Below are positions 1-59,770 of a stretch of DNA of 59,770 nucleotides, piece after piece. Origin of the DNA: an uncultured Deferribacterales bacterium (GTDB lineage Bacteria > Chrysiogenota > Deferribacteres > Deferribacterales > Mucispirillaceae); NCBI GenBank assembly GCA_947853665.1, contig CANTXF010000068.1, positions 1-59,770 on the forward strand, written 5' to 3'. Below the pieces are notes generated by a model. The model ran no database searches, had not been told where the DNA came from, and saw only the letters and a list, made by a program, of their open reading frames with translations. The number at the start of each line of letters is the position of its first letter. Position 1 is the stretch's first letter. Position numbers and translations under genes: made by a program.

Positions 1-58
1 TCGAACCCGCGACCTCAACCTTGGCAAGGTCACGCTCTACCAGCTGAGCTACACCCGC
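1..58 (-). tRNA. tRNA-Gly (GCC anticodon), 3' part cut by window edge
   Basis: The reverse complement starts GCGGGTGTAGCTCAGCTGG, the acceptor and D-arm of a tRNA. It continues into an anticodon arm whose 7-base loop is TTGCCAA, giving anticodon GCC (glycine). The T-arm is present up to GGGTTCGA, where the window starts. The 5' end is placed at base 58, so roughly the last 15-18 bases of the gene lie outside. A consensus promoter sits just upstream. Confidence 0.93.
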
Positions 59-77
59 GTTCCTGCGGTGAGGTAAC

Positions 78-106
78 TTTATATAAAACTTACCCGGTTT
101 TGTCAA
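78..106 (-). promoter_or_regulatory. sigma-70-type promoter of tRNA-Gly
   Basis: On the minus strand TTGACA (101-106) is followed by a 17-base spacer and TATAAA (78-83). The predicted start point is near base 70, about 12 bases before the mature tRNA 5' end at 58. This is the best sigma-70-type match seen in the window, as expected for a stable RNA gene. Confidence 0.82.
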
Positions 107-177
107 CAATGTTTTTAATATTTTTTTATTTTTCCCAAAACCACTTCCGCTTTTAAAAAGCCGTAAAATATTAAGAT

Positions 178-1515
178 ATGCGTTTATTTTTTATTCCATA
201 CCAATTGACGGCCATTAATATTTATGATTTAACTATTATTATGGACACTGTAAAAATTAACGTGATGGATATGGTTCTCTCCTTTACCGCCGCAATGGAT
301 TCGGTAAGCTACGAGCTGAAAAACCACCAAAAAAGGGTCACGAACATAGCCATTGATATAGCTTACGAAATGGGCCTGCCTGAGCGCGAAATATTCGACA
401 TAATGATAGCGGCCAAGCTTCACGATATAGGAGCTATATCTATTCTGGAGCGCAACCTGCTCACAAGCCTTTCTTTCGATACGAATTACGCCCACGCAGG
501 TATCGGATACGCCATATTAAAAGATTTTAAGCTGTTTGAGAAGCAGGCCAACATGATCCTGCACCATCACAGGGCCTGGAAATACGGAGCCAACAGGCTC
601 GATTCAAACGGCAGCGAAGTGCCCATGGGCAGCTGGATAATACACCTTGCCGACAGGATAGACATAGCGATGGACCATTCCGATTACGCTCTTAACCAGA
701 AAAACCGCGTGTCGGACAAGCTATCCAAACATTTCGGAAAAATATTTCACCCGGACGTTGTGGACGCATACATGTCCTTGGCGGAAAAGGAATATTTCTG
801 GCTGGACGTAAACTTCAGCGACGCCTCCGTAAAATACAGGGATATGTTCGCAAAATACTCCGAAGTCATAGAGGGAAACGCCATTGTGGATTTAAGCAAG
901 TCTTTCTCCCATATTATAGACTTCAGAGACATATTTACCTCAACCCATTCCATTGGGGTCAGCACTTCCGCAATGGCTCTTACGCGTCTTGCCGGGTTCG
1001 ACGAATCCATGCAGCAGAAAATGCGGGTGGCTGGTTTTCTCCACGATCTGGGAAAAATAGTGATACCTATCGCAATCCTTGAAAAAAACGGCCCCCTTAC
1101 CGACCAGGAAAGGCTTATCATAAACAGCCACACATATCATACTTATAATATTCTCTCCTCCGTAAGCGGTTTGGAGGATATAAACCGCTGGGCCTCCTAT
1201 CACCACGAAAAGCTGGACGGCTCCGGCTATCCTTTCCACTTAAAGGCGGATAAGCTCGACACCATGAGCAGAATAATGATGCTTGCCGATATTTTAACCG
1301 CTCTCAGGGAGGACAGGCCTTATAGAAAAGGCATGGGGCGTATGCAGGTAGAGGGGCTTATAAGCGATTGGGTACGCGGAGGCAAGCTGGATAAGGACCT
1401 TGCCGTGCTTCTTTTCTCAAACTACGAGGAAATAGACGGCGAACGCAGGCAGGCCCAGGAAACAGCCTTCAAATGCTATGAATGCGCCCTGTCGGGCAAG
1501 GCAGCGCCTCAGTAG
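178..1515 (+). CDS. tandem HD / HD-GYP domain protein (probable cyclic-di-GMP phosphodiesterase)
   Basis: The 445-residue protein has two HD-type metal-dependent phosphohydrolase modules. The first has HD near residue 82 (KLHDIGAI) and a downstream HHH and HLADRID, but lacks a GYP signature. The second is a full HD-GYP domain with FLHDLGKI near residue 289 and HHEKLDGSGYP near residue 343, then ADILTALREDRPYR. HD-GYP domains hydrolyse cyclic di-GMP, so a signalling phosphodiesterase is likely, with the first copy probably structural or sensory. There is no signal peptide or membrane segment, so it is expected in the cytoplasm. The start is uncertain: no good ribosome-binding site precedes 178, and in-frame ATGs at 241 and 265 are alternatives. 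Its stop abuts the stop of the convergent neighbour with no base between. Confidence 0.85.
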   Translation: MRLFFIPYQLTAINIYDLTIIMDTVKINVMDMVLSFTAAMDSVSYELKNHQKRVTNIAIDIAYEMGLPEREIFDIMIAAKLHDIGAISILERNLLTSLSFDTNYAHAGIGYAILKDFKLFEKQANMILHHHRAWKYGANRLDSNGSEVPMGSWIIHLADRIDIAMDHSDYALNQKNRVSDKLSKHFGKIFHPDVVDAYMSLAEKEYFWLDVNFSDASVKYRDMFAKYSEVIEGNAIVDLSKSFSHIIDFRDIFTSTHSIGVSTSAMALTRLAGFDESMQQKMRVAGFLHDLGKIVIPIAILEKNGPLTDQERLIINSHTYHTYNILSSVSGLEDINRWASYHHEKLDGSGYPFHLKADKLDTMSRIMMLADILTALREDRPYRKGMGRMQVEGLISDWVRGGKLDKDLAVLLFSNYEEIDGERRQAQETAFKCYECALSGKAAPQ

Positions 1516-2196
1516 TTATTTTTCGGCGTAAAGACTGGGCTGGTATCTGGAACCGATCGAATATACCTCCGTCAGCCTGAAACCCGCCTCTTTCATCACG
1601 GCTTTTATAGTCTTGCCGGAAGCGTAGGTAACAAGGCGCCCTCCGTCTTCAAGAAGATCGTACATCCTTTCAAATACTTCCTTCGTCCACATTTCCGGGT
1701 TGTGTTTTTTTGAAAAAGGGTCGAAATATATTACGCCGAACCTGCCGGAAAGACTGTTTATAAAGCTCAAAGCGTCTTTTATATGCAGTTCCAGGGAGAA
1801 ATTTCCGCTGCGTCCGTTTTTCATGGCTTCGCGCAGGGCTGAATAACCCCCGCGCGGAAAAAGCAGAGGAGCTCCCGCCACCAGCCCGGGAAGGGCGGAA
1901 TCCTTCTCCACCGACACGGCGTGCAGCCTTCCCGAACATCCGGACGAAAGCATTTTATCTATGGTGGCGGCAAGATTCATCCCTATGCCGAAACATATAT
2001 CAAGAAGCCTTACATCCCCGCGCCGGAGGAAATCTATCACTCCGCTGCCGTTTACGAATTTGTGGAGGCTTTCCGTATACGCCCCCACCGACTTGGCCTT
2101 GTAGGACTCTCCGTAGCCAAGGCTGTAAAAAGTAAAGGAACCGTCGGACGTGCATATTATCTTTTTATCTCCGTAAATCGGAGCGGGAAGATTCAT
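1516..2196 (-). CDS. stand-alone MnmC-type tRNA methyltransferase domain (DUF752-like)
   Basis: The 226-residue protein resembles the methyltransferase half of MnmC, which makes the final methylation of mnm5(s2)U34 in tRNA. Seen features are an N-terminal DGSFTFYSLGYGESYKAKSVGA segment followed by ESLHKFV, a SAM-binding loop LLDICFGIGMNL near residue 65, and a catalytic-type FDPFSKKHNPEMW with LLEDGGRLVTYASG downstream. The FAD-oxidase half of bifunctional MnmC is absent, as in several other phyla where the domain stands alone. The start overlaps the stop of the upstream radical SAM gene by one base, which implies translational coupling. The family assignment is good; the exact tRNA substrate is inferred. 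Confidence 0.8.
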   Translation of the reverse strand: MNLPAPIYGDKKIICTSDGSFTFYSLGYGESYKAKSVGAYTESLHKFVNGSGVIDFLRRGDVRLLDICFGIGMNLAATIDKMLSSGCSGRLHAVSVEKDSALPGLVAGAPLLFPRGGYSALREAMKNGRSGNFSLELHIKDALSFINSLSGRFGVIYFDPFSKKHNPEMWTKEVFERMYDLLEDGGRLVTYASGKTIKAVMKEAGFRLTEVYSIGSRYQPSLYAEK

Positions 2197-3506
2197 CAGA
2201 TAGCGCTCCTGCCTTTTTTAGGCGGCCTAAGGTCCGGAAATCCGGTATTTTTGTAAAAATCGTCCTTCATTCTGTTAAAATAGCCGAACTGTATTTCAGG
2301 ACGGCGTTTTTTAATGAGCCTCAGCAGATTCTTGACCCCGTGTATTTCCTCCGGCCCGAAACGCAGATGGGAAAAAAGCAGCTCCGCGTCGATATTAAGG
2401 TTTCTCGTCTGTATAAGGTCGACCTTATGCTCGTCGATAAAGTCGAGCAGAGCCGCGGCTTCGCCCGCCCTGTCGCTCACTCCGGGGAACATAAGCAGAT
2501 TAAGCTGCAAAAAAGCCCCCGCTTCCTTTACGTGTTCTATACTTTTAACGACGTCCGCAAGCTCGTATCCCCTCGGACGGTAATAAGCGTTATAAGTTTC
2601 CTCAACCACGCTGTTAAGGCTGACGCGCACGCTGTCAACCCCAGCATCGAGAACCTTTTTAACCTTATCCGGAACGGAGCAGTTGGAATTGAAATTCACC
2701 GTAAGAGACGGCATGGATTTTTTTATTATCTTTACCGCCCCGGCAATATTATCAGCTGCCATTACGGGGTCGCCCTCGCACCCCTGGCCGAAGCTTATTA
2801 TCGGGTCCCGGGCTTTTTCCGCGTGGCGCAGGGCCACGTCCGCTATCTCCTCCGGCGTCGGCGCAAAAGAAAGCCTGGCCTGGGGGGACGGGCAGCATTC
2901 GGCGGGCTGCAGAGATATACAGCCCACGCAGGATGCGTTGCAGGCGGGGGAAGTAGGCATGGGACATTCCCAGCGGGGATAAAACACGTTTTTCGCCGCC
3001 GTGCAGTGATATTTTACGGCGCAGACGGCAAGCTGCCTGTAAAGACGGTTTTCAGGATTATTTTTTAAAAAATCCTCCACCTTCTTATCGAAATTCTCGG
3101 AAAAATCGTAATTCGCAGGATTCCATTTGGATATATCGTCCACCTGAATGGCAGGAACCACGAAATGACCGTCCAGATACCCTACGGCGGTATAAGCGTA
3201 GAGAGGCATTATATAATCTTTAGTCTTTCTGTAAGCCGGAAGAAAAAGCCTGAGAAATCCGGGGGGCAGAAACACGCTTACGGCGTTTCCTCCCTTAAAT
3301 TCCGTAAGGTTGGCCGCTTCCTGGTCGTAGGCGACCGGCCTCGTATCCGGCATAAAATAAAGGCGCGATGAATCGGGAAGCCTTATAAGCTCCGCCTCGT
3401 AGGGCACAAAATCGTAATTGGCGCTCCTTACGGCCATTTTCAGCGTCGGATGGTCGAATATCTCGCCTTTATCGTTGGCGTATACAAGGTTCGGTATTTT
3501 ATACAA
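2196..3506 (-). CDS. radical SAM protein
   Basis: The 436-residue protein carries the iron-sulphur motif CNASCVGC (Cys189, Cys193, Cys196, CX3CX2C), which binds the [4Fe-4S] cluster that cleaves S-adenosylmethionine. The barrel-like segment after it includes ISFGQGCEGDP and DSVRVSLNS, typical of the family. About 180 residues precede the motif and include a Cys-containing segment (CAVKYHC), so the N-terminal part is a separate domain. The specific reaction is not recognised. It shares a one-base stop/start overlap with the MnmC-like gene, so a tRNA- or modification-related role is possible but unproven. Confidence 0.82.
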   Translation of the reverse strand: MYKIPNLVYANDKGEIFDHPTLKMAVRSANYDFVPYEAELIRLPDSSRLYFMPDTRPVAYDQEAANLTEFKGGNAVSVFLPPGFLRLFLPAYRKTKDYIMPLYAYTAVGYLDGHFVVPAIQVDDISKWNPANYDFSENFDKKVEDFLKNNPENRLYRQLAVCAVKYHCTAAKNVFYPRWECPMPTSPACNASCVGCISLQPAECCPSPQARLSFAPTPEEIADVALRHAEKARDPIISFGQGCEGDPVMAADNIAGAVKIIKKSMPSLTVNFNSNCSVPDKVKKVLDAGVDSVRVSLNSVVEETYNAYYRPRGYELADVVKSIEHVKEAGAFLQLNLLMFPGVSDRAGEAAALLDFIDEHKVDLIQTRNLNIDAELLFSHLRFGPEEIHGVKNLLRLIKKRRPEIQFGYFNRMKDDFYKNTGFPDLRPPKKGRSAI

Positions 3507-3614
3507 ATTAAATCTCTCCGTAAAAATATCGGCTGCGAACAGCTATATCACAATTTAAAGCTTCGCGCAAATAACACGTTGACGCGGCGGCTTCAACGGC
3601 ATTATTTATATATT

Positions 3615-5618
3615 ATGTTCATCAGTAAAATAACGGCGGCGGCTTTTATCGCGCTGATCATCGCTGGTCAGGCGGCGGCAGGCGGCGAATGCCGCATAAT
3701 TTACGGGCTTTTCGATAAATATCAGCCCTACGAATGGTTCGACGGCGAAGGCCGGGCCTCCGGCATGAATATAGACCTGTTAAAAGCCGTTTCAAAGCAG
3801 GCCGGCTGCGATTACGAAATAGTTTCCGGCCCGTGGAGCGAAATGCTCGATAAGCTGAAGAACGGCGAAATAACCATGATGTCCGTTTCCCCCACGGCAT
3901 ATACGGACACATTCTGCATATATCTGGCCCACTCGATAGTAATGTACCGCTATATATTCCAAAGGGCGGATACGCCATATATACGCGGGCTGGAGGAACT
4001 CCGGGGGAAAACCGTTTTCGTTATAGAAGGCAGTTTCAGCGACAACGCCCTTACGGATTTAGCGGGAGGCGGTCTATTCCGCATAGAGCGCTATCCCAGC
4101 CATTATGCGGCCATCAAAAGCCTGTCGGACGGAAACGGAGACGTTTTTATCTCCACCATGACGGCCGCCATGAACGTTATATCCGATAATCCCCAATTTG
4201 AAAATATACGCGGCGGCGTACTGCCTTTTCTGCCGTCCATTTACGGCTTCGCCGTAAATAAGGAAAATATGGAGCTGTTCGAAATTGTCGACGGGGCTAT
4301 GGAGCAGCTTAAAGAAAACGGCGAATATTTTGAAATAGTCAAAGAATGGTCCATAAGCAGGGATAAATCCGGCTGGATAAAATACGCCGCCGTATCCACA
4401 GGTTTTTTAATATTCGTTACCCTTGCGGTCCTTCTGTGGAACAAATCGCTCTATATGCAGGTAAAGAAAAAGACGGCCCATCTGGATAAGGAAATAAAAA
4501 ACCGCATAAATACCGAAAAAAAGTTAATCTTAAGCTCCGGCAGGTATCAAACGCTGTCCGACCTTTTCCGCACCGTGCTGGATACGGTTCCCGAAACCAT
4601 ATACTTAATAGAGAAAGACGGCAGAATATCTTACAGTAACGTAAAACCCCGCACAAAAACCCTGTCTCTTGAGCTTATATGGGATAAAATAACAGAAGCC
4701 CTCCATGAAAACGGCTCTTTTGAAATAGGCCAGATATCGGACGAGGCTGGCACGTGGAAAGTAAACGCAATCGCTATGGGAAAAGGAAGAAACGAGCTGC
4801 TGGCCGTCGTATCGGATATTACGGAAAACGTAAGACTAAGGGACGAAGCGCTTATACAGAGCCGCCTTGCCGCCCTGGGCGAAATGGCCACCTCCGTTGC
4901 TCACGAAATAAATAATCCGGCGGGTCTCATAGGCCATAATATGGATTTTATAAATAAAGCCGTTTCCGATATTTTCCTGGCACTTGAAGACTCTCCGTCC
5001 ATAAGCCGGATACAGGGTATTCCTTTAAACGCCCTGCGGGAAGAGCTTGCGGATTCAGAAAAAATAATAGGAGAAAGCCTCCTTAGAATAAGGGATACAA
5101 TAAACGACCTTAAGGAATACGGCACGGCCCGCAATAACTCGTATCAGAAAACGGACATAAAAGAGTGTATGGAAAACGCTGTAAGGATGTCGTCCTTTTT
5201 TATAAAAAAACACACTTCCGAATTTTCCTTTGAAATATTCGGAGATGATTTCCCCGCCTATGCCAACCCTATACATATAGAGCAGGCTGTGCTCAACCTG
5301 ATACAGAATTCCTGTTTCGCCCTTACGGACAGAAAACAGTTTATAAAATGCGTTCTCGAAAAAACAAACGACGGCGGTTCCATAATAATAACCGTCGCGG
5401 ACGGCGGCAGAGGGATGACGGAGGAAACGGCAAAAAATGCCTGCAAAGCCTTTTACACCACAAGAAAGGACTCGGGAGGCACGGGACTTGGACTGTCCAT
5501 AGCCATGAGGATAATAAAAGAGCATAAAGGAACCATGACTATAAAAAGCCGGGAGGGAAAAGGCACGTCGGTAACGATAACCCTGCCTTCCCTTAACGAA
5601 GCGGAAAAAGAAATATGA
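3615..5618 (+). CDS. sensor histidine kinase with periplasmic solute-binding (SBP_bac_3) domain
   Basis: From ATG 3615 the protein has 667 residues. Order: signal peptide (about 1-23, ending GQAAAGG); a periplasmic family-3 solute-binding domain (about 24-250, with YEWFDGEGRASGMNIDLLKAV); one membrane helix (about 256-276); a short coiled linker and PAS-like region; a dimerisation/phosphoacceptor box with His430 in SVAHEINNPAG; and a C-terminal ATPase domain with DGGRGMTEE and GTGLGLSIAMRII. A ligand in the periplasm is therefore likely to be sensed directly. The gene overlaps its response regulator by four bases. The longer frame upstream overlaps the divergent radical SAM gene and is unlikely. 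No clear ribosome-binding site precedes 3615, and in-frame TTG 3579 is an alternative. The ligand cannot be read from sequence. Confidence 0.92.
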   Translation: MFISKITAAAFIALIIAGQAAAGGECRIIYGLFDKYQPYEWFDGEGRASGMNIDLLKAVSKQAGCDYEIVSGPWSEMLDKLKNGEITMMSVSPTAYTDTFCIYLAHSIVMYRYIFQRADTPYIRGLEELRGKTVFVIEGSFSDNALTDLAGGGLFRIERYPSHYAAIKSLSDGNGDVFISTMTAAMNVISDNPQFENIRGGVLPFLPSIYGFAVNKENMELFEIVDGAMEQLKENGEYFEIVKEWSISRDKSGWIKYAAVSTGFLIFVTLAVLLWNKSLYMQVKKKTAHLDKEIKNRINTEKKLILSSGRYQTLSDLFRTVLDTVPETIYLIEKDGRISYSNVKPRTKTLSLELIWDKITEALHENGSFEIGQISDEAGTWKVNAIAMGKGRNELLAVVSDITENVRLRDEALIQSRLAALGEMATSVAHEINNPAGLIGHNMDFINKAVSDIFLALEDSPSISRIQGIPLNALREELADSEKIIGESLLRIRDTINDLKEYGTARNNSYQKTDIKECMENAVRMSSFFIKKHTSEFSFEIFGDDFPAYANPIHIEQAVLNLIQNSCFALTDRKQFIKCVLEKTNDGGSIIITVADGGRGMTEETAKNACKAFYTTRKDSGGTGLGLSIAMRIIKEHKGTMTIKSREGKGTSVTITLPSLNEAEKEI

Positions 5619-7000
5619 TAAACATACTGCTTATAGACGACGAGCAATCCTGGTGCAAAAGCCTCCGCAGAACCCTTGCAAACCACGGTCTGACAGGGTA
5701 CGATAATATATTTTTATCCTGCTGCGGAGCGGAAGCCTTCCGCATCCTTAAAACGGAAAAAATCGACCTGGTGCTTTTAGACCTTATGCTGGGCAGCGAA
5801 ATGGGCTCGGACGTATTAAAAAAAATAAAAGACCTCTGCCCGTCCCAGACCGTCGTAATAATGACGGGAGTCAACAGCATACACCAGGCCGCGGAATGTA
5901 TGAAACAGGGCGCGGCGGATTATCTCGTAAAAAATATGCCGGTGGACGAGCTTATATCCACCTTAAGGCGTATATTAAAAGTGCGTGAGCTGGAAAAGGA
6001 AAACCAGGCCCTTAAAAGCGGTTACTTTTATTCCCGCGGAAAGGACGCCTTTTCCGAATTCATCACCGTAAACGAAAAAATGCTGAACATAATAAAATAT
6101 CTTAAAGCCGTGTCGGAAAGCGGCCAGCCTATATTGATAACCGGCGACAGCGGCGTGGGCAAAGGGATACTGGCAAAAGCCGCGGCAAAAGTATCGAGGC
6201 CTGATAAGCCTTTTCTTTCCCTCAACGTGGCGGGGCTTGACACGCAGATGTTTTCAGACACCTTATTCGGCCATGTGAAAGGAGCGTTCACCGGAGCGGA
6301 AAGCTCAAGACAGGGAATGATACAGCAGGCGAAAGACGGAACCGTATTTCTCGACGAAATAGGCGATCTGCCGGTGCAGTCGCAGATAAAGCTGCTGTAT
6401 CTGATTCAGGACAGGCAGTATCAGCCTCTGGGAAGCGACGCGGTAGTAAGAACCGGGGCCAGGTTTATATGCGCGACGAACCAGAATCTTGAATCGAAGC
6501 AAAAAGCCGGCGAATTCCGCAGGGATTTATTTTTCAGGCTTAACACCCACATGGTGCGCGTGCCTTCCTTAAAGGAAAGGCCGGAGGATATACCCGTTCT
6601 CATAGACCATTTTATAAAGGAAGCGGCCGCAGAATACGGCAAGGAAGAGCCAAAACTGCCCGCCCACATGATATCCCTGCTACAGACTTACGATTTTCCG
6701 GGCAACGTTCGCCAGCTCCGGTCCATGGTATACGACATCGTGGCCCGCTGTCAGGGAGAAACTCCCCGCCTTTCCGATTTTTCAAGCCTTTTTGAAAGTA
6801 TAAACGTAAAAAATACCGGCGCTCCCCAGGAAAATAAAATAACTTTCAGCTACGACAGACTGCCGACGGCCGAAGAAATGCTTAACGACCTTATAGACAA
6901 GGCAATGGAAGCATCGGGCGGCAGCCAGGCAAAGGCCGCCGCTATGATAGGCATATCCCAGCCCACCATAAGCAGAAGGCTTAAAGAACGGAAGCTTTAG
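5615..7000 (+). CDS. NtrC-family sigma-54-dependent response regulator
   Basis: The 461-residue protein has three domains. The receiver (1-120) has phospho-acceptor Asp56 in LLDLMLG. The AAA+ domain has Walker A GDSGVGKG (177-184), an intact sigma-54-contacting loop GAFTGA (223-228) and Walker B FLDEIG (245-250). The Fis-type helix-turn-helix at the C-terminus ends QPTISRRLKERKL. It therefore should activate transcription from -24/-12 promoters after phosphorylation by the overlapping kinase. The very next intergenic region holds two identical-class palindromes and an exact sigma-54 promoter, so the adjacent flavoprotein operon is the obvious target. Confidence 0.95.
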   Translation: MINILLIDDEQSWCKSLRRTLANHGLTGYDNIFLSCCGAEAFRILKTEKIDLVLLDLMLGSEMGSDVLKKIKDLCPSQTVVIMTGVNSIHQAAECMKQGAADYLVKNMPVDELISTLRRILKVRELEKENQALKSGYFYSRGKDAFSEFITVNEKMLNIIKYLKAVSESGQPILITGDSGVGKGILAKAAAKVSRPDKPFLSLNVAGLDTQMFSDTLFGHVKGAFTGAESSRQGMIQQAKDGTVFLDEIGDLPVQSQIKLLYLIQDRQYQPLGSDAVVRTGARFICATNQNLESKQKAGEFRRDLFFRLNTHMVRVPSLKERPEDIPVLIDHFIKEAAAEYGKEEPKLPAHMISLLQTYDFPGNVRQLRSMVYDIVARCQGETPRLSDFSSLFESINVKNTGAPQENKITFSYDRLPTAEEMLNDLIDKAMEASGGSQAKAAAMIGISQPTISRRLKERKL

Positions 7001-7022
7001 AACCGTACAAAGCAATAAAACT

Positions 7023-7054
7023 ATTCATTTTGAATACACAAATTCATATTGAAT
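7023..7054. promoter_or_regulatory. two palindromic upstream activator sites, ATTCA-N3-TGAAT
   Basis: ATTCATTTTGAAT (7023-7035) and ATTCATATTGAAT (7042-7054) are perfect 5-bp-arm dyads on the same motif, with centres 19 bases apart. They lie about 97 and 116 bases before the start point predicted from the sigma-54 promoter at 7119. That is the usual place for enhancer sites of NtrC-family dimers. Binding by the regulator encoded just upstream is inference. Confidence 0.72.
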
Positions 7055-7118
7055 AAAAATTTAAATGGCAGTGCCCTTTAAAAACATATAACTATCTTAT
7101 AATAAAAGAATATATTTA

Positions 7119-7134
7119 TGGCATAATCCTTGCT
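7119..7134 (+). promoter_or_regulatory. sigma-54 (-24/-12) promoter
   Basis: TGGCATAATCCTTGCT matches the consensus TGGCAYRNNNNTTGCW at every defined position, with the required ten bases between GG and GC. The predicted start is near 7145, giving a leader of about 35 bases before the ATG at 7180, which has the ribosome-binding site GCAGGAGG. A gene for a sigma-54 activator lies immediately upstream. Confidence 0.9.
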
Positions 7135-7179
7135 TTATTCTTACTATCCGTAAAAAAAAATTTGCAGGAGGATAAGAAT

Positions 7180-8871
7180 ATGGCAGTTACAAGACGTGGA
7201 TTTCTCAAAAACGCGGCCGCTGCGGCAGGAGCAGCCGCGCTGGGTACGGTAATACCTCAAGCGGCTGAGGCGGCTGCACCCAAAAAATGGGATGAAGAAG
7301 CCGACGTAATAGTCGTAGGCTTCGGAGGCGCAGGTGGCAGCGCGGCTATAGAAGCCCACGACAATAAAGCCAAAGTGCTGATTCTGGAAAAGCAGCCGGA
7401 AGCCGCCCACTACCCCAACACAAGAATGTCCGGAGGCATATTCCACAGCCCGGATAAGGACGGCGACAAAAAAGCCCTTACCCAATACGCGAGAGCGCTT
7501 TTCTCCGGGGATAACGTGGAAGGCAAGCTGGAAGGCGAAATGAGGCCGGAACTGGCCCAGTCTCTGGCGGAAGCTTGGGCGGAATACAGCCCGCAGAACT
7601 TCGACTGGCTTAAAAGCCTCGACCCGGAATTTAACGCCATGGCGAGAGGCGGAGCCGCTTTTAAAAACTTTCCCGGCGCGGAAGCTTCAAAATACAGAAC
7701 CTATACGGCTACATACACGGGAAAGGTCAGCTACGCGAAACCTACCGTAAACCTTCCCAAATCCGAAAAGATGGCGGGCGAAGCGGTGTTTACCTGCATT
7801 CTTGAAGGCGTTAAATCGAGAAAAATACCCGTGATTTACGAAACTCCGGCCAAACGCCTTATAACGGACGACAAAGGGGAAGTTATAGGCGTGGTTGCCG
7901 AGCGCGGAGGCAAAGAGATAAACTGCAAAGCCAAAAGGGCCGTGATACTTACCTCCGGCGGATACGAATATAACCTTCCCATGCGCGAAGCATTTCTGGA
8001 AGGCCCCGGCGTGGACGGCTGGGCTTTCTACGGCAGCCCGGCCAACACCGGCGACGGCATATCCATGGCCATGGCAGTGGGGGCCGGCCTTTCAAAAGTG
8101 GGTAAATCGGCAGCAAGGCTTATCGCCACTGTGCCCCAGAGATACAACGGCCTCCGTATGGGCCTTATTACCGACTCCGTAGGCGCGAGAGGCTCCATAG
8201 TTGTGGATAACTTCGGTAAGAGGTACGCTTCCGAAAACCTCGTTACGGACGACCCGAGCCGCTACTTTTTTTACAAAGAAGCGGTAAAAATGGATATTAC
8301 CAAGCTCAATTATCCAAGGATTCCCAGCTGGATGATATTCGACGAAACCTTCAGAACCAAAACAACCATTACATATAAAGGCATATCCGTGGCCGGGTTC
8401 GGCTTTATAGAATGGGATAAGGACAACGCCAACGCCGTTAAAAACGGCTGGATACTGAAAGGGGACACAATAGAGGAGCTGGCAAAAAAAATAAACGCCC
8501 ATCCGGAAAATATGAAGCAGATAACCCCTGCGGAATTGAAGAACACGATAGAGCGTTTTAATAAATTCTGCCAGGACGGCGAGGATAAGGATTTCGGCAG
8601 AAAGCCCCAGACGATGACTCCGCTGAATAACCCGCCCTACTACGCTCTCGCCCTGTATGCCGGAGGCCCCAACACGAAAGGCGGCATAGCCGTCACGGCG
8701 GACAGGAAAGTTGTGGACTGGCTCAATAAGCCTATAAAACGCCTTTACAGCGCCGGCGAAATATCCTCGGCTCTGAAATTCGTTTACCAAAGCGGCGGCA
8801 ACGTGACGGAATGTATGGTTTTCGGCCGTATCGCCGGGAAAAACGCCGCGGCCGAAAAACCGTGGGCTTAA
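7180..8871 (+). CDS. Tat-exported FAD-binding flavoprotein reductase/dehydrogenase (flavocytochrome c / KstD superfamily)
   Basis: The 563-residue protein begins with a twin-arginine signal (RRGFLKNAAAAAGAAALG) and has the FAD dinucleotide-binding fold VIVVGFGGAGGSAA followed by an acidic strand end (ILEK). The C-terminal part has RLYSAGEIS and FGRIAGKNAA, the hallmarks of the fumarate-reductase-like flavoprotein family. The spot where soluble fumarate reductases have HHTMGG reads PNTKGGI, and the usual HGANRLGGN reads VYQSGGN. Catalytic His and Arg of fumarate reduction are thus missing and the site looks more like ketosteroid-dehydrogenase-type enzymes. The next gene is a tetrahaem cytochrome, so it probably reduces a non-fumarate acceptor in the periplasm. 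The start was chosen for the strong Shine-Dalgarno; ATG 7162 lies before it. Confidence 0.88.
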   Translation: MAVTRRGFLKNAAAAAGAAALGTVIPQAAEAAAPKKWDEEADVIVVGFGGAGGSAAIEAHDNKAKVLILEKQPEAAHYPNTRMSGGIFHSPDKDGDKKALTQYARALFSGDNVEGKLEGEMRPELAQSLAEAWAEYSPQNFDWLKSLDPEFNAMARGGAAFKNFPGAEASKYRTYTATYTGKVSYAKPTVNLPKSEKMAGEAVFTCILEGVKSRKIPVIYETPAKRLITDDKGEVIGVVAERGGKEINCKAKRAVILTSGGYEYNLPMREAFLEGPGVDGWAFYGSPANTGDGISMAMAVGAGLSKVGKSAARLIATVPQRYNGLRMGLITDSVGARGSIVVDNFGKRYASENLVTDDPSRYFFYKEAVKMDITKLNYPRIPSWMIFDETFRTKTTITYKGISVAGFGFIEWDKDNANAVKNGWILKGDTIEELAKKINAHPENMKQITPAELKNTIERFNKFCQDGEDKDFGRKPQTMTPLNNPPYYALALYAGGPNTKGGIAVTADRKVVDWLNKPIKRLYSAGEISSALKFVYQSGGNVTECMVFGRIAGKNAAAEKPWA

Positions 8872-8873
8872 CG

Positions 8874-9233
8874 ATGAAGAAGAACAACATTATCGCTATT
8901 TTAGCGGCCGGAGCAACGTTTGCCCTGGCCTGTTCAGCTATGGGAGCGGCTTCCGGGGATAAATTTCTTGCCGACAGGCACGCTGCCGATAACGGCGTAG
9001 CCTGCGCGGACTGTCACGACGGAAAAGAAAACCCGAAAGAAAAAGCCGGAATCGGCGCCTGCCTGGAATGCCACGACGGGTATAAAGGCATGGCGGAAGC
9101 TACCAGAAACCTTGACGTGAACCCTCACGACAGCCACGAAGGCGAAATAGAATGCACGGAGTGCCATAAGCCTCACGGCAAGCCGGTGGATTACTGCGAG
9201 CAGTGCCACGCCTTTGGTTTGATGGTCCCTTAA
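8874..9233 (+). CDS. periplasmic small tetrahaem cytochrome c
   Basis: The 119-residue protein has an N-terminal signal peptide (about 1-25) and four haem-attachment motifs CXXCH: CADCH, CLECH, CTECH and CEQCH. Several further histidines can serve as distal ligands. It resembles the cytochrome domain that is fused to flavin domains in Shewanella-type flavocytochrome c but is encoded separately here. Only two bases separate it from the flavoprotein gene, so the pair is surely co-transcribed. It likely delivers electrons from a quinol-oxidising membrane cytochrome to the flavoprotein. A longer in-frame ORF start at 8811 lies inside the upstream gene and would remove the signal peptide from the N-terminus. 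Confidence 0.93.
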   Translation: MKKNNIIAILAAGATFALACSAMGAASGDKFLADRHAADNGVACADCHDGKENPKEKAGIGACLECHDGYKGMAEATRNLDVNPHDSHEGEIECTECHKPHGKPVDYCEQCHAFGLMVP

Positions 9234-9250
9234 AATAACGGAGCAGCTAT

Positions 9251-9817
9251 ATGAAAAAAATTAAAGCAGCCTTTTTATATCTTTGCATAGCAGCGGTTTT
9301 CGCCGCACAGGCGGCAGGCGCGGAAAGCCTTACGGACAAAATAAAAAACGCGCCCGTTGAAAACTACGGAGAGAAAATAGGCCCCGCCTTCGAAGGCGCT
9401 TTCGACAGCCCGTCCTGGAAGGAACAGGATAATAAGGTCGTATTCACAGGCAAAGTAAAAGCGGGCTCGGTATTTCCCGCCGGGGAAAAAGATTCATTCT
9501 TCGATATGCAGTATTCCACTATTGAAGAAACGCAGATGAAAGGAACCGCCGAGGAACTCTATAACAAATATATAAAAGGCATGCCTCAGGCGGAGCGCGA
9601 AAAATCGGGATACGAAAATAAAATGCTTCTGGATTCCGAAAAATATTACAACATAATGGATATATTGGACGCTAAAGCCGCGGGAGGCCCCGTAAAAGCC
9701 GAAATCATTATGTCGAAAGACGGAAAATCGGCGGAAATAGTATCCTTCGACGCGCCTACGCTGTATACCCATAACGGCAGCGTAAAGGATTTCGTCAAAT
9801 TCGTGTTTAAAAAGTAA
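9251..9817 (+). CDS. secreted protein of unknown function, third gene of the sigma-54 operon
   Basis: I do not recognise this 188-residue protein. It has a clear signal peptide (MKKIKAAFLYLCIAAVFAAQ, cleavage near AAGAES) and a soluble, lysine- and glutamate-rich remainder without cysteines, haem sites or membrane segments. It lies 17 bases after the cytochrome gene and before a strong terminator, so it belongs to the flavoprotein operon. A periplasmic accessory or substrate-handling role is a guess from position alone. Confidence 0.8.
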   Translation: MKKIKAAFLYLCIAAVFAAQAAGAESLTDKIKNAPVENYGEKIGPAFEGAFDSPSWKEQDNKVVFTGKVKAGSVFPAGEKDSFFDMQYSTIEETQMKGTAEELYNKYIKGMPQAEREKSGYENKMLLDSEKYYNIMDILDAKAAGGPVKAEIIMSKDGKSAEIVSFDAPTLYTHNGSVKDFVKFVFKK

Positions 9818-9834
9818 CTCCATCCCCTCACCCT

Positions 9835-9869
9835 GGCCCGCGGCCGAAATATATGCCGCGGGCCTTTTT
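9835..9869 (+). terminator. rho-independent terminator of the flavoprotein operon
   Basis: A perfect 9-bp stem GGCCCGCGG/CCGCGGGCC with a 12-base loop is followed directly by TTTTT. It closes the three-gene operon that starts at 7180. Confidence 0.9.
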
Positions 9870-9897
9870 CGTCCGCTTCTTTTTTAAGTAAAAAGCA

Positions 9898-9925
9898 TTG
9901 AATTTTTATACCCTTCCTGTATTAT
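9898..9925 (+). promoter_or_regulatory. putative promoter of eno
   Basis: TTGAAT (9898-9903), a 16-base spacer and TATTAT (9920-9925) lie about 40 bases before the enolase ATG. The preceding operon is closed by a terminator, so eno needs its own promoter. Confidence 0.5.
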
Positions 9926-9929
9926 CTGA

Positions 9930-11252
<1,323 letters not shown>

Positions 11253-11279
11253 TAATATAAAGCGGTAATACTGAAAAAA

Positions 11280-11306
11280 GGGCCCGTCTGAAAACGGGCC
11301 CTTTTT
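11280..11306 (+). terminator. rho-independent terminator of eno
   Basis: An 8-bp perfect stem GGGCCCGT/ACGGGCCC with a 6-base loop is followed by TTTTT, 28 bases after the eno stop. Confidence 0.92.
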
Positions 11307-11479
11307 GATAACGGCTCAAAAAAAACCGCGGAACGCCGGGCGGCGCAGCCAAAGACTGCGGCCAGAGAAGCGGAACGGCAGGAAAATTTCAGCGAATCAA
11401 GCAATAAACATATATGAAAATATAGGGGAAACGGAAAAAATCACAAAAGAGACGGCCGAACAAGTGTAAATAAGTTTCA

Positions 11480-11500
11480 AAAACTGCCTGACAGGCGTTT
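11480..11500 (-). terminator. possible terminator for the 11534-12550 gene
   Basis: On the minus strand AAAC-GCCT, a 3-base loop, AGGC, a bulged A and GTTT form a hairpin followed by further T residues, about 34 bases past the stop codon. The stem is short and imperfect. The rest of 11307-11533 shows nothing else recognisable. Confidence 0.45.
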
Positions 11501-11533
11501 TACGCAATAAAAACGGTTTCCATCCATAAATTA

Positions 11534-12550
11534 TTAACGGGCGGCCTTAAAGATGGTTTCAGCAGCCGTCTGGTTATACATATTAAGCGTTTTTTTCACA
11601 AGCGGGTTGGTGTAGGCCTTAAAAGGCTCTCCTCTGGAATTAAGCCAGAATATGGCGTTATCCATACCCGGATTTTTATAATCCACAACCCAGTAAACTA
11701 TTCCGGATTTTTTATGCCGCCGTTCGGTTATGGAGCCTCTGCCAAGCTCTTCCTCGCGGGAGCAGCCCTCCGCGGAGCCGTCTTCCCCCGCCTTTTCCAG
11801 GCAGGAAGCCGAATAAGGCGTTACGGTCATATCTTTCATATCGTAAAGATACGCAAGGTCGTCCCTGCCCGCGTCGTAAAACATAAGCCCGCTTAAAGCC
11901 CCCTTTCCCTGCACCAGCTCGAAAAGGGCCGCCATATCTATAACGCCCTCCGAGACTACGCCGCGGCACATTCCGTCCTCGTTTTTGGAGCAGACAAGGC
12001 TGGAAAAATCGTCAAATTCGTCAAAATCATATACAGGCGCCACTGTGCTGAATCTGTAAATTTTCGCCCCTATGGGAAACTTTACGGAGCCGTTTTTCAG
12101 GCCGAGACCAGGGTCCAGCTCTTCCATATCGGTTTTGCCCATCAGGTTTTTAACGTCTATCCCGGTTATAACGGTATCGGAATAAAGGCAGTTCTGAACG
12201 CTGTCCCACAGGCAGGCGTAGTCGTCTCCCACGTTTTTTACCAGCCTGGCGGACCCGTCCGGAACCAGTATCAGATCCTCCGACCCGCCGCTTTCCCTGA
12301 TTTTAAGCGTTACGTCCGTTACGGATGAAAGGTCGTCCGATTTTTCGGAGCCGTAATAAAACTTATCGCCGGAATACTGAAAAACACCGACCGAACCGTC
12401 CTTAAAAAAATAAGTCGCTATGCCGGAGCTGAAAAACGAAGCCGGAGTATTATCCGATATATTGAACTCGAATTTATCGTCCTGAGCAAGACAGACCGAC
12501 GCGTCGGCAAAGAGGGCGGCCAATAACGCCGCTGAAATATATCTGAACAT
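11534..12550 (-). CDS. secreted protein of unknown function
   Basis: I do not recognise this 338-residue protein. It has an N-terminal signal peptide (MFRYISAALLAALFADASVCLAQ) and no further membrane segment. Several cysteines occur in pairs across the chain (for example CLWDSVQNC, and CLEKAGEDGSAEGC), which suggests disulphides in the periplasm. The chain contains repeated aspartate-rich turns and short beta-type stretches. It stands alone on its strand, divergent from the M29 aminopeptidase. Nothing here fixes a role. Confidence 0.75.
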   Translation of the reverse strand: MFRYISAALLAALFADASVCLAQDDKFEFNISDNTPASFFSSGIATYFFKDGSVGVFQYSGDKFYYGSEKSDDLSSVTDVTLKIRESGGSEDLILVPDGSARLVKNVGDDYACLWDSVQNCLYSDTVITGIDVKNLMGKTDMEELDPGLGLKNGSVKFPIGAKIYRFSTVAPVYDFDEFDDFSSLVCSKNEDGMCRGVVSEGVIDMAALFELVQGKGALSGLMFYDAGRDDLAYLYDMKDMTVTPYSASCLEKAGEDGSAEGCSREEELGRGSITERRHKKSGIVYWVVDYKNPGMDNAIFWLNSRGEPFKAYTNPLVKKTLNMYNQTAAETIFKAAR

Positions 12551-12665
12551 ATAGTGGAGCGCCCGTAATTTTAAAATGGAAATAATTATTATATTAATAC
12601 TAATTAAAAAGTCAAACTATTACGCGCGCGGAGCTTAAAATATTTATTTTAATTTTGGAGGGATA

Positions 12666-12743
12666 GTGATATACATCAAAATCCTTGGGCGGGATTGCTT
12701 ACCGCCGCCCGGTTCCTGTCCGCCAAAAATCTATGGAGAATAA
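12666..12743 (+). CDS. possible 25-residue leader peptide before the M29 aminopeptidase
   Basis: A GTG codon (12666) lies four bases after a strong ribosome-binding-site-like TTGGAGGG and opens a 25-codon frame ending with TAA at 12741-12743, five bases before the aminopeptidase ATG. The frame contains PPP and PP. The mRNA can form GGGCGG (12687-12692) with CCGCCC (12705-12710). A strong Shine-Dalgarno here with none better for a longer aminopeptidase start is the only evidence; it may be non-coding. Confidence 0.25.
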   Translation: MIYIKILGRDCLPPPGSCPPKIYGE

Positions 12744-12747
12744 AAAA

Positions 12748-13860
12748 ATGGGAAAAATAACGGCAACCTATGAAGAAAAACTTGCAAAGCTTATAACGGA
12801 ACACTCCCTTGCTCTTAAAAAGGGAGATATAGTGATGATAAAGGCCGAAACGTCGGCGGAACCTCTGATAAAGGCTTTTTATAAACAGATAATCCTTACG
12901 GGCGCCCACCCTCTTTTAAGGCTTTTCCTGCCGGAAAGCACGGAATATCTGGCAAAGTACGGCTCAGACGAACAGCTTGACTTTCTGCCCGGATTCGAGC
13001 TGGAGCAAACGGAAGCGATGACGGCCTATATTTATATAGATTCGGAAATAAACGCGAAATCCCTTACTAACACCCCTCCCGACAAGCTTGCCCGAATAAA
13101 GAAAAAAGCCATGCCCGTAAGGGAAATAATGAACAGGCGGGAGGAAGCCGGCCTTTTCCGCTGGTCTTTATGCCCTTATCCCAATTATTCCATGGCCCAG
13201 GAAGCCGAAATGTCATTGGACGAGTATTCGGCCTTCGTTTACGAGGCCTGCAAGCTGAACGACGCAGACCCTACGGAAGCATGGAAAAAAGTGGAAAAAA
13301 GCCAGGAAGCCGTTAAAAAACTTATGGACGGCACAAAAACTATGCGGATAACCGGTAAGGACACCGACCTTACCCTCTCCGTGGAGGGCAGAATATGGGA
13401 AAACTGCTGCGGGTACAGAAATATGCCCGACGGGGAAGTTTTTACAAGCCCGGTGGAATCAAGCGCGGAAGGCGTAATATTTTTCGACATACCCACGACA
13501 TTTAACGGGGTGGAAGCTAAAAACGTCTTTCTGCGCTTTGAAAAGGGAAAGGTTGTGGAGGCGAAAGCCGAAAAGGGCCAGGATTTTCTGCACAAAATGC
13601 TTGAAACCGACGACGGAGCCAGGTTCGTGGGAGAAATAGCCTTCGGACTTAACGACAATATAACCAAGCCCACGAAAAACATACTTTTCGACGAAAAAAT
13701 AGGCCGCTCCATGCACCTTGCCATAGGCGCCAGCTATGAATCCGTAGGCGGCAAAAATAAATCCGCCCTTCACTGGGACCTTATAAAGGACATGAAAAAC
13801 GGCGGCGCAGTAGAAGCCGACGGAAAACTGGTCTATAAAGACGGCAGACATATTATATAA
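12748..13860 (+). CDS. M29-family metallo-aminopeptidase
   Basis: The 370-residue protein matches the AmpS/AmpT (M29) family, which removes N-terminal residues from peptides in the cytoplasm using two metal ions. Seen features: N-terminal TYEEKLAKLI...LKKGDIVMI, the metal-ligand glutamate in MPDGEVFTSP, a second in VGEIAFG, and the C-terminal His/Asp cluster MHLAIGASY...SALHWDLIKDM. Length is close to the family norm. The start at 12748 was chosen because GGAGAA lies seven bases ahead; in-frame ATG 12733 is also possible. It is followed by a GC-rich hairpin. Confidence 0.9.
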   Translation: MGKITATYEEKLAKLITEHSLALKKGDIVMIKAETSAEPLIKAFYKQIILTGAHPLLRLFLPESTEYLAKYGSDEQLDFLPGFELEQTEAMTAYIYIDSEINAKSLTNTPPDKLARIKKKAMPVREIMNRREEAGLFRWSLCPYPNYSMAQEAEMSLDEYSAFVYEACKLNDADPTEAWKKVEKSQEAVKKLMDGTKTMRITGKDTDLTLSVEGRIWENCCGYRNMPDGEVFTSPVESSAEGVIFFDIPTTFNGVEAKNVFLRFEKGKVVEAKAEKGQDFLHKMLETDDGARFVGEIAFGLNDNITKPTKNILFDEKIGRSMHLAIGASYESVGGKNKSALHWDLIKDMKNGGAVEADGKLVYKDGRHII

Positions 13861-13873
13861 AAACGTCCTTTAA

Positions 13874-13900
13874 GCCCGCCCGGATTTCCTCCCGGCGGGC
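13874..13900. terminator. GC-rich hairpin between convergent genes
   Basis: GCCCGCC (13874-13880) pairs with GGCGGGC (13894-13900) just after the M29 stop and before the end of the convergent HxlR gene. There is no T-run on the plus strand, so intrinsic termination is uncertain. Confidence 0.4.
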
Positions 13901-13931
13901 CCCGTCTAAACCCAAAACGGCGGGAAAAAGG

Positions 13932-14267
13932 TTATCCCTTCCCGTTTTCCTTTCCCCACAGGCACATGGCTTCAAGTATCGGTATCAGAGACTCTCCCCT
14001 TTTTGAAAGCCTGTACTCCACTTTAGGAGGTATCTGGGCGTATTCTTTTCTCAATATCAGGCCGTCTGCCTCCAGCTCCTTAAGAGAAAGGCTCAAAGTT
14101 TTATGGGAAACCGTTTCAAGGCATCTCTTCAGCTCGTTATAGCGCAGCACCTTAAATTCCGACAGGCAGTAAAGTATGGTCATCTTATACTTGCCGCTTA
14201 TAAGCGAAAGGGTATAAACAAACCCGGTATATTTAACGCCTTTTTCAGAAATACATCCGGTTTTCAT
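13932..14267 (-). CDS. HxlR-family transcriptional regulator
   Basis: The 111-residue protein is a winged helix of the HxlR type. The family pattern is clear: ISGKYKMTILYCL, RYNELKRCLETVSHKTLSLSLKELEADGLI, and PPKVEYRLSKRGESLIPIL. A cysteine near the N-terminus (Cys5) occupies the place often used for redox sensing. It is divergent from an FMN reductase gene with 129 bases between, the usual layout in which the regulator controls that neighbour in response to electrophiles or redox stress. That control is inferred. Confidence 0.9.
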   Translation of the reverse strand: MKTGCISEKGVKYTGFVYTLSLISGKYKMTILYCLSEFKVLRYNELKRCLETVSHKTLSLSLKELEADGLILRKEYAQIPPKVEYRLSKRGESLIPILEAMCLWGKENGKG

Positions 14268-14396
14268 TTTAAACTCTCCCGGGGGTTAGTATATAACATA
14301 AATGTGCGTACTTGCTTTTTAACGGATTTTCAATAAAGTCGTAGCGGAAGGAAAGCTAAAAGTCAATAAGCGCAAGCAAAAGGAGAAGAAAACAAA

Positions 14397-15017
14397 ATGA
14401 AAGCCCTTCTTATTAACGGAAGCCCCAACGAGCGCGGCTGTACTTACACGGCTTTGGCCGAGGTTTCCAAAACTCTCTCCAAGCACGGCATAGAGACGGA
14501 AACCCTTTATCTGGGAAAACAGCCCGTCGCAGGCTGCATAGCCTGCAATACCTGCTTTAAAACGGGAAAATGCATAAGAAACGACAAGGTAAACGAAATA
14601 ATAAACGCCCTAGATTCGATAGACGCCATAATAGTGGGCTCGCCCGTTTATTACGCAGGCCCGAGCGGCCAGCTTACGGCATTTCTCGATAGGCTTTTCT
14701 ATGCCGCCGGAAGCAGGATGGCGGGAAAGCTGGGCGCCTGCGTGGTGTCGTGCAGGCGCGGCGGAGCCACCGCCGCTTTCGACAGGCTCAATAAATATTT
14801 TACCATAAGCAATATGCCGGTGGTTTCATCCCAATACTGGAACCAGGTTCACGGATTTACTCCCCGGGACGTTATGAAAGACCTGGAAGGCCTCCAGACA
14901 ATGCGGACTCTGGGAGAAAACGCCGCCTGGCTTCTTAAATCCATAGAAGCGGGAGCAAAAGCTGGGATACCCAAGCCCGAATACGAAGAAAAAATTATGA
15001 CTAACTTTATAGATTAA
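14397..15017 (+). CDS. NAD(P)H-dependent FMN reductase / iron-sulphur flavoprotein-type oxidoreductase
   Basis: The 206-residue protein has the flavodoxin-like fold: LLINGSPNERGCT (phosphate-binding loop for FMN), GSPVYYAGPSGQLTAFLDR, and YWNQVHGFTP. A cysteine group CIACNTCFKTGKC follows strand 2, as in iron-sulphur flavoproteins and related multimeric reductases. It probably reduces quinones, nitro compounds or other electrophiles with NAD(P)H in the cytoplasm. The ribosome-binding site is AAGGAG. Its divergent partner is an HxlR regulator and it is followed by a bidirectional terminator. Confidence 0.87.
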   Translation: MKALLINGSPNERGCTYTALAEVSKTLSKHGIETETLYLGKQPVAGCIACNTCFKTGKCIRNDKVNEIINALDSIDAIIVGSPVYYAGPSGQLTAFLDRLFYAAGSRMAGKLGACVVSCRRGGATAAFDRLNKYFTISNMPVVSSQYWNQVHGFTPRDVMKDLEGLQTMRTLGENAAWLLKSIEAGAKAGIPKPEYEEKIMTNFID

Positions 15018-15024
15018 AAAGGCC

Positions 15025-15067
15025 GGGCTCTAAAAACCGCCGTCAGGCGGGAAGAGCCCCCGATTTT
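15025..15067. terminator. bidirectional terminator between FMN reductase and metF
   Basis: GGGCTCT (15025-15031) pairs with AGAGCCC (15053-15059), enclosing a second stem CCGCC/GGCGG, and is followed on the plus strand by CCGATTTTTT. On the minus strand the same stem is followed by GGCCTTTTT. It overlaps the last codons of metF. Confidence 0.75.
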
Positions 15068-15918
15068 TTAAGCCTTTCCATAACGGATTTGGTAGCGGCG
15101 GACCGGTTCAGCGTATAAAAATGCAGCCCGTCCACCCCGTTTTTTATCAGATCAGCGCACTGGCGGGCGGCATAATCCACACCCACGGAGATAACGTCCT
15201 CTTCAGGACATTCGGTAATGCGTTTAAGAAGATTCTCCGGCAAAGTCGCCCTGCACATTTTAGTAAAATTAACCACCTGGGACGCGCTTACCACAGGCAT
15301 TATACCCGCCACCACCGGGACATTTACGCCTGAAGATGCAAGCCTGTCCCTGAAGCGGTAAAATTTATCGTTATCAAAAAAAAGCTGCGTGATTACGAAA
15401 TCCCCACCGGCGTCCAGCTTGGCTTTAAGCATATCTATATCGTCTTTTTCGGAAAGAGATTCCGGGTGCGTTTCCGGATATCCGGCTACCCCTACGCAAA
15501 AATCGCCTCCAGAATTTTTTACATATCTTACAAGGTCCGAAGCGTGGGGAAATTCCATTGAAAGTCCGTCCGGCGGCATATCCTTAGGCATATCCCCGCG
15601 CAGCGCGAGTATATTATGGACGCCCGCGTTTTTAAGCATGCCGAAAAGGCCGTCTACCTGGCTTTTTCTGAAACCTACGCAGGTAAGATGCATCATGGCG
15701 GCTATCCCGCAGGATTCTTTTATGCGGCAGATCCACGCAAGGGTTTTGTCGGAAGAGCTGCCGCCCGCTCCGAAAGTTACGGAAGCAAAATCCGCTCCCT
15801 CTCCTTTAAGGCTTTCTATCGTGTCGAAAAGTATATGCTCCAGCTCCGGGTTTTTAGGCGGAAAAAACTCGAAGGATACTGAAGGAGCTTTACGTTTTAA
15901 TATATCTATAATTTTCAT
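15043..15918 (-). CDS. metF: 5,10-methylenetetrahydrofolate reductase
   Basis: The 291-residue protein is a standard-length MetF, an FAD enzyme reducing 5,10-methylene- to 5-methyl-tetrahydrofolate for methionine synthesis (or one-carbon metabolism in anaerobes). Matches include the N-terminal PSVSFEFFPPKNPE, FASVTFGAGGSS, the folate/FAD region ILALRGDMPKD, FCVGVAGYPETHPE and FVITQLFFDNDKFYRF, and PVVAGIMPV. It is on the minus strand, alone, with the terminator hairpin reaching into its 3' end. Confidence 0.97.
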   Translation of the reverse strand: MKIIDILKRKAPSVSFEFFPPKNPELEHILFDTIESLKGEGADFASVTFGAGGSSSDKTLAWICRIKESCGIAAMMHLTCVGFRKSQVDGLFGMLKNAGVHNILALRGDMPKDMPPDGLSMEFPHASDLVRYVKNSGGDFCVGVAGYPETHPESLSEKDDIDMLKAKLDAGGDFVITQLFFDNDKFYRFRDRLASSGVNVPVVAGIMPVVSASQVVNFTKMCRATLPENLLKRITECPEEDVISVGVDYAARQCADLIKNGVDGLHFYTLNRSAATKSVMERLKKSGALPA

Positions 15919-16004
15919 GGGTAGATGTTAACCTAAGTTGAGGCTTGACTGCAACCATAATTTTTTAGTAATTTAGCCGTGAATAAAAAAGGCGGTAAGT
16001 CCAT

Positions 16005-16493
16005 TTGAACAAGTTTTATTTCCGGCTTCTGGCGCTGTTCTTCATATATATATGCGCGGTGAATATATGCTCCTTCGCGGCGGGCTTCGACCCCAGGCAG
16101 CTTATAAACCCTTTCTATCTTAAAGAAAGGACGGAAGCCTCCGCCTATCTGTTAAAAAATATAATTCTTTTCACAGGCGTAAATATAAAGCTCGTTCCGG
16201 AGGAAGAGCTGGAAAGCATAATCGTTTCCGCCGCGGAAGAGTACGGGATAGACGAAAATATACTGCGCTCCGTAACCGTCAGGGAAAACGAGTTTTCCAT
16301 ATCCGCAAAAGGAGGCATGGGCCTTACCTTTATAAGCCCGGAGGAATTCCGCCTGTCCGGCTACGGGGACCCTTTCATACCGGAAGACAACGTCCGGGCG
16401 GCTGCCAGCGCGATTAAAAGGCTTGCGGGAAAAACCCCGGGGGAAGAAAGCCCAAAAGAGCCTTTTTACGGCCAGAAAAACCATGCTATCTGA
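16005..16493 (+). CDS. lytic-transglycosylase-like (SLT) exported protein
   Basis: The 162-residue protein begins with a hydrophobic signal or anchor segment (LLALFFIYICAVNICSFAAG) and then has a compact SLT-like region: AAEEYGIDENILRSVTVRENEF, GGMGLTFISPEEF, and DNVRAAASAIKRLAG. This matches the order of a soluble lytic transglycosylase core, with a glutamate in the ENEF position that aligns with the catalytic ES-F. It is shorter than typical domains, so activity on peptidoglycan is uncertain. The start is TTG at 16005; no in-frame ATG gives a complete signal peptide. Its 3' end overlaps mqnB by 11 bases. Confidence 0.68.
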   Translation: MNKFYFRLLALFFIYICAVNICSFAAGFDPRQLINPFYLKERTEASAYLLKNIILFTGVNIKLVPEEELESIIVSAAEEYGIDENILRSVTVRENEFSISAKGGMGLTFISPEEFRLSGYGDPFIPEDNVRAAASAIKRLAGKTPGEESPKEPFYGQKNHAI

Positions 16494-17118
16494 ATACGCA
16501 ACGGTTCTTTTCGTGCCGACCGCAAAAGAGCTTTCAAAAATATTCGGCATCCGGGAAACCGCCCGGGAAAAAGGTTTCGAATACGCTTTTTTTAAAAATA
16601 CCCCCGTTGTGCTGACCGGCATAGGAAAAACAAACGCGGCTATTACGGCCTCCGCCTTTTTCGGAACATACCGCCCGGAGAAAGCGATTTTAACCGGTAT
16701 ATGCGGGGCTTACAGAGCCTCCGGTCTGAAAATCGGCGAAACGGTGTCCGTAGTGGAGGATAATTTTGCGGACGAAGGCTCTTACGACGGCTTCCGCCTT
16801 GTAAGCCTGGCGGAGAAAGGAATGCCTTTATGGGAAGGCGGCGCCGTTCCTTTCGCGCCGCTGGATGGTTTTTTCAATGCCGTATCCAATACGGTGTCCC
16901 TTCTCCCGGCAGAAAACGGGCTGTCAGAAATATACAGGGCAAAAACCGGAGCCCATGTGGAAAATATGGAGGGAGCCTCTTTCGGACTGGCCGCGGTAAA
17001 AGCGGGGATACGGGCATTTCAGCTTAGGGCCGTGTCCAACTACTGCGGCGCCATGCCGGAATGGAACATAGCCTCCGCCTCCTCCGCCCTGCGCCTTGCG
17101 GTGGAATCCATCCTTTAA
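16483..17118 (+). CDS. mqnB: futalosine hydrolase
   Basis: The 211-residue protein belongs to the nucleoside phosphorylase fold and matches MqnB, which splits futalosine to dehypoxanthine futalosine in the alternative menaquinone pathway. Seen: VPTAKELSKIFG, LTGIGKTNAAITAS, ILTGICGAYRASGL, HVENMEGASFGLAA and the RAVSNYCGAMPEWNIA end segment. It overlaps the SLT-like gene by 11 bases, so the two are co-transcribed. The presence of this step supports a menaquinone-based anaerobic respiratory chain, which fits the periplasmic cytochromes nearby. Confidence 0.88.
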   Translation: MLSEYATVLFVPTAKELSKIFGIRETAREKGFEYAFFKNTPVVLTGIGKTNAAITASAFFGTYRPEKAILTGICGAYRASGLKIGETVSVVEDNFADEGSYDGFRLVSLAEKGMPLWEGGAVPFAPLDGFFNAVSNTVSLLPAENGLSEIYRAKTGAHVENMEGASFGLAAVKAGIRAFQLRAVSNYCGAMPEWNIASASSALRLAVESIL

Positions 17119-17147
17119 AAAACCGGAAGGCCGCCCGTATGAACAAG

Positions 17148-17420
17148 AACGGAACGCGCAATATCTATCGCGCGTCGTTTTGGACAAGCTCGGATTAGAA
17201 AAACGGGAGCGGGCTTATCTGTTCCCGCTCGTTTTCTGTTCACCAACGTCTGCACTGGTAAAGCAAACGTTTTCTGTCCATCAAAACGGGACGCGCACTT
17301 CCCTGCCCGTTGTTTTACGGCAAGCTCTAATCGAAAAAGCGAGAGCCGCCATAACTAGTGCGCCTCGCTTTTTATCCACAAACATCCGCGCTAAATAAAG
17401 CGGCCGTTTTACGGAAGGCC
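17148..17420. repeat. array of short hairpins with conserved linkers (array 1)
   Basis: The 416-base gap between mqnB and the convergent YihY gene (17119-17534) has no gene. It holds about six hairpins of roughly 25-35 bases set every 40-50 bases. Examples are AACGgaACGCGC/GCGCGTCGTT (17148-17179), AACGGGAGCGGG/CCCGCTCGTT (about 17202-17233), AACGTCTGC/GCAAACGTT (17245-17271) and AAGCGAG/CTCGCTT (17337-17370). Stems differ but the linkers recur: ACAAGCTCGGATTAGAAA (also GCAAGCTCTAATCGAAA) and TTTTCTGTCCATCAA or variants. The same linkers and one same stem occur in a second array at 35401-35800. Function unknown. Confidence 0.85.
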
Positions 17421-17534
17421 CCGCCCCTGCCATTCCGGCACAATTATTCATTTCCGCCGCAAAACGGCCCTGCCGCGGAGATTTCCCGCAATTCTGCGCT
17501 GATACGCGCTAGAAGTATATGGCTTGCGGAAAGG

Positions 17535-18869
17535 CTATTCCTGAGTTTTTTTGTTTACGTCCATATGGGCCAGATAGGAATCCAGCACAGTCTGAGGCAG
17601 CCTGGGGTCAAGGGCGGCCGCCCTTTCGTAAAAGCTCTTGGGTATTTCAAGAAAAACTGAATCTTTCACGGCTTCCGCCGTACGGTCGTAGACGGTTTTG
17701 GCGAGGACTCCGCTTTCCCCGAAAGTTTCGCCGGGAAAAATATCCGCGACGGTGTCCGGGCCGCTGTCGTTTTTTCTCACGGTTTTAACTTCGCCGGAGG
17801 AAAGTATATAAAAAGCCTCCGCCGGATCCCCCTGGCCGAATATTATTTCACCCGTCCTTACCGACCTGCTGAACCGGGAAACGGCCGCGTCCGGCCGCCT
17901 GAAAAGCATATTTTCTATAAAATCGCCCTTTCCTTTGGACACGGCGGTATAATAAACGTCGAATTCAAGCTCAGGAAACATATGCTGTACATATACGAAC
18001 TGGGCGAACAGATAAAAAAGCGCAAAAAGCACATAAACCCAGAAAAGCCCGACTATAAGGGTGCTTATCACGCCGTAAACAAGATAATAGCTTGCTATGG
18101 AAATAACTCCGTAAAGTCCTTTCTGAACGATAACGGCGGAGATGGTAAAGAGCACCGCCCCCGAAACCGCGTCCGTGCTGCTGGGCCTTCTTGAAGGCAG
18201 GAACCTGTAAAGGCAGAAGGTTATTACGAATATCATTATAACGGTAATTATATTGGTATATGTATCCAGAGCGGAGGAGCCTGCGAAATAGGGAACGCCG
18301 AATTTTTCAAACACGTCCGCAAGCCGCCTTACCACTATCCCGGCCGCGAAAAAGGTTATGCAGGCCACGAACACAAGCGGAACGAATATAAGCGAAATAA
18401 GGCTGTCCGTAAGGAAACTGCGTTTTGAGCCGTTGCTGAATATAAGCTCGAAAGCGCTGCGTATTCCGCTGAAAACGGAGCGGGAACTCCATATAAGCCC
18501 CACTATGCCGATAATGCCGAAAAAGCTCTTCCTGTCGCTGTTCAAAAGGCCTATCTGCTCGAAAAAATCCTTGCTTATCTGGGGATTGAACTGCGTAAGC
18601 AGGTTAAAGAAATAATCGGACAGTTTCCCGTAACCGGCAAGGCCCACGTCCAAAACGTAAACGACGAGCAGAGCCATTGGTATTATGGAAAGAAAAAAAT
18701 AGAAAGCCCCCGAAGCGGCCAGGTCGAGAAGCCCTTTTGACGAAAAAAGACTTACCGAAAGGTAAATTTTGCGCAAAAGTATCAGAGGATAAAACGATTT
18801 GATCACCTCTATCGGCTCTATATCGGATTCCTGCGCTCCGTCGTCCTTAAATGCTCCTCTGTCCGTCAT
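17535..18869 (-). CDS. YihY/BrkB-family membrane protein fused to a cyclic-nucleotide-binding domain
   Basis: The 444-residue protein has two parts. Residues about 30-310 form a six-helix YihY/BrkB domain (AASGAFYFFLSIIPMALL, IVGLIWSSRSVFSGIRSAF, YRFLPSRRPS, LIVGLFWVYVLFALFYLFAQFVYV). Residues about 335-430 form a cNMP-binding-like beta roll (VRTGEIIFGQGDPAEAFYIL then SSGEVKTV, and FPGETFGESGVL then DRTAEAVKDS). The roll has FGESGVL but lacks the arginine of the usual phosphate-binding RTA box immediately after it; an RTA occurs in DRTAEAV, so nucleotide binding is plausible. YihY function is unsettled despite the old RNase BN name. It is a single-gene unit on the minus strand, convergent with mqnB across a hairpin array. 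Confidence 0.85.
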   Translation of the reverse strand: MTDRGAFKDDGAQESDIEPIEVIKSFYPLILLRKIYLSVSLFSSKGLLDLAASGAFYFFLSIIPMALLVVYVLDVGLAGYGKLSDYFFNLLTQFNPQISKDFFEQIGLLNSDRKSFFGIIGIVGLIWSSRSVFSGIRSAFELIFSNGSKRSFLTDSLISLIFVPLVFVACITFFAAGIVVRRLADVFEKFGVPYFAGSSALDTYTNIITVIMIFVITFCLYRFLPSRRPSSTDAVSGAVLFTISAVIVQKGLYGVISIASYYLVYGVISTLIVGLFWVYVLFALFYLFAQFVYVQHMFPELEFDVYYTAVSKGKGDFIENMLFRRPDAAVSRFSRSVRTGEIIFGQGDPAEAFYILSSGEVKTVRKNDSGPDTVADIFPGETFGESGVLAKTVYDRTAEAVKDSVFLEIPKSFYERAAALDPRLPQTVLDSYLAHMDVNKKTQE

Positions 18870-19071
18870 GGGCGTATTCCCGTTAAGCGTTTTTGCATAA
18901 CTGGGATTTTAGCATATTTAATATTTTTGACAACATGCCATTCCGTCAAGCCGTAATAAAATAATGCAGCCGGCGTTTATTTGTGTTCTATTTTTACAGA
19001 GCAAAAAATTTTAACTTAAAAAATAATCCGTACAATATACCGCAGATAACATTTTTACAGGAAATTACCCG

Positions 19072-19100
19072 TTGACAGTTATTTTAATATAGTGTTTCAT
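19072..19100 (+). promoter_or_regulatory. putative promoter of the acyl-CoA carboxylase operon
   Basis: A perfect -35 TTGACA (19072-19077), 17-base spacer and TTTCAT (19095-19100, four of six consensus positions) lie 45 bases before the first carboxylase gene, in the 275-base divergent gap. Confidence 0.6.
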
Positions 19101-19144
19101 TAGGGAATAAGGTCAAAAAAGTATGTCAGGGGGCAGAAGAGCCT

Positions 19145-20689
19145 ATGCAAGAGAAAATCAACAAATTGAGAGAGCTGAACGCCCGGGCCGAGCTCGGCGG
19201 CGGCATCGAAAGAATTGAAAAGCAGCACCAGTCAGGAAAGCTGACGGCCCGGGAAAGGATAGACCTCCTTCTCGATAAAGGCACCTTTATGGAATTCGAT
19301 AAATTCGTCGTCCACCGCTGCAGCCATTTCGGTATGGAAAAGCAGAAGCCTCTGGGCGACGGGGTGGTTACGGGAACCGGCCTTATAAACGGCAAGACCG
19401 TTTTCGTTTTCGCTCAGGATTTCACGGTTTTCGGAGGGTCCCTTTCCGAAACGCTGGCGGCCAAAATATGCAAAATAATGGATATGGCCGTCAAAATGGG
19501 AGCACCCGTCATCGGCCTTAACGACTCCGGCGGCGCCCGTATACAGGAAGGCGTCCAGTCCCTTGCGGGATACGCGGAGATTTTCCTGCGCAACACCCTT
19601 TCCTCCGGAGTGATTCCCCAGATAAGCGCCATAATGGGGCCTTGCGCCGGCGGAGCGGTATATTCTCCGGCACTTACTGACTTTACCTTTATGGTAAGGG
19701 ACACGAGCTATATGTTCATAACCGGGCCGGAGGTTATCAAGACCGTTACCCATGAGGACGTTTCCAAAGAGGAGCTTGGCGGCGCGGCGGCTCATAACGA
19801 AAAATCCGGAGTAGCCCATTTCGCCACTGAAAACGATGTGGACTGCATACTTAAAATCAGGGAGCTTATGTCCTTCCTGCCGCAGAACAATATGGAGGAG
19901 CCTCCGTTTAAGGCCACCACGGACGACCCGAACAGGCTCGAATCGTCCCTTGAAGAAATCATACCAACAAACCCCAACGTCCCGTACGATATGAAGGACG
20001 TTATCAGAAAAATAGCGGACGACGCCAACTTTTTCGAAGTGCAGGAGCATTTCGCCAAGAATATAATAATAGGCTTCGCACGCCTCAACGGCAAACCGGT
20101 GGGCGTCGTCGCGAACCAGCCGGCGGTAATGGCAGGTTCTCTGGATATAGATTCCTCCGCCAAGGCGGGCCGTTTCGTACGCTTCTGCGACGCTTTCAAC
20201 ATCCCTCTGCTCACCCTTGTGGACGTTCCGGGATTTATGCCGGGAGTTTCCCAGGAATACGGCGGCATAATACGCCACGGAGCCAAGCTCCTTTACGCCT
20301 ACTGCGAGGCGACCGTGCCCAAGGTAACTCTTATAACGAGAAAGGCCTACGGCGGGGCTTACGACGTTATGAGCTCCAAGCATATACGCGGCGATATAAA
20401 CTTTGCCTATCCTACGGCGGAAATAGCCGTAATGGGCCCAGACGGCGCTGTAAGCATCCTTTCCAAAAAGGAGCTGGCCTCGTCCGACGACCCGGCCAAG
20501 AAAAAGGACGAGCTGGTCGCAAATTACCGCGATACTTTCGCAAACCCTTACAGGGCGGCGGAGCTGGGTTATATAGACGAGGTTATAGAGCCCGCCGTAA
20601 CGAGACCCAAGCTCATAAGAGCCTTTGAAATGCTGGCAAACAAACGGGTGGCAAACCTGCCGCGCAAGCACGGCAACATTCCGCTTTAA
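19145..20689 (+). CDS. pccB: acyl-CoA (propionyl-CoA) carboxylase, carboxyltransferase beta subunit
   Basis: The 514-residue protein is the carboxyltransferase that moves CO2 from biotin to propionyl-CoA, giving methylmalonyl-CoA. Seen: [37 protein letters not shown] (N-terminal crotonase-type oxyanion region), [46 protein letters not shown] and [11 protein letters not shown]. Length fits PccB/MmdA proteins. The operon encodes biotin carboxylase and carrier next, so the enzyme is ATP-driven rather than a sodium-pumping decarboxylase. A methylmalonyl-CoA mutase gene at 31713 supports propionyl-CoA as substrate. Confidence 0.92.
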
Positions 20690-20706
20690 TTCCGGGGGCA
20701 AAAAAG

Positions 20707-22221
20707 ATGAAGATAAAAAAAGTTCTCGCGGCCAACAGGGGCGAAATAGCCATAAGGATATTCCGCGCCGCAAAAATGCTGCGTCTTGAAACGGTGGCGG
20801 TATATACCCATGTGGACAGGGCCGCTCCCCACGTCCGCTACGCCAACGAAGCCTACTGCATATCCGATTCGGACGACGACACGTCCTATCTGAAGCCGGA
20901 TAAAATAATAGAAATCGCAAAAAAAACGGGAGCGGCCATTCATCCGGGATACGGTTTTCTCTCGGAAAACGCCGATTTTGTGGAACAATGCGAAAAAGCC
21001 GGCGTGGTTTTCATAGGGCCTTCCTCCAAATCCATAAGGGAAATGGGCTCCAAAACCGGCGCCCGCAAAATAATGTCCGAAGCGGGAGTGCCTATCGTAC
21101 CCGGCACGAAAGACCCTATAAAAGATACCGAAGACCTGAAAGCCACGGTAGCTAAAGTGGGCCTTCCGGTAATGCTTAAAGCCGTCGCCGGAGGCGGCGG
21201 AAAAGGCATGAGGCTCGTCCATGACGAAAAAGACCTTGTGGAGATGTTCGAGCTGGCCCAGTCGGAAGCGCTGCGCTCCTTCGGCTGCGGAGACGTTTAT
21301 GTGGAAAAATACATAGAGCACCCGCATCATGTGGAAGTGCAGATAATAGGCGACAAGCACGGAAACGTCGTACACCTCTACGACAGGGAATGCTCCATAC
21401 AGCGGCGCAATCAGAAGGTCATAGAGGAGGCCCCGTCTCCGTATATTTCCGACGTTACAAGGGAAAGGATGCTGGAAGTAAGCGTAAACGCCTGTAAGAA
21501 AATAGGCTATTTCAGCGCCGGAACTCTCGAATATATGGTCGATAAGGACCAGAATTTCTACTTTCTCGAAATGAACACAAGGCTCCAGGTGGAGCACCCG
21601 GTAACGGAACTTATAACCGGGGTTGACCTGGTCAGGGATATGATCTCCGTCGCCAACGGCGACACTCTGCCTTATACCCAGGAAGAAATAGTCCGCCGCG
21701 GCCACGCCATTGAGTGCCGCATATACGCGGAGGACCCTGAAAACCAGTTTATGCCCTCTCCCGGCACGATAACCGTTCACGAGCCGCCCACAGGGCGCAA
21801 CGTCCGCGTTGACCACGCGGCACACGAGGGATACACCGTGCCCCTTTTCTACGACCCCATGATAGCCAAGCTCTCCGCCTGGGGACGCACGAGAGACAGA
21901 TGTATCCAGAACCTTGAGCGCTCTCTGCTGGAATATAAAATACTGGGTATAAAAACTACCATCCCTTTCCACCAGAGAGTAATGAAAAACGAAACCTTCC
22001 TTAAGGGCATATACGACACTACCTTTATAGACACCAAATTCGACCTTGAGGACCTTAAACGCCGTAAGGACCTTGACCCGGCGGTGGCGGTAGTGGCCGC
22101 CACGCTTATGCAGTACGTCATGGAGCAGGACGCGGCGGCAAGGGCCACTACGGTGCCGGAAGTGGGAGAGTCCCTGTGGAAGCACTACGGCAAAATGCAG
22201 AAAATAGCCAACAGGTTCTAA
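20707..22221 (+). CDS. accC: biotin carboxylase subunit (acetyl/propionyl-CoA carboxylase)
   Basis: The 504-residue protein is an ATP-grasp biotin carboxylase that carboxylates the biotin carrier with ATP and bicarbonate. Seen: LAANRGEIAIRIFRAAKML at the N-terminus, HPGYGFLSENADF, the ATP-binding glycine loop GGGGKGMRLV, HHVEVQIIGDKHG, DRECSIQRRNQKVIEEAPSP, EMNTRLQVEHPVTE and GHAIECRIYAEDP. It is somewhat longer than E. coli AccC (449), with about 50 extra residues at the C-terminus rich in charged residues. It is 17 bases after the beta subunit gene and 10 before the carrier gene. Confidence 0.95.
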   Translation: MKIKKVLAANRGEIAIRIFRAAKMLRLETVAVYTHVDRAAPHVRYANEAYCISDSDDDTSYLKPDKIIEIAKKTGAAIHPGYGFLSENADFVEQCEKAGVVFIGPSSKSIREMGSKTGARKIMSEAGVPIVPGTKDPIKDTEDLKATVAKVGLPVMLKAVAGGGGKGMRLVHDEKDLVEMFELAQSEALRSFGCGDVYVEKYIEHPHHVEVQIIGDKHGNVVHLYDRECSIQRRNQKVIEEAPSPYISDVTRERMLEVSVNACKKIGYFSAGTLEYMVDKDQNFYFLEMNTRLQVEHPVTELITGVDLVRDMISVANGDTLPYTQEEIVRRGHAIECRIYAEDPENQFMPSPGTITVHEPPTGRNVRVDHAAHEGYTVPLFYDPMIAKLSAWGRTRDRCIQNLERSLLEYKILGIKTTIPFHQRVMKNETFLKGIYDTTFIDTKFDLEDLKRRKDLDPAVAVVAATLMQYVMEQDAAARATTVPEVGESLWKHYGKMQKIANRF

Positions 22222-22231
22222 GGGAGGGATT

Positions 22232-22756
22232 ATGAAAAAGCTTGCTGTGGCGGCAAAATATTATGCCATACCAGAAGGATACGAAGACGAGCATGATATA
22301 AAAATAATCGAGGGCGGCTCTTCCTACAAAATGGAAATGGACGGCAAAGAAATAGTGGCCGATTTTGTAAAAACAGGTCACAACCTATACTCCCTCATTA
22401 TAGACAACAAATCCTACGAAATAGATATTTATTTCGACGGGGATAAATACGACGTTCTTGTAAACGGCGATTATTTTAAAGTGGAAGTTCTGGACGAGCT
22501 TAAGAAAATGCTGCGGGACAGAACCTCCAAGGCCCTCCAGGGACGCCAGGTTATCGCCACCCCCATGCCGGGTCTCGTAACGAAGGTAATGGTAAAGGAA
22601 GGCCAGGAAGTAAAAGAAGGCGACCCGCTCCTTATACTCGTGGCCATGAAAATGGAAAACCAGATAAAATCGCCGAAAGACGGCATAGTCCAGAATCTGT
22701 ACGTTTCGGAAAACCAGACGGTTTCCGTAGGAGACAAGCTGGCGGTAATAGACTAA
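22232..22756 (+). CDS. biotin carboxyl carrier protein subunit of the acyl-CoA carboxylase
   Basis: The 174-residue protein ends in a biotinyl domain (about 105-174): ATPMPGLVTKVMVKEGQEV, the biotinylated lysine motif AMKMEN, and a return strand SPKDGIVQNLYV. The N-terminal about 90 residues form a beta-rich domain like the one that holds the carrier to the carboxyltransferase in propionyl-CoA carboxylases. It has the ribosome-binding site AGGGAGG and is the last gene of the three-gene operon, closed by a terminator. Confidence 0.95.
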   Translation: MKKLAVAAKYYAIPEGYEDEHDIKIIEGGSSYKMEMDGKEIVADFVKTGHNLYSLIIDNKSYEIDIYFDGDKYDVLVNGDYFKVEVLDELKKMLRDRTSKALQGRQVIATPMPGLVTKVMVKEGQEVKEGDPLLILVAMKMENQIKSPKDGIVQNLYVSENQTVSVGDKLAVID

Positions 22757-22767
22757 AAAAATCAAAA

Positions 22768-22792
22768 GGGAGGCTTTAAGCCTCCCTTTTTT
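22768..22792 (+). terminator. rho-independent terminator of the carboxylase operon
   Basis: The 7-bp stem GGGAGGC/GCCTCCC with a TTTAA loop is followed by a T-run. The stem extends by AAAA/TTTT pairs, so it may also stop transcription coming from the convergent regulator gene. Confidence 0.93.
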
Positions 22793-22843
22793 ATTTATAC
22801 GCCGCAAACTCCCCGGCCGCAAGGCATGATAACTATACGAACG

Positions 22844-23800
22844 TCAGTCTTTCTTTTTTAGCTTTCCCAGAATTATCCCTGAAACGGGCATATAATCCAG
22901 TTCCGAATAATTGTAAGCAAACGTTTCAAAGCTGGTGTCGGCAGGTCTTAAAAATATTACGTCGTCCTTCGTCAGGCAGTATCTTACGGCGGTGCCCACC
23001 GTATCGCGGGAGCAGAGGCGCACGGCGTAAAGTCCGGACGGGTTCAGATTGTTTTTTACGGGAGAAATATACGTTCTAGGCGCAACGAAAAGCATATCGC
23101 CTTTTTCGCAGACGGGGCTCATGCTGCCGTCTCCCACGGACAGGATATAAGGCTTGGTATAAATGCTTTTAACAACACCAAGACAAAGAAAGCCTCCCGT
23201 TTTCTTTCCGTCGGCCGTATCGAAAACAGGCAGCTCTATATAGGTTTCTCCGCTTACGCCCCGTATACCGGCATACAGAGCCTCGGCTCCGCGGGGATAA
23301 CCGTCCTCCCCTGAATCCGGGGAAAGCCCCAAAAGGTAATCCACCGTCGTATTAAGACAGGCGGCCATTCTGACAAGCATATCGTATCCCGCTTCGACGC
23401 GGCCTGCAATATAGTTGCTTATCATGGCGGGAGCGGCTCCGGTTTCCGAAGCCAGCGCCGACTGGGTCATAGAGCGCTCTTTCAGCAGACACCGTACCCG
23501 GGTGGAAAAATCGCCGAAAGATTTTTCCGGGCCGTAATATTCCGTTACCGTGTATCCGGGAAAAAATTCCGGCAAAAGGCCGCAGCTTTGGGAAAGATGG
23601 CCGGGCTTTACTCCCAGAAGATAATCCGAGGTCGTGTTCAGAAGGTGGGAGACGGCTTTCAGTACGGCGTAATTTGCCTCCGTCTTTCCCGTAAGGTAAT
23701 TGTTAAGCCTGGCGGCGGATATGCCCAGCATACCGGCAAAGCGCAGCTGGCTTATCCGCTTTTTATCGAGAAGAAACTTAACCCTGTCGTGAAAAAGCAT
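22844..23800 (-). CDS. LexA/CI-like regulator with two XRE helix-turn-helix domains and an S24-like domain
   Basis: The 318-residue protein has two XRE DNA-binding domains, each ending in the same phrase: residues about 5-65 (LGISAARLNNYLTGKTEANY, then TTSDYLLGV) and about 98-160 (SALASETGAAPAMISNYIAG, then TTVDYLLGL). The C-terminal domain resembles LexA/CI S24 peptidases, with the serine in GDGSMSPVCEKGDMLFVAP. The region where the catalytic lysine is expected reads AVRYCL, with arginine in its place, so self-cleavage may be lost. The start overlaps the preceding flavoprotein gene by 23 bases; the two are co-transcribed. It may control the divergent flavoprotein/cytochrome operon. Confidence 0.85.
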   Translation of the reverse strand: MLFHDRVKFLLDKKRISQLRFAGMLGISAARLNNYLTGKTEANYAVLKAVSHLLNTTSDYLLGVKPGHLSQSCGLLPEFFPGYTVTEYYGPEKSFGDFSTRVRCLLKERSMTQSALASETGAAPAMISNYIAGRVEAGYDMLVRMAACLNTTVDYLLGLSPDSGEDGYPRGAEALYAGIRGVSGETYIELPVFDTADGKKTGGFLCLGVVKSIYTKPYILSVGDGSMSPVCEKGDMLFVAPRTYISPVKNNLNPSGLYAVRLCSRDTVGTAVRYCLTKDDVIFLRPADTSFETFAYNYSELDYMPVSGIILGKLKKKD

Positions 23801-25133
23801 CCGCGCGCCCCGCCGCCGCGTTTCTCCCGGCGATTATGCCGAACACGGCGCAGTCCACCGTGGAGCATCCTGTAAGCCTGACTTTGCCGTGCACCCCTCC
23901 CGTAGCCTCTCCCGCGGCGAAAAGCCCTTTTACGGGGATACCGTCAGAACCCACCGCCATGGCTTTGTCGTTTATAAGTATGCCGCCTTGGGTATAGTTA
24001 AGCTTCGGATATACCACGCAGGCGTAAAAAGGCGCTTTTGCCACGGCCCCCGCTCCGGAAGAAATCATATCTTTACCGAAATCCGCGTCGTTTTTATCGC
24101 CGACAAACCGGTTATATCTGGAGATCCCCGCGGACAGAGCGTCTTTATCCATACCGAAAAATCCCGCAAGTTCATTCAGGCAAGAGAATCTCTGAAGCTC
24201 TCCCTTTTCGATCATAGCTTCCAGTTTTTCATCGTTGCTGATATTTCCGATACCGTCCGAATCAAAAATAAGCACCGGCCAATAGCGCCCGTCGGCCGCT
24301 TCGATAATGCTGTCGGTAAGTATCCTCCTGGGAGCGGCCTCGGAAATAAACCTGCCGGACGACCTTATGTCCGCCAGCATTCCCTTTTCTATGTCGTTAT
24401 ATGCGATAGACGTGCCGAAACGTATAAACTCCGTATGGCACGTCTTTATCCCGCAGGAAGAAAGCATACGCATGGTTTCCGAAGTGGCCCCCTCGTGGGC
24501 GGACGTAGGTATGCCGCGGTAAAGGCCCGCGCCTTCTTCCCGGAAAAAATCCCTTTCAAAGCCTCCGTGAGCGAAAACTACGCCCTTTTCCGCAAAAAAA
24601 GGCCCGACTGACGTCTCAACGCCGGAAACGGCGTTTTCACCGTCTTTAATAAGGCCGGTTACCTTAACGCCAAGCCTGATTTCCGCCCCGTCAAGCTTAA
24701 GAAAATGCTCCTTAAGAGGGCGCATCACGTTATGCCCCAACCCGGCCGGCGGCTGAAAGCACCTTAAAACAGAATGGCCGTCAACGGCAAAAAGCCTTCC
24801 ACCGTATTCCGCGCCCCTGTCCGTCAAAAACCTGAAAGCCGCCGCCGAATTTACGGCCATGGCCTTTACAAGCTCCGGCACGTTATACCCTTCGCCGCAT
24901 TTCATTATATCGTCATAAAAAAGCCCGGGGGTATCCGTTATCCCGGCTCTTTTCTGAGCCGCCGAACCGCATACGGCGAAAGCTCCCACACTGAAAGCGG
25001 AGGAACCGCCGGTTTTTTCCATTTTCTCAAGTATAATGGTCTTTGCCCCGGCTTCTGCGGACGCGATACCCGCCGTAAGCCCCGCAAGACCGCTGCCGAC
25101 GATTATAACGCCGTAAGTATTTTTCACATCCAT
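23778..25133 (-). CDS. cytoplasmic FAD-binding flavoprotein (fumarate-reductase-like)
   Basis: The protein is 451 residues from ATG 25133. It has the FAD fold GVIIVGSGLAGLTAGIASAEAG followed by IILEKMEKTGGSS, and the C-terminal signature GLFAAGEATGGVHGKVRLTGCSTVDCAVFGIIAG. Two arginines expected in acid-binding sites are present: one in APRRILTD and one in HGKVRL. The HHTMGG histidine position reads YTQGG. No signal peptide is present, in contrast to its divergent relative at 25289, so it is cytoplasmic. An upstream TTG (25181) would lengthen the N-terminus by 16 residues but looks less likely. The substrate is not known. The last 23 bases overlap the regulator gene. Confidence 0.85.
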   Translation of the reverse strand: MDVKNTYGVIIVGSGLAGLTAGIASAEAGAKTIILEKMEKTGGSSAFSVGAFAVCGSAAQKRAGITDTPGLFYDDIMKCGEGYNVPELVKAMAVNSAAAFRFLTDRGAEYGGRLFAVDGHSVLRCFQPPAGLGHNVMRPLKEHFLKLDGAEIRLGVKVTGLIKDGENAVSGVETSVGPFFAEKGVVFAHGGFERDFFREEGAGLYRGIPTSAHEGATSETMRMLSSCGIKTCHTEFIRFGTSIAYNDIEKGMLADIRSSGRFISEAAPRRILTDSIIEAADGRYWPVLIFDSDGIGNISNDEKLEAMIEKGELQRFSCLNELAGFFGMDKDALSAGISRYNRFVGDKNDADFGKDMISSGAGAVAKAPFYACVVYPKLNYTQGGILINDKAMAVGSDGIPVKGLFAAGEATGGVHGKVRLTGCSTVDCAVFGIIAGRNAAAGRADAFSRQG

Positions 25134-25226
25134 GGTTTTTAATATAACTCCGCAGTTTGACGATTGCAACAGCCTAATCAAATTAATAAATATTTTTTAA
25201 AATTTATAATAAAAATATAAAAAATA

Positions 25227-25262
25227 TTGATTTTATTGAAAACCGGGTATATATACGGTTTC
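25227..25262 (+). promoter_or_regulatory. promoter with overlapping dyad before the second flavoprotein operon
   Basis: TTGATT (25227-25232), a 17-base spacer and TATATA (25250-25255) form a sigma-70-type promoter. The -10 lies inside an inverted repeat GAAAACCG...CGGTTTC (25238-25262) centred on GTATATATAC. A repressor bound there would block the promoter; the divergent operon encodes a suitable helix-turn-helix protein. No -24/-12 element is present. Confidence 0.6.
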
Positions 25263-25288
25263 ATAAAACCACATAAGGAGGAGCAGAT

Positions 25289-26815
25289 ATGGCAGGCAGA
25301 ATATCAAGGCGCGATTTTATCAGATACGGCGCGGCGGCGGCCGTTGCCGTTCCCTTTACTGCAGCGGTTCCCTACGCGGCGGCCGGCGGGAAGGAGGAAC
25401 CCTCTTTCAGTGAAGAATACGATATCATAGTAGTTGGAACGGGGGTCGCCGGTACCACAGCCGGGATAAGGGCTGCGGAGCTGGGCAACAGGGTGTTGAT
25501 GCTCGATAAAATGTCCATATTCGGGGGCACGTCTCTAGTAAGCGGGCTTAATTTTTCATGCGTAAATTCTCCTTTTCAGGAAAAACTGGGAATTAAGGAC
25601 AAGCCGGAATATTACGCCGAGGATATGGCGAAAGTGGCCGGAAATTACGGAAGCCCGGCCCACGCCATTATAATTGGCCGCACCACGAGACGCCTTTACG
25701 ATTTCTGGACGGAAAGAGGCGTGATTTTCAAGGATATCAAAGGGCTTGCTGGCCATTCTGTAAAGCGGGCCCTCTGGGCGGACGGAGGAGGCCGCGGCAT
25801 AATATTGCCTCTCCACTCCTATATCAAGGAAAAGCTGCCGAACTGCGTCATGCGCAAGGAAACAAAAGTTGACGATATAGTTTTCGACAAAAACGGCAAG
25901 GCTGCGGGAGTGAAGGTAAGGGAAGGATACAGATTCGATTACGACGCGGAAAACGACGACAGAGAAAATAAAACCGGCGTCACTAAATTTTACCGGGCGA
26001 AAAAGGGCGTTATATTCGCTTCCGGCGGCTTCTGTCGTGACAGGGAATTTATGGGCGCGGAAAGTCCGCTTTTCGCCTCCGCCCAGACTATCGCCAATCC
26101 GGGAGCGCTGGGCGGCACGTTAAAAATGCTCATGGAACACGACGCCCACCCCGTTAATATGGCGCTTACACGCTTCGCCTATCCGGTGCCTACGGAAGAC
26201 CTGCGCTGGGGCATGATGATAGACTGCGCCACGGGAAAACGCTTTATAAACGAACTCAACGTAAGAAACGTAATAGGCCCGGCTATACTGAGGTTAAAAT
26301 CTCAAAACGGAGGCAAAGCCCCCATAATAGTGTGGGACGCCAAAGGTATAGAAAACTTCCACGACAAACAGCGCCTGAAACTCAGCCTGGAAGCAAAAAA
26401 CGGCCTTAACGGAACGATATACAAATTCGACACTCTGGAAGCACTTGCCGGGTATTTCCGCATAAATCCGTCAACCCTAAAAAAAGCGGCGGACAGCTAC
26501 AACAAAGCGCTTGAATCCGGAAAAGACGAATTCGGCAAAGACGCCGCGGAAATGAAAGGCGCCGCGATAAAAAAAGCGCCTTTCTACGGGATGATCGTCA
26601 ACCCTAGGATAACATACACTCCGGGAGGCGTTAGAATAAGCACGAAAGCGGAGGTCCTTTCCATTAAAGACGGCCAGCCTATAAAAGGCCTGTTCGCATG
26701 CGGTGAAATAACCGGCGGCATACACGGGGAATCGAGGCTTACCGCCGGTTCCTGCCCGGACTGCGGAACTTTCGGCCTTATCGCCGCCGAAAATCTGCAT
26801 AAAATAAACGCTTGA
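25289..26815 (+). CDS. Tat-exported FAD-binding flavoprotein reductase (flavocytochrome c family)
   Basis: The 508-residue protein starts with a twin-arginine signal (SRRDFIRYGAAAAVAVPF) and carries the FAD fold IIVVGTGVAGTTAGIRAAELG and LMLDKMSIFGGTS. The end has GLFACGEITGGIHGESRL then GTFGLIAAENL. Arginines aligned with the two substrate-carboxylate arginines of soluble fumarate reductase are seen in NVRNVIGPAIL and HGESRL, but the active-site histidine position (HHTMGG) reads TYTPGG. It probably reduces an organic acid in the periplasm, not necessarily fumarate. The ribosome-binding site is AAGGAGG. A tetrahaem cytochrome gene follows after 11 bases. Confidence 0.9.
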   Translation: MAGRISRRDFIRYGAAAAVAVPFTAAVPYAAAGGKEEPSFSEEYDIIVVGTGVAGTTAGIRAAELGNRVLMLDKMSIFGGTSLVSGLNFSCVNSPFQEKLGIKDKPEYYAEDMAKVAGNYGSPAHAIIIGRTTRRLYDFWTERGVIFKDIKGLAGHSVKRALWADGGGRGIILPLHSYIKEKLPNCVMRKETKVDDIVFDKNGKAAGVKVREGYRFDYDAENDDRENKTGVTKFYRAKKGVIFASGGFCRDREFMGAESPLFASAQTIANPGALGGTLKMLMEHDAHPVNMALTRFAYPVPTEDLRWGMMIDCATGKRFINELNVRNVIGPAILRLKSQNGGKAPIIVWDAKGIENFHDKQRLKLSLEAKNGLNGTIYKFDTLEALAGYFRINPSTLKKAADSYNKALESGKDEFGKDAAEMKGAAIKKAPFYGMIVNPRITYTPGGVRISTKAEVLSIKDGQPIKGLFACGEITGGIHGESRLTAGSCPDCGTFGLIAAENLHKINA

Positions 26816-26826
26816 AGGAGACGGAA

Positions 26827-27201
26827 ATGAAAATAATAAAACCGATATTTCTTTTTGCAGTTCTCTTTTCCATCGCGGGTATGGCATATTCATCTTCCGG
26901 AAGCGCGCCAGTTTCTTTGAAAGAGCACCATAAAGACCTTGAATGCGCGGACTGCCACGGAAACGAGTCGGAAGAAAAATACTATCTTACGCCTTCTGAA
27001 GCCTGCCTTTCGTGCCACGGCTCAAGGCAGGAGGTAGCGGAGCTTACGAAAGAACTGGATGCGGGTAACGTAAACCCTCACAGGAGCTTCCACTCGGGCA
27101 CGGCCACAGAGTGCTACGAATGTCACAGGGAACACAAGCTTTCCAGAAACTTCTGCGGAAACTGTCACGATACGGATCTATGGATGAACCCGGTGCCATA
27201 A
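26827..27201 (+). CDS. periplasmic small tetrahaem cytochrome c
   Basis: The 124-residue protein has a signal peptide (about 1-22) and four CXXCH haem sites: CADCH, CLSCH, CYECH and CGNCH, with extra histidines for distal ligation (HHKD, NPHRSFH, REHK). It is a paralogue of the 8874-9233 cytochrome, in the same position after a Tat flavoprotein. It should be the electron donor to the flavoprotein at 25289. The start has GAAGGAG at proper distance; an in-frame TTG five codons upstream overlaps the previous gene's stop region and is less likely. Confidence 0.93.
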   Translation: MKIIKPIFLFAVLFSIAGMAYSSSGSAPVSLKEHHKDLECADCHGNESEEKYYLTPSEACLSCHGSRQEVAELTKELDAGNVNPHRSFHSGTATECYECHREHKLSRNFCGNCHDTDLWMNPVP

Positions 27202-27210
27202 AAATAAAAA

Positions 27211-27256
27211 GCCGCCCGCCTTTCACAGAAATCGGGCGGCACGCGTTTCATTTTTA
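27211..27256 (+). terminator. terminator of the second flavoprotein operon
   Basis: GCCGCCCG (27211-27218) pairs with CGGGCGGC (27233-27240), and the T-rich tail TTTCATTTTT follows after a short gap. The stem lies 10 bases past the cytochrome stop. Confidence 0.6.
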
Positions 27257-27280
27257 TTCGCGCTAAAAAGCAAGAGATAA

Positions 27281-27319
27281 TCCGGGCGTAAGGCGGTTCA
27301 CCGCCTCCCTGCGCCCGGA
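27281..27319 (-). terminator. terminator hairpin of the TonB receptor operon
   Basis: On the minus strand TCCGGGCG pairs with CGCCCGGA (arms 27312-27319 and 27281-27288) and encloses a second stem GCGG/CCGC. The T-rich stretch CTTGCTTTTT follows about 10 bases later. It lies directly after the receptor stop codon. Confidence 0.6.
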
Positions 27320-27322
27320 TAG

Positions 27323-29335
27323 TCAGTATTTTACAGTGGCGCTTATCGAGTAAGTCCTGCCGGCGAGCGGATAGCCTTCCCTCAGCTCGTAAAGCTCGTC
27401 CGTAATGTTCCTTACGGCAAGGTCTATTTTGAAATAATCGCAGACGTTAAAAGAAACGTACAGATGCAGAAGAAAATACGGGTCCAGATAGCGGGTTTCG
27501 TATATGTCCGTCCAGCGTTTGCCTCTGTATTCCACAACGGGCATTACGGAAATATAATCTTCCCAGGGCATTATTTCCACGTAACCGTTTACGGTAATTT
27601 TAGGATAATACGTAACGGTTCTGGCCCTGGCAAGGCTTTCGTTTATGCTGTAATCGCTTAAGGAAAGATTAACGCCCATTTCAAGATACCGGCTTAAAAA
27701 CAGCGTGGAAGAAAGCTCGAAACCGTAAAAGGACACAGCGTCGAGATTAGTCATAAAATCCACGGAATGAGATGAACTAAAAGGATCAAGCACTTTTATA
27801 AGAGCCATTTTATCGTTTACATAGCTGTAATAAAGGGAAGCGTCTATCAAAAGCATATCGAAAAGCGTTCCCTTATACCCCAGCTCCACATGGTCGGCCA
27901 CCTCGGGCTTCAGGTTGGGATTAGGCATGGAATCGCCGAATGTGGTGGAATATCTGTCGTTCATCGTGGGAAACTGGTTTCTTCTGGCATAGGTAAGGCG
28001 AAGCTCGTTATTATCAATAAATTCGAAAAATACCCCGGCCTGAGCCGCCAAAAGCCACCGCTCCTTCTTTTCCACAACATAGGACGCAACGCCCATATAT
28101 TCCGCAAAAGCCCCTGCCCTGCTCCAATACTGATCCGGCAGCAGGCTGTCGAAGCCGCCGCTTGCCACGAGACGCAGTTTTTTAAAGGGCCTGTATTCGT
28201 ATTCCAGACCTAGGGATATTTTATTTTCCTTAACGTGTATGTCGTCTTTATTAAAAAGGTCGGCCCTGTATCCCCAGTGATCGTCCTGACGGAAAGAAAA
28301 TGAGCCGCGCAGGGTGTGCTGCATGGCAAGGTCGTAGCCTGCGTTAACGCGCATACCGGCGGCGTATTCGTCATACTGGTTTATCCTGTTGGGCCTGTCG
28401 TAATCTATATGCATAAAGCTGGAATATGAGCTCAGGGAATTATCGTAAGTGTCGTAAAAAGCCAGAAAGCTCACGTCCCATCTGTCGCTGTCGTATTCGC
28501 CGTGAAGAGATACGCTATGGTGGTTCCAGTAATCCCAGCCTAAAAGAGAGTATACGGGGCTTACTTCCGGAGGATTCATACCCCTGTCCGATTTCTGATA
28601 AATATATGTGGCCCATATATCGAGCCCGTCCAGAGGGGTGGTTCCCGCTATGAGCGTGGTCTTAAAGTCGCTTCTGTCAGAAAAAAGCCTGTTGCCCTTA
28701 TCCTGCACGCTTCCCTGCATGGGAACATAGCCGGAGGGCAGCCGGAAGTGGTCCACATCCCTGTCCTGCACCGTGGCTTTAAAATATACTTTTTCCAGCT
28801 TCGAGCCTACGCTCGTAATAAAATTTGTGGAAGCAAGGCCGAACCGGTCGTCAAACTCCGTCGTGGCTTTAAGATAGGCCTCGAAAACCTTTTTAGGCTT
28901 CGACGCCGTAAGCATAACGGCCCCGCCTATACCGCCGGAACCGGTAAGCATGGAGGAATACCCTTTTTGTATGAGTATGCTGTCCATATCCCCGGTAAGC
29001 AGGCTCCCGCTGTCTCCGCGTCCGTTAAAAGGGCTTGTAACGGATATTCCGTCCACTATAACGGGAATGTAGGAGCTGTCGAAACCGCGTATGCTGAAAG
29101 ACGACTCCCCTCTGGAGCCTCCGTCCGATAATTCTACGCCTGGCACCCTGTTAAGTGCCTGATAAAGGTCCTGAACGCCGGTTTTTTCCATATCGCCGCC
29201 TGTTATTTCTGTGCCGGTCTGTTTCTGCCTGCGGGCGGATACCTCTACCTCGTCAAGCTCCACCTGCCCCGGCTCCTGAGCAAAAGCGCTTAAAGAAAAA
29301 AGCAGCAGAAAAACTGTTATTACTTTTTTAAACAT
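27323..29335 (-). CDS. TonB-dependent outer-membrane receptor
   Basis: The 670-residue protein has a signal peptide (MFKKVITVFLLLFSLSAFA), a TonB-box-like ELDEVEVSA, a plug domain (about 40-155: ALNRVPGVELSDGGSRGESS, FSIRGFDSSYIPVIVDGI, GSGGIGGAVML) and a 22-strand-type barrel ending in an aromatic residue (SISATVKY). The last strands (VRNITDELYELREGYPLAGR) resemble BtuB-type receptors. Substrate uptake across the outer membrane is therefore certain in kind, but cobalamin is only a suggestion; a B12-dependent mutase gene lies nearby. It is 43 bases after the lipoprotein gene on the same strand. Confidence 0.93.
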   Translation of the reverse strand: MFKKVITVFLLLFSLSAFAQEPGQVELDEVEVSARRQKQTGTEITGGDMEKTGVQDLYQALNRVPGVELSDGGSRGESSFSIRGFDSSYIPVIVDGISVTSPFNGRGDSGSLLTGDMDSILIQKGYSSMLTGSGGIGGAVMLTASKPKKVFEAYLKATTEFDDRFGLASTNFITSVGSKLEKVYFKATVQDRDVDHFRLPSGYVPMQGSVQDKGNRLFSDRSDFKTTLIAGTTPLDGLDIWATYIYQKSDRGMNPPEVSPVYSLLGWDYWNHHSVSLHGEYDSDRWDVSFLAFYDTYDNSLSSYSSFMHIDYDRPNRINQYDEYAAGMRVNAGYDLAMQHTLRGSFSFRQDDHWGYRADLFNKDDIHVKENKISLGLEYEYRPFKKLRLVASGGFDSLLPDQYWSRAGAFAEYMGVASYVVEKKERWLLAAQAGVFFEFIDNNELRLTYARRNQFPTMNDRYSTTFGDSMPNPNLKPEVADHVELGYKGTLFDMLLIDASLYYSYVNDKMALIKVLDPFSSSHSVDFMTNLDAVSFYGFELSSTLFLSRYLEMGVNLSLSDYSINESLARARTVTYYPKITVNGYVEIMPWEDYISVMPVVEYRGKRWTDIYETRYLDPYFLLHLYVSFNVCDYFKIDLAVRNITDELYELREGYPLAGRTYSISATVKY

Positions 29336-29378
29336 AAATAAATAACCGGCGGGGATAAAATATCCCCGCCTTTTTTAA

Positions 29379-31535
29379 TCAATTTTCTTTAAAATCGTTG
29401 GAATAATCTCCGGGAACACCACCCTCCAGTTTGACCCGACCGTCTAAGTAAGGGTCTATTCCAACAGAATACTTGGTATTATAAATGTATTCTGCAACAG
29501 CCTGAACAAGAGTAACTCCGGTATCAACATAATTCGCCTTTAGAAAAGCTACATACATGGAGTCAGCTATCTTTTTCGTCGTGACCACGTTATAAATTTT
29601 ATTAGAATCTATCGGTTCTCCGTTTATGGTGAGAGAACCCGATTTTATTTTGCCGCGCTTATATCCCATAACGGACGATTCCGTAGGGGAACCGGACTCT
29701 GGATTGGCCTCATCATAAGGCATAAGATAACATCCGTAAGGATCGTTCTTCGTATCGTAGGCTCCGTCGTTAGCATCTCTGGCGGCCACGCACTCGGGCT
29801 TGCCGTTGAAATTCTCGTTAAAAAGATCCAGGGAATACGGCAGATATTCAATAGTATAGCGGACTTCTTTGGAAGGCATCCCCCAAAATGCGCCATGATA
29901 TGTAGTGCCTCCCCTTCCGGAACCGCCGTAATGGCCGTTGCGGTAAACGGAAGCGGCCTGACCGAAAATGGTGGACGCATAGCCGTTTTCAATGCCCACG
30001 GCGGGATAGACGTTAAGGTCGAGATCGTAATCCAGCGGGTCTATAAGCAGGCTTCCTGGAACGGAGGCGATAACTATGGTGTCGTCCTGATAATCGGACG
30101 AGGTAATACCGTTAAGCAACCTGGGAGTAATAATAGCATTGCTTGATATACCGCTGTTTATCATATCGCCAACGAGGAATGAAAAACTGGGATTATATCC
30201 TTTCTCTGTGGCAAACCACTGAACGGCGTCGGCAAAAAGGTTCCCCAGGGCCGTTTCTTTGCCGCGCACAAGCCTATCGGTGCTTGGCCTGCCCCCTTGT
30301 TTAAATGTCTCGCTTATCCGCCAGAAATCGCTGTGGGGAACGTCCTCCGCGTATATGAATTCGGCGTTGGCTTTACCAAGAATGAAATCGGGATCGTTCA
30401 CATTAACCGCCACATATTTTGGAGTTCCGCTTACAGTTTCGGAGCTTTCAACACCGTCTGGAGCTGCAGAGTTCACTGCCCTGATTTTTATATCGTATGT
30501 TCTATCGTTTTCAAGACTTATAATGGAAAAACTTACGGTTCCAAGAGCGCGGTCCGTCATATAAGGAATATTAACGGACGACCATGCGGACCAGTCGGAA
30601 CCGGCGGCCCTGTACGCATACTGATAATCGGAAACGGAAGCAGGCCCAGTCAGGCTAGTATTGAAAGCGACTTCCAGCCCGCCGTTAAACTCGTTGGTAA
30701 CGATAAGCCCGGAAGGCGCCGCGGGAGCTTCCGTAGCGGCCTGAGCCGTAAACTCGTCGTAGGTTATGGTGCCCTTTTCCATATCGACGGTGCCGAAAAT
30801 ATACCATTCCCCGGCGCCCTTGGAATTTGTGGAAGCCATGCACAGTTTATGGGTTCCGGTATTGTCCTCAACCGTAAAGACTATATTATCGCCGGAAACA
30901 ATATTTTTAAGATCCCAAAAGCCAGGAGTAAGCTGGTTGATTCTTTTGGGGCAGTCGTCTATATTAACGCCGTATTGTTCGCCGAATTTAGGCGTCCAGG
31001 AAACAACTATCCGCCTGTCGCCAAGTTCCACCTTCGGGTTTTCAACCGGCTGGGGAGCGGCCTCTATGCCGGAAGCGGCCCATGTCCATTCAGAGGTTCC
31101 GTATCCCGCGTAAATAGCCCTTACAAATATATAATACTGCTGGCCTTCAACAAGGTCGTAAGGAACTACCGTCCATGATATGCCACTCGTATCCGCTCCT
31201 GTTTTCGCTATGCTGAACCTTATGGGATTGCCTTCATTTGGAACCTGCTGTTCGAATATGTGTTTTTCACCGTCTACCGAAGTGCTGATAGCATATTGAT
31301 AGGTAGGCTCAACTTTATTGCCTTCCGGCCCTATACCGTCCGAACGGTCAAACTGTAATGTAATAATATCTCCGCTTACCGACGCCGCCACGTCGACCGG
31401 AGCAATAACAGGAATGGAATTTCCATCGTCGCTGCTGCTGGAACAGCCGGCCAGCGACATAGACGCCGCAATAATAAAGCCGATAATAAGGCGGGAATAT
31501 AACCTTCCCCCCACCGAATTAAAAAAGCCTTTCAT
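29379..31535 (-). CDS. lipoprotein with fibronectin-III-like repeats and a 5'-nucleotidase C-terminal domain
   Basis: The 718-residue protein has a lipobox (SLAGC) after a hydrophobic segment, so it is likely anchored in the outer membrane. Residues about 40-380 contain two or three fibronectin-III-like domains (for example [21 protein letters not shown] and [16 protein letters not shown]). The C-terminal about 300 residues match the substrate-binding domain of 5'-nucleotidases: [58 protein letters not shown] and DGRVKLEGG. The metallophosphatase half is missing, so catalysis is not expected. It is the first gene of a two-gene operon with the TonB receptor. Confidence 0.82.
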
Positions 31536-31649
31536 ACCAATCTCCTTTTAAACTGTATGGGATATATTGCGTTATATTATATAATATATAATTATTATTT
31601 GAGCAAGTTTTTTTTAATGCGGGCGGCGGGAGCCGGTATTAAAATCATG

Positions 31650-31678
31650 TTGCATTTTAAAAATATATTTAAGATAAT
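31650..31678 (+). promoter_or_regulatory. putative promoter of methylmalonyl-CoA mutase
   Basis: TTGCAT (31650-31655), a 17-base spacer and GATAAT (31673-31678) end 35 bases before the ATG at 31713, in the divergent gap shared with the lipoprotein gene. The -10 matches at five of six positions, the -35 at three. Confidence 0.45.
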
Positions 31679-31712
31679 TAAGAATATGCATAAAATAAGG
31701 CGGGGGCGTGAT

Positions 31713-33353
31713 ATGTACGACAAATGGAAAGAACTCTACGATAAGACGGTAAGCAAATTCCCTGAAAGAAAAAAAACCTTTAAAACCACGTCGGGATACG
31801 AGATAAAGCCTTTTTACACTCCCGAAGATATACCCGGTTTCGATTACGAAAAGAAACTGGGCTATCCGGGCCTGGCCCCCCTTACGAGAGGCGTGCAGCC
31901 CACCATGTACCGGGGCCGTTTCTGGACTATGCGCCAGTACGCAGGTTTTGCTACGGCGGAAGAATCCAACAAACGATACCGCTATCTCCTTGAGCAGGGA
32001 ACCACCGGCCTTTCCGTAGCCTTTGACCTGCCCACGCAGATAGGCTACGATTCGGACGACCCAATGTCAGCCGGCGAAGTAGGTAAAGTGGGCGTTGCCA
32101 TAGATTCCCTGGCGGACGTGGAAACGCTTTTTAAAGAAATACCCCTCGATAAAGTTTCCACGTCTATGACAATAAACGCTACCGCCTCTTATCTTCTCGC
32201 ATGCTACATCGCGGTCGGGGAAAAGCAGGGAGTTCCATCCGCCAAGCTTTCCGGCACCATACAAAACGACATACTTAAAGAATATATAGCTCGCGGCACG
32301 TATCGGTTTCCCCCGGCCCAGTCAATGAGATTGATAACGGATATTTTTTCCTTCTGTAAGGATAACGTGCCCATGTGGAACACGATAAGCATAAGCGGCT
32401 ATCATATAAGGGAAGCAGGGTCGGACGCGGTGCAGGAAGTAGCCTTTACCTTGGCAGACGGCATAGCATACGTGGAAGCGGCCATAAAGGCCGGTCTTGA
32501 CGTGGACGACTTTGCCGGGCGGCTCTCGTTCTTTTTTAACTGCCATAACAATTTTCTTGAGGAAATATCCAAATTCCGTGCGGCAAGGCGTATGTGGGCA
32601 AAAATAATGACGGAAAGATTCGGCGCGAAAAAAGCCAAGTCCACTATGCTGCGCTTCCATACGCAGACGGCGGGCTGCACCCTTACCGCCCAGCAGCCCC
32701 AGAACAATATAGTGCGCGTTGCCCTGCAGACGCTTGCCGCCTGTATGGGAGGCACTCAGTCGCTGCATACCAACTCCTTCGACGAAGCTCTTGCGCTGCC
32801 TACGGAGGATTCGGTGCGCATAGCGCTCAGAACCCAGCAGATAGTAGCCAACGAATCGGGAGCGGCAGATACCATAGACCCGCTGGCAGGCTCATATATG
32901 GTTGAAGCCATGACGGACGACATAGAAAAAAGAGCTTTCGACTACATCGGCAAAATAGACGATCTGGGCGGCATGATGAGAGCCATAGAACAGGGCTACG
33001 TTCAAAAGGAAATACAAAACAGCGCTTATGAATATCAGCGAGCCATAGAAAAGAAAGAGATGATAATCGTAGGCGTGAACGAATACGTTATAAAAGAACC
33101 TGCGCCTACCGGGCTGCTGAAAATAGACGCCTCCGTCGAAAAAAGCCAGAAAGAAAAGCTCGCCGCCATGAAAGCATCAAGAGACAACCTGGCGACGGCC
33201 AAGGCCCTTGAGGAGCTTACCGCGGCGGCAAAAACCAACGAAAACCTCATGCCAAAAATACTTAACGCGGTAAAATCATACGCTACGCTGGGCGAAACCA
33301 TTAACGCCATGAAAAGCGTGTTCGGAGAATATAAGGAAAATATAGTCCTTTAA
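31713..33353 (+). CDS. mcmA: methylmalonyl-CoA mutase, large (catalytic) subunit
   Basis: The 546-residue protein has the mutase TIM-barrel sequence: [79 protein letters not shown] and [20 protein letters not shown]. It interconverts succinyl-CoA and methylmalonyl-CoA using adenosylcobalamin. The C-terminal cobalamin-binding domain (DXHXXG) of single-chain mutases is absent, so a separate small subunit is needed and is not in this window. The start at 31713 has a GGCGGGGG ribosome-binding site; the longer frame upstream is not credible. It works with the carboxylase at 19145-22756 in propionate metabolism. Confidence 0.95.
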
Positions 33354-33357
33354 AAAG

Positions 33358-33385
33358 GGGCCGCTTAAAAGCGGCCCGTTTTTTT
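33358..33385 (+). terminator. rho-independent terminator of the mutase gene
   Basis: GGGCCGCTT pairs with AAGCGGCCC and is followed by G and a run of seven T, directly after the stop codon. It lies between this gene and the convergent Sel1-GNAT gene. Confidence 0.92.
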
Positions 33386-33390
33386 ACGCG

Positions 33391-34554
33391 TCAGCATAAG
33401 GGCCGTTTTTCCGCCGTACTTTTTATAAGTTCCATGTGGAGTATCGGATGCGGCTTGCCCTCGTTGTCAACGGGAGAACGCCTTACGACCGTAAAACCCA
33501 TTTTACGGTAAAATTCCACGGCGCCTTTATTTTCCTCATTAACGTCTACCCTGGAAACGCCCATATATTTCACAGCCCACGAAAGGAGCCTGCGGCCGTA
33601 TCCCCGCCTGAAATATCCCGGGCGCACGAACAGCATTTCCAGGCTGTCGCCTTTTATGCCTATAAACGAGGTTATGCGCATGCCTTCCCGTATGCAGTAG
33701 AGAGAAACCTGGGCCAGATAGGCGTCCTTTATGACCGTTCTGTAAAAATTGATCTCGTCTTCGCTTATAAAATTGTGGGACGCTCTTACGGATTCTTCCC
33801 ATACTTCTATTATTTCCCCGTAATCTTCCCTTGAAACCGCTTCCACCGGATCAGACTCCCTCATAATTTCAGCCGCGATTCTTTCGGCCCTTTCTATATC
33901 CTCATAAGACATCTGCGCCATAAGCTCGTCAAGATCCGCGGTAGGGCCTCCGCCCTCCGCTGCCACCAGAAACCAGGCGCAGGAACGCACCGGGTCCCGC
34001 TCGACCCCCGCTCCCTCGTTATACATAAACCCCAGAGTAACGCTTGCGTCAACATGCCCCATAAGGGCGGCTTTCTTCATATAAAAGGCGGATTTACCGT
34101 AATCGTGGACTGATGAAGTATCAAGCCCGTAAAGAGTGCCCAGAGTATAGGCGGCGTGGGCGTCGCCCATAGAAGCCGCCCTTTCCAGCCAGTAGGCCGC
34201 TTTAGCATAATCGGCCGGTACAGTTTCATAATCGCCGCTGAAATATATGAAGCCCAGCTGGTTCATGGCTTCGCGGTATCCGCTTTCCGCGGCTTTAGTA
34301 AGCCAGTATAAGCCGTTTTGTATATTGCGCCCGAATAGCGGCGAGTCCAGAAAACGCATACCGAGTATATACTGCTGCTCGGGGTCGCCCTGGCCCGCTT
34401 TTTTCCGTATAACGCGCAGTTTTAATATCCGCCTTGCGTAGAAAGTGATAAAAACCGCAATAGCTATCCCGAAAAGGCATAAGAAAAACACAAAGGCAGC
34501 GTCGTTTATGTGTTCTTCGGAATAGCCGCCCGTAACCCATTCCAACATCGTCAC
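33391..34554 (-). CDS. membrane-anchored Sel1-repeat protein with C-terminal GNAT acetyltransferase domain
   Basis: The 387-residue protein has one N-terminal membrane helix (about 21-41, AFVFFLCLFGIAIAVFITFY) followed by basic residues, placing the rest in the cytoplasm. Residues about 55-200 hold Sel1 repeats (QYILGMRFLDSP, YWLTKAAESGYREAMNQLG, YWLERAASMGDAHAAYTLG, FYMKKAALMGHVDASVTLG). Residues about 260-380 form a GNAT fold with the acetyl-CoA loop VRPGYFRRGYGRRLL and the typical NEENKGAVEFYRKMGF. Such a fusion is unusual. It overlaps the upstream Sel1 gene by four bases, so the two act together. The acetylation target is unknown. Confidence 0.85.
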   Translation of the reverse strand: MTMLEWVTGGYSEEHINDAAFVFFLCLFGIAIAVFITFYARRILKLRVIRKKAGQGDPEQQYILGMRFLDSPLFGRNIQNGLYWLTKAAESGYREAMNQLGFIYFSGDYETVPADYAKAAYWLERAASMGDAHAAYTLGTLYGLDTSSVHDYGKSAFYMKKAALMGHVDASVTLGFMYNEGAGVERDPVRSCAWFLVAAEGGGPTADLDELMAQMSYEDIERAERIAAEIMRESDPVEAVSREDYGEIIEVWEESVRASHNFISEDEINFYRTVIKDAYLAQVSLYCIREGMRITSFIGIKGDSLEMLFVRPGYFRRGYGRRLLSWAVKYMGVSRVDVNEENKGAVEFYRKMGFTVVRRSPVDNEGKPHPILHMELIKSTAEKRPLC

Positions 34555-35228
34555 GTCCTGCGGTATTTTTCCGCGTATTCGGAAGCCAGAAGCTCTGCGG
34601 AGCCGCGCTCATCGGGCGCGAACTCGTCCAACAGCCTACCGGCCATTTCTCCCGCATAGACGTCGCCCGAAGCGGCGGCTGTCATATACCAGGCGTAAGC
34701 AATCTTTTTATCCATACCGGCAGTAAAGTTATACACGCCGGCAACAGTTTTCTGGGCGGTAACGTCGCCTGCTGCTGCGGCCGCAAGAAACCACTTTACG
34801 GACATATTAACGTCTTTATTTACGAAACGCCCTTCGGCATACATATTTGCAAGGGACGTCTGGGCGGCAACGTAACCGCCTTCAGCCGCTTTGCTTATCC
34901 ACATCACGCCTTTATCCGTATCCTTAGCCACGGCGGAACCGTCTATATAAAGACCGCCTAAAATAAACTGAGCTTCCGGAGAACCGTTTCCGGCGGCTTT
35001 TTCCAGCCAGTAAAGGGCTTTCTCCGTATCACGGGTAAAGCCGCTTCCGGAATAATACATAAAGGCAAGCACTGTCTGCGCCCCGACGGAACCTTTCTCC
35101 GCTTCGCGCTTTATGGCATAGTAAGTTATAACTTTTCTTTTTTTCCATAAATAAACGGCAAGAGCGCACATAAGGATAAAACATATAACCGTCGCAGTAA
35201 GATAAAGATACATAGGCACCCGATTCAA
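34551..35228 (-). CDS. membrane-anchored Sel1-repeat protein
   Basis: The 225-residue protein has an N-terminal membrane helix (about 6-28, YLYLTATVICFILMCALAVYL) and then four or five Sel1 repeats (AQTVLAFMYYSGSGF, ALYWLEKAAGNGSPEAQFIL, MWISKAAEGGYVAAQTSL, KWFLAAAAAGDVTAQKTV). Sel1 repeats act as protein-binding scaffolds. It is the first gene of a two-gene unit with the Sel1-GNAT protein and is paralogous to its N-terminal half. The non-coding region with the second hairpin array lies upstream. Confidence 0.85.
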   Translation of the reverse strand: MNRVPMYLYLTATVICFILMCALAVYLWKKRKVITYYAIKREAEKGSVGAQTVLAFMYYSGSGFTRDTEKALYWLEKAAGNGSPEAQFILGGLYIDGSAVAKDTDKGVMWISKAAEGGYVAAQTSLANMYAEGRFVNKDVNMSVKWFLAAAAAGDVTAQKTVAGVYNFTAGMDKKIAYAWYMTAAASGDVYAGEMAGRLLDEFAPDERGSAELLASEYAEKYRRT

Positions 35229-35400
35229 TCAATATGGTTTATCTTAACTATTGCTACATTATAGTATTATGAATTACGCAATAATTAAAGCTAAACCTGC
35301 CGTCTATTATTTTTTAAGGCGGCTCTCCAATAATATAGATAGCAATGAAAAATAATTATAATACCAGCCGTACTCCGCCGCAAACGGACGGCCGCCTTAA

Positions 35401-35800
35401 AACGGGAGGCGCATAATCTGTCGCGCCTCGTTTCGGAGCAAGCCCAGAACAGAAAAGCGGGAGCCGCCTAAAATAATGCGGCTCGCTTTCTATCCACCAA
35501 AGCGGGACGCGCAATACTTGTCGCGCGTCCTTGAGAGCAAGCTCGGAACAGAAACGTCTGCACTAATAAAGCAGACGTTTTCTGTCTACCAACATTCGCA
35601 TTAAATGAGGCGAATGTTTGACAGCAAGCTCGGATTAGAAACATTCGCATTAAATGAGGGAATGTTTTCCGTCCATCAATATCCGCATCAATAAGGCAAG
35701 TATTTTAGAGCAAGTTTGGTTCAGAAACGTCTGCACCAAATAAAGCAGACGTTTTCTATCCGCCAAGGCCCGCATTGGCTAAGCGGCGAAAGCTTTTTTT
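35401..35800. repeat. array of short hairpins with conserved linkers (array 2)
   Basis: Eight or nine hairpins follow one another. Examples: AACGGGAGGCGC/GCGCCTCGTT (35401-35432), AAGCGGGAGCCGC/GCGGCTCGCTT (about 35454-35491), GGACGCGC/GCGCGTCC (35503-35530), AAACGTCTGC/GCAGACGTTT (35552-35580), CATTCGC/GCGAATG (35593-35616) and a second AAACGTCTGC pair (35725-35753). One linker, AGCAAGCTCGGAACAGAAA or close variants, recurs at 35437, 35536, 35623 and 35709 (spacing 99, 87, 86). The other, TTTTCTGTCYAYCAA, sits on the opposite side of the stems and its start is complementary to the end of the first (ACAGAAAA), so stems extend into linkers. Array 1 at 17148-17420 has the same design. Confidence 0.88.
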
Positions 35801-36330
35801 TATAATAAAGCGGCTTGTGCCCGGTAATAAAAAATCTTATCCGAAGCGTTCGGCAAGTCGCTGTCTGAAGGGAGCTTTTGCCCCATGAGTTTGAATTGAC
35901 GCGCAGGAAAAGATCCTTTATGTATTAACGTCATTCAAACTATATTGAAAAAATCCCTGCGCCCTATTCAACCCATGCATTAATAAAGCGGCGAAACTAA
36001 CCCCCGCCCCGGCACACCGGAGGATTCGCCTCAAAGAGCCAATTTAGAGAGCTTTAGGCTTCTCTGTCGCCGCAGCAATTCTCTATTTTACAAATATTTT
36101 CCACGACGTTACGATAACCCTTATAAGACTATCGCCAGCATGTTTTAATATATGTTTTCAGAATAAGCGGATGCCCGTAAACGCGTCTTTCTTTGTATTA
36201 TAAGGACACAAAAGACGCCATAAGCAAAAACCGTACCTTGCAATACATAAATTATAAGCGGCAAATATGAAACGGATTATGAGACTATACAAAAATGATT
36301 GATATGACAATAGTTTTATTTATGTTTTAT
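35801..36330. other. non-coding region with structured elements between the Sel1 genes and the ATP synthase operon
   Basis: No credible gene lies in 35229-36385 on either strand. Besides array 2, this part holds two interlocked inverted repeats (35888-35962, see findings), a further degenerate repeat unit near 35972-35998 (GCATTAATAAAGCGGCGAAA, akin to 35773-35792), and a hairpin with arms GCGTCTTT (36183-36190) and AAAGACGC (36211-36218). The 35229-35400 part is AT-rich and likely holds the promoter of the Sel1 genes, but I cannot pick one out. Confidence 0.6.
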
Positions 36331-36362
36331 AAAAAAAGAAAAAGCGGGGCAAAAGCCCCGCT
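36331..36362 (-). terminator. rho-independent terminator of the ATP synthase operon
   Basis: On the minus strand the perfect 8-bp stem AGCGGGGC/GCCCCGCT with a TTTT loop is followed by TTTTCTTTTTTT, just after the atpC stop. Confidence 0.95.
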
Positions 36363-36385
36363 TATTATAAAATATTTAAAAAATA

Positions 36386-36802
36386 TTAATTTCCCGATTT
36401 TTCGGCTATCTCCACCCTTGCGCTGTGATATACATAAGCGGCTTCGGCGGCTCTGTATTCGTCGCTGTCGGTCAGCTTGTTCTCCTCCATGAACCTGGCG
36501 GCTTCGTCCCTGAGGGATTTTGCCTCCTCCACGTTCACATCGGTTCCGAACTCGGCTTTTTCAGCCAGCACGACCACCCTGTTGTCGGACACTTCGAGAA
36601 AACCTCTTGCCATTACCACCGTGCGGACGTCCCCGCCAGATTTAAACGTAAGGCCCCCCGGTTTCAGCTCCGTGCAGAAAGGGGAATGACCCGCCAAAAG
36701 GCCGAACTCTCCGTCCACGCCCTCCGCCAGGACTTCATCCACCTCAAGGGAAACCAGAGCCTTTTCCGGCGATACCAGTTCGAGAAACAGCTTGTCAGCC
36801 AT
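36386..36802 (-). CDS. atpC: F-type ATP synthase epsilon subunit
   Basis: The 138-residue protein has the epsilon beta-sandwich (LELVSPEKALVSLEVDEVLAEG then DGEFGLLAGHSPFCTELKPG) and a C-terminal helical hairpin. It belongs to the central stalk of F1 and inhibits or couples rotation. It is the last gene of the operon b'-b-delta-alpha-gamma-beta-epsilon, two bases after atpD. Confidence 0.95.
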   Translation of the reverse strand: MADKLFLELVSPEKALVSLEVDEVLAEGVDGEFGLLAGHSPFCTELKPGGLTFKSGGDVRTVVMARGFLEVSDNRVVVLAEKAEFGTDVNVEEAKSLRDEAARFMEENKLTDSDEYRAAEAAYVYHSARVEIAEKSGN

Positions 36803-36804
36803 GG

Positions 36805-38226
<1,422 letters not shown>

Positions 38227-39084
38227 TTATTTTAATGCTTCGGCACCGTTTACGATGTCGAGGAGTTCTTTGGTTATTGCGCCCTGCCTTGCTTTGTTAT
38301 AGTTCAGGACGAGTTTTTTAATCATTTCTCCGGCGTTCCTGGTGGCGTTATCCATGGCCACCATTCTGGCGCCGTGTTCGCCTGCGGCCGACTCCAGCAT
38401 ACTCTGATATACGCTGGTATTTATGAACTGCGGCAGCAGCTCGTCAAGAAGTCTGTCTCTGTCCGGCTCGTACTCAAAGTCGGGATAAGCCTGCGCGCCT
38501 TCGTTTTCCATAGCAACGGGGAGTATTTTCTTTTCCCTGACTATCTGGGACGAGGTGGATTTAAACTCGTTATAGATAACGTAAACCTCGTCCACCTCTT
38601 CCTCGTTGAAGGCTTTTACGGCCATGGAACCTATGAGAGCCGCGTCGTCATAGCGGTACTTGCCGCCGAACCCGGTCCATTTGTCCGCAATAGTAACGCT
38701 GCGCTTCTTAAAAAAGTCGAACGCCCGCTTGCCCACAAGATAAAGCTTTATGTCCTTGCCCTGATGAGCGGCGCAGAAATTGGCGGCAGCCTTTATTACG
38801 TTGGAGTTGAAAGCTCCGCAAAGCCCCCTGTCGGAAGTTACTAGAATAAGGCCTATGCTTTTTACTTCCGGACGGGCTTTGAAATAACAATGGACGTCGC
38901 CGCCGGATCTTCCGGCTATATCCTTTATAAAGCCCGTTATAAGCTCAGCGTACGGCCTTGCCGACATCATGGCTTCTATCGCCCTGCGCATTTTGGCCGC
39001 GGAAACCATTTTCATGGCCTTCGTGATTTTCTGCGTGTTCTGAACGGAATTTATCTTGCGTTTAATATCGCGTGCGCTTGCCAT
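38227..39084 (-). CDS. atpG: F-type ATP synthase gamma subunit
   Basis: The 285-residue protein begins MASARDIKRKINSVQNTQKITKAMKMVSAAK and ends RQGAITKELLDIVNGAEAL, the two conserved helices of the rotating shaft of F1. The middle GLILVTSDRGLCGAFNSNVIK is also diagnostic. It is between atpA and atpD in the usual order. Confidence 0.97.
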   Translation of the reverse strand: MASARDIKRKINSVQNTQKITKAMKMVSAAKMRRAIEAMMSARPYAELITGFIKDIAGRSGGDVHCYFKARPEVKSIGLILVTSDRGLCGAFNSNVIKAAANFCAAHQGKDIKLYLVGKRAFDFFKKRSVTIADKWTGFGGKYRYDDAALIGSMAVKAFNEEEVDEVYVIYNEFKSTSSQIVREKKILPVAMENEGAQAYPDFEYEPDRDRLLDELLPQFINTSVYQSMLESAAGEHGARMVAMDNATRNAGEMIKKLVLNYNKARQGAITKELLDIVNGAEALK

Positions 39085-39168
39085 TAACAGCTCCTCTTAC
39101 TGCCTGTACCTCAAGTCCGGGAAATAAGGGAACGGCCCCGCCGCTCCCTCCGCGCCGCCCGGACGCGG

Positions 39169-40713
<1,545 letters not shown>

Positions 40714-40739
40714 CTAAAATAATTTAGATATTTTAACCT

Positions 40740-41276
40740 TTAAACAAGCTCGGCCTTAAGCCTGTCAAGCTGGCCTCTTATGCTGGCGTCGTAAAGTATG
40801 CTGCCGAGCCTTACCTTTACGCCGCCTATAAGGCGCGGATCCACGGATTCCTTTAAAAGGATTTTTTTACCGGTAATGGAAGAAAGCTTTTCTTCAAGCT
40901 CCTCCCTTGCCTTTTCGCCGGGTTTTACCGCAAACACGGCCTCCGCTTCCATTTCGCCGTTTTCTTTCAATATCAGCTTTTTGATCTCCGCGTCTATCTC
41001 CCCAAGCAGGAAAAGACGCTTTTTTTCAATGAGCAGAGACAGAAAATTAAAAAGCGTGCCGGAGATTTTGCCGTCAGATTTCAGAGCCGAAAAAACCGCT
41101 TTCTTTTCCTCGTTGGTTATAATCGGATTTCTGACGATATTGGCAAATTCGGGGCTCGTTTTAACAAGCCCGGCCAGAGCCGAAAGCTCTTCCCATATTT
41201 TCGGGAACTCCTTTTTCTCCTTAACGTCGTAAAAAAGAGCCCCGGCATAACGTTTCGCCACGATCTGAATATTCAC
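40740..41276 (-). CDS. atpH: F-type ATP synthase delta subunit
   Basis: The 178-residue protein has the delta pattern: AKRYAGALFYDV, ANIVRNPIITNEEKKAVF, LFNFLSLLIEKKRLFLL and the C-terminal KILLKESVDPRLIGGVKVRLGSILYDAS. It links the peripheral stalk b/b' to the top of F1. The gene ends 32 bases before the usual ribosome-binding region of atpA and begins just after the b subunit stop. Confidence 0.95.
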   Translation of the reverse strand: MNIQIVAKRYAGALFYDVKEKKEFPKIWEELSALAGLVKTSPEFANIVRNPIITNEEKKAVFSALKSDGKISGTLFNFLSLLIEKKRLFLLGEIDAEIKKLILKENGEMEAEAVFAVKPGEKAREELEEKLSSITGKKILLKESVDPRLIGGVKVRLGSILYDASIRGQLDRLKAELV

Positions 41277-41279
41277 TTG

Positions 41280-41843
41280 TCACGCTCCGATACGCTTTAT
41301 ATATTCGTCAAGCACGTCTTGGGCTTTTTCTCCCTTGACGTCTTTCTCTATGCGCTTTTCCGCCTCTGCGGAAGCAAGCTCGGCAAGCTCCCTGCGCAGA
41401 TCCGCCTTGGCTTTGGCAGTTTCCGCCTCTATCATGTTCACTGCAAACTGCTTCATCTTAGCCACGGTTTTTTCCGCTTCGGCCAGTATAAGCTCACGCT
41501 CTTTTTCCGCGGCTTTAAGGGCGTTGCTTTTCATATCGGCAAGCTCTTTCTCAAGGGAGGCCATTTTGGATTCGTACTCCCTGACCTGAGCCAAAGCCGC
41601 CTCCTTGGCTTTCTCCGCGTCGGAAAGAGCTTTTTCGATATCCGCCGTGCGTTTTACAAGCATATTAACGAGAGGTTTTTTAAGAATTTTATAAAGAAGC
41701 GCCACAAAAATGACAAAAATAAGAACCCGCCATCCGAGACCGGCCCAGTCCAGATCGGCCCAATCCTTATGAACCTCCGCCGCATCCGCGGCAAAAGCAT
41801 AAACGGGGAAAACGGAAAATACCGCTGCCAATGTTTTTTTCAC
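41280..41843 (-). CDS. atpF: F-type ATP synthase b subunit
   Basis: The 187-residue protein has a signal-peptide-like N-terminus (MKKTLAAVFSVFPVYAFAADA), then a membrane helix (about 40-56, GWRVLIFVIFVALLYKILKKPL) and a long charged coiled coil (EKALSDAEKAKEAALAQVRE). This signal-bearing b form is typical of delta-proteobacterial and related synthases. Together with the b' protein it forms the peripheral stalk. It lies three bases before atpH. Confidence 0.93.
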   Translation of the reverse strand: MKKTLAAVFSVFPVYAFAADAAEVHKDWADLDWAGLGWRVLIFVIFVALLYKILKKPLVNMLVKRTADIEKALSDAEKAKEAALAQVREYESKMASLEKELADMKSNALKAAEKERELILAEAEKTVAKMKQFAVNMIEAETAKAKADLRRELAELASAEAEKRIEKDVKGEKAQDVLDEYIKRIGA

Positions 41844-41852
41844 CCTTCCCTC

Positions 41853-42284
41853 CTACGCGGCGCTGCCGGAAATGGTTTTATATATCATTTCGCTGATGTC
41901 TTTAACTTCTTTGTGAAGCTGGGTTTTGGCTTCCGCCACGGCTTTTTCCAGCTCCGCGCGGGCTTCCTCCGTAGATTTTGAAACGTCGGCCTTGGCGGAG
42001 GATATTATCGCGTCCACCTTTTCTCCGGCCTCGGCCTTTACCTTTCTCTGGTATTCGGCTATTTCGTTTCTTACGGAAACGAGCTTGCTGTCGTAAGCCC
42101 GCTTGCTGGCCTCAACCTTTTCAAGCTGGCTTTCGGCACTTTCCATAAGGCTGTTTATTTTGGCGTCGCGGGCGTCTATGGTGGATTTTATAGGTTTCAG
42201 GATAAGGATATTGGCGAAAAACACTATCAAGAGAAACTGGACAATCTGTATTACCAGCGTATAATCCAAACCAACCTGAATCAT
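41853..42284 (-). CDS. F-type ATP synthase b' subunit
   Basis: The 143-residue protein has an N-terminal membrane helix (about 8-30, TLVIQIVQFLLIVFFANILILKP with the characteristic lysine-proline end) and a coiled coil to the end. It is the shorter b-type subunit, forming a heterodimeric peripheral stalk with the next gene product. It is the first gene of the operon. No a or c subunit gene is present in the cluster, so the membrane rotor genes must be elsewhere. Confidence 0.93.
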   Translation of the reverse strand: MIQVGLDYTLVIQIVQFLLIVFFANILILKPIKSTIDARDAKINSLMESAESQLEKVEASKRAYDSKLVSVRNEIAEYQRKVKAEAGEKVDAIISSAKADVSKSTEEARAELEKAVAEAKTQLHKEVKDISEMIYKTISGSAA

Positions 42285-42412
42285 CGGTCTGCACTCCTAA
42301 AGGTTATATGTTAATATTCATACTTTAAAAACGCGCATAAACCGCCCCTCTCCCGGGAAAGAATGAACGGGGGCGTCGAAAACAGTTTACCGAAAAAATT
42401 AAGGGCAATCTT

Positions 42413-42442
42413 TTTCTACCAGTATTTGCGCCGCCCTGTCAA
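42413..42442 (-). promoter_or_regulatory. putative promoter of the ATP synthase operon
   Basis: On the minus strand TTGACA (42437-42442), an 18-base spacer and TAGAAA (42413-42418) lie about 130 bases before the b' start. A GC-rich hairpin (arms 42477-42485 and 42495-42505) sits between this and the pgk stop. Confidence 0.45.
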
Positions 42443-42512
42443 GCAAAACCTTCCCCCGAAAGAAAGTTTGAGGAACGCCGCCGCCTTAAGTTACGGCGCG
42501 GCGGCAGTTTTT

Positions 42513-43685
42513 CTACGCTCTGAGTATGTCTATGCCAGGCAGAGTCCCGAATTCAACGTATTCGAGAGAAGCGCCTCCTCCCGTTGAAATATGGGAAATT
42601 TTATCCGCAGCGCCTGCTTTTTTTACGGCCGATACGGAGTCTCCCCCGCCGACTATCACGGTAACGCCTAAAGACGCCAGCTTTTTGGCTATGGCAAAGG
42701 TGCCTCCGGAGTAAGCGGGCTGTTCGAAAACGCCCATGGGGCCGTTCCATAAAACGGTTTTGCAGCCTTCCAGAGCCTTAGAATATTCTTTTACGGTTTC
42801 AGGGCCTATATCGAGCCCCATAAAGCCGTCCGGTATGGAAACTTCCGGGCAGGCTCTGGGCTCTCCGCCGAATTTGTCGGAAATCACGTGATCTACAGGC
42901 AGCATGAGCTTAACGCCCTTTTTCTCCGCCGTTTTAAGGATATCCGCAACGATGGAAAGCTGATCCTCCTCCACAATGGAAGTGCCGGTGGAAAAGCCTT
43001 TGTATTTAAGGAAGGTATAAGCCATGGCTCCGCCTATAAGGATGACGTCCGCCATATCCAGCAGGCTTTTTATGACGCCCAGCTTATCGGATACCTTCGC
43101 CCCTCCCAGAACGGCGGCGAAGGGTCTTTCGGGATTTTTCACTATTTTGTCGAAATACCGGGCTTCCTTTTCCACAAGAAAACCGGCGGCCTTCTCTTTT
43201 AAAAGACCGGGGACTCCGTAAACGGAAGCGTGCTTTCTGTGGCAGGTGCCGAAAGCGTCGTTTATGAAAACATCGAAAGGAGCGGCCAGCTCTTTCGCAA
43301 ATTCCGGGTCGTTCTTTTCCTCCCCTTTATAAAAACGCACGTTTTCAAGGAGAAGGGCAGTGCCGGGCTTGAGGACGTCGAGAGCTTTTCCGACCTCATC
43401 CCCAACGCTGTCGGAAACGAACACGACGGGAAATATGGATTTTTCGTTTATATAGTCCGCCACAGGTTTTAAGGTATAGGCCATGTTTTTCTCGCCCTTG
43501 GGACGCCCCAAATGGCTTACGAGAGCAACTTTGGCTCCCTTCTCCAGAGCGTATGAAACGGTTTTGGCGGCCTCTCTTATACGGGTGTCGTCGTTTATTA
43601 CGCCGTCTTTTAAAGGCACGTTGAAATCCACCCGAATAAGGACTTTTTTACCGGTTATATCCAGATCTTTTATGCTTTTGACCAT
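42513..43685 (-). CDS. pgk: phosphoglycerate kinase
   Basis: The 390-residue protein has all the family landmarks: KKVLIRVDFNVPLKDG, VSHLGRPKG, NDAFGTCHRKHAS, FAAVLGGAKVSDKLGVI, and VLWNGPMGVFEQPAYSGGT with VGGGDSVSAVKKAG for ATP binding. It makes ATP from 1,3-bisphosphoglycerate. It follows gap on the same strand, with a terminator-like hairpin in between that may reduce read-through. Confidence 0.98.
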   Translation of the reverse strand: MVKSIKDLDITGKKVLIRVDFNVPLKDGVINDDTRIREAAKTVSYALEKGAKVALVSHLGRPKGEKNMAYTLKPVADYINEKSIFPVVFVSDSVGDEVGKALDVLKPGTALLLENVRFYKGEEKNDPEFAKELAAPFDVFINDAFGTCHRKHASVYGVPGLLKEKAAGFLVEKEARYFDKIVKNPERPFAAVLGGAKVSDKLGVIKSLLDMADVILIGGAMAYTFLKYKGFSTGTSIVEEDQLSIVADILKTAEKKGVKLMLPVDHVISDKFGGEPRACPEVSIPDGFMGLDIGPETVKEYSKALEGCKTVLWNGPMGVFEQPAYSGGTFAIAKKLASLGVTVIVGGGDSVSAVKKAGAADKISHISTGGGASLEYVEFGTLPGIDILRA

Positions 43686-43750
43686 AGGGTTCTCCTCTTT
43701 GTCGGACGGCCGGCGGCTATGAGGCGAAACGGGCGCGGCCCGAACAACGG

Positions 43751-43778
43751 TAAAATAAAGGGAGGGGAAACCCCTCCC
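43751..43778 (-). terminator. hairpin terminator between gap and pgk
   Basis: On the minus strand GGGAGGGG/CCCCTCCC with a 3-base loop is followed by TTTATTTTA. It lies soon after the gap stop and upstream of pgk, so expression of pgk may be attenuated or have its own promoter. Confidence 0.75.
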
Positions 43779-43792
43779 GTATGCCGGATTTA

Positions 43793-44842
<1,050 letters not shown>

Positions 44843-44931
44843 TTATGTTAACCTTTGAGGAATGGAAGGTCAAGGAAAAAAGGACGGAAACGGTTTATTA
44901 TAATTCAAAACAGAAAACGGAGGACGGCCGG

Positions 44932-46266
44932 TCAGGAATCCTTGAACCCGCCGTCCGCTCCCGAGCGAGCCGGGCTTTCTTCCCCGGCGGCGAACGAACC
45001 GCTGTTTTTAAGCTCTGCCATATTGCGGTTCAAAAGCTTTATAGCCGCGCCGATATCGCCTTCGGAAGCGCCGTATTTGGAATTCATAACGTTTATCAGG
45101 CGCTCCATCTGGAAAAAGGTGCGCTTATTAAGATCCGAATATTTAAGCTGCAGGTTCTCAACGTTACGCTGATAATTCTTAATGGCGTCGTAGGAGCGGG
45201 CAAGCTTGTTCTTATATTCCTGAAGCTCGGTTTTCCAAGCAAGCATTTCCTTAGTGGAATCCTTGGCCATAAGGGATTCGAGCGTTTTTTTCATTTTTTC
45301 GCTGCGGCCCAGCAGGGCGGTGTAATTCATGGAAAGGTCGGCGTAATCCCTTTTAACGGTCTCCAGCTCGTTCATATCCGATATTTTGGATTTTTTGAAA
45401 GTTTTAAGCTGCTCCCTTACTTTAGTTATTGAAGCCTCCTTTTCCACAGCCTCCGTTTTATCGACTATTATGCCTCCCCAGCCCACGGTCTCCCCGGACT
45501 CTTCCGCAACCGGGAAGAAATACACGCTTAAATTTCTAGTTCTGCCGTTCCGCTCAACGGCAAACTCCTCCACAAGGCTTTCTCCCGTGCGGCGGACTTC
45601 TCCCTGCTTGCACCAGGGGCATGGCTCGTCCTTGCCGAAAAAGGCCTTGTGGCATTTTTTGCCTATAAGCTCGGTGATTTTTTCCATACCGGCGAAGGAA
45701 GAAGCCGCCTTATTGGCCTGAAAAATAACGTAATCCGGCGAAACGGAATAAAGAGGGCTTTCCACGCTGTCTATAAGTATCCTCAGCTTGTCCCTGCTTC
45801 TGCGCATCATGTCGAGAGTTTTACGGGCTTCCTCCAGCCGGGAAACGAGAGCGTCCGCCCGGAGCCTGGCCTCCGCTATTTCCGCGTCCTTATCCTCCGT
45901 AAGCCCGCCTGATTTTCCGGCAGAATCGGGCCTGCGGAAACTGCCGGAAAGCATGCCGGCGTAAGCCCTGAAAAAATCGTTAAGGTTTTTCCTGGATTTA
46001 CCGTCCCTTACCACGCACACGCACTTTACTCCGCCTATGACGGCGCGAAGAAAATATACCACCACCCGCTGGCTGTTTTTGGCGAAAAACCCGACTATGG
46101 TATCGTCGTCTTCAAGGCTCGGCCTTAACGCCTCCGGAACCGGCACGGCTTCGGAAAGGCCCTCGCGGTAGCGTGTCATCACGCCTGTTTCCGGCTCGTA
46201 AACCATAAAGGAAACGGACGAGGTTTCGGAAAGGTTCTTAAAAAATTCTCCGCATGTTATAGACAA
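44932..46266 (-). CDS. PAS-domain protein with CXXC cluster and long coiled coil
   Basis: The 444-residue protein has an N-terminal globular domain (about 1-110), a helical linker, a PAS domain (about 165-280: LRILIDSVESPLYSVSPDYVIFQAN) and a long coiled coil to about residue 420. Inside the PAS domain is a cysteine group CHKAFFGKDEPCPWC, which could bind a metal or act as a redox sensor, as in many PAS proteins of anaerobes. There is no kinase, cyclase or other output domain and no membrane segment. It probably acts as a scaffold or sensor adaptor; its partner is unknown. comF lies directly upstream on the same strand. Confidence 0.78.
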   Translation of the reverse strand: MSITCGEFFKNLSETSSVSFMVYEPETGVMTRYREGLSEAVPVPEALRPSLEDDDTIVGFFAKNSQRVVVYFLRAVIGGVKCVCVVRDGKSRKNLNDFFRAYAGMLSGSFRRPDSAGKSGGLTEDKDAEIAEARLRADALVSRLEEARKTLDMMRRSRDKLRILIDSVESPLYSVSPDYVIFQANKAASSFAGMEKITELIGKKCHKAFFGKDEPCPWCKQGEVRRTGESLVEEFAVERNGRTRNLSVYFFPVAEESGETVGWGGIIVDKTEAVEKEASITKVREQLKTFKKSKISDMNELETVKRDYADLSMNYTALLGRSEKMKKTLESLMAKDSTKEMLAWKTELQEYKNKLARSYDAIKNYQRNVENLQLKYSDLNKRTFFQMERLINVMNSKYGASEGDIGAAIKLLNRNMAELKNSGSFAAGEESPARSGADGGFKDS

Positions 46267-46282
46267 TTACAAACTCCGCCAA

Positions 46283-46951
46283 TCAGTCGATGGCTATTAC
46301 GTAGCAGTCGGTCCGCAAAGCGCCGGCGGATTTTAAAAGCTCCGCACATTCGTTCAGTGTGGACCCGGTTGTAAATATATCATCAACGAGAATAATACTC
46401 AAAGGTTTTTCCCCGCCGCGGAGGCCGAAAGCGCCGCGAACGTTTTTTCCGCGGTCTTTCGCCTTTAACCCGTATTGAAAGACCGTGTTTCTTTTCCTGT
46501 ATAGGGCCTTTACCACCGGCACGCCAGAAACTTCCGACAAATACCCCGCGGCGGCGTCCGCCGGATGAAGAAAGCGCCTGAGCCTCCTTAAAGGGTGCGA
46601 AGGCACCGGCACCACTGCGTCGTAGTCCGTCATGTCCAGGCCGTCCGGCAGGCCCAGGATATAGCGCAAAGTAAAAGCAGACCTTAAATTATACCTGAAC
46701 TTCACGCTAAGAAGCAGCTTCCTGATAACGCCGGAATATCTGTAACAGGCGTAAACCCTGCCTCCGGAAAAAACCGTCTTTCCGTAACAGGATGGGCAGA
46801 AAGCGCCCTGAGCCGCCAGAGGAAAATCGCATACGGGGCAAGGCGGCCCCGCTTCCTCCAGAGCGCCGAAACAGTCGCTGCACAAAGGCTCCCGCAATCC
46901 GCACGTTCCTCCGCAGGCCGGGCATTTACCCAGGAATATTTCTTCAAGCAC
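46283..46951 (-). CDS. comF: ComF-family phosphoribosyltransferase-like protein
   Basis: The 222-residue protein has paired zinc-finger cysteines at the N-terminus (CPACGGTCG, CSDCFG, CPVCDF, CPSCYG) and a C-terminal type-I phosphoribosyltransferase fold with the PRPP loop SIILVDDIFTTGSTLNEC and LYRKRNTVFQYGLKAKDRGKN. ComF/GntX proteins take part in DNA uptake or, more generally, in nucleotide metabolism. It ends 16 bases before the PAS gene and starts three bases after gpmI, so it is within an operon. Confidence 0.92.
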   Translation of the reverse strand: MLEEIFLGKCPACGGTCGLREPLCSDCFGALEEAGPPCPVCDFPLAAQGAFCPSCYGKTVFSGGRVYACYRYSGVIRKLLLSVKFRYNLRSAFTLRYILGLPDGLDMTDYDAVVPVPSHPLRRLRRFLHPADAAAGYLSEVSGVPVVKALYRKRNTVFQYGLKAKDRGKNVRGAFGLRGGEKPLSIILVDDIFTTGSTLNECAELLKSAGALRTDCYVIAID

Positions 46952-46954
46952 GCC

Positions 46955-48472
46955 TTATATTATCAAATCGTCGCCGGTCATATCCTCCGGCTTTTCTATA
47001 CCCAGTATGCGGAGCATGGTGGGGGCTATATCCGCCAGCTTGCCCCTGCCCTTTTTAAGAGAGCACGGATAATTGTGCACTATGAAAGTTACCGGATTAA
47101 GCGTATGGGCCGTGTGGGGCTGGCCGTTTTCATAATCCCACATATATTCCGAATTTCCGTGATCCGCCGTAACGAGAAGGACGGCATCCATATCGTCCGC
47201 CGTCTTTATAACCCGGCCCAGGCATTCGTCCACGGCGCGGCATGCTTCTATGGCCGCCTTTTCCACCCCCGTGTGCCCAACCATATCTGGATTTGCGAAA
47301 TTCATTATCGCCACGTCCGTTTTGCCCGCCCTGAAAATCTCCTCGAAAGCGGCTTCCACCTGATAAACGCTCATTGCCGGTTTCAAGTCGTAGGTAGCCA
47401 CGTCCCTGGGAGATGCGATAAGCTCTCTTGCTTCCATGGGAAAAGGCTCTTCCCGGCCGCCGTTGAAAAAATAAGTAACGTGGGCGTATTTTTCCGTTTC
47501 CGCTATGCGGAGCTGGCTCAGTCCTGCGGCGCTCACCGCTTCCGCGAAAATGTTTTTCAGGTTGTCCGGAGGATAGGCCACGGGAAGAGAAAATCCTTTT
47601 TCGTATTCCGTAAGGGTCATTATATCCAGATCAGGCTTAGGCCCCCTATCGAAGCCGGAAAATTCCTCGTCCGTCATAACGTGGACAAGCTCCCTCATTC
47701 TGTCGGCGCGGAAATTCATCATAAAAACGCCGTCGCCGTCTTTTATAAGGCCGTCTGCGCCTGCTATGCGCACGGGTTTTATAAATTCGTCCGTCTCGGA
47801 GGAATTCTCCATGGCCTTCTCCGGCGTTTCCGCGATAAACTCGCTCCTGCCGAAGCGCATAACGTCCCAGGCCTTTTGCACCCTGTCCCAGCGCTTATCC
47901 CTGTCCATGGCGTAGTAACGGCCCGTAATATCGGCTATGCGGCCGGCGCCGTTTTCAGTAAGCCAGCCGTCCAGCTCCTTTATAAAGCCAAGCCCGCTTC
48001 CCGGAGGAGTGTCCCTGCCGTCGGTAAAAGCGTGAATATATATTTCTTTTACGCCGGCGTCCCTGGCGATAGCCGCCATGCCCTTTATATGATCTATATG
48101 GGAATGGACACCGCCGTCGGACACAAGGCCAAGAATATGGAGCCTGCCGGAGCCTTTCGCCACACCGGCGAAAAAATCGGAAACCGCCGGGTTTTCAGAC
48201 GCGCCGCCGGACTCTATGTCCTTTGAAATCCTTAAAATATCCTGATACACGATACGGCCAGCGCCGATATTGGTGTGGCCTACCTCCGAATTGCCCATCT
48301 GGCCCTTTGGAAGCCCTACCCTTTCTTCCGAAGCGTCGAGCAGCGTCCACGGGTCAGACGCAAGAAGCCCGTTATAGTTTTCAGGTTCAGAAAGAGCCAC
48401 GGCGTTATGCTCGCGCTCCGTTCTGTACCCCCAGCCGTCCAGTATCAGCAGGATAAGTTTTTTACGGTTCAT
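46955..48472 (-). CDS. gpmI: 2,3-bisphosphoglycerate-independent phosphoglycerate mutase
   Basis: From ATG 48472 the protein has 505 residues. It has LILLILDGWGYR, the catalytic serine in MGNSEVGHTNIGAG, and the metal-binding C-terminal segments NFANPDMVGHTG and VTADHGNSEYM. It interconverts 3- and 2-phosphoglycerate using manganese. The start at 48472 is supported by GGAG nine bases ahead; the frame extends 19 codons further without support. Confidence 0.97.
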   Translation of the reverse strand: MNRKKLILLILDGWGYRTEREHNAVALSEPENYNGLLASDPWTLLDASEERVGLPKGQMGNSEVGHTNIGAGRIVYQDILRISKDIESGGASENPAVSDFFAGVAKGSGRLHILGLVSDGGVHSHIDHIKGMAAIARDAGVKEIYIHAFTDGRDTPPGSGLGFIKELDGWLTENGAGRIADITGRYYAMDRDKRWDRVQKAWDVMRFGRSEFIAETPEKAMENSSETDEFIKPVRIAGADGLIKDGDGVFMMNFRADRMRELVHVMTDEEFSGFDRGPKPDLDIMTLTEYEKGFSLPVAYPPDNLKNIFAEAVSAAGLSQLRIAETEKYAHVTYFFNGGREEPFPMEARELIASPRDVATYDLKPAMSVYQVEAAFEEIFRAGKTDVAIMNFANPDMVGHTGVEKAAIEACRAVDECLGRVIKTADDMDAVLLVTADHGNSEYMWDYENGQPHTAHTLNPVTFIVHNYPCSLKKGRGKLADIAPTMLRILGIEKPEDMTGDDLII

Positions 48473-48532
48473 CTGAACGCTCCAAAAATACGTTTTAAGT
48501 ATTGTTTCACAAAACAGAAAAGTATTCAAGAG

Positions 48533-48561
48533 AAGAAAAAGCCGGGCCTCGAAAGCCCGGC
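48533..48561 (-). terminator. rho-independent terminator after the DksA-like gene
   Basis: On the minus strand the perfect 7-bp stem GCCGGGC/GCCCGGC is followed by TTTTTC. It is downstream of the 48662-49024 gene and separates it from gpmI. Confidence 0.92.
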
Positions 48562-48661
48562 GTATATAAAGGGGATGAGAGGGAAGCGCGAAACTGCGCC
48601 GCCCGGCCCCTTGGATAACTCACAAAAAAATAAACCGGCCGGGAAAACGGCAGGCCTGACG

Positions 48662-49024
48662 CTACATCTTGATAACGCCCCTGCGCTCCAGCTCGCTTTT
48701 GCAGTCCGTGCAGTAGCGGGCAAAGGGAACGTATTCGAGCCTTTTTTCGTTTATCTCTTCCTCGCACTCGATACATACGCCGTAGGTGTCGTTCTGTATG
48801 CGCCTCAGAGCCTGCTCCACAAGCTGGAGCTTGAGAGCGTCGGTCTCCACTTTGCCCAGCATTATGTTTTTATTGTAAATATTATAAGCCTCGTCGGCGG
48901 AATCCTGTATGCCGTCGTTGCCCAGATCGATAGCCTCGTTATATTTTTTATTGAGCGCTTCGATGAGTTCGGCGCGCATTTTAAGAAGTTTCTGTCTGAA
49001 ATACTCGCGTTTGCTTTCTTCCAT
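48662..49024 (-). CDS. DksA/TraR-family zinc-finger transcription factor
   Basis: The 120-residue protein has an N-terminal coiled coil with DSADEAYN (in the place of the acidic tip of DksA) and a C-terminal C4 zinc finger (CIECEEEINEKRLEYVPFARYCTDC). Such proteins bind the RNA polymerase secondary channel and adjust transcription, often with ppGpp. Whether the tip carries the paired acidic residues needed for DksA function is not certain. It is 10 bases after rlmH and is closed by a terminator. Confidence 0.9.
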   Translation of the reverse strand: MEESKREYFRQKLLKMRAELIEALNKKYNEAIDLGNDGIQDSADEAYNIYNKNIMLGKVETDALKLQLVEQALRRIQNDTYGVCIECEEEINEKRLEYVPFARYCTDCKSELERRGVIKM

Positions 49025-49033
49025 GATACCCTC

Positions 49034-49468
49034 CTATTTATGGTAGGGATGCCCGGTAATTATAGTCATCGCCCTGTATATCTGTTCAGCGGCCACCATC
49101 AGGCTGACCCTGTAAGAAAGGGTAAGCTCCGAAAGTGATATAAACTCCGACGCGCATCCGCGCGCCATGACGGAAAGGCCCTCCGCCTCTCCTATAATAA
49201 ACGTAATGCTTTTCGCCCCAAGCCTCTTTCCGTCGAACCAGGAAGCGAAGGACTCGCTGTCAAACTTCCTTCCCGATGCGTCCAGGCCGATAAAAACGTC
49301 CTCCGGCCTGGCCGTTTTTATAAGCTTATCCAAACTTTTGGAATTTCCCGCTCCCAGCTCCGCAACTTCAAAATCGAAAAAAGGGGAAAGCCTCTTTTTA
49401 TACTCAAGAACGAAGGCTTCCGCATTTTTATCCCTTATTCTGCCTTCCAAAGCTATGCGAACCGTCAT
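49034..49468 (-). CDS. rlmH: 23S rRNA pseudouridine-1915 N3-methyltransferase RlmH
   Basis: From ATG 49468 the protein has 144 residues, near the family norm. It is a SPOUT methyltransferase with LDASGRKFDSESFASW, FIIGEAEGLS, LSELTLSYRVSLMVAAEQIYRA and the C-terminal TGHPYHK typical of RlmH. It methylates a pseudouridine in helix 69 of 23S rRNA. The frame can start 13 codons earlier at 49507, but homology suggests the shorter form. Confidence 0.93.
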   Translation of the reverse strand: MTVRIALEGRIRDKNAEAFVLEYKKRLSPFFDFEVAELGAGNSKSLDKLIKTARPEDVFIGLDASGRKFDSESFASWFDGKRLGAKSITFIIGEAEGLSVMARGCASEFISLSELTLSYRVSLMVAAEQIYRAMTIITGHPYHK

Positions 49469-49558
49469 AATATAATGGAAAACTCCGTCCGGAACGTCCT
49501 CCGGCATGTGCCTTATAAATGGTATCGGCCTGTTTTGTCAACTATTCATTATGCATAT

Positions 49559-50257
49559 CTATAAATTTTCGCCTGCTGCGAACATCTGGTAAAATATTAC
49601 GGCCCCACTCATGGCGGCGTTAAGGGAGTCGATCTTCGCTTTCATAGGTATGGTAAGCCTTACGTCCGCCCTCTGGAGAAGGCTCTCCCTTATTCCCCGG
49701 CCCTCGGAGCCTATAATTATGCCGAGAGGATATTTAATCTTTCCCGCGGCTTTATCGAGCCTTACGTCTCCGGCGGCATCCGCGGCCGCTATTGAAAAGC
49801 CTTCCGCCTTCAGATAGTCGACTGCCGCTCCCAGATTGACCACTTCCATTATGTTAACGTAAAAAACCGCACCGGCGCTGGCCTTATAAACCGCCTGGGT
49901 AACTTTGGCCTGGTCGTGGCGGGGAACGATAATGTTATTTATCCCGAAACAGTGAGCCGCCCTGATTACTGCGCCGAAATTGTGCGGGTCCTGTATTTTA
50001 TCAAGAAGAACCACGCCCTTTTCCTTTTTAAGGCCGGGCAGGGCCTCTTTAAAATCGGCGTATTCGAAATCGTCCGTAAGAGCGGCCACGCCTTGAGTTT
50101 CCAGGCCGAAACGCTCCTCGAAAACGGACCGGCCCAGAACCTCGAAAGGCACGTCCACATTATCGAAATGCACAGAAGCTCCGTGACGGACGAATACTTT
50201 TTTCGCCTTTCCGGAAGCCAGGGCTTCAAAAACTGGATTTCTGCCGGAAACTATCAT
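49559..50257 (-). CDS. rlmB: TrmH/RlmB-family rRNA 2'-O-methyltransferase
   Basis: The 232-residue protein starts IVSGRNPVFEALASGKAKKVFV (substrate-binding L30-like domain) and carries the three SPOUT motifs DPHNFGAVIRAAHCFG, IIIGSEGRGIRESLL and IPMKAKIDSLNAAMSGAVIFYQ. It most likely makes Gm2251 in 23S rRNA, though other TrmH targets cannot be ruled out. It overlaps tkt by four bases and is 90 bases upstream of rlmH. Confidence 0.9.
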   Translation of the reverse strand: MIVSGRNPVFEALASGKAKKVFVRHGASVHFDNVDVPFEVLGRSVFEERFGLETQGVAALTDDFEYADFKEALPGLKKEKGVVLLDKIQDPHNFGAVIRAAHCFGINNIIVPRHDQAKVTQAVYKASAGAVFYVNIMEVVNLGAAVDYLKAEGFSIAAADAAGDVRLDKAAGKIKYPLGIIIGSEGRGIRESLLQRADVRLTIPMKAKIDSLNAAMSGAVIFYQMFAAGENL

Positions 50258-52173
50258 CCGCGCCCTACTTCCCCGGCGATTTTTGCGGCTACGCTTTCTT
50301 CGTCAAGCCCCATCAGCCTCAAGACCTCATCCGGAGTGCCGGAAAGGGGAAACCTGTTTACGCCGTAAGGCACAAGCCTGCAGCTTATTCCCGCGGAAGC
50401 TATGATTTCCGCCAGAGTGCAGAAAAGGCCGCCAGACGGAATATGATCCTCATAAACGAAGGCAAGGCCGCTTTTAAGCAGGTCGCGGCAGAGTCCGCTT
50501 TCTATATAGGCCGGCGAAGAAACGTTTACCACCGCGGCGGAAATCCCCTTTCCGGCCAGAATATCCCTTATTTTAACAGCTCTGTGGACCATGACCCCGT
50601 AAGTAAAAATAGGGTATATGCCGCTTCTGACGATATCCGCCGCTCCGTAACGGAAAACGTAATCCCCGGCGAAAAGCGGCGTTCCGTCTTCGCCTGTTAT
50701 AACAGGCAGCTTGGAACGCCCCATAGCGACGTAAACGTTGCCCTTTTCCCCGGCGGCGTATCTTATGGCCCTGTCCGTCTGGTTAGGGTCGGCGGGAACA
50801 ATTATCTTAAAACCGAATATATTTCTCATAAGGCCGATATAATCCACGCACATGTGGGTTTTGCCGTCCTCGCCCACATCCGTACCCACATGGGTGGTAA
50901 CCAGCTTTACCGCGGCTTCGTTTATGCCGTTCAAACGCTGCTGGTTATACACCTCGTCAACGCCGAACATGCCGAAATCAGCAAAAAAGCTCACGGTTCC
51001 GCCTACGGACGCGGCACCGGCGCACACGGCCGCGTGATGCTCGGCTATGCCGCACTGATAAAAATTATCGGGATAGTTTTTTTCGACTCCGGCGGTTTTC
51101 ACGGAAGACGCCAAATCGCAGTCGAAAACGACAACCGGCGTGCCGCCGTCCTTATTGGCGGCGACCAGGCTTTCAAGAGCTTTCCCGAAAGCGCTCCTGT
51201 TGTCGGTTTTAACGTCCGCTCCGTACGTTTCCGGCTCGCCGGTAAGCACGTTATAAACAGGAGTAAGGTCAGGAGCGTCTTTTACCGGCCTGAATCCGTC
51301 CCGCATGGCCTTATATCTGCCGGTTTCAGGCTCCAGGCCAAGCTCCGCCATGGCCTGGGCGTATTGGTCCGCGCTAAGGACGGAGCCGTGAAAATTATGC
51401 CTGTTTTCCATAAAGGATACGCCCTTTCCCATAACCGTGTCCGCCAGTATGACGACAGGCTCTGGAGAGGATTTGGCTTTGATAAGCGCTCCGAAAATAT
51501 CTGTGAAATTATGGCCGTCGATTTCCAGCACCGTCCAGCCGTCTGCTTTGAAAGACGCCGCCATGTCGAGAGACGGCATTACTTTATGTATATCTCCCGA
51601 AATCTGGAGCCTGTTGTAATCTATAATGACGGTTATATTGCCGAACCCGTACTTTTTGGCGAAGCGCCTGGCTTCGGCAATCTGGCCTTTTTCCTGCTCG
51701 CCGTCTCCCATAAACACGTAAACGTCGAAATCGCGGCCGGAAACCCGGCCGGAAACTGCCATGCCGCACCCGGCAGAAAGGCCCTGCCCCAGGTTGCCGG
51801 TAGTCCATTCAACCCCCGGCACAACGCGCTCTATATGACCCTCGTATATGCTGCCTGCTTTGCGGAACTGGGATAAAACGTCGTCCCTGGGAATGAAGCC
51901 GTTTGTCGCCAGGCAGGAATACACGGCGGGAGAAATATGACCGTTGGAAACTATCACCCTGTCTCTCGAAGGGTCGCCGGCGTTAGAAGGGCATATATCC
52001 GCGGCGGCATACACGGCCAAAAGCAAATCTATGCAGGACATTGAACCGCCCGGATGGCCGCTGCCGGACAGGGTGGTCATGGTAAGGATATCCCCCCTGC
52101 ATTTCAGCGCCTTTTCTGCAAGCCCGGCCTTATCTATCGCTCCAAGCTTTTCCGCGAACTCGTTTAAATTCAT
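50254..52173 (-). CDS. tkt: transketolase
   Basis: The 639-residue protein has the complete single-chain form: thiamine-diphosphate motif region TLSGSGHPGGSMSCID and MGDGEQEKGQIAEARRF...NITVIIDYNRL, the pyrimidine domain with QCGIAEHHAAVCAGAASVGG, and a C-terminal domain. It transfers two-carbon units between sugar phosphates in the pentose phosphate pathway. It begins an operon with rlmB and probably rlmH and the DksA-like gene. Length is a little under the usual 660. Confidence 0.93.
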   Translation of the reverse strand: MNLNEFAEKLGAIDKAGLAEKALKCRGDILTMTTLSGSGHPGGSMSCIDLLLAVYAAADICPSNAGDPSRDRVIVSNGHISPAVYSCLATNGFIPRDDVLSQFRKAGSIYEGHIERVVPGVEWTTGNLGQGLSAGCGMAVSGRVSGRDFDVYVFMGDGEQEKGQIAEARRFAKKYGFGNITVIIDYNRLQISGDIHKVMPSLDMAASFKADGWTVLEIDGHNFTDIFGALIKAKSSPEPVVILADTVMGKGVSFMENRHNFHGSVLSADQYAQAMAELGLEPETGRYKAMRDGFRPVKDAPDLTPVYNVLTGEPETYGADVKTDNRSAFGKALESLVAANKDGGTPVVVFDCDLASSVKTAGVEKNYPDNFYQCGIAEHHAAVCAGAASVGGTVSFFADFGMFGVDEVYNQQRLNGINEAAVKLVTTHVGTDVGEDGKTHMCVDYIGLMRNIFGFKIIVPADPNQTDRAIRYAAGEKGNVYVAMGRSKLPVITGEDGTPLFAGDYVFRYGAADIVRSGIYPIFTYGVMVHRAVKIRDILAGKGISAAVVNVSSPAYIESGLCRDLLKSGLAFVYEDHIPSGGLFCTLAEIIASAGISCRLVPYGVNRFPLSGTPDEVLRLMGLDEESVAAKIAGEVGRG

Positions 52174-52257
52174 ATTGCTCCCCCGTAAACAGGTCCGACT
52201 TTTATTCGCATTGGAAGATAACTTTATGGAACTGCTCTGTCAACAGAAAAAGCGTGC

Positions 52258-52368
52258 TTGACAATAAGATAAATATATAATAGCTTTTATTCTTTATCCG
52301 CCCGCGGCTTAATATTCCGCAAAGCAGACCGGCGGAACGGTTTTACTATCGCCGGCTCCGCGCCGGGA
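52258..52368 (+). promoter_or_regulatory. promoter region and structured leader of the first MATE gene
   Basis: TTGACA (52258-52263) and TATAAT (52276-52281) are both present but only 12 bases apart, so the true pairing is unclear. The following leader can form three hairpins: GCGG/CCGC (52304-52320), CCGGCG/CGCCGG (52329-52355) and GGCTCC/GGAGCC (52353-52370, mutually exclusive with the previous one at its edge). There is no good ribosome-binding site near the ATG at 52382. Confidence 0.35.
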
Positions 52369-52381
52369 GCCATTACACGCT

Positions 52382-53728
52382 ATGAAAAATCCCGAAAATA
52401 CTCCGGAAGCCGTAAAGGGAGGCACTCTCCCGGTATTTCTGAAGTTTACCGTGCCCAATATTTTAAGCATACTCGCCCTTTCCTCCTCCGGAATAGTGGA
52501 CGCGATGTTTCTCGGACGCTACTCCGGGCCGGAATCTCTTGCCGCTGTCAATATAATAAACCCTCTTTTCAGCTTCTGTTTCGGCCTTGCAATAATGCTT
52601 ACCATAGGCGGAGCGGTAAGGGCGGGCAAATATATAGGCGAAGGCAGAACGGAAAAAGCGTCGTCCATATTCACGAAAACCCTGACGGCCATATCTGCGG
52701 TTACGCTTGCCGTTTCGCTTACGGGAATATTTTTCAGCGGCTGGTCGGCGCGGATTCTGGGAGCCAACGACGAGCTTATGCTCCCGGCTTCGGAGTATCT
52801 GGGAATAATAGCCTTTTTCCTCATATTCAACACGGCCGGATACGCCCTTTCCGTATTCATAAGGGTGGACGGCAGGCCGGTGCTGGCCTCCGCCGGGCTT
52901 ATAACCATGGGAGCCGTCAACATACTGCTGGATTTTCTGCTTATAGGGGTAATGGGTATGGGAGTGAAAGGAGCTGCCCTTGCCACCGGAACGGCAGGAG
53001 CCGCGGGATTTGCCGTACTGTTATCCCATTTCGCCTCCGGCAGAAGCAAAATGAAAATCCTTTTCGACGGAAAGGGCTGGCGGGAGCTTATATCGGCGGC
53101 ATACAACGGGCTTTCGGAATTTATAAGCGAAATGTCGGTGGGGATTATAATGCTGGCTTTCAACCGCATAATGATAGGCAGGTTCGACACCCAGGGAGTG
53201 GCCGCTTTTACCGCCATAAATTACCTTATGTGGGGCGGAGGGATGATAAACTACGCCACTGCGGATTCCCTGAACCCTCTCGTCTCCATAAACTACGGAG
53301 CCAGAAAGCCGGAGCGGATAATGAGCTTTATGCGGCTGGCATTTATTTTCGTGTTCTCCAACGGGTTTATTATCTTCGCCCTGCTCACAGCCGTGCCGGA
53401 AGCTCTTATAGGTATATTTATTACGGACAGAGGCTCAGGCGCATTTAAAATAGCCCTGGAATTTGCTTTCTATATAAGGTGGGCCTTTTTTATGAACGGC
53501 TTTAACCAGGTTTTCTCCGCATATTTTACGGCGATACACAGACCTCTCGAATCCGCGGTGGTGTCCGGCTCCAGAGGGCTCGTGCTTCCGCTGCTTTTCC
53601 TTGCTGTTTTTCCGTATCTTTTCGGCGGGTTCGGCATATTTATCGCCGTTCCGGTTTCCGAAGCCCTCGCGCTGGCGGCGGCCCTTTTTCTGTGGAAATA
53701 TAACAAGCCGTCAAAATTTATTCGCTGA
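52382..53728 (+). CDS. MATE-family efflux transporter
   Basis: The 448-residue protein has about twelve hydrophobic helices in two homologous halves, with the family segments FTVPNILSILALSSSGIVDAMFLGRYSG and LAAVNIINPLFSFCFGLAIMLTIGGA at the start, and YLMWGGGMINYATADSLNPLVSINYGAR at the second half. It exports small molecules using an ion gradient across the inner membrane. It is closely related to the second MATE gene at 54373, from which it is separated by a TetR gene; the two are likely a duplication. Confidence 0.92.
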   Translation: MKNPENTPEAVKGGTLPVFLKFTVPNILSILALSSSGIVDAMFLGRYSGPESLAAVNIINPLFSFCFGLAIMLTIGGAVRAGKYIGEGRTEKASSIFTKTLTAISAVTLAVSLTGIFFSGWSARILGANDELMLPASEYLGIIAFFLIFNTAGYALSVFIRVDGRPVLASAGLITMGAVNILLDFLLIGVMGMGVKGAALATGTAGAAGFAVLLSHFASGRSKMKILFDGKGWRELISAAYNGLSEFISEMSVGIIMLAFNRIMIGRFDTQGVAAFTAINYLMWGGGMINYATADSLNPLVSINYGARKPERIMSFMRLAFIFVFSNGFIIFALLTAVPEALIGIFITDRGSGAFKIALEFAFYIRWAFFMNGFNQVFSAYFTAIHRPLESAVVSGSRGLVLPLLFLAVFPYLFGGFGIFIAVPVSEALALAAALFLWKYNKPSKFIR

Positions 53729-53762
53729 ACCCATCAGGTGTAAGCATATCTGCGAAACTTTA

Positions 53763-53804
53763 TTGACATATTATTGTCCGTAATGATACAAATATGTATC
53801 ATTA
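53763..53804 (+). promoter_or_regulatory. promoter with TetR-type palindromic operator
   Basis: A perfect 10-bp-arm palindrome TAATGATACA-AATA-TGTATCATTA (53781-53804) lies 29 bases before the TetR ATG. The -35 TTGACA (53763-53768) precedes it and an 18-base spacer puts the -10 (TACAAA) inside the palindrome. This is the expected layout for autorepression of the tetR-MATE operon. Confidence 0.78.
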
Positions 53805-53833
53805 AAAACAGCAGAGGTTTTAGAAAACTTACC

Positions 53834-54376
53834 ATGAAACGGTCTTCAAAAGAAAAAATACTTGAAAAAGCCATACTGGCAATGTCAAGAGCGCCGCAGT
53901 CCTCCATGGAACAGATAGCCGTCCAGGCAGGCGTGTCGAGGGCCACGTTATACAGATATTTCCGCACGAGAGAAGCGATGCTTAAAGAAATGACGGAAGA
54001 ATCCGGCAGGCTGTTCGACCGGATAATCGACCCGATTGCGGCCATGGATATTCCGGCGAAAGAAAAGCTTGAAAAATTCGTGAGGGAATTCGTCTCCGCA
54101 GGGGCCAGATTCCATTTTCTGCTCTATAACGATATGTTCCTTATGCACGAAGAAATAAAAGGCATATACGATTCCCAGACGGAGAAGCTGAAGCGCCTTG
54201 CGGCCGGCCTTAAAAAGGAAGGCGGCTTAGATTCCGGCGTGCCGGACGAGTGGGCGGCGGCCTCTCTCGAATTTTTAATGTACGCCGCCTGGGAAAAGGT
54301 GCACCAGGGAGATATCGCACTTAATAAAGCGGCCGGTCTCATACTGCAGACTTATCTTAAAGGTATAGGAAAATGA
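53834..54376 (+). CDS. TetR-family transcriptional repressor
   Basis: From ATG 53834 the protein has 180 residues. The N-terminal helix-turn-helix is typical: KEKILEKAILAMSRAPQSSM, then EQIAVQAGVSRATLYRYFRTREAMLKEM. The C-terminal ligand-binding part is unique. The start excludes 20 upstream codons that overlap the operator. It overlaps the second MATE gene by four bases, so it very likely controls drug or metabolite efflux through the palindrome upstream. Confidence 0.92.
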   Translation: MKRSSKEKILEKAILAMSRAPQSSMEQIAVQAGVSRATLYRYFRTREAMLKEMTEESGRLFDRIIDPIAAMDIPAKEKLEKFVREFVSAGARFHFLLYNDMFLMHEEIKGIYDSQTEKLKRLAAGLKKEGGLDSGVPDEWAAASLEFLMYAAWEKVHQGDIALNKAAGLILQTYLKGIGK

Positions 54377-55731
54377 AAGCGGACAACGGAAAAGAAATAA
54401 TATACGGAAACGTTCCACTTACGTTTCTCAAATTTACCATACCCAACGTAATAGGCTTTATAGCGATGTCGTCCTCCGGGATAGTAGGCGGCATATTCGT
54501 CGGCCGTTACGTGGGCCCGGAGGCGCTGGCGGCCGTTAATATAGTGATCCCCATATTTACCTTCGTTTTCGGCATAGCGATAATGCTCACAATAGGAGGC
54601 GCCGTAAGAGTAGGCAAATATCTGGGCGAAAACGACAATTTATCCGCATCTAGAACATTTACGAAAATCATAGCCGTAATAAGCGCCATAGCGCTGATCA
54701 TGACCGCAGTGTGCGCCCTGTTCAACGAAACGGTAGTCGCTCTGCTTGGAGCGAACGAGGAGCTTAAGCCCATATCAAGGGAATATTTGAGAACCCTGTC
54801 CGCGTTCTTCTTTTTCCAGGCGATGGAATACGCCCTATCCGTATTCGTGCGGGTGGACGGCAGGCCTTATCTCGCCTCCTCCGCGGTGCTGGCGGGCGCC
54901 GTGATAAACGCTTTGCTCAACTGGCTTTTCGTAATAAAGCTCGGCTGGGGCGTAGCAGGCTCCGCCCTGGCTACGGGAACGGCTTTTACCGTTTCATTCC
55001 TGATACTTTCCACCCATTTCATTTCCGGCAGAAACAAGCTCAGGCTCGTTAAAAAAACGGGCAGCTGGAAAGAGATACTTTCCGCCGCATATAACGGTTC
55101 GTCGGAGCTTTTAAGCGAGGTTTCCGCCGGAGTGGTAGCTCTGATGTTCAACTGGATAATGATAACTAAAATCGGCACCCAGGGCGTGGCCGCTTTTACT
55201 TTTATAAACTACGCCATATGGGCAGGAGGCATGTTATGCTACGCCGTGGGAGATTCAATAGTGCCTCTCGTTTCCATAAACTACGGGGCGAGAAAGCCCG
55301 ACCGCATCAAAAAGTTTATGGGCCTGGCATTAGGCTCCGTATTCGCGATAGGAACGTCGATATTCGTTATTATGACGCTTATTCCAGATAAAATGATAGC
55401 CGTGTTCCTGCCGGACAAAAGCTCGGAAGCTTTCCAGATAGCCCTGGTTTTTGCTTCCTATATCAGATGGGTTTTCTTCTTCAGCGGGCTGAATATAATA
55501 TTTTCCGCTTATTTTACGGCCATGCACAGGCCGCTGGAATCGGTTATAATAGCCGGTTCCAGAGGCCTTGTGCTGCCGGTGGCCCTTGTGTTCCTTCTGC
55601 CGTTCGTTTTCGGGGTGTACGGCATATACGCGGCTCTGCCTATTGCGGAGGTATCCACGCTGGCGGCGGCGATATTCCTGTGGAAAATAAACTCTCCCTC
55701 CAAACGCATTGAAAGAAGCCTCGCTATGTGA
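54373..55731 (+). CDS. MATE-family efflux transporter
   Basis: The 452-residue protein has the same plan as the MATE protein at 52382: FTIPNVIGFIAMSSSGIVGGIFVGRYVG, LAAVNIVIPIFTFVFGIAIMLTIGGA and WAGGMLCYAVGDSIVPLVSINYGAR. It has about twelve membrane helices. It is co-transcribed with TetR (four-base overlap) and so is the probable direct target of that repressor. Its substrate is unknown. Confidence 0.92.
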   Translation: MKADNGKEIIYGNVPLTFLKFTIPNVIGFIAMSSSGIVGGIFVGRYVGPEALAAVNIVIPIFTFVFGIAIMLTIGGAVRVGKYLGENDNLSASRTFTKIIAVISAIALIMTAVCALFNETVVALLGANEELKPISREYLRTLSAFFFFQAMEYALSVFVRVDGRPYLASSAVLAGAVINALLNWLFVIKLGWGVAGSALATGTAFTVSFLILSTHFISGRNKLRLVKKTGSWKEILSAAYNGSSELLSEVSAGVVALMFNWIMITKIGTQGVAAFTFINYAIWAGGMLCYAVGDSIVPLVSINYGARKPDRIKKFMGLALGSVFAIGTSIFVIMTLIPDKMIAVFLPDKSSEAFQIALVFASYIRWVFFFSGLNIIFSAYFTAMHRPLESVIIAGSRGLVLPVALVFLLPFVFGVYGIYAALPIAEVSTLAAAIFLWKINSPSKRIERSLAM

Positions 55732-55767
55732 TAATATTTTTACAAATAAATAAACAGGGAGGAAACA

Positions 55768-57225
55768 ATGAAAGACGTAAAAGTCCTTTTCGTATCCAGC
55801 GAAATAGAGCCTTACGCCAAAACGGGCGGCCTTGCCGACGTATCTTCCGCGCTGCCTAAAGCGCTGGCGGCAGGAGGCGTGAACATTAAATCCGTGATGC
55901 CGCTTTATTCCTCCGTAAACAGGGAAAAATTCGGCCTGAAAAAAATAATGGATTCCGCATGCGTCCACATGGGCAACTGCGAGGAATGGTATTCGGTATA
56001 TCATACGGACAAGCCCTACGGCACGGACGTATATTTTATAGAATTCAATAAATATTTCGACAGAAACGGCATATACCACGACGCTTCAGGAGAGTTTGCG
56101 GATAATCCTTTCAGGTTTTCCTTCTTCTGCCGGGCGGCCATGCAGACGGCCAAAGATATGGGCTTTCAGCCGGACGTGATACACTGCAACGACTGGCAGA
56201 CGGCTTTTATCCCGTATTACCTCAAATGCGGGGAGGACGGGTATTTCTGGGGAACAAGATCCGTGCTGACGATACACAATATAGGCTATCAGGGTAATTT
56301 CGACGCGGGCGCTCTGGAATACGCGAAAATATATCTGGCGGATTTCAACGCCGGAGCTTTCGAATCCTTCGGGCGGCTGAACGTTCTGAAAGGCGGCATA
56401 GCCTTTGCCGATAAAATAACGACGGTAAGCCCCACTTACGCCGGGGAAATAATGGGCCCCATAGGCTCCGGCGGGCTTCACGATATATTAAGGGCGCGCA
56501 AAAACGACCTTTCCGGCATTATAAACGGCATAGATACGGACGTATGGAACCCGCAGAAGGATAATCTGATAGAAGCCAGATATTCCGTGAAAAATTACGC
56601 CGCCGGTAAGAAAGCCAATAAGAAAAAGCTGCAAAAAATGTTCGACCTGAGCGACTCCCCCAATGTGCCTCTTTTCGGCTTTGTAGGCCGCTTCGCGGCG
56701 CAAAAGGGGCTGGGGCTGCTTTCCGGCGCCATAGAACGGGCCGTAAACTCCATGGTATGCCAGGTCGTGATACTGGGTTCAGGAGACGAGGACGCCCAAT
56801 GGTACTTCGGCGGCCTTCCGGCAAAATATCCCGGCACAGTGGGGGCTTATATAGGCTATGACGAAACAAGGTCCCACATGATAGAAGCCGGGAGCGATTT
56901 TTTTCTTATGCCCTCCCTTTACGAGCCGTGCGGCCTTAACCAGATGTACAGCCAGGTTTACGGAACCCTGCCAGTAGTGAGAGCCACCGGAGGTCTGGAC
57001 GACACGGTGGAGCAATATGACGAAGCCACCGGAGCAGGCACCGGATTCAAATTTTACGATATTTCGCCGGGAGCCCTTTACGACACTATGGGCTGGGCAG
57101 TATCCACTTATTTTGACAGGGAACGCCACATGGACTTAATGATAAAACGGGCCATGGAAAAGGATTTTTCCTGGAAAAAACCGGCAGAAAGCTATATGGA
57201 ACTTTACAGGACGTTACACTATTAA
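55768..57225 (+). CDS. glgA: glycogen (starch) synthase, GT5 family
   Basis: The 485-residue protein has FVSSEIEPYAKTGGLADVSSALPKAL at the N-terminus, with the KTGGL ADP-glucose-binding motif, HCNDWQTAFIPYYLK, a GFVGRFAAQKGLGLL hinge, and the C-terminal MPSLYEPCGLNQMYSQVYG. It adds glucosyl units from ADP-glucose to glycogen in the cytoplasm. The ribosome-binding site AGGGAGG fixes the start. It follows the MATE operon after 36 bases and may share its transcript. Confidence 0.97.
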   Translation: MKDVKVLFVSSEIEPYAKTGGLADVSSALPKALAAGGVNIKSVMPLYSSVNREKFGLKKIMDSACVHMGNCEEWYSVYHTDKPYGTDVYFIEFNKYFDRNGIYHDASGEFADNPFRFSFFCRAAMQTAKDMGFQPDVIHCNDWQTAFIPYYLKCGEDGYFWGTRSVLTIHNIGYQGNFDAGALEYAKIYLADFNAGAFESFGRLNVLKGGIAFADKITTVSPTYAGEIMGPIGSGGLHDILRARKNDLSGIINGIDTDVWNPQKDNLIEARYSVKNYAAGKKANKKKLQKMFDLSDSPNVPLFGFVGRFAAQKGLGLLSGAIERAVNSMVCQVVILGSGDEDAQWYFGGLPAKYPGTVGAYIGYDETRSHMIEAGSDFFLMPSLYEPCGLNQMYSQVYGTLPVVRATGGLDDTVEQYDEATGAGTGFKFYDISPGALYDTMGWAVSTYFDRERHMDLMIKRAMEKDFSWKKPAESYMELYRTLHY

Positions 57226-57231
57226 ATAAAC

Positions 57232-57263
57232 CCGCTCCGGCAGAGTTTATTTTGCCGGAGCGG
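57232..57263. terminator. strong hairpin between glgA and the convergent lipoprotein gene
   Basis: A perfect 11-bp stem CCGCTCCGGCA/TGCCGGAGCGG with a 10-base loop lies seven bases after the glgA stop. The T-rich side is on the minus strand (GGGTTTATTT), so it best serves the convergent gene at 57297 but probably stops both. Confidence 0.7.
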
Positions 57264-57296
57264 AAATTAAACAATATTCAGATATATCGCGGTCTA

Positions 57297-58034
57297 TTAT
57301 TCGATAAGCGGAAAATGGTTTAGCACTATATAAGTAATAGATTTATTACTTGCATTAAGAATTTTTAACCGCGCGTCTCTAAATGTTATCTCATTACCGT
57401 CATTCAAATTATATGATACATCAACAGTATATGCGGGCCTGGCCATAAAGTTGGAAAATTCCCTGTAAGAAAATTTTACGACGTCCCCTTCCCTGCCGGT
57501 ATACATCAAAGTTTGAGTAAAATTATTAAAACGCTCGCTATAATCCACTTTAATATAATAACTATATGGAGGCAATTCGCCAGTGGTTACCGGATATCCG
57601 TATCCGTCAAAAAAGCCTTTATATAATTTACCCGATTCAGTATTATAAAATAAATACATACGGTTATATAATGCAGAATTTGGCGGAATAATGGCCCCGC
57701 TGCCTGCGACAGGACTATATATATCAATCCTGATTTTTTTATCTGAAACGACCGGACCGCTCGTCGGATCAGAATTGCCGGCGATAATGTCATAAAAATA
57801 AGCTGTCATTTCATATTTACCCACAGCTACATCGGGAATATTGCTGACGATTTTAACGCTGCTGATATTATATACCCGACTGCGTTCAAGAACGACATCG
57901 CCGACATTTCTCACAGTCTCCTTGTGAGATTCCGGAACGGCAATATCCTCCAAAACAGGAGCAACGAACATCAGTTTGGAACCACAGCCGTTTAAAAATA
58001 TCAACAGAAAAAGAACCGGCACTATTTTTAACAT
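57297..58034 (-). CDS. lipoprotein of unknown function
   Basis: I do not recognise this 245-residue protein. It has a lipoprotein signal with lipobox LNGC (MLKIVPVLFLLIFLNGC), and the rest looks beta-rich and soluble (VGKYEMTAYFYDI, YYIKVDYSERF, VKFSYREFSNF). Base composition is visibly more A+T-rich than most of the window, as is the next gene. It may be of recent or fast-evolving origin. It lies 122 bases downstream of the PKD lipoprotein gene on the same strand. Confidence 0.75.
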   Translation of the reverse strand: MLKIVPVLFLLIFLNGCGSKLMFVAPVLEDIAVPESHKETVRNVGDVVLERSRVYNISSVKIVSNIPDVAVGKYEMTAYFYDIIAGNSDPTSGPVVSDKKIRIDIYSPVAGSGAIIPPNSALYNRMYLFYNTESGKLYKGFFDGYGYPVTTGELPPYSYYIKVDYSERFNNFTQTLMYTGREGDVVKFSYREFSNFMARPAYTVDVSYNLNDGNEITFRDARLKILNASNKSITYIVLNHFPLIE

Positions 58035-58156
58035 ACACTCTACCTCAGCATAAAAGAACCAGGGCTATTCCCTAACGGGTATAGTTAGTTAGGTAATTGT
58101 AATATAAGTCCCTTCCGTACCCACGCCCGATAACGAGCGGCGGGTTATTGCGGCCT

Positions 58157-59386
58157 TTATTTACTTATTGTAATATAACCGCCGTTAACCTTAACCGTAG
58201 CCTCGTCGCTGGCTTTGCCGCCTAAATTATCAGTTACTGTAACTTTCACGTTATAAGTACCGTTACTATAGTTAGGAACAAAGACACGACGCATGTTATC
58301 ATAATAAGTACCGCAATCCTCTCGTGTAGTGCCGTTTCCAAAATCCCATTTGCAGGATTCGATTATTCCGTCATCATCATATTTAAAAGATATAAAAGGC
58401 CTGTTATTAAAAAGCCCAATCCCTGAAATATTAACGGACGGATCACGGTTTAAAATACCTGTGGTCGTGTCGAGCATCGTCCAATAAGAGCCTTCCGCAT
58501 ATCCGTCATCATAAACTTTCAGAGATACTCTATACTTACCTGCGGCGCCGTAAGTGTGCATCGGATTTTGTTCGCCGGAGATGGCTTCGTCTCCAAAATC
58601 CCACTCCCACTTTACAATGTTACCGTCCGTATCGGTTGATTCATCAAAAAAAGAAAAGGTTAAATCGCTTACTGATTCCACCCGGAAATTTGCGGCAGGC
58701 GGCTCGTTCGGCATATCGACCCGCTGCGAATATTCATTTTTATCCCCTCTATCGGATACGACTGTAAGCGTAACTTCATAATTACTGGGGAAAGAATACT
58801 CATGCGAAGGATTCTGCTCTTCGGATGTAGTACCGTCTCCAAAATCCCATAGCCAGCTTACTATCTTTGTTCCACGCTTAGCGATTGAGTTATCTTTAAA
58901 CAGAATACGTTTTTTATTAATTTCATCAAAGGCATAGTTAAAACTGCCTATCGGAGACGGATTTCCTATGATAACATCAGTCTCTAATACGCGTGCCGAA
59001 CCATCCAGCAAATTACCTATGGAAAGAGACTCTTTATAGACTCCTTCTCCAGAATATTCTTCAGCAGCACATGAATCAAAAGAATAATAGTATCCAGCAC
59101 TGTACTTCTTGTAAAAACTCCAAGTAAAAACGTACGGATAAGAAGCTTTAAAACAGTCCGGAAATTTATCCGAACTTGCCATAAATTCGGCGTGATTACC
59201 GCTTACCGACACGGATAACGTAAGATTATCCATATCCGCCTTTAATTCTTCATATTGAGTATTATCGATATTACTATCACTTCCGCCGCTGCTCCCACCA
59301 GTAAAAATTACAGGTTCGGAATCAGAATCGGAACATCCGTAAAGAGATACAAAAATTATAAAAACAGCAAAATATAAATTCTTCAA
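58157..59386 (-). CDS. lipoprotein with PKD repeats
   Basis: The 409-residue protein has a lipobox (VSLYGC) and then three PKD-type domains, seen from their repeated motif WLWDFGDGTTSEEQNPSHEY, WEWDFGDEAISGEQNPMHTY and CKWDFGNGTTREDC. PKD domains are beta-sandwiches used for surface protein or carbohydrate contacts. The first about 110 residues are unique and contain cysteines. It is A+T-richer than its surroundings. A nine-G tract lies about 40 bases before the start codon (see findings). Confidence 0.85.
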   Translation of the reverse strand: MKNLYFAVFIIFVSLYGCSDSDSEPVIFTGGSSGGSDSNIDNTQYEELKADMDNLTLSVSVSGNHAEFMASSDKFPDCFKASYPYVFTWSFYKKYSAGYYYSFDSCAAEEYSGEGVYKESLSIGNLLDGSARVLETDVIIGNPSPIGSFNYAFDEINKKRILFKDNSIAKRGTKIVSWLWDFGDGTTSEEQNPSHEYSFPSNYEVTLTVVSDRGDKNEYSQRVDMPNEPPAANFRVESVSDLTFSFFDESTDTDGNIVKWEWDFGDEAISGEQNPMHTYGAAGKYRVSLKVYDDGYAEGSYWTMLDTTTGILNRDPSVNISGIGLFNNRPFISFKYDDDGIIESCKWDFGNGTTREDCGTYYDNMRRVFVPNYSNGTYNVKVTVTDNLGGKASDEATVKVNGGYITISK

Positions 59387-59426
59387 AACACGCCCCCAAA
59401 TCCGCTATATTTATGCTGACAGCTTA

Positions 59427-59456
59427 CCCCCCCCCGAAAAAAGTCAAGTATTTTAT
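59427..59456 (-). promoter_or_regulatory. G9 tract in the upstream region of the PKD lipoprotein gene
   Basis: On the minus strand TTGACT (59446-59451) is followed by TTTTTC, nine G (59427-59435) and TAAGCT. If TTGACT is the -35 and TAAGCT the -10, the spacer is 15 bases, below the optimum of 17. The tract sits 41-49 bases before the ATG. Confidence 0.45.
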
Positions 59457-59531
59457 GAAAAATTTTCCGATTGCCAAACGGATAGATAAACGAAAATCTA
59501 TATCAATAATTAAAATTTTCGTGTATATTGC

Positions 59532-59770
59532 ATGATTATGAAATTTACCAAAAAACTTAAAAGATGGCTGGGCCTGGCGGCCGTTTACGTTACAGTAGTA
59601 CCGGTGGTTATGTATTTTATATTCAGGCATCGTCTGAAATTCGACCCTGAAAATAAGGATTTCGATAAAATAATAATCTACGGCGACGTACGCTCAAGCT
59701 ATTCGACCCATAATAAAATAGCCAAACTTATAGCGGCGGAAAAGCCGGATATGGTGCTTTTTACGGGAGA
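59532..59770 (+). CDS. metallophosphoesterase, membrane-anchored (start only)
   Basis: The frame runs off the window end. It opens with ATG 59532 (or 59538, two codons later), a basic segment and one membrane helix (GLAAVYVTVVPVVMYFIF), followed by IIIYGDVRSSYSTHNKIAKLIAAEKPDM then VLFTG. The GDVR and hydrophobic-VLFTG pattern matches the first metal-binding motifs of calcineurin-like phosphoesterases. The protein is divergent from the PKD lipoprotein gene. Confidence 0.72.
   Translation, partial: MIMKFTKKLKRWLGLAAVYVTVVPVVMYFIFRHRLKFDPENKDFDKIIIYGDVRSSYSTHNKIAKLIAAEKPDMVLFTG

Follow-up and report, generated by a model that had tools for sequence, protein, structure and literature searches.

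IS200/IS605 elements end in a single bulged hairpin, insert 3' of a short motif and have a 3' end resembling this target motif. The attC sites of integrons are bulged hairpins of variable sequence that are recognised by their structure and occur in arrays.

REP, BIME and REPIN elements, which are moved by RAYT (TnpA-REP), an HUH enzyme of the Y1 type, are palindromic units of 20-45 bp that are present in about a hundred copies and lie between genes, with several subtypes of stem and loop in each genome and occasional copies inside genes (PMC3733652, PMC8266576). In REPs of E. coli the bulge matters: contacts with the tag and with the bulge are specific, those with the upper stem structural (PMC8266576). 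A survey of tagged REPs found head-to-tail pairs to be absent or rare, and negligible in the CGTC families. The latter, including dRS3 of Neisseria and RPE-4 and RPE-6 of Rickettsia, are defined by a terminal unpaired CGTC, a stem of 8-9 bp, a loop of 4-5 nt and a CCA-like tail; they have no dedicated transposase, form large clusters in some species and insert in frame into genes, and the spread of such palindromic repeats is an open question (PMC3733652).

Here we describe a hairpin array (array 1) within a window of 59,770 nucleotides, the whole stretch of DNA analysed, from an uncultured Deferribacterales bacterium. Judged from its sequence, array 1 is probably a cluster, in part decayed, formed by a small palindromic mobile element that is non-autonomous, resembles REP elements and Rickettsia palindromic elements (RPEs) and would be recognised via the shape of its hairpins.

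Layout of array 1

Array 1 (17148-17406) consists of six hairpins, four long and two short, with the sequence long-long-short occurring twice in succession; all its parts are given on the + strand. Long hairpin 1 (17148-17179, AACGGAACGCGC...GCGCGTCGTT) is of the GACGCGC type with one mismatch and scores 41.9 bits with the covariance model of the long hairpin. It is followed by a linker L1 (17180-17201, TTGGACAAGCTCGGATTAGAAA) and by long hairpin 2 (17202-17233), which has the GAGCGGG allele and a GG bulge and scores 59.9 bits. A linker L2 (17234-17246, TTCTGTTCACCAA) leads to short hairpin 1 (17247-17269, CGTCTGC...GCAAACG, 42.1 bits with the short model), and a further L2 (17270-17284, TTTTCTGTCCATCAA) to long hairpin 3 (17285-17314), which is degenerate and falls below the threshold of the long-hairpin model. 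These three linkers were assigned as linker matches. The remaining parts are degenerate as well: a linker L1 (17315-17337), long hairpin 4 of the GAGCCGC type (17338-17369, 32.9 bits), a linker L2 (17370-17382, TTTTATCCACAAA) and short hairpin 2 (17383-17406), where both linkers and the short hairpin were assigned by sequence. As the long-model scores and the hairpin at 17285 missed by the model show, array 1 is partly decayed.

The array is located between two convergent genes, which encode a PNP_UDP_1 (phosphorylase superfamily) protein (16423-17118, + strand) and a membrane protein of the BrkB/YihY family that has a cNMP-binding domain (17535-18869, - strand). Everything that the preliminary description had listed for the locus, namely hairpins, two recurring linkers, convergent flanking genes and a left-arm insert that stays unpaired, is present. 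At up to three mismatches the linker CGTTTTCTGTCCATCAA has 7 matches in the window, with 0.10 expected, and the linker ACAAGCTCGGATTAGAAA has 3, with 0.07 expected. Folded as DNA, array 1 is better than all of 200 dinucleotide shuffles (z -2.9); folded as RNA, one of 200 shuffles is as good (z -2.5). A second array of the same hairpin family (array 2, 35401-35766, + strand) contains three long and then five short hairpins with L1 and L2 linkers.

A dispersed hairpin family

The genome carrying the window (2.43 Mb in 68 contigs, 97% complete) was searched with array 1 as a DNA query and with covariance models. The DNA query yielded 78 matches dispersed over many contigs. The long-hairpin model gave 96 matches and the short-hairpin model 63, about 7 of which are one place counted on both strands, so that about 60 short copies remain. 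Array 1 is one among roughly forty mosaic clusters of a dispersed hairpin family. The array counts are lower bounds because the hairpin repeats broke the assembly: ends of contigs C13, C20, C27, C29, C39, C43, C44, C50, C53, C54, C59 and C67 (G000) fall within hairpin arrays.

Neighbouring units are arranged head-to-tail in 65 of 69 pairs and the linker lengths are fixed: 13 nt for L2 (TTCTRTCCACCAA), about 23 nt for L1 (TTTAGAGCAAGCTCGGAACAGAAA) and 28 nt for L3 (TTCTGAACACGGAGCGAAGCGGAGCAAA), a rarer third type which recurs between long units (L034, L038 and L048, corresponding to C21, C29 and C50 of G000). There is also a bias in order across the arrays, with long before short in 23 cases and short before long in 7. 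Segments cut out by the linkers alone, without using pairing, are nearly all hairpins and fall into two sizes.

Long hairpins measure 32 nt and follow the pattern AAC-GG-GANNNNN...NNNNNTC-GTT; short hairpins measure 23-24 nt and have no bulge. In the long unit a 3-bp foot (AAC/GTT, AGC/GCT or ATC/GAT) is followed by a bulge of two bases, GG, which is confined to the left arm, and by a 7-bp stem that begins with GA and ends with TC, closed by a loop of mostly 10 nt. The insert had initially been given as GG(G/A)A; it does lie unpaired on the left arm, but the unpaired part is GG, between the foot and the stem beginning with GA. Around five stem alleles are common (GAGCGGG, GACGCGC, GAGCCGC, GAGGCGC and GATGCGC). 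Each tends to come with a particular loop; which foot a unit has is largely independent of its stem allele. The loop noted earlier as similar to NTATCTGTY is found in most alleles as a TATCTGT-type loop, but not in the GAGCCGC allele, in which it reads CTCAAATAAT or CATAATTAAT. In most long alleles the loop reads TTTGT, which is ACAAA on the opposite strand. Together with the tail TTCTRTCCACCAA the 32-nt hairpin makes up a full long unit of 45 bp, with the conserved 3' tail CTRTCCACCAA.

The same genome contains another dispersed family, with some 16-20 copies of about 200-260 bp and long terminal inverted repeats (GGCGGCTATCCCCTAACGCAGATAGTTATGGAAAATATTTATAATA). It folds strongly in its core and has a TATAAT-like box, is private to this genome as well, and in one version ends in short-hairpin halves and adjoins hairpin arrays. 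Example sites are 35766-36000 in the window, L042:12575-12860, L033:957-1178 and L044:5113 and 5445. When larger elements bounded by half hairpins were considered, no convincing parent of the long unit was found.

Compensatory change in the stems

In 63 distinct long units 97% of the pair cells are standard pairs. Double-changed cells amount to 117 in these long units compared to 40.7 +/- 8.9 in shuffles, with far lower values in slid controls, and to 27 compared to 10.1 +/- 3.2 in the short units, both unit sets having been picked partly by pairing. For this reason a set of units defined by linkers only was tested separately. In this set the two arms of a long unit pair at 9.33 of 10 positions, compared to 7.31 with arms of other units, and those of a short unit at 6.47 of 7 positions compared to 5.87; none of 2000 arm permutations reached the observed pairing sum.

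Compensatory change is thus real, and it takes the form of a handful of stem alleles, not of free or continuous drift. The number of independent compensatory events is far smaller than that of double-changed cells, which partly reflect the common ancestry of few alleles. A lack of excess compensatory change, named beforehand as an outcome that would speak against the preliminary description, was not observed. Its view of stems varying from unit to unit while pairing is kept holds with regard to pairing; the variation itself comes down to the common alleles named above.

Evidence for movement

Six long units lie within the loops of other long units, and in each of the six cases the host hairpin becomes intact again once exactly 45 nt are cut out. 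The hosts belong to several alleles; the inserts are always of the GAGCCGC allele, always inverted and always at the identical loop position. GAGCCGC is likely a recently mobile allele.

Copies were also found within genes. A ketopantoate reductase (PanE/ApbA) fused to a NUDIX domain (L043:3841-5283, G000:C39) carries 38 extra in-frame residues that correspond to two complete hairpin units plus fragments and sit just after the dinucleotide-binding motif, before the next strand; 11 relatives do not have the insert. One in-frame hairpin unit is located in a TPR protein (L037:4081-6213, G000:C27), between two copies of long internal acidic duplications, and the C-terminal end of a DUF2612 protein falls in a hairpin unit. 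Within arrays, adjacent long units have an allele in common in 1 of 14 pairs (3.0 expected) and are identical in none, so that arrays look assembled from dispersed units and not duplicated. Pairing is not what distinguishes array 1, one of many clusters of a dispersed mobile repeat; it seems to belong to the unit that moves.

The family could alternatively be a classical MITE, with a DDE transposon as its source, of which only the terminal inverted repeats and a short target duplication would be seen. The inverted repeats are near-perfect, and in four of the six nested insertions the five bases to the left of the insert are the same as those with which its tail ends (ACAAA in three cases, ATAAA in one); a further MITE-like family with long inverted repeats, the one of 200-260 bp, is present in the genome. 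However, the hairpin unit is just 40-45 bp long and has a conserved tail on one side, isolated units show no clear matching duplication, and the inverted repeat is interrupted by a GG bulge that is itself conserved. We consider this origin unlikely.

Genomic context of the arrays

We surveyed the context of the arrays using simple longest-frame calls as genes. Arrays are mostly intergenic, lie in either orientation and are flanked by convergent, divergent or co-directional genes, which led us to reject a terminator or leader role and agrees with the earlier remark that the element is not an obvious leader. We scanned 30 proteins encoded next to arrays or on contigs rich in them. All that could be identified belong to the usual chromosomal complement, among them DAHP synthase, argininosuccinate lyase, penicillin-binding proteins, UvrB and a Clp ATPase, and no candidate mobiliser was found among the 30.

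Compensatory change and folding above chance would also fit if the arrays were transcribed as multi-hairpin small RNAs or acted at the 3' ends of genes as terminators or stabilisers, with pairing kept for the sake of the RNA structure. The position of array 1 between convergent genes would fit such a role, and in other organisms REP elements can function within transcripts (PMC3733652). The variety of gene arrangements and orientations is at odds with it, as are the nested copies and the copies within genes. No Rfam family matched above the gathering score, at array 1 nothing resembles a promoter and the terminator-like sites are all weak, and folding is, if anything, a stronger signal for DNA than for RNA. 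A role in host RNA is therefore improbable in our view. The selection for RNA or single-stranded DNA structure suggested at the outset is supported as selection for pairing by shuffles, slid controls and permutations, but neither a host RNA function of array 1 nor a host function of the arrays is indicated.

Search for a mobilising enzyme

A relation to integron attC sites, or to a similar tyrosine-recombinase system in which an integrase recombines bulged hairpins as single strands, is suggested by a functional resemblance: the foot AAC/GTT, the extrahelical bases, variable stems with pairing kept and the serial arrays. The core motifs do not agree, as the flanks AGAAAAC/GTTTTCT do not match RYYYAAC/GTTRRRY and the foot is AGC/GCT in 34 of 82 units. 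Moreover, the hairpins have no cassettes between them. The integron integrase model TIGR02249 found nothing above cut-off; there were sub-threshold generic recombinases only, on other contigs far from the arrays. We regard such a relation as very improbable. An origin from a decayed gene, the second outcome named beforehand as speaking against the preliminary description, or by tandem duplication can be dismissed: the 100-codon frame that spans array 1 (17096-17398) has no Pfam match even at E 1, the long unit happens to be stop-free in most frames, and units are dispersed over many contigs with neighbours that are not duplicates of one another.

Searches with PF01797 (Y1_Tnp) and NF047646 (RAYT) gave no match in the genome of array 1, whereas control genomes were positive; the enzyme gene may sit in an assembly gap, where it could be bounded by hairpin repeats. 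Some relatives carry Y1 genes. A search for Y2 transposases carries no weight, since its control genomes gave no match.

A trans-acting enzyme most likely recognises the unit as single-stranded DNA. Hairpin units follow a C-A-A-A-like stretch, two A's of which were part of the filter in one of two surveys. A unit may insert after such a stretch, and its end CACCAA would then be a fresh target for the next insertion, leading to head-to-tail growth at fixed spacing. The sequence ACAAA on the opposite strand of most long-allele loops would likewise lead to inverted insertion inside loops. The enzyme would recognise the folded single strand, reading foot, GG bulge and tail by sequence, and the upper stem would need only to pair. 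Such recognition of shape would allow stems to diverge into alleles by compensatory change while linkers stay conserved.

A more far-reaching reading, which we put forward tentatively and consider rather doubtful, is that the hairpins form a separate class of element without a Y1 enzyme. This class would find its targets in its own copies, at their single-stranded loops and tails, build head-to-tail mosaic arrays and diversify its stem alleles by compensatory change, as its recombinase would read the shape and the GG bulge, not the stem sequence.

With exact empty sites in its own loops and a defined 45-bp unit, the family offers clean material on how palindromic repeats spread without a dedicated transposase. 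Natural compensatory stem variants show which bases matter, and one gene took up the element in frame. The insertion mechanism is thereby testable in vitro with short oligonucleotides.

Distribution in other genomes

Among 45 other genomes of the order the long-hairpin model found no convincing match, only marginal ones with E about 0.01, and a DNA search of 14 other genomes in the bacterial family showed the hairpin family to be absent. The exact core pattern was absent in 84,980 species and in viral contigs, and array 2 as a query had no match in phage and plasmid records, all in collections from which the own or very near records were possibly left out. A phage or plasmid origin is rejected for lack of matches among the phages, plasmids and viral contigs of these collections. 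Among the species searched, the hairpin family was found only in its own. In other members of the bacterial family the neighbouring protein of array 1 is only 36-49% identical, and the spacer with array 1 could therefore not be aligned with relatives for an empty-site comparison.

Comparison with known systems

With IS200/IS605 elements the family shares the single bulged hairpin, insertion 3' of a short motif and a target-like 3' end; it differs from them in that no Y1 transposase gene was found and no pair of left and right ends surrounds a gene.

A short palindrome of 20-40 bp in high copy number and mostly between genes characterises REPs, and the 32-nt hairpin with its 96 model matches is of this kind. 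It is similar to REP, BIME and REPIN elements in unit size, copy number, stem and loop subtypes and occasional copies in genes (PMC3733652, PMC8266576), and its GG bulge recalls the bulge of E. coli REPs (PMC8266576). In contrast to GTAG REPs, the hairpin has no GTAG tag at its foot, its unpaired bases being a GG within the stem, the 5' flank is C-A-A-A-like, and neither a RAYT nor another Y1 gene was found in the genome. BIMEs and REPINs are inverted pairs, whereas the neighbours here are almost always head-to-tail (65 of 69). The conserved 3' tail CTRTCCACCAA and insertion into its own loops further set the family apart from REPs.

CGTC-tagged REPs are comparable in lacking a dedicated transposase, in their large clusters and in their in-frame gene insertions (PMC3733652), but the hairpins described here have no CGTC tag and combine a 7-bp stem and a foot with a GG bulge and a loop of about 10 nt. 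RPEs are palindromic, dispersed and kept in frame within coding genes, as are some of our units; they are 100-150 bp long (PMC3767692), compared to a mostly intergenic unit of 45 bp. Because it has neither a GTAG nor a CGTC tag, forms head-to-tail arrays and lies in a genome in which no REP-type Y1 transposase was detected, the hairpin family is not a proven member of the known REP families and is best filed as a species-restricted variant of transposase-orphan palindromic repeats.
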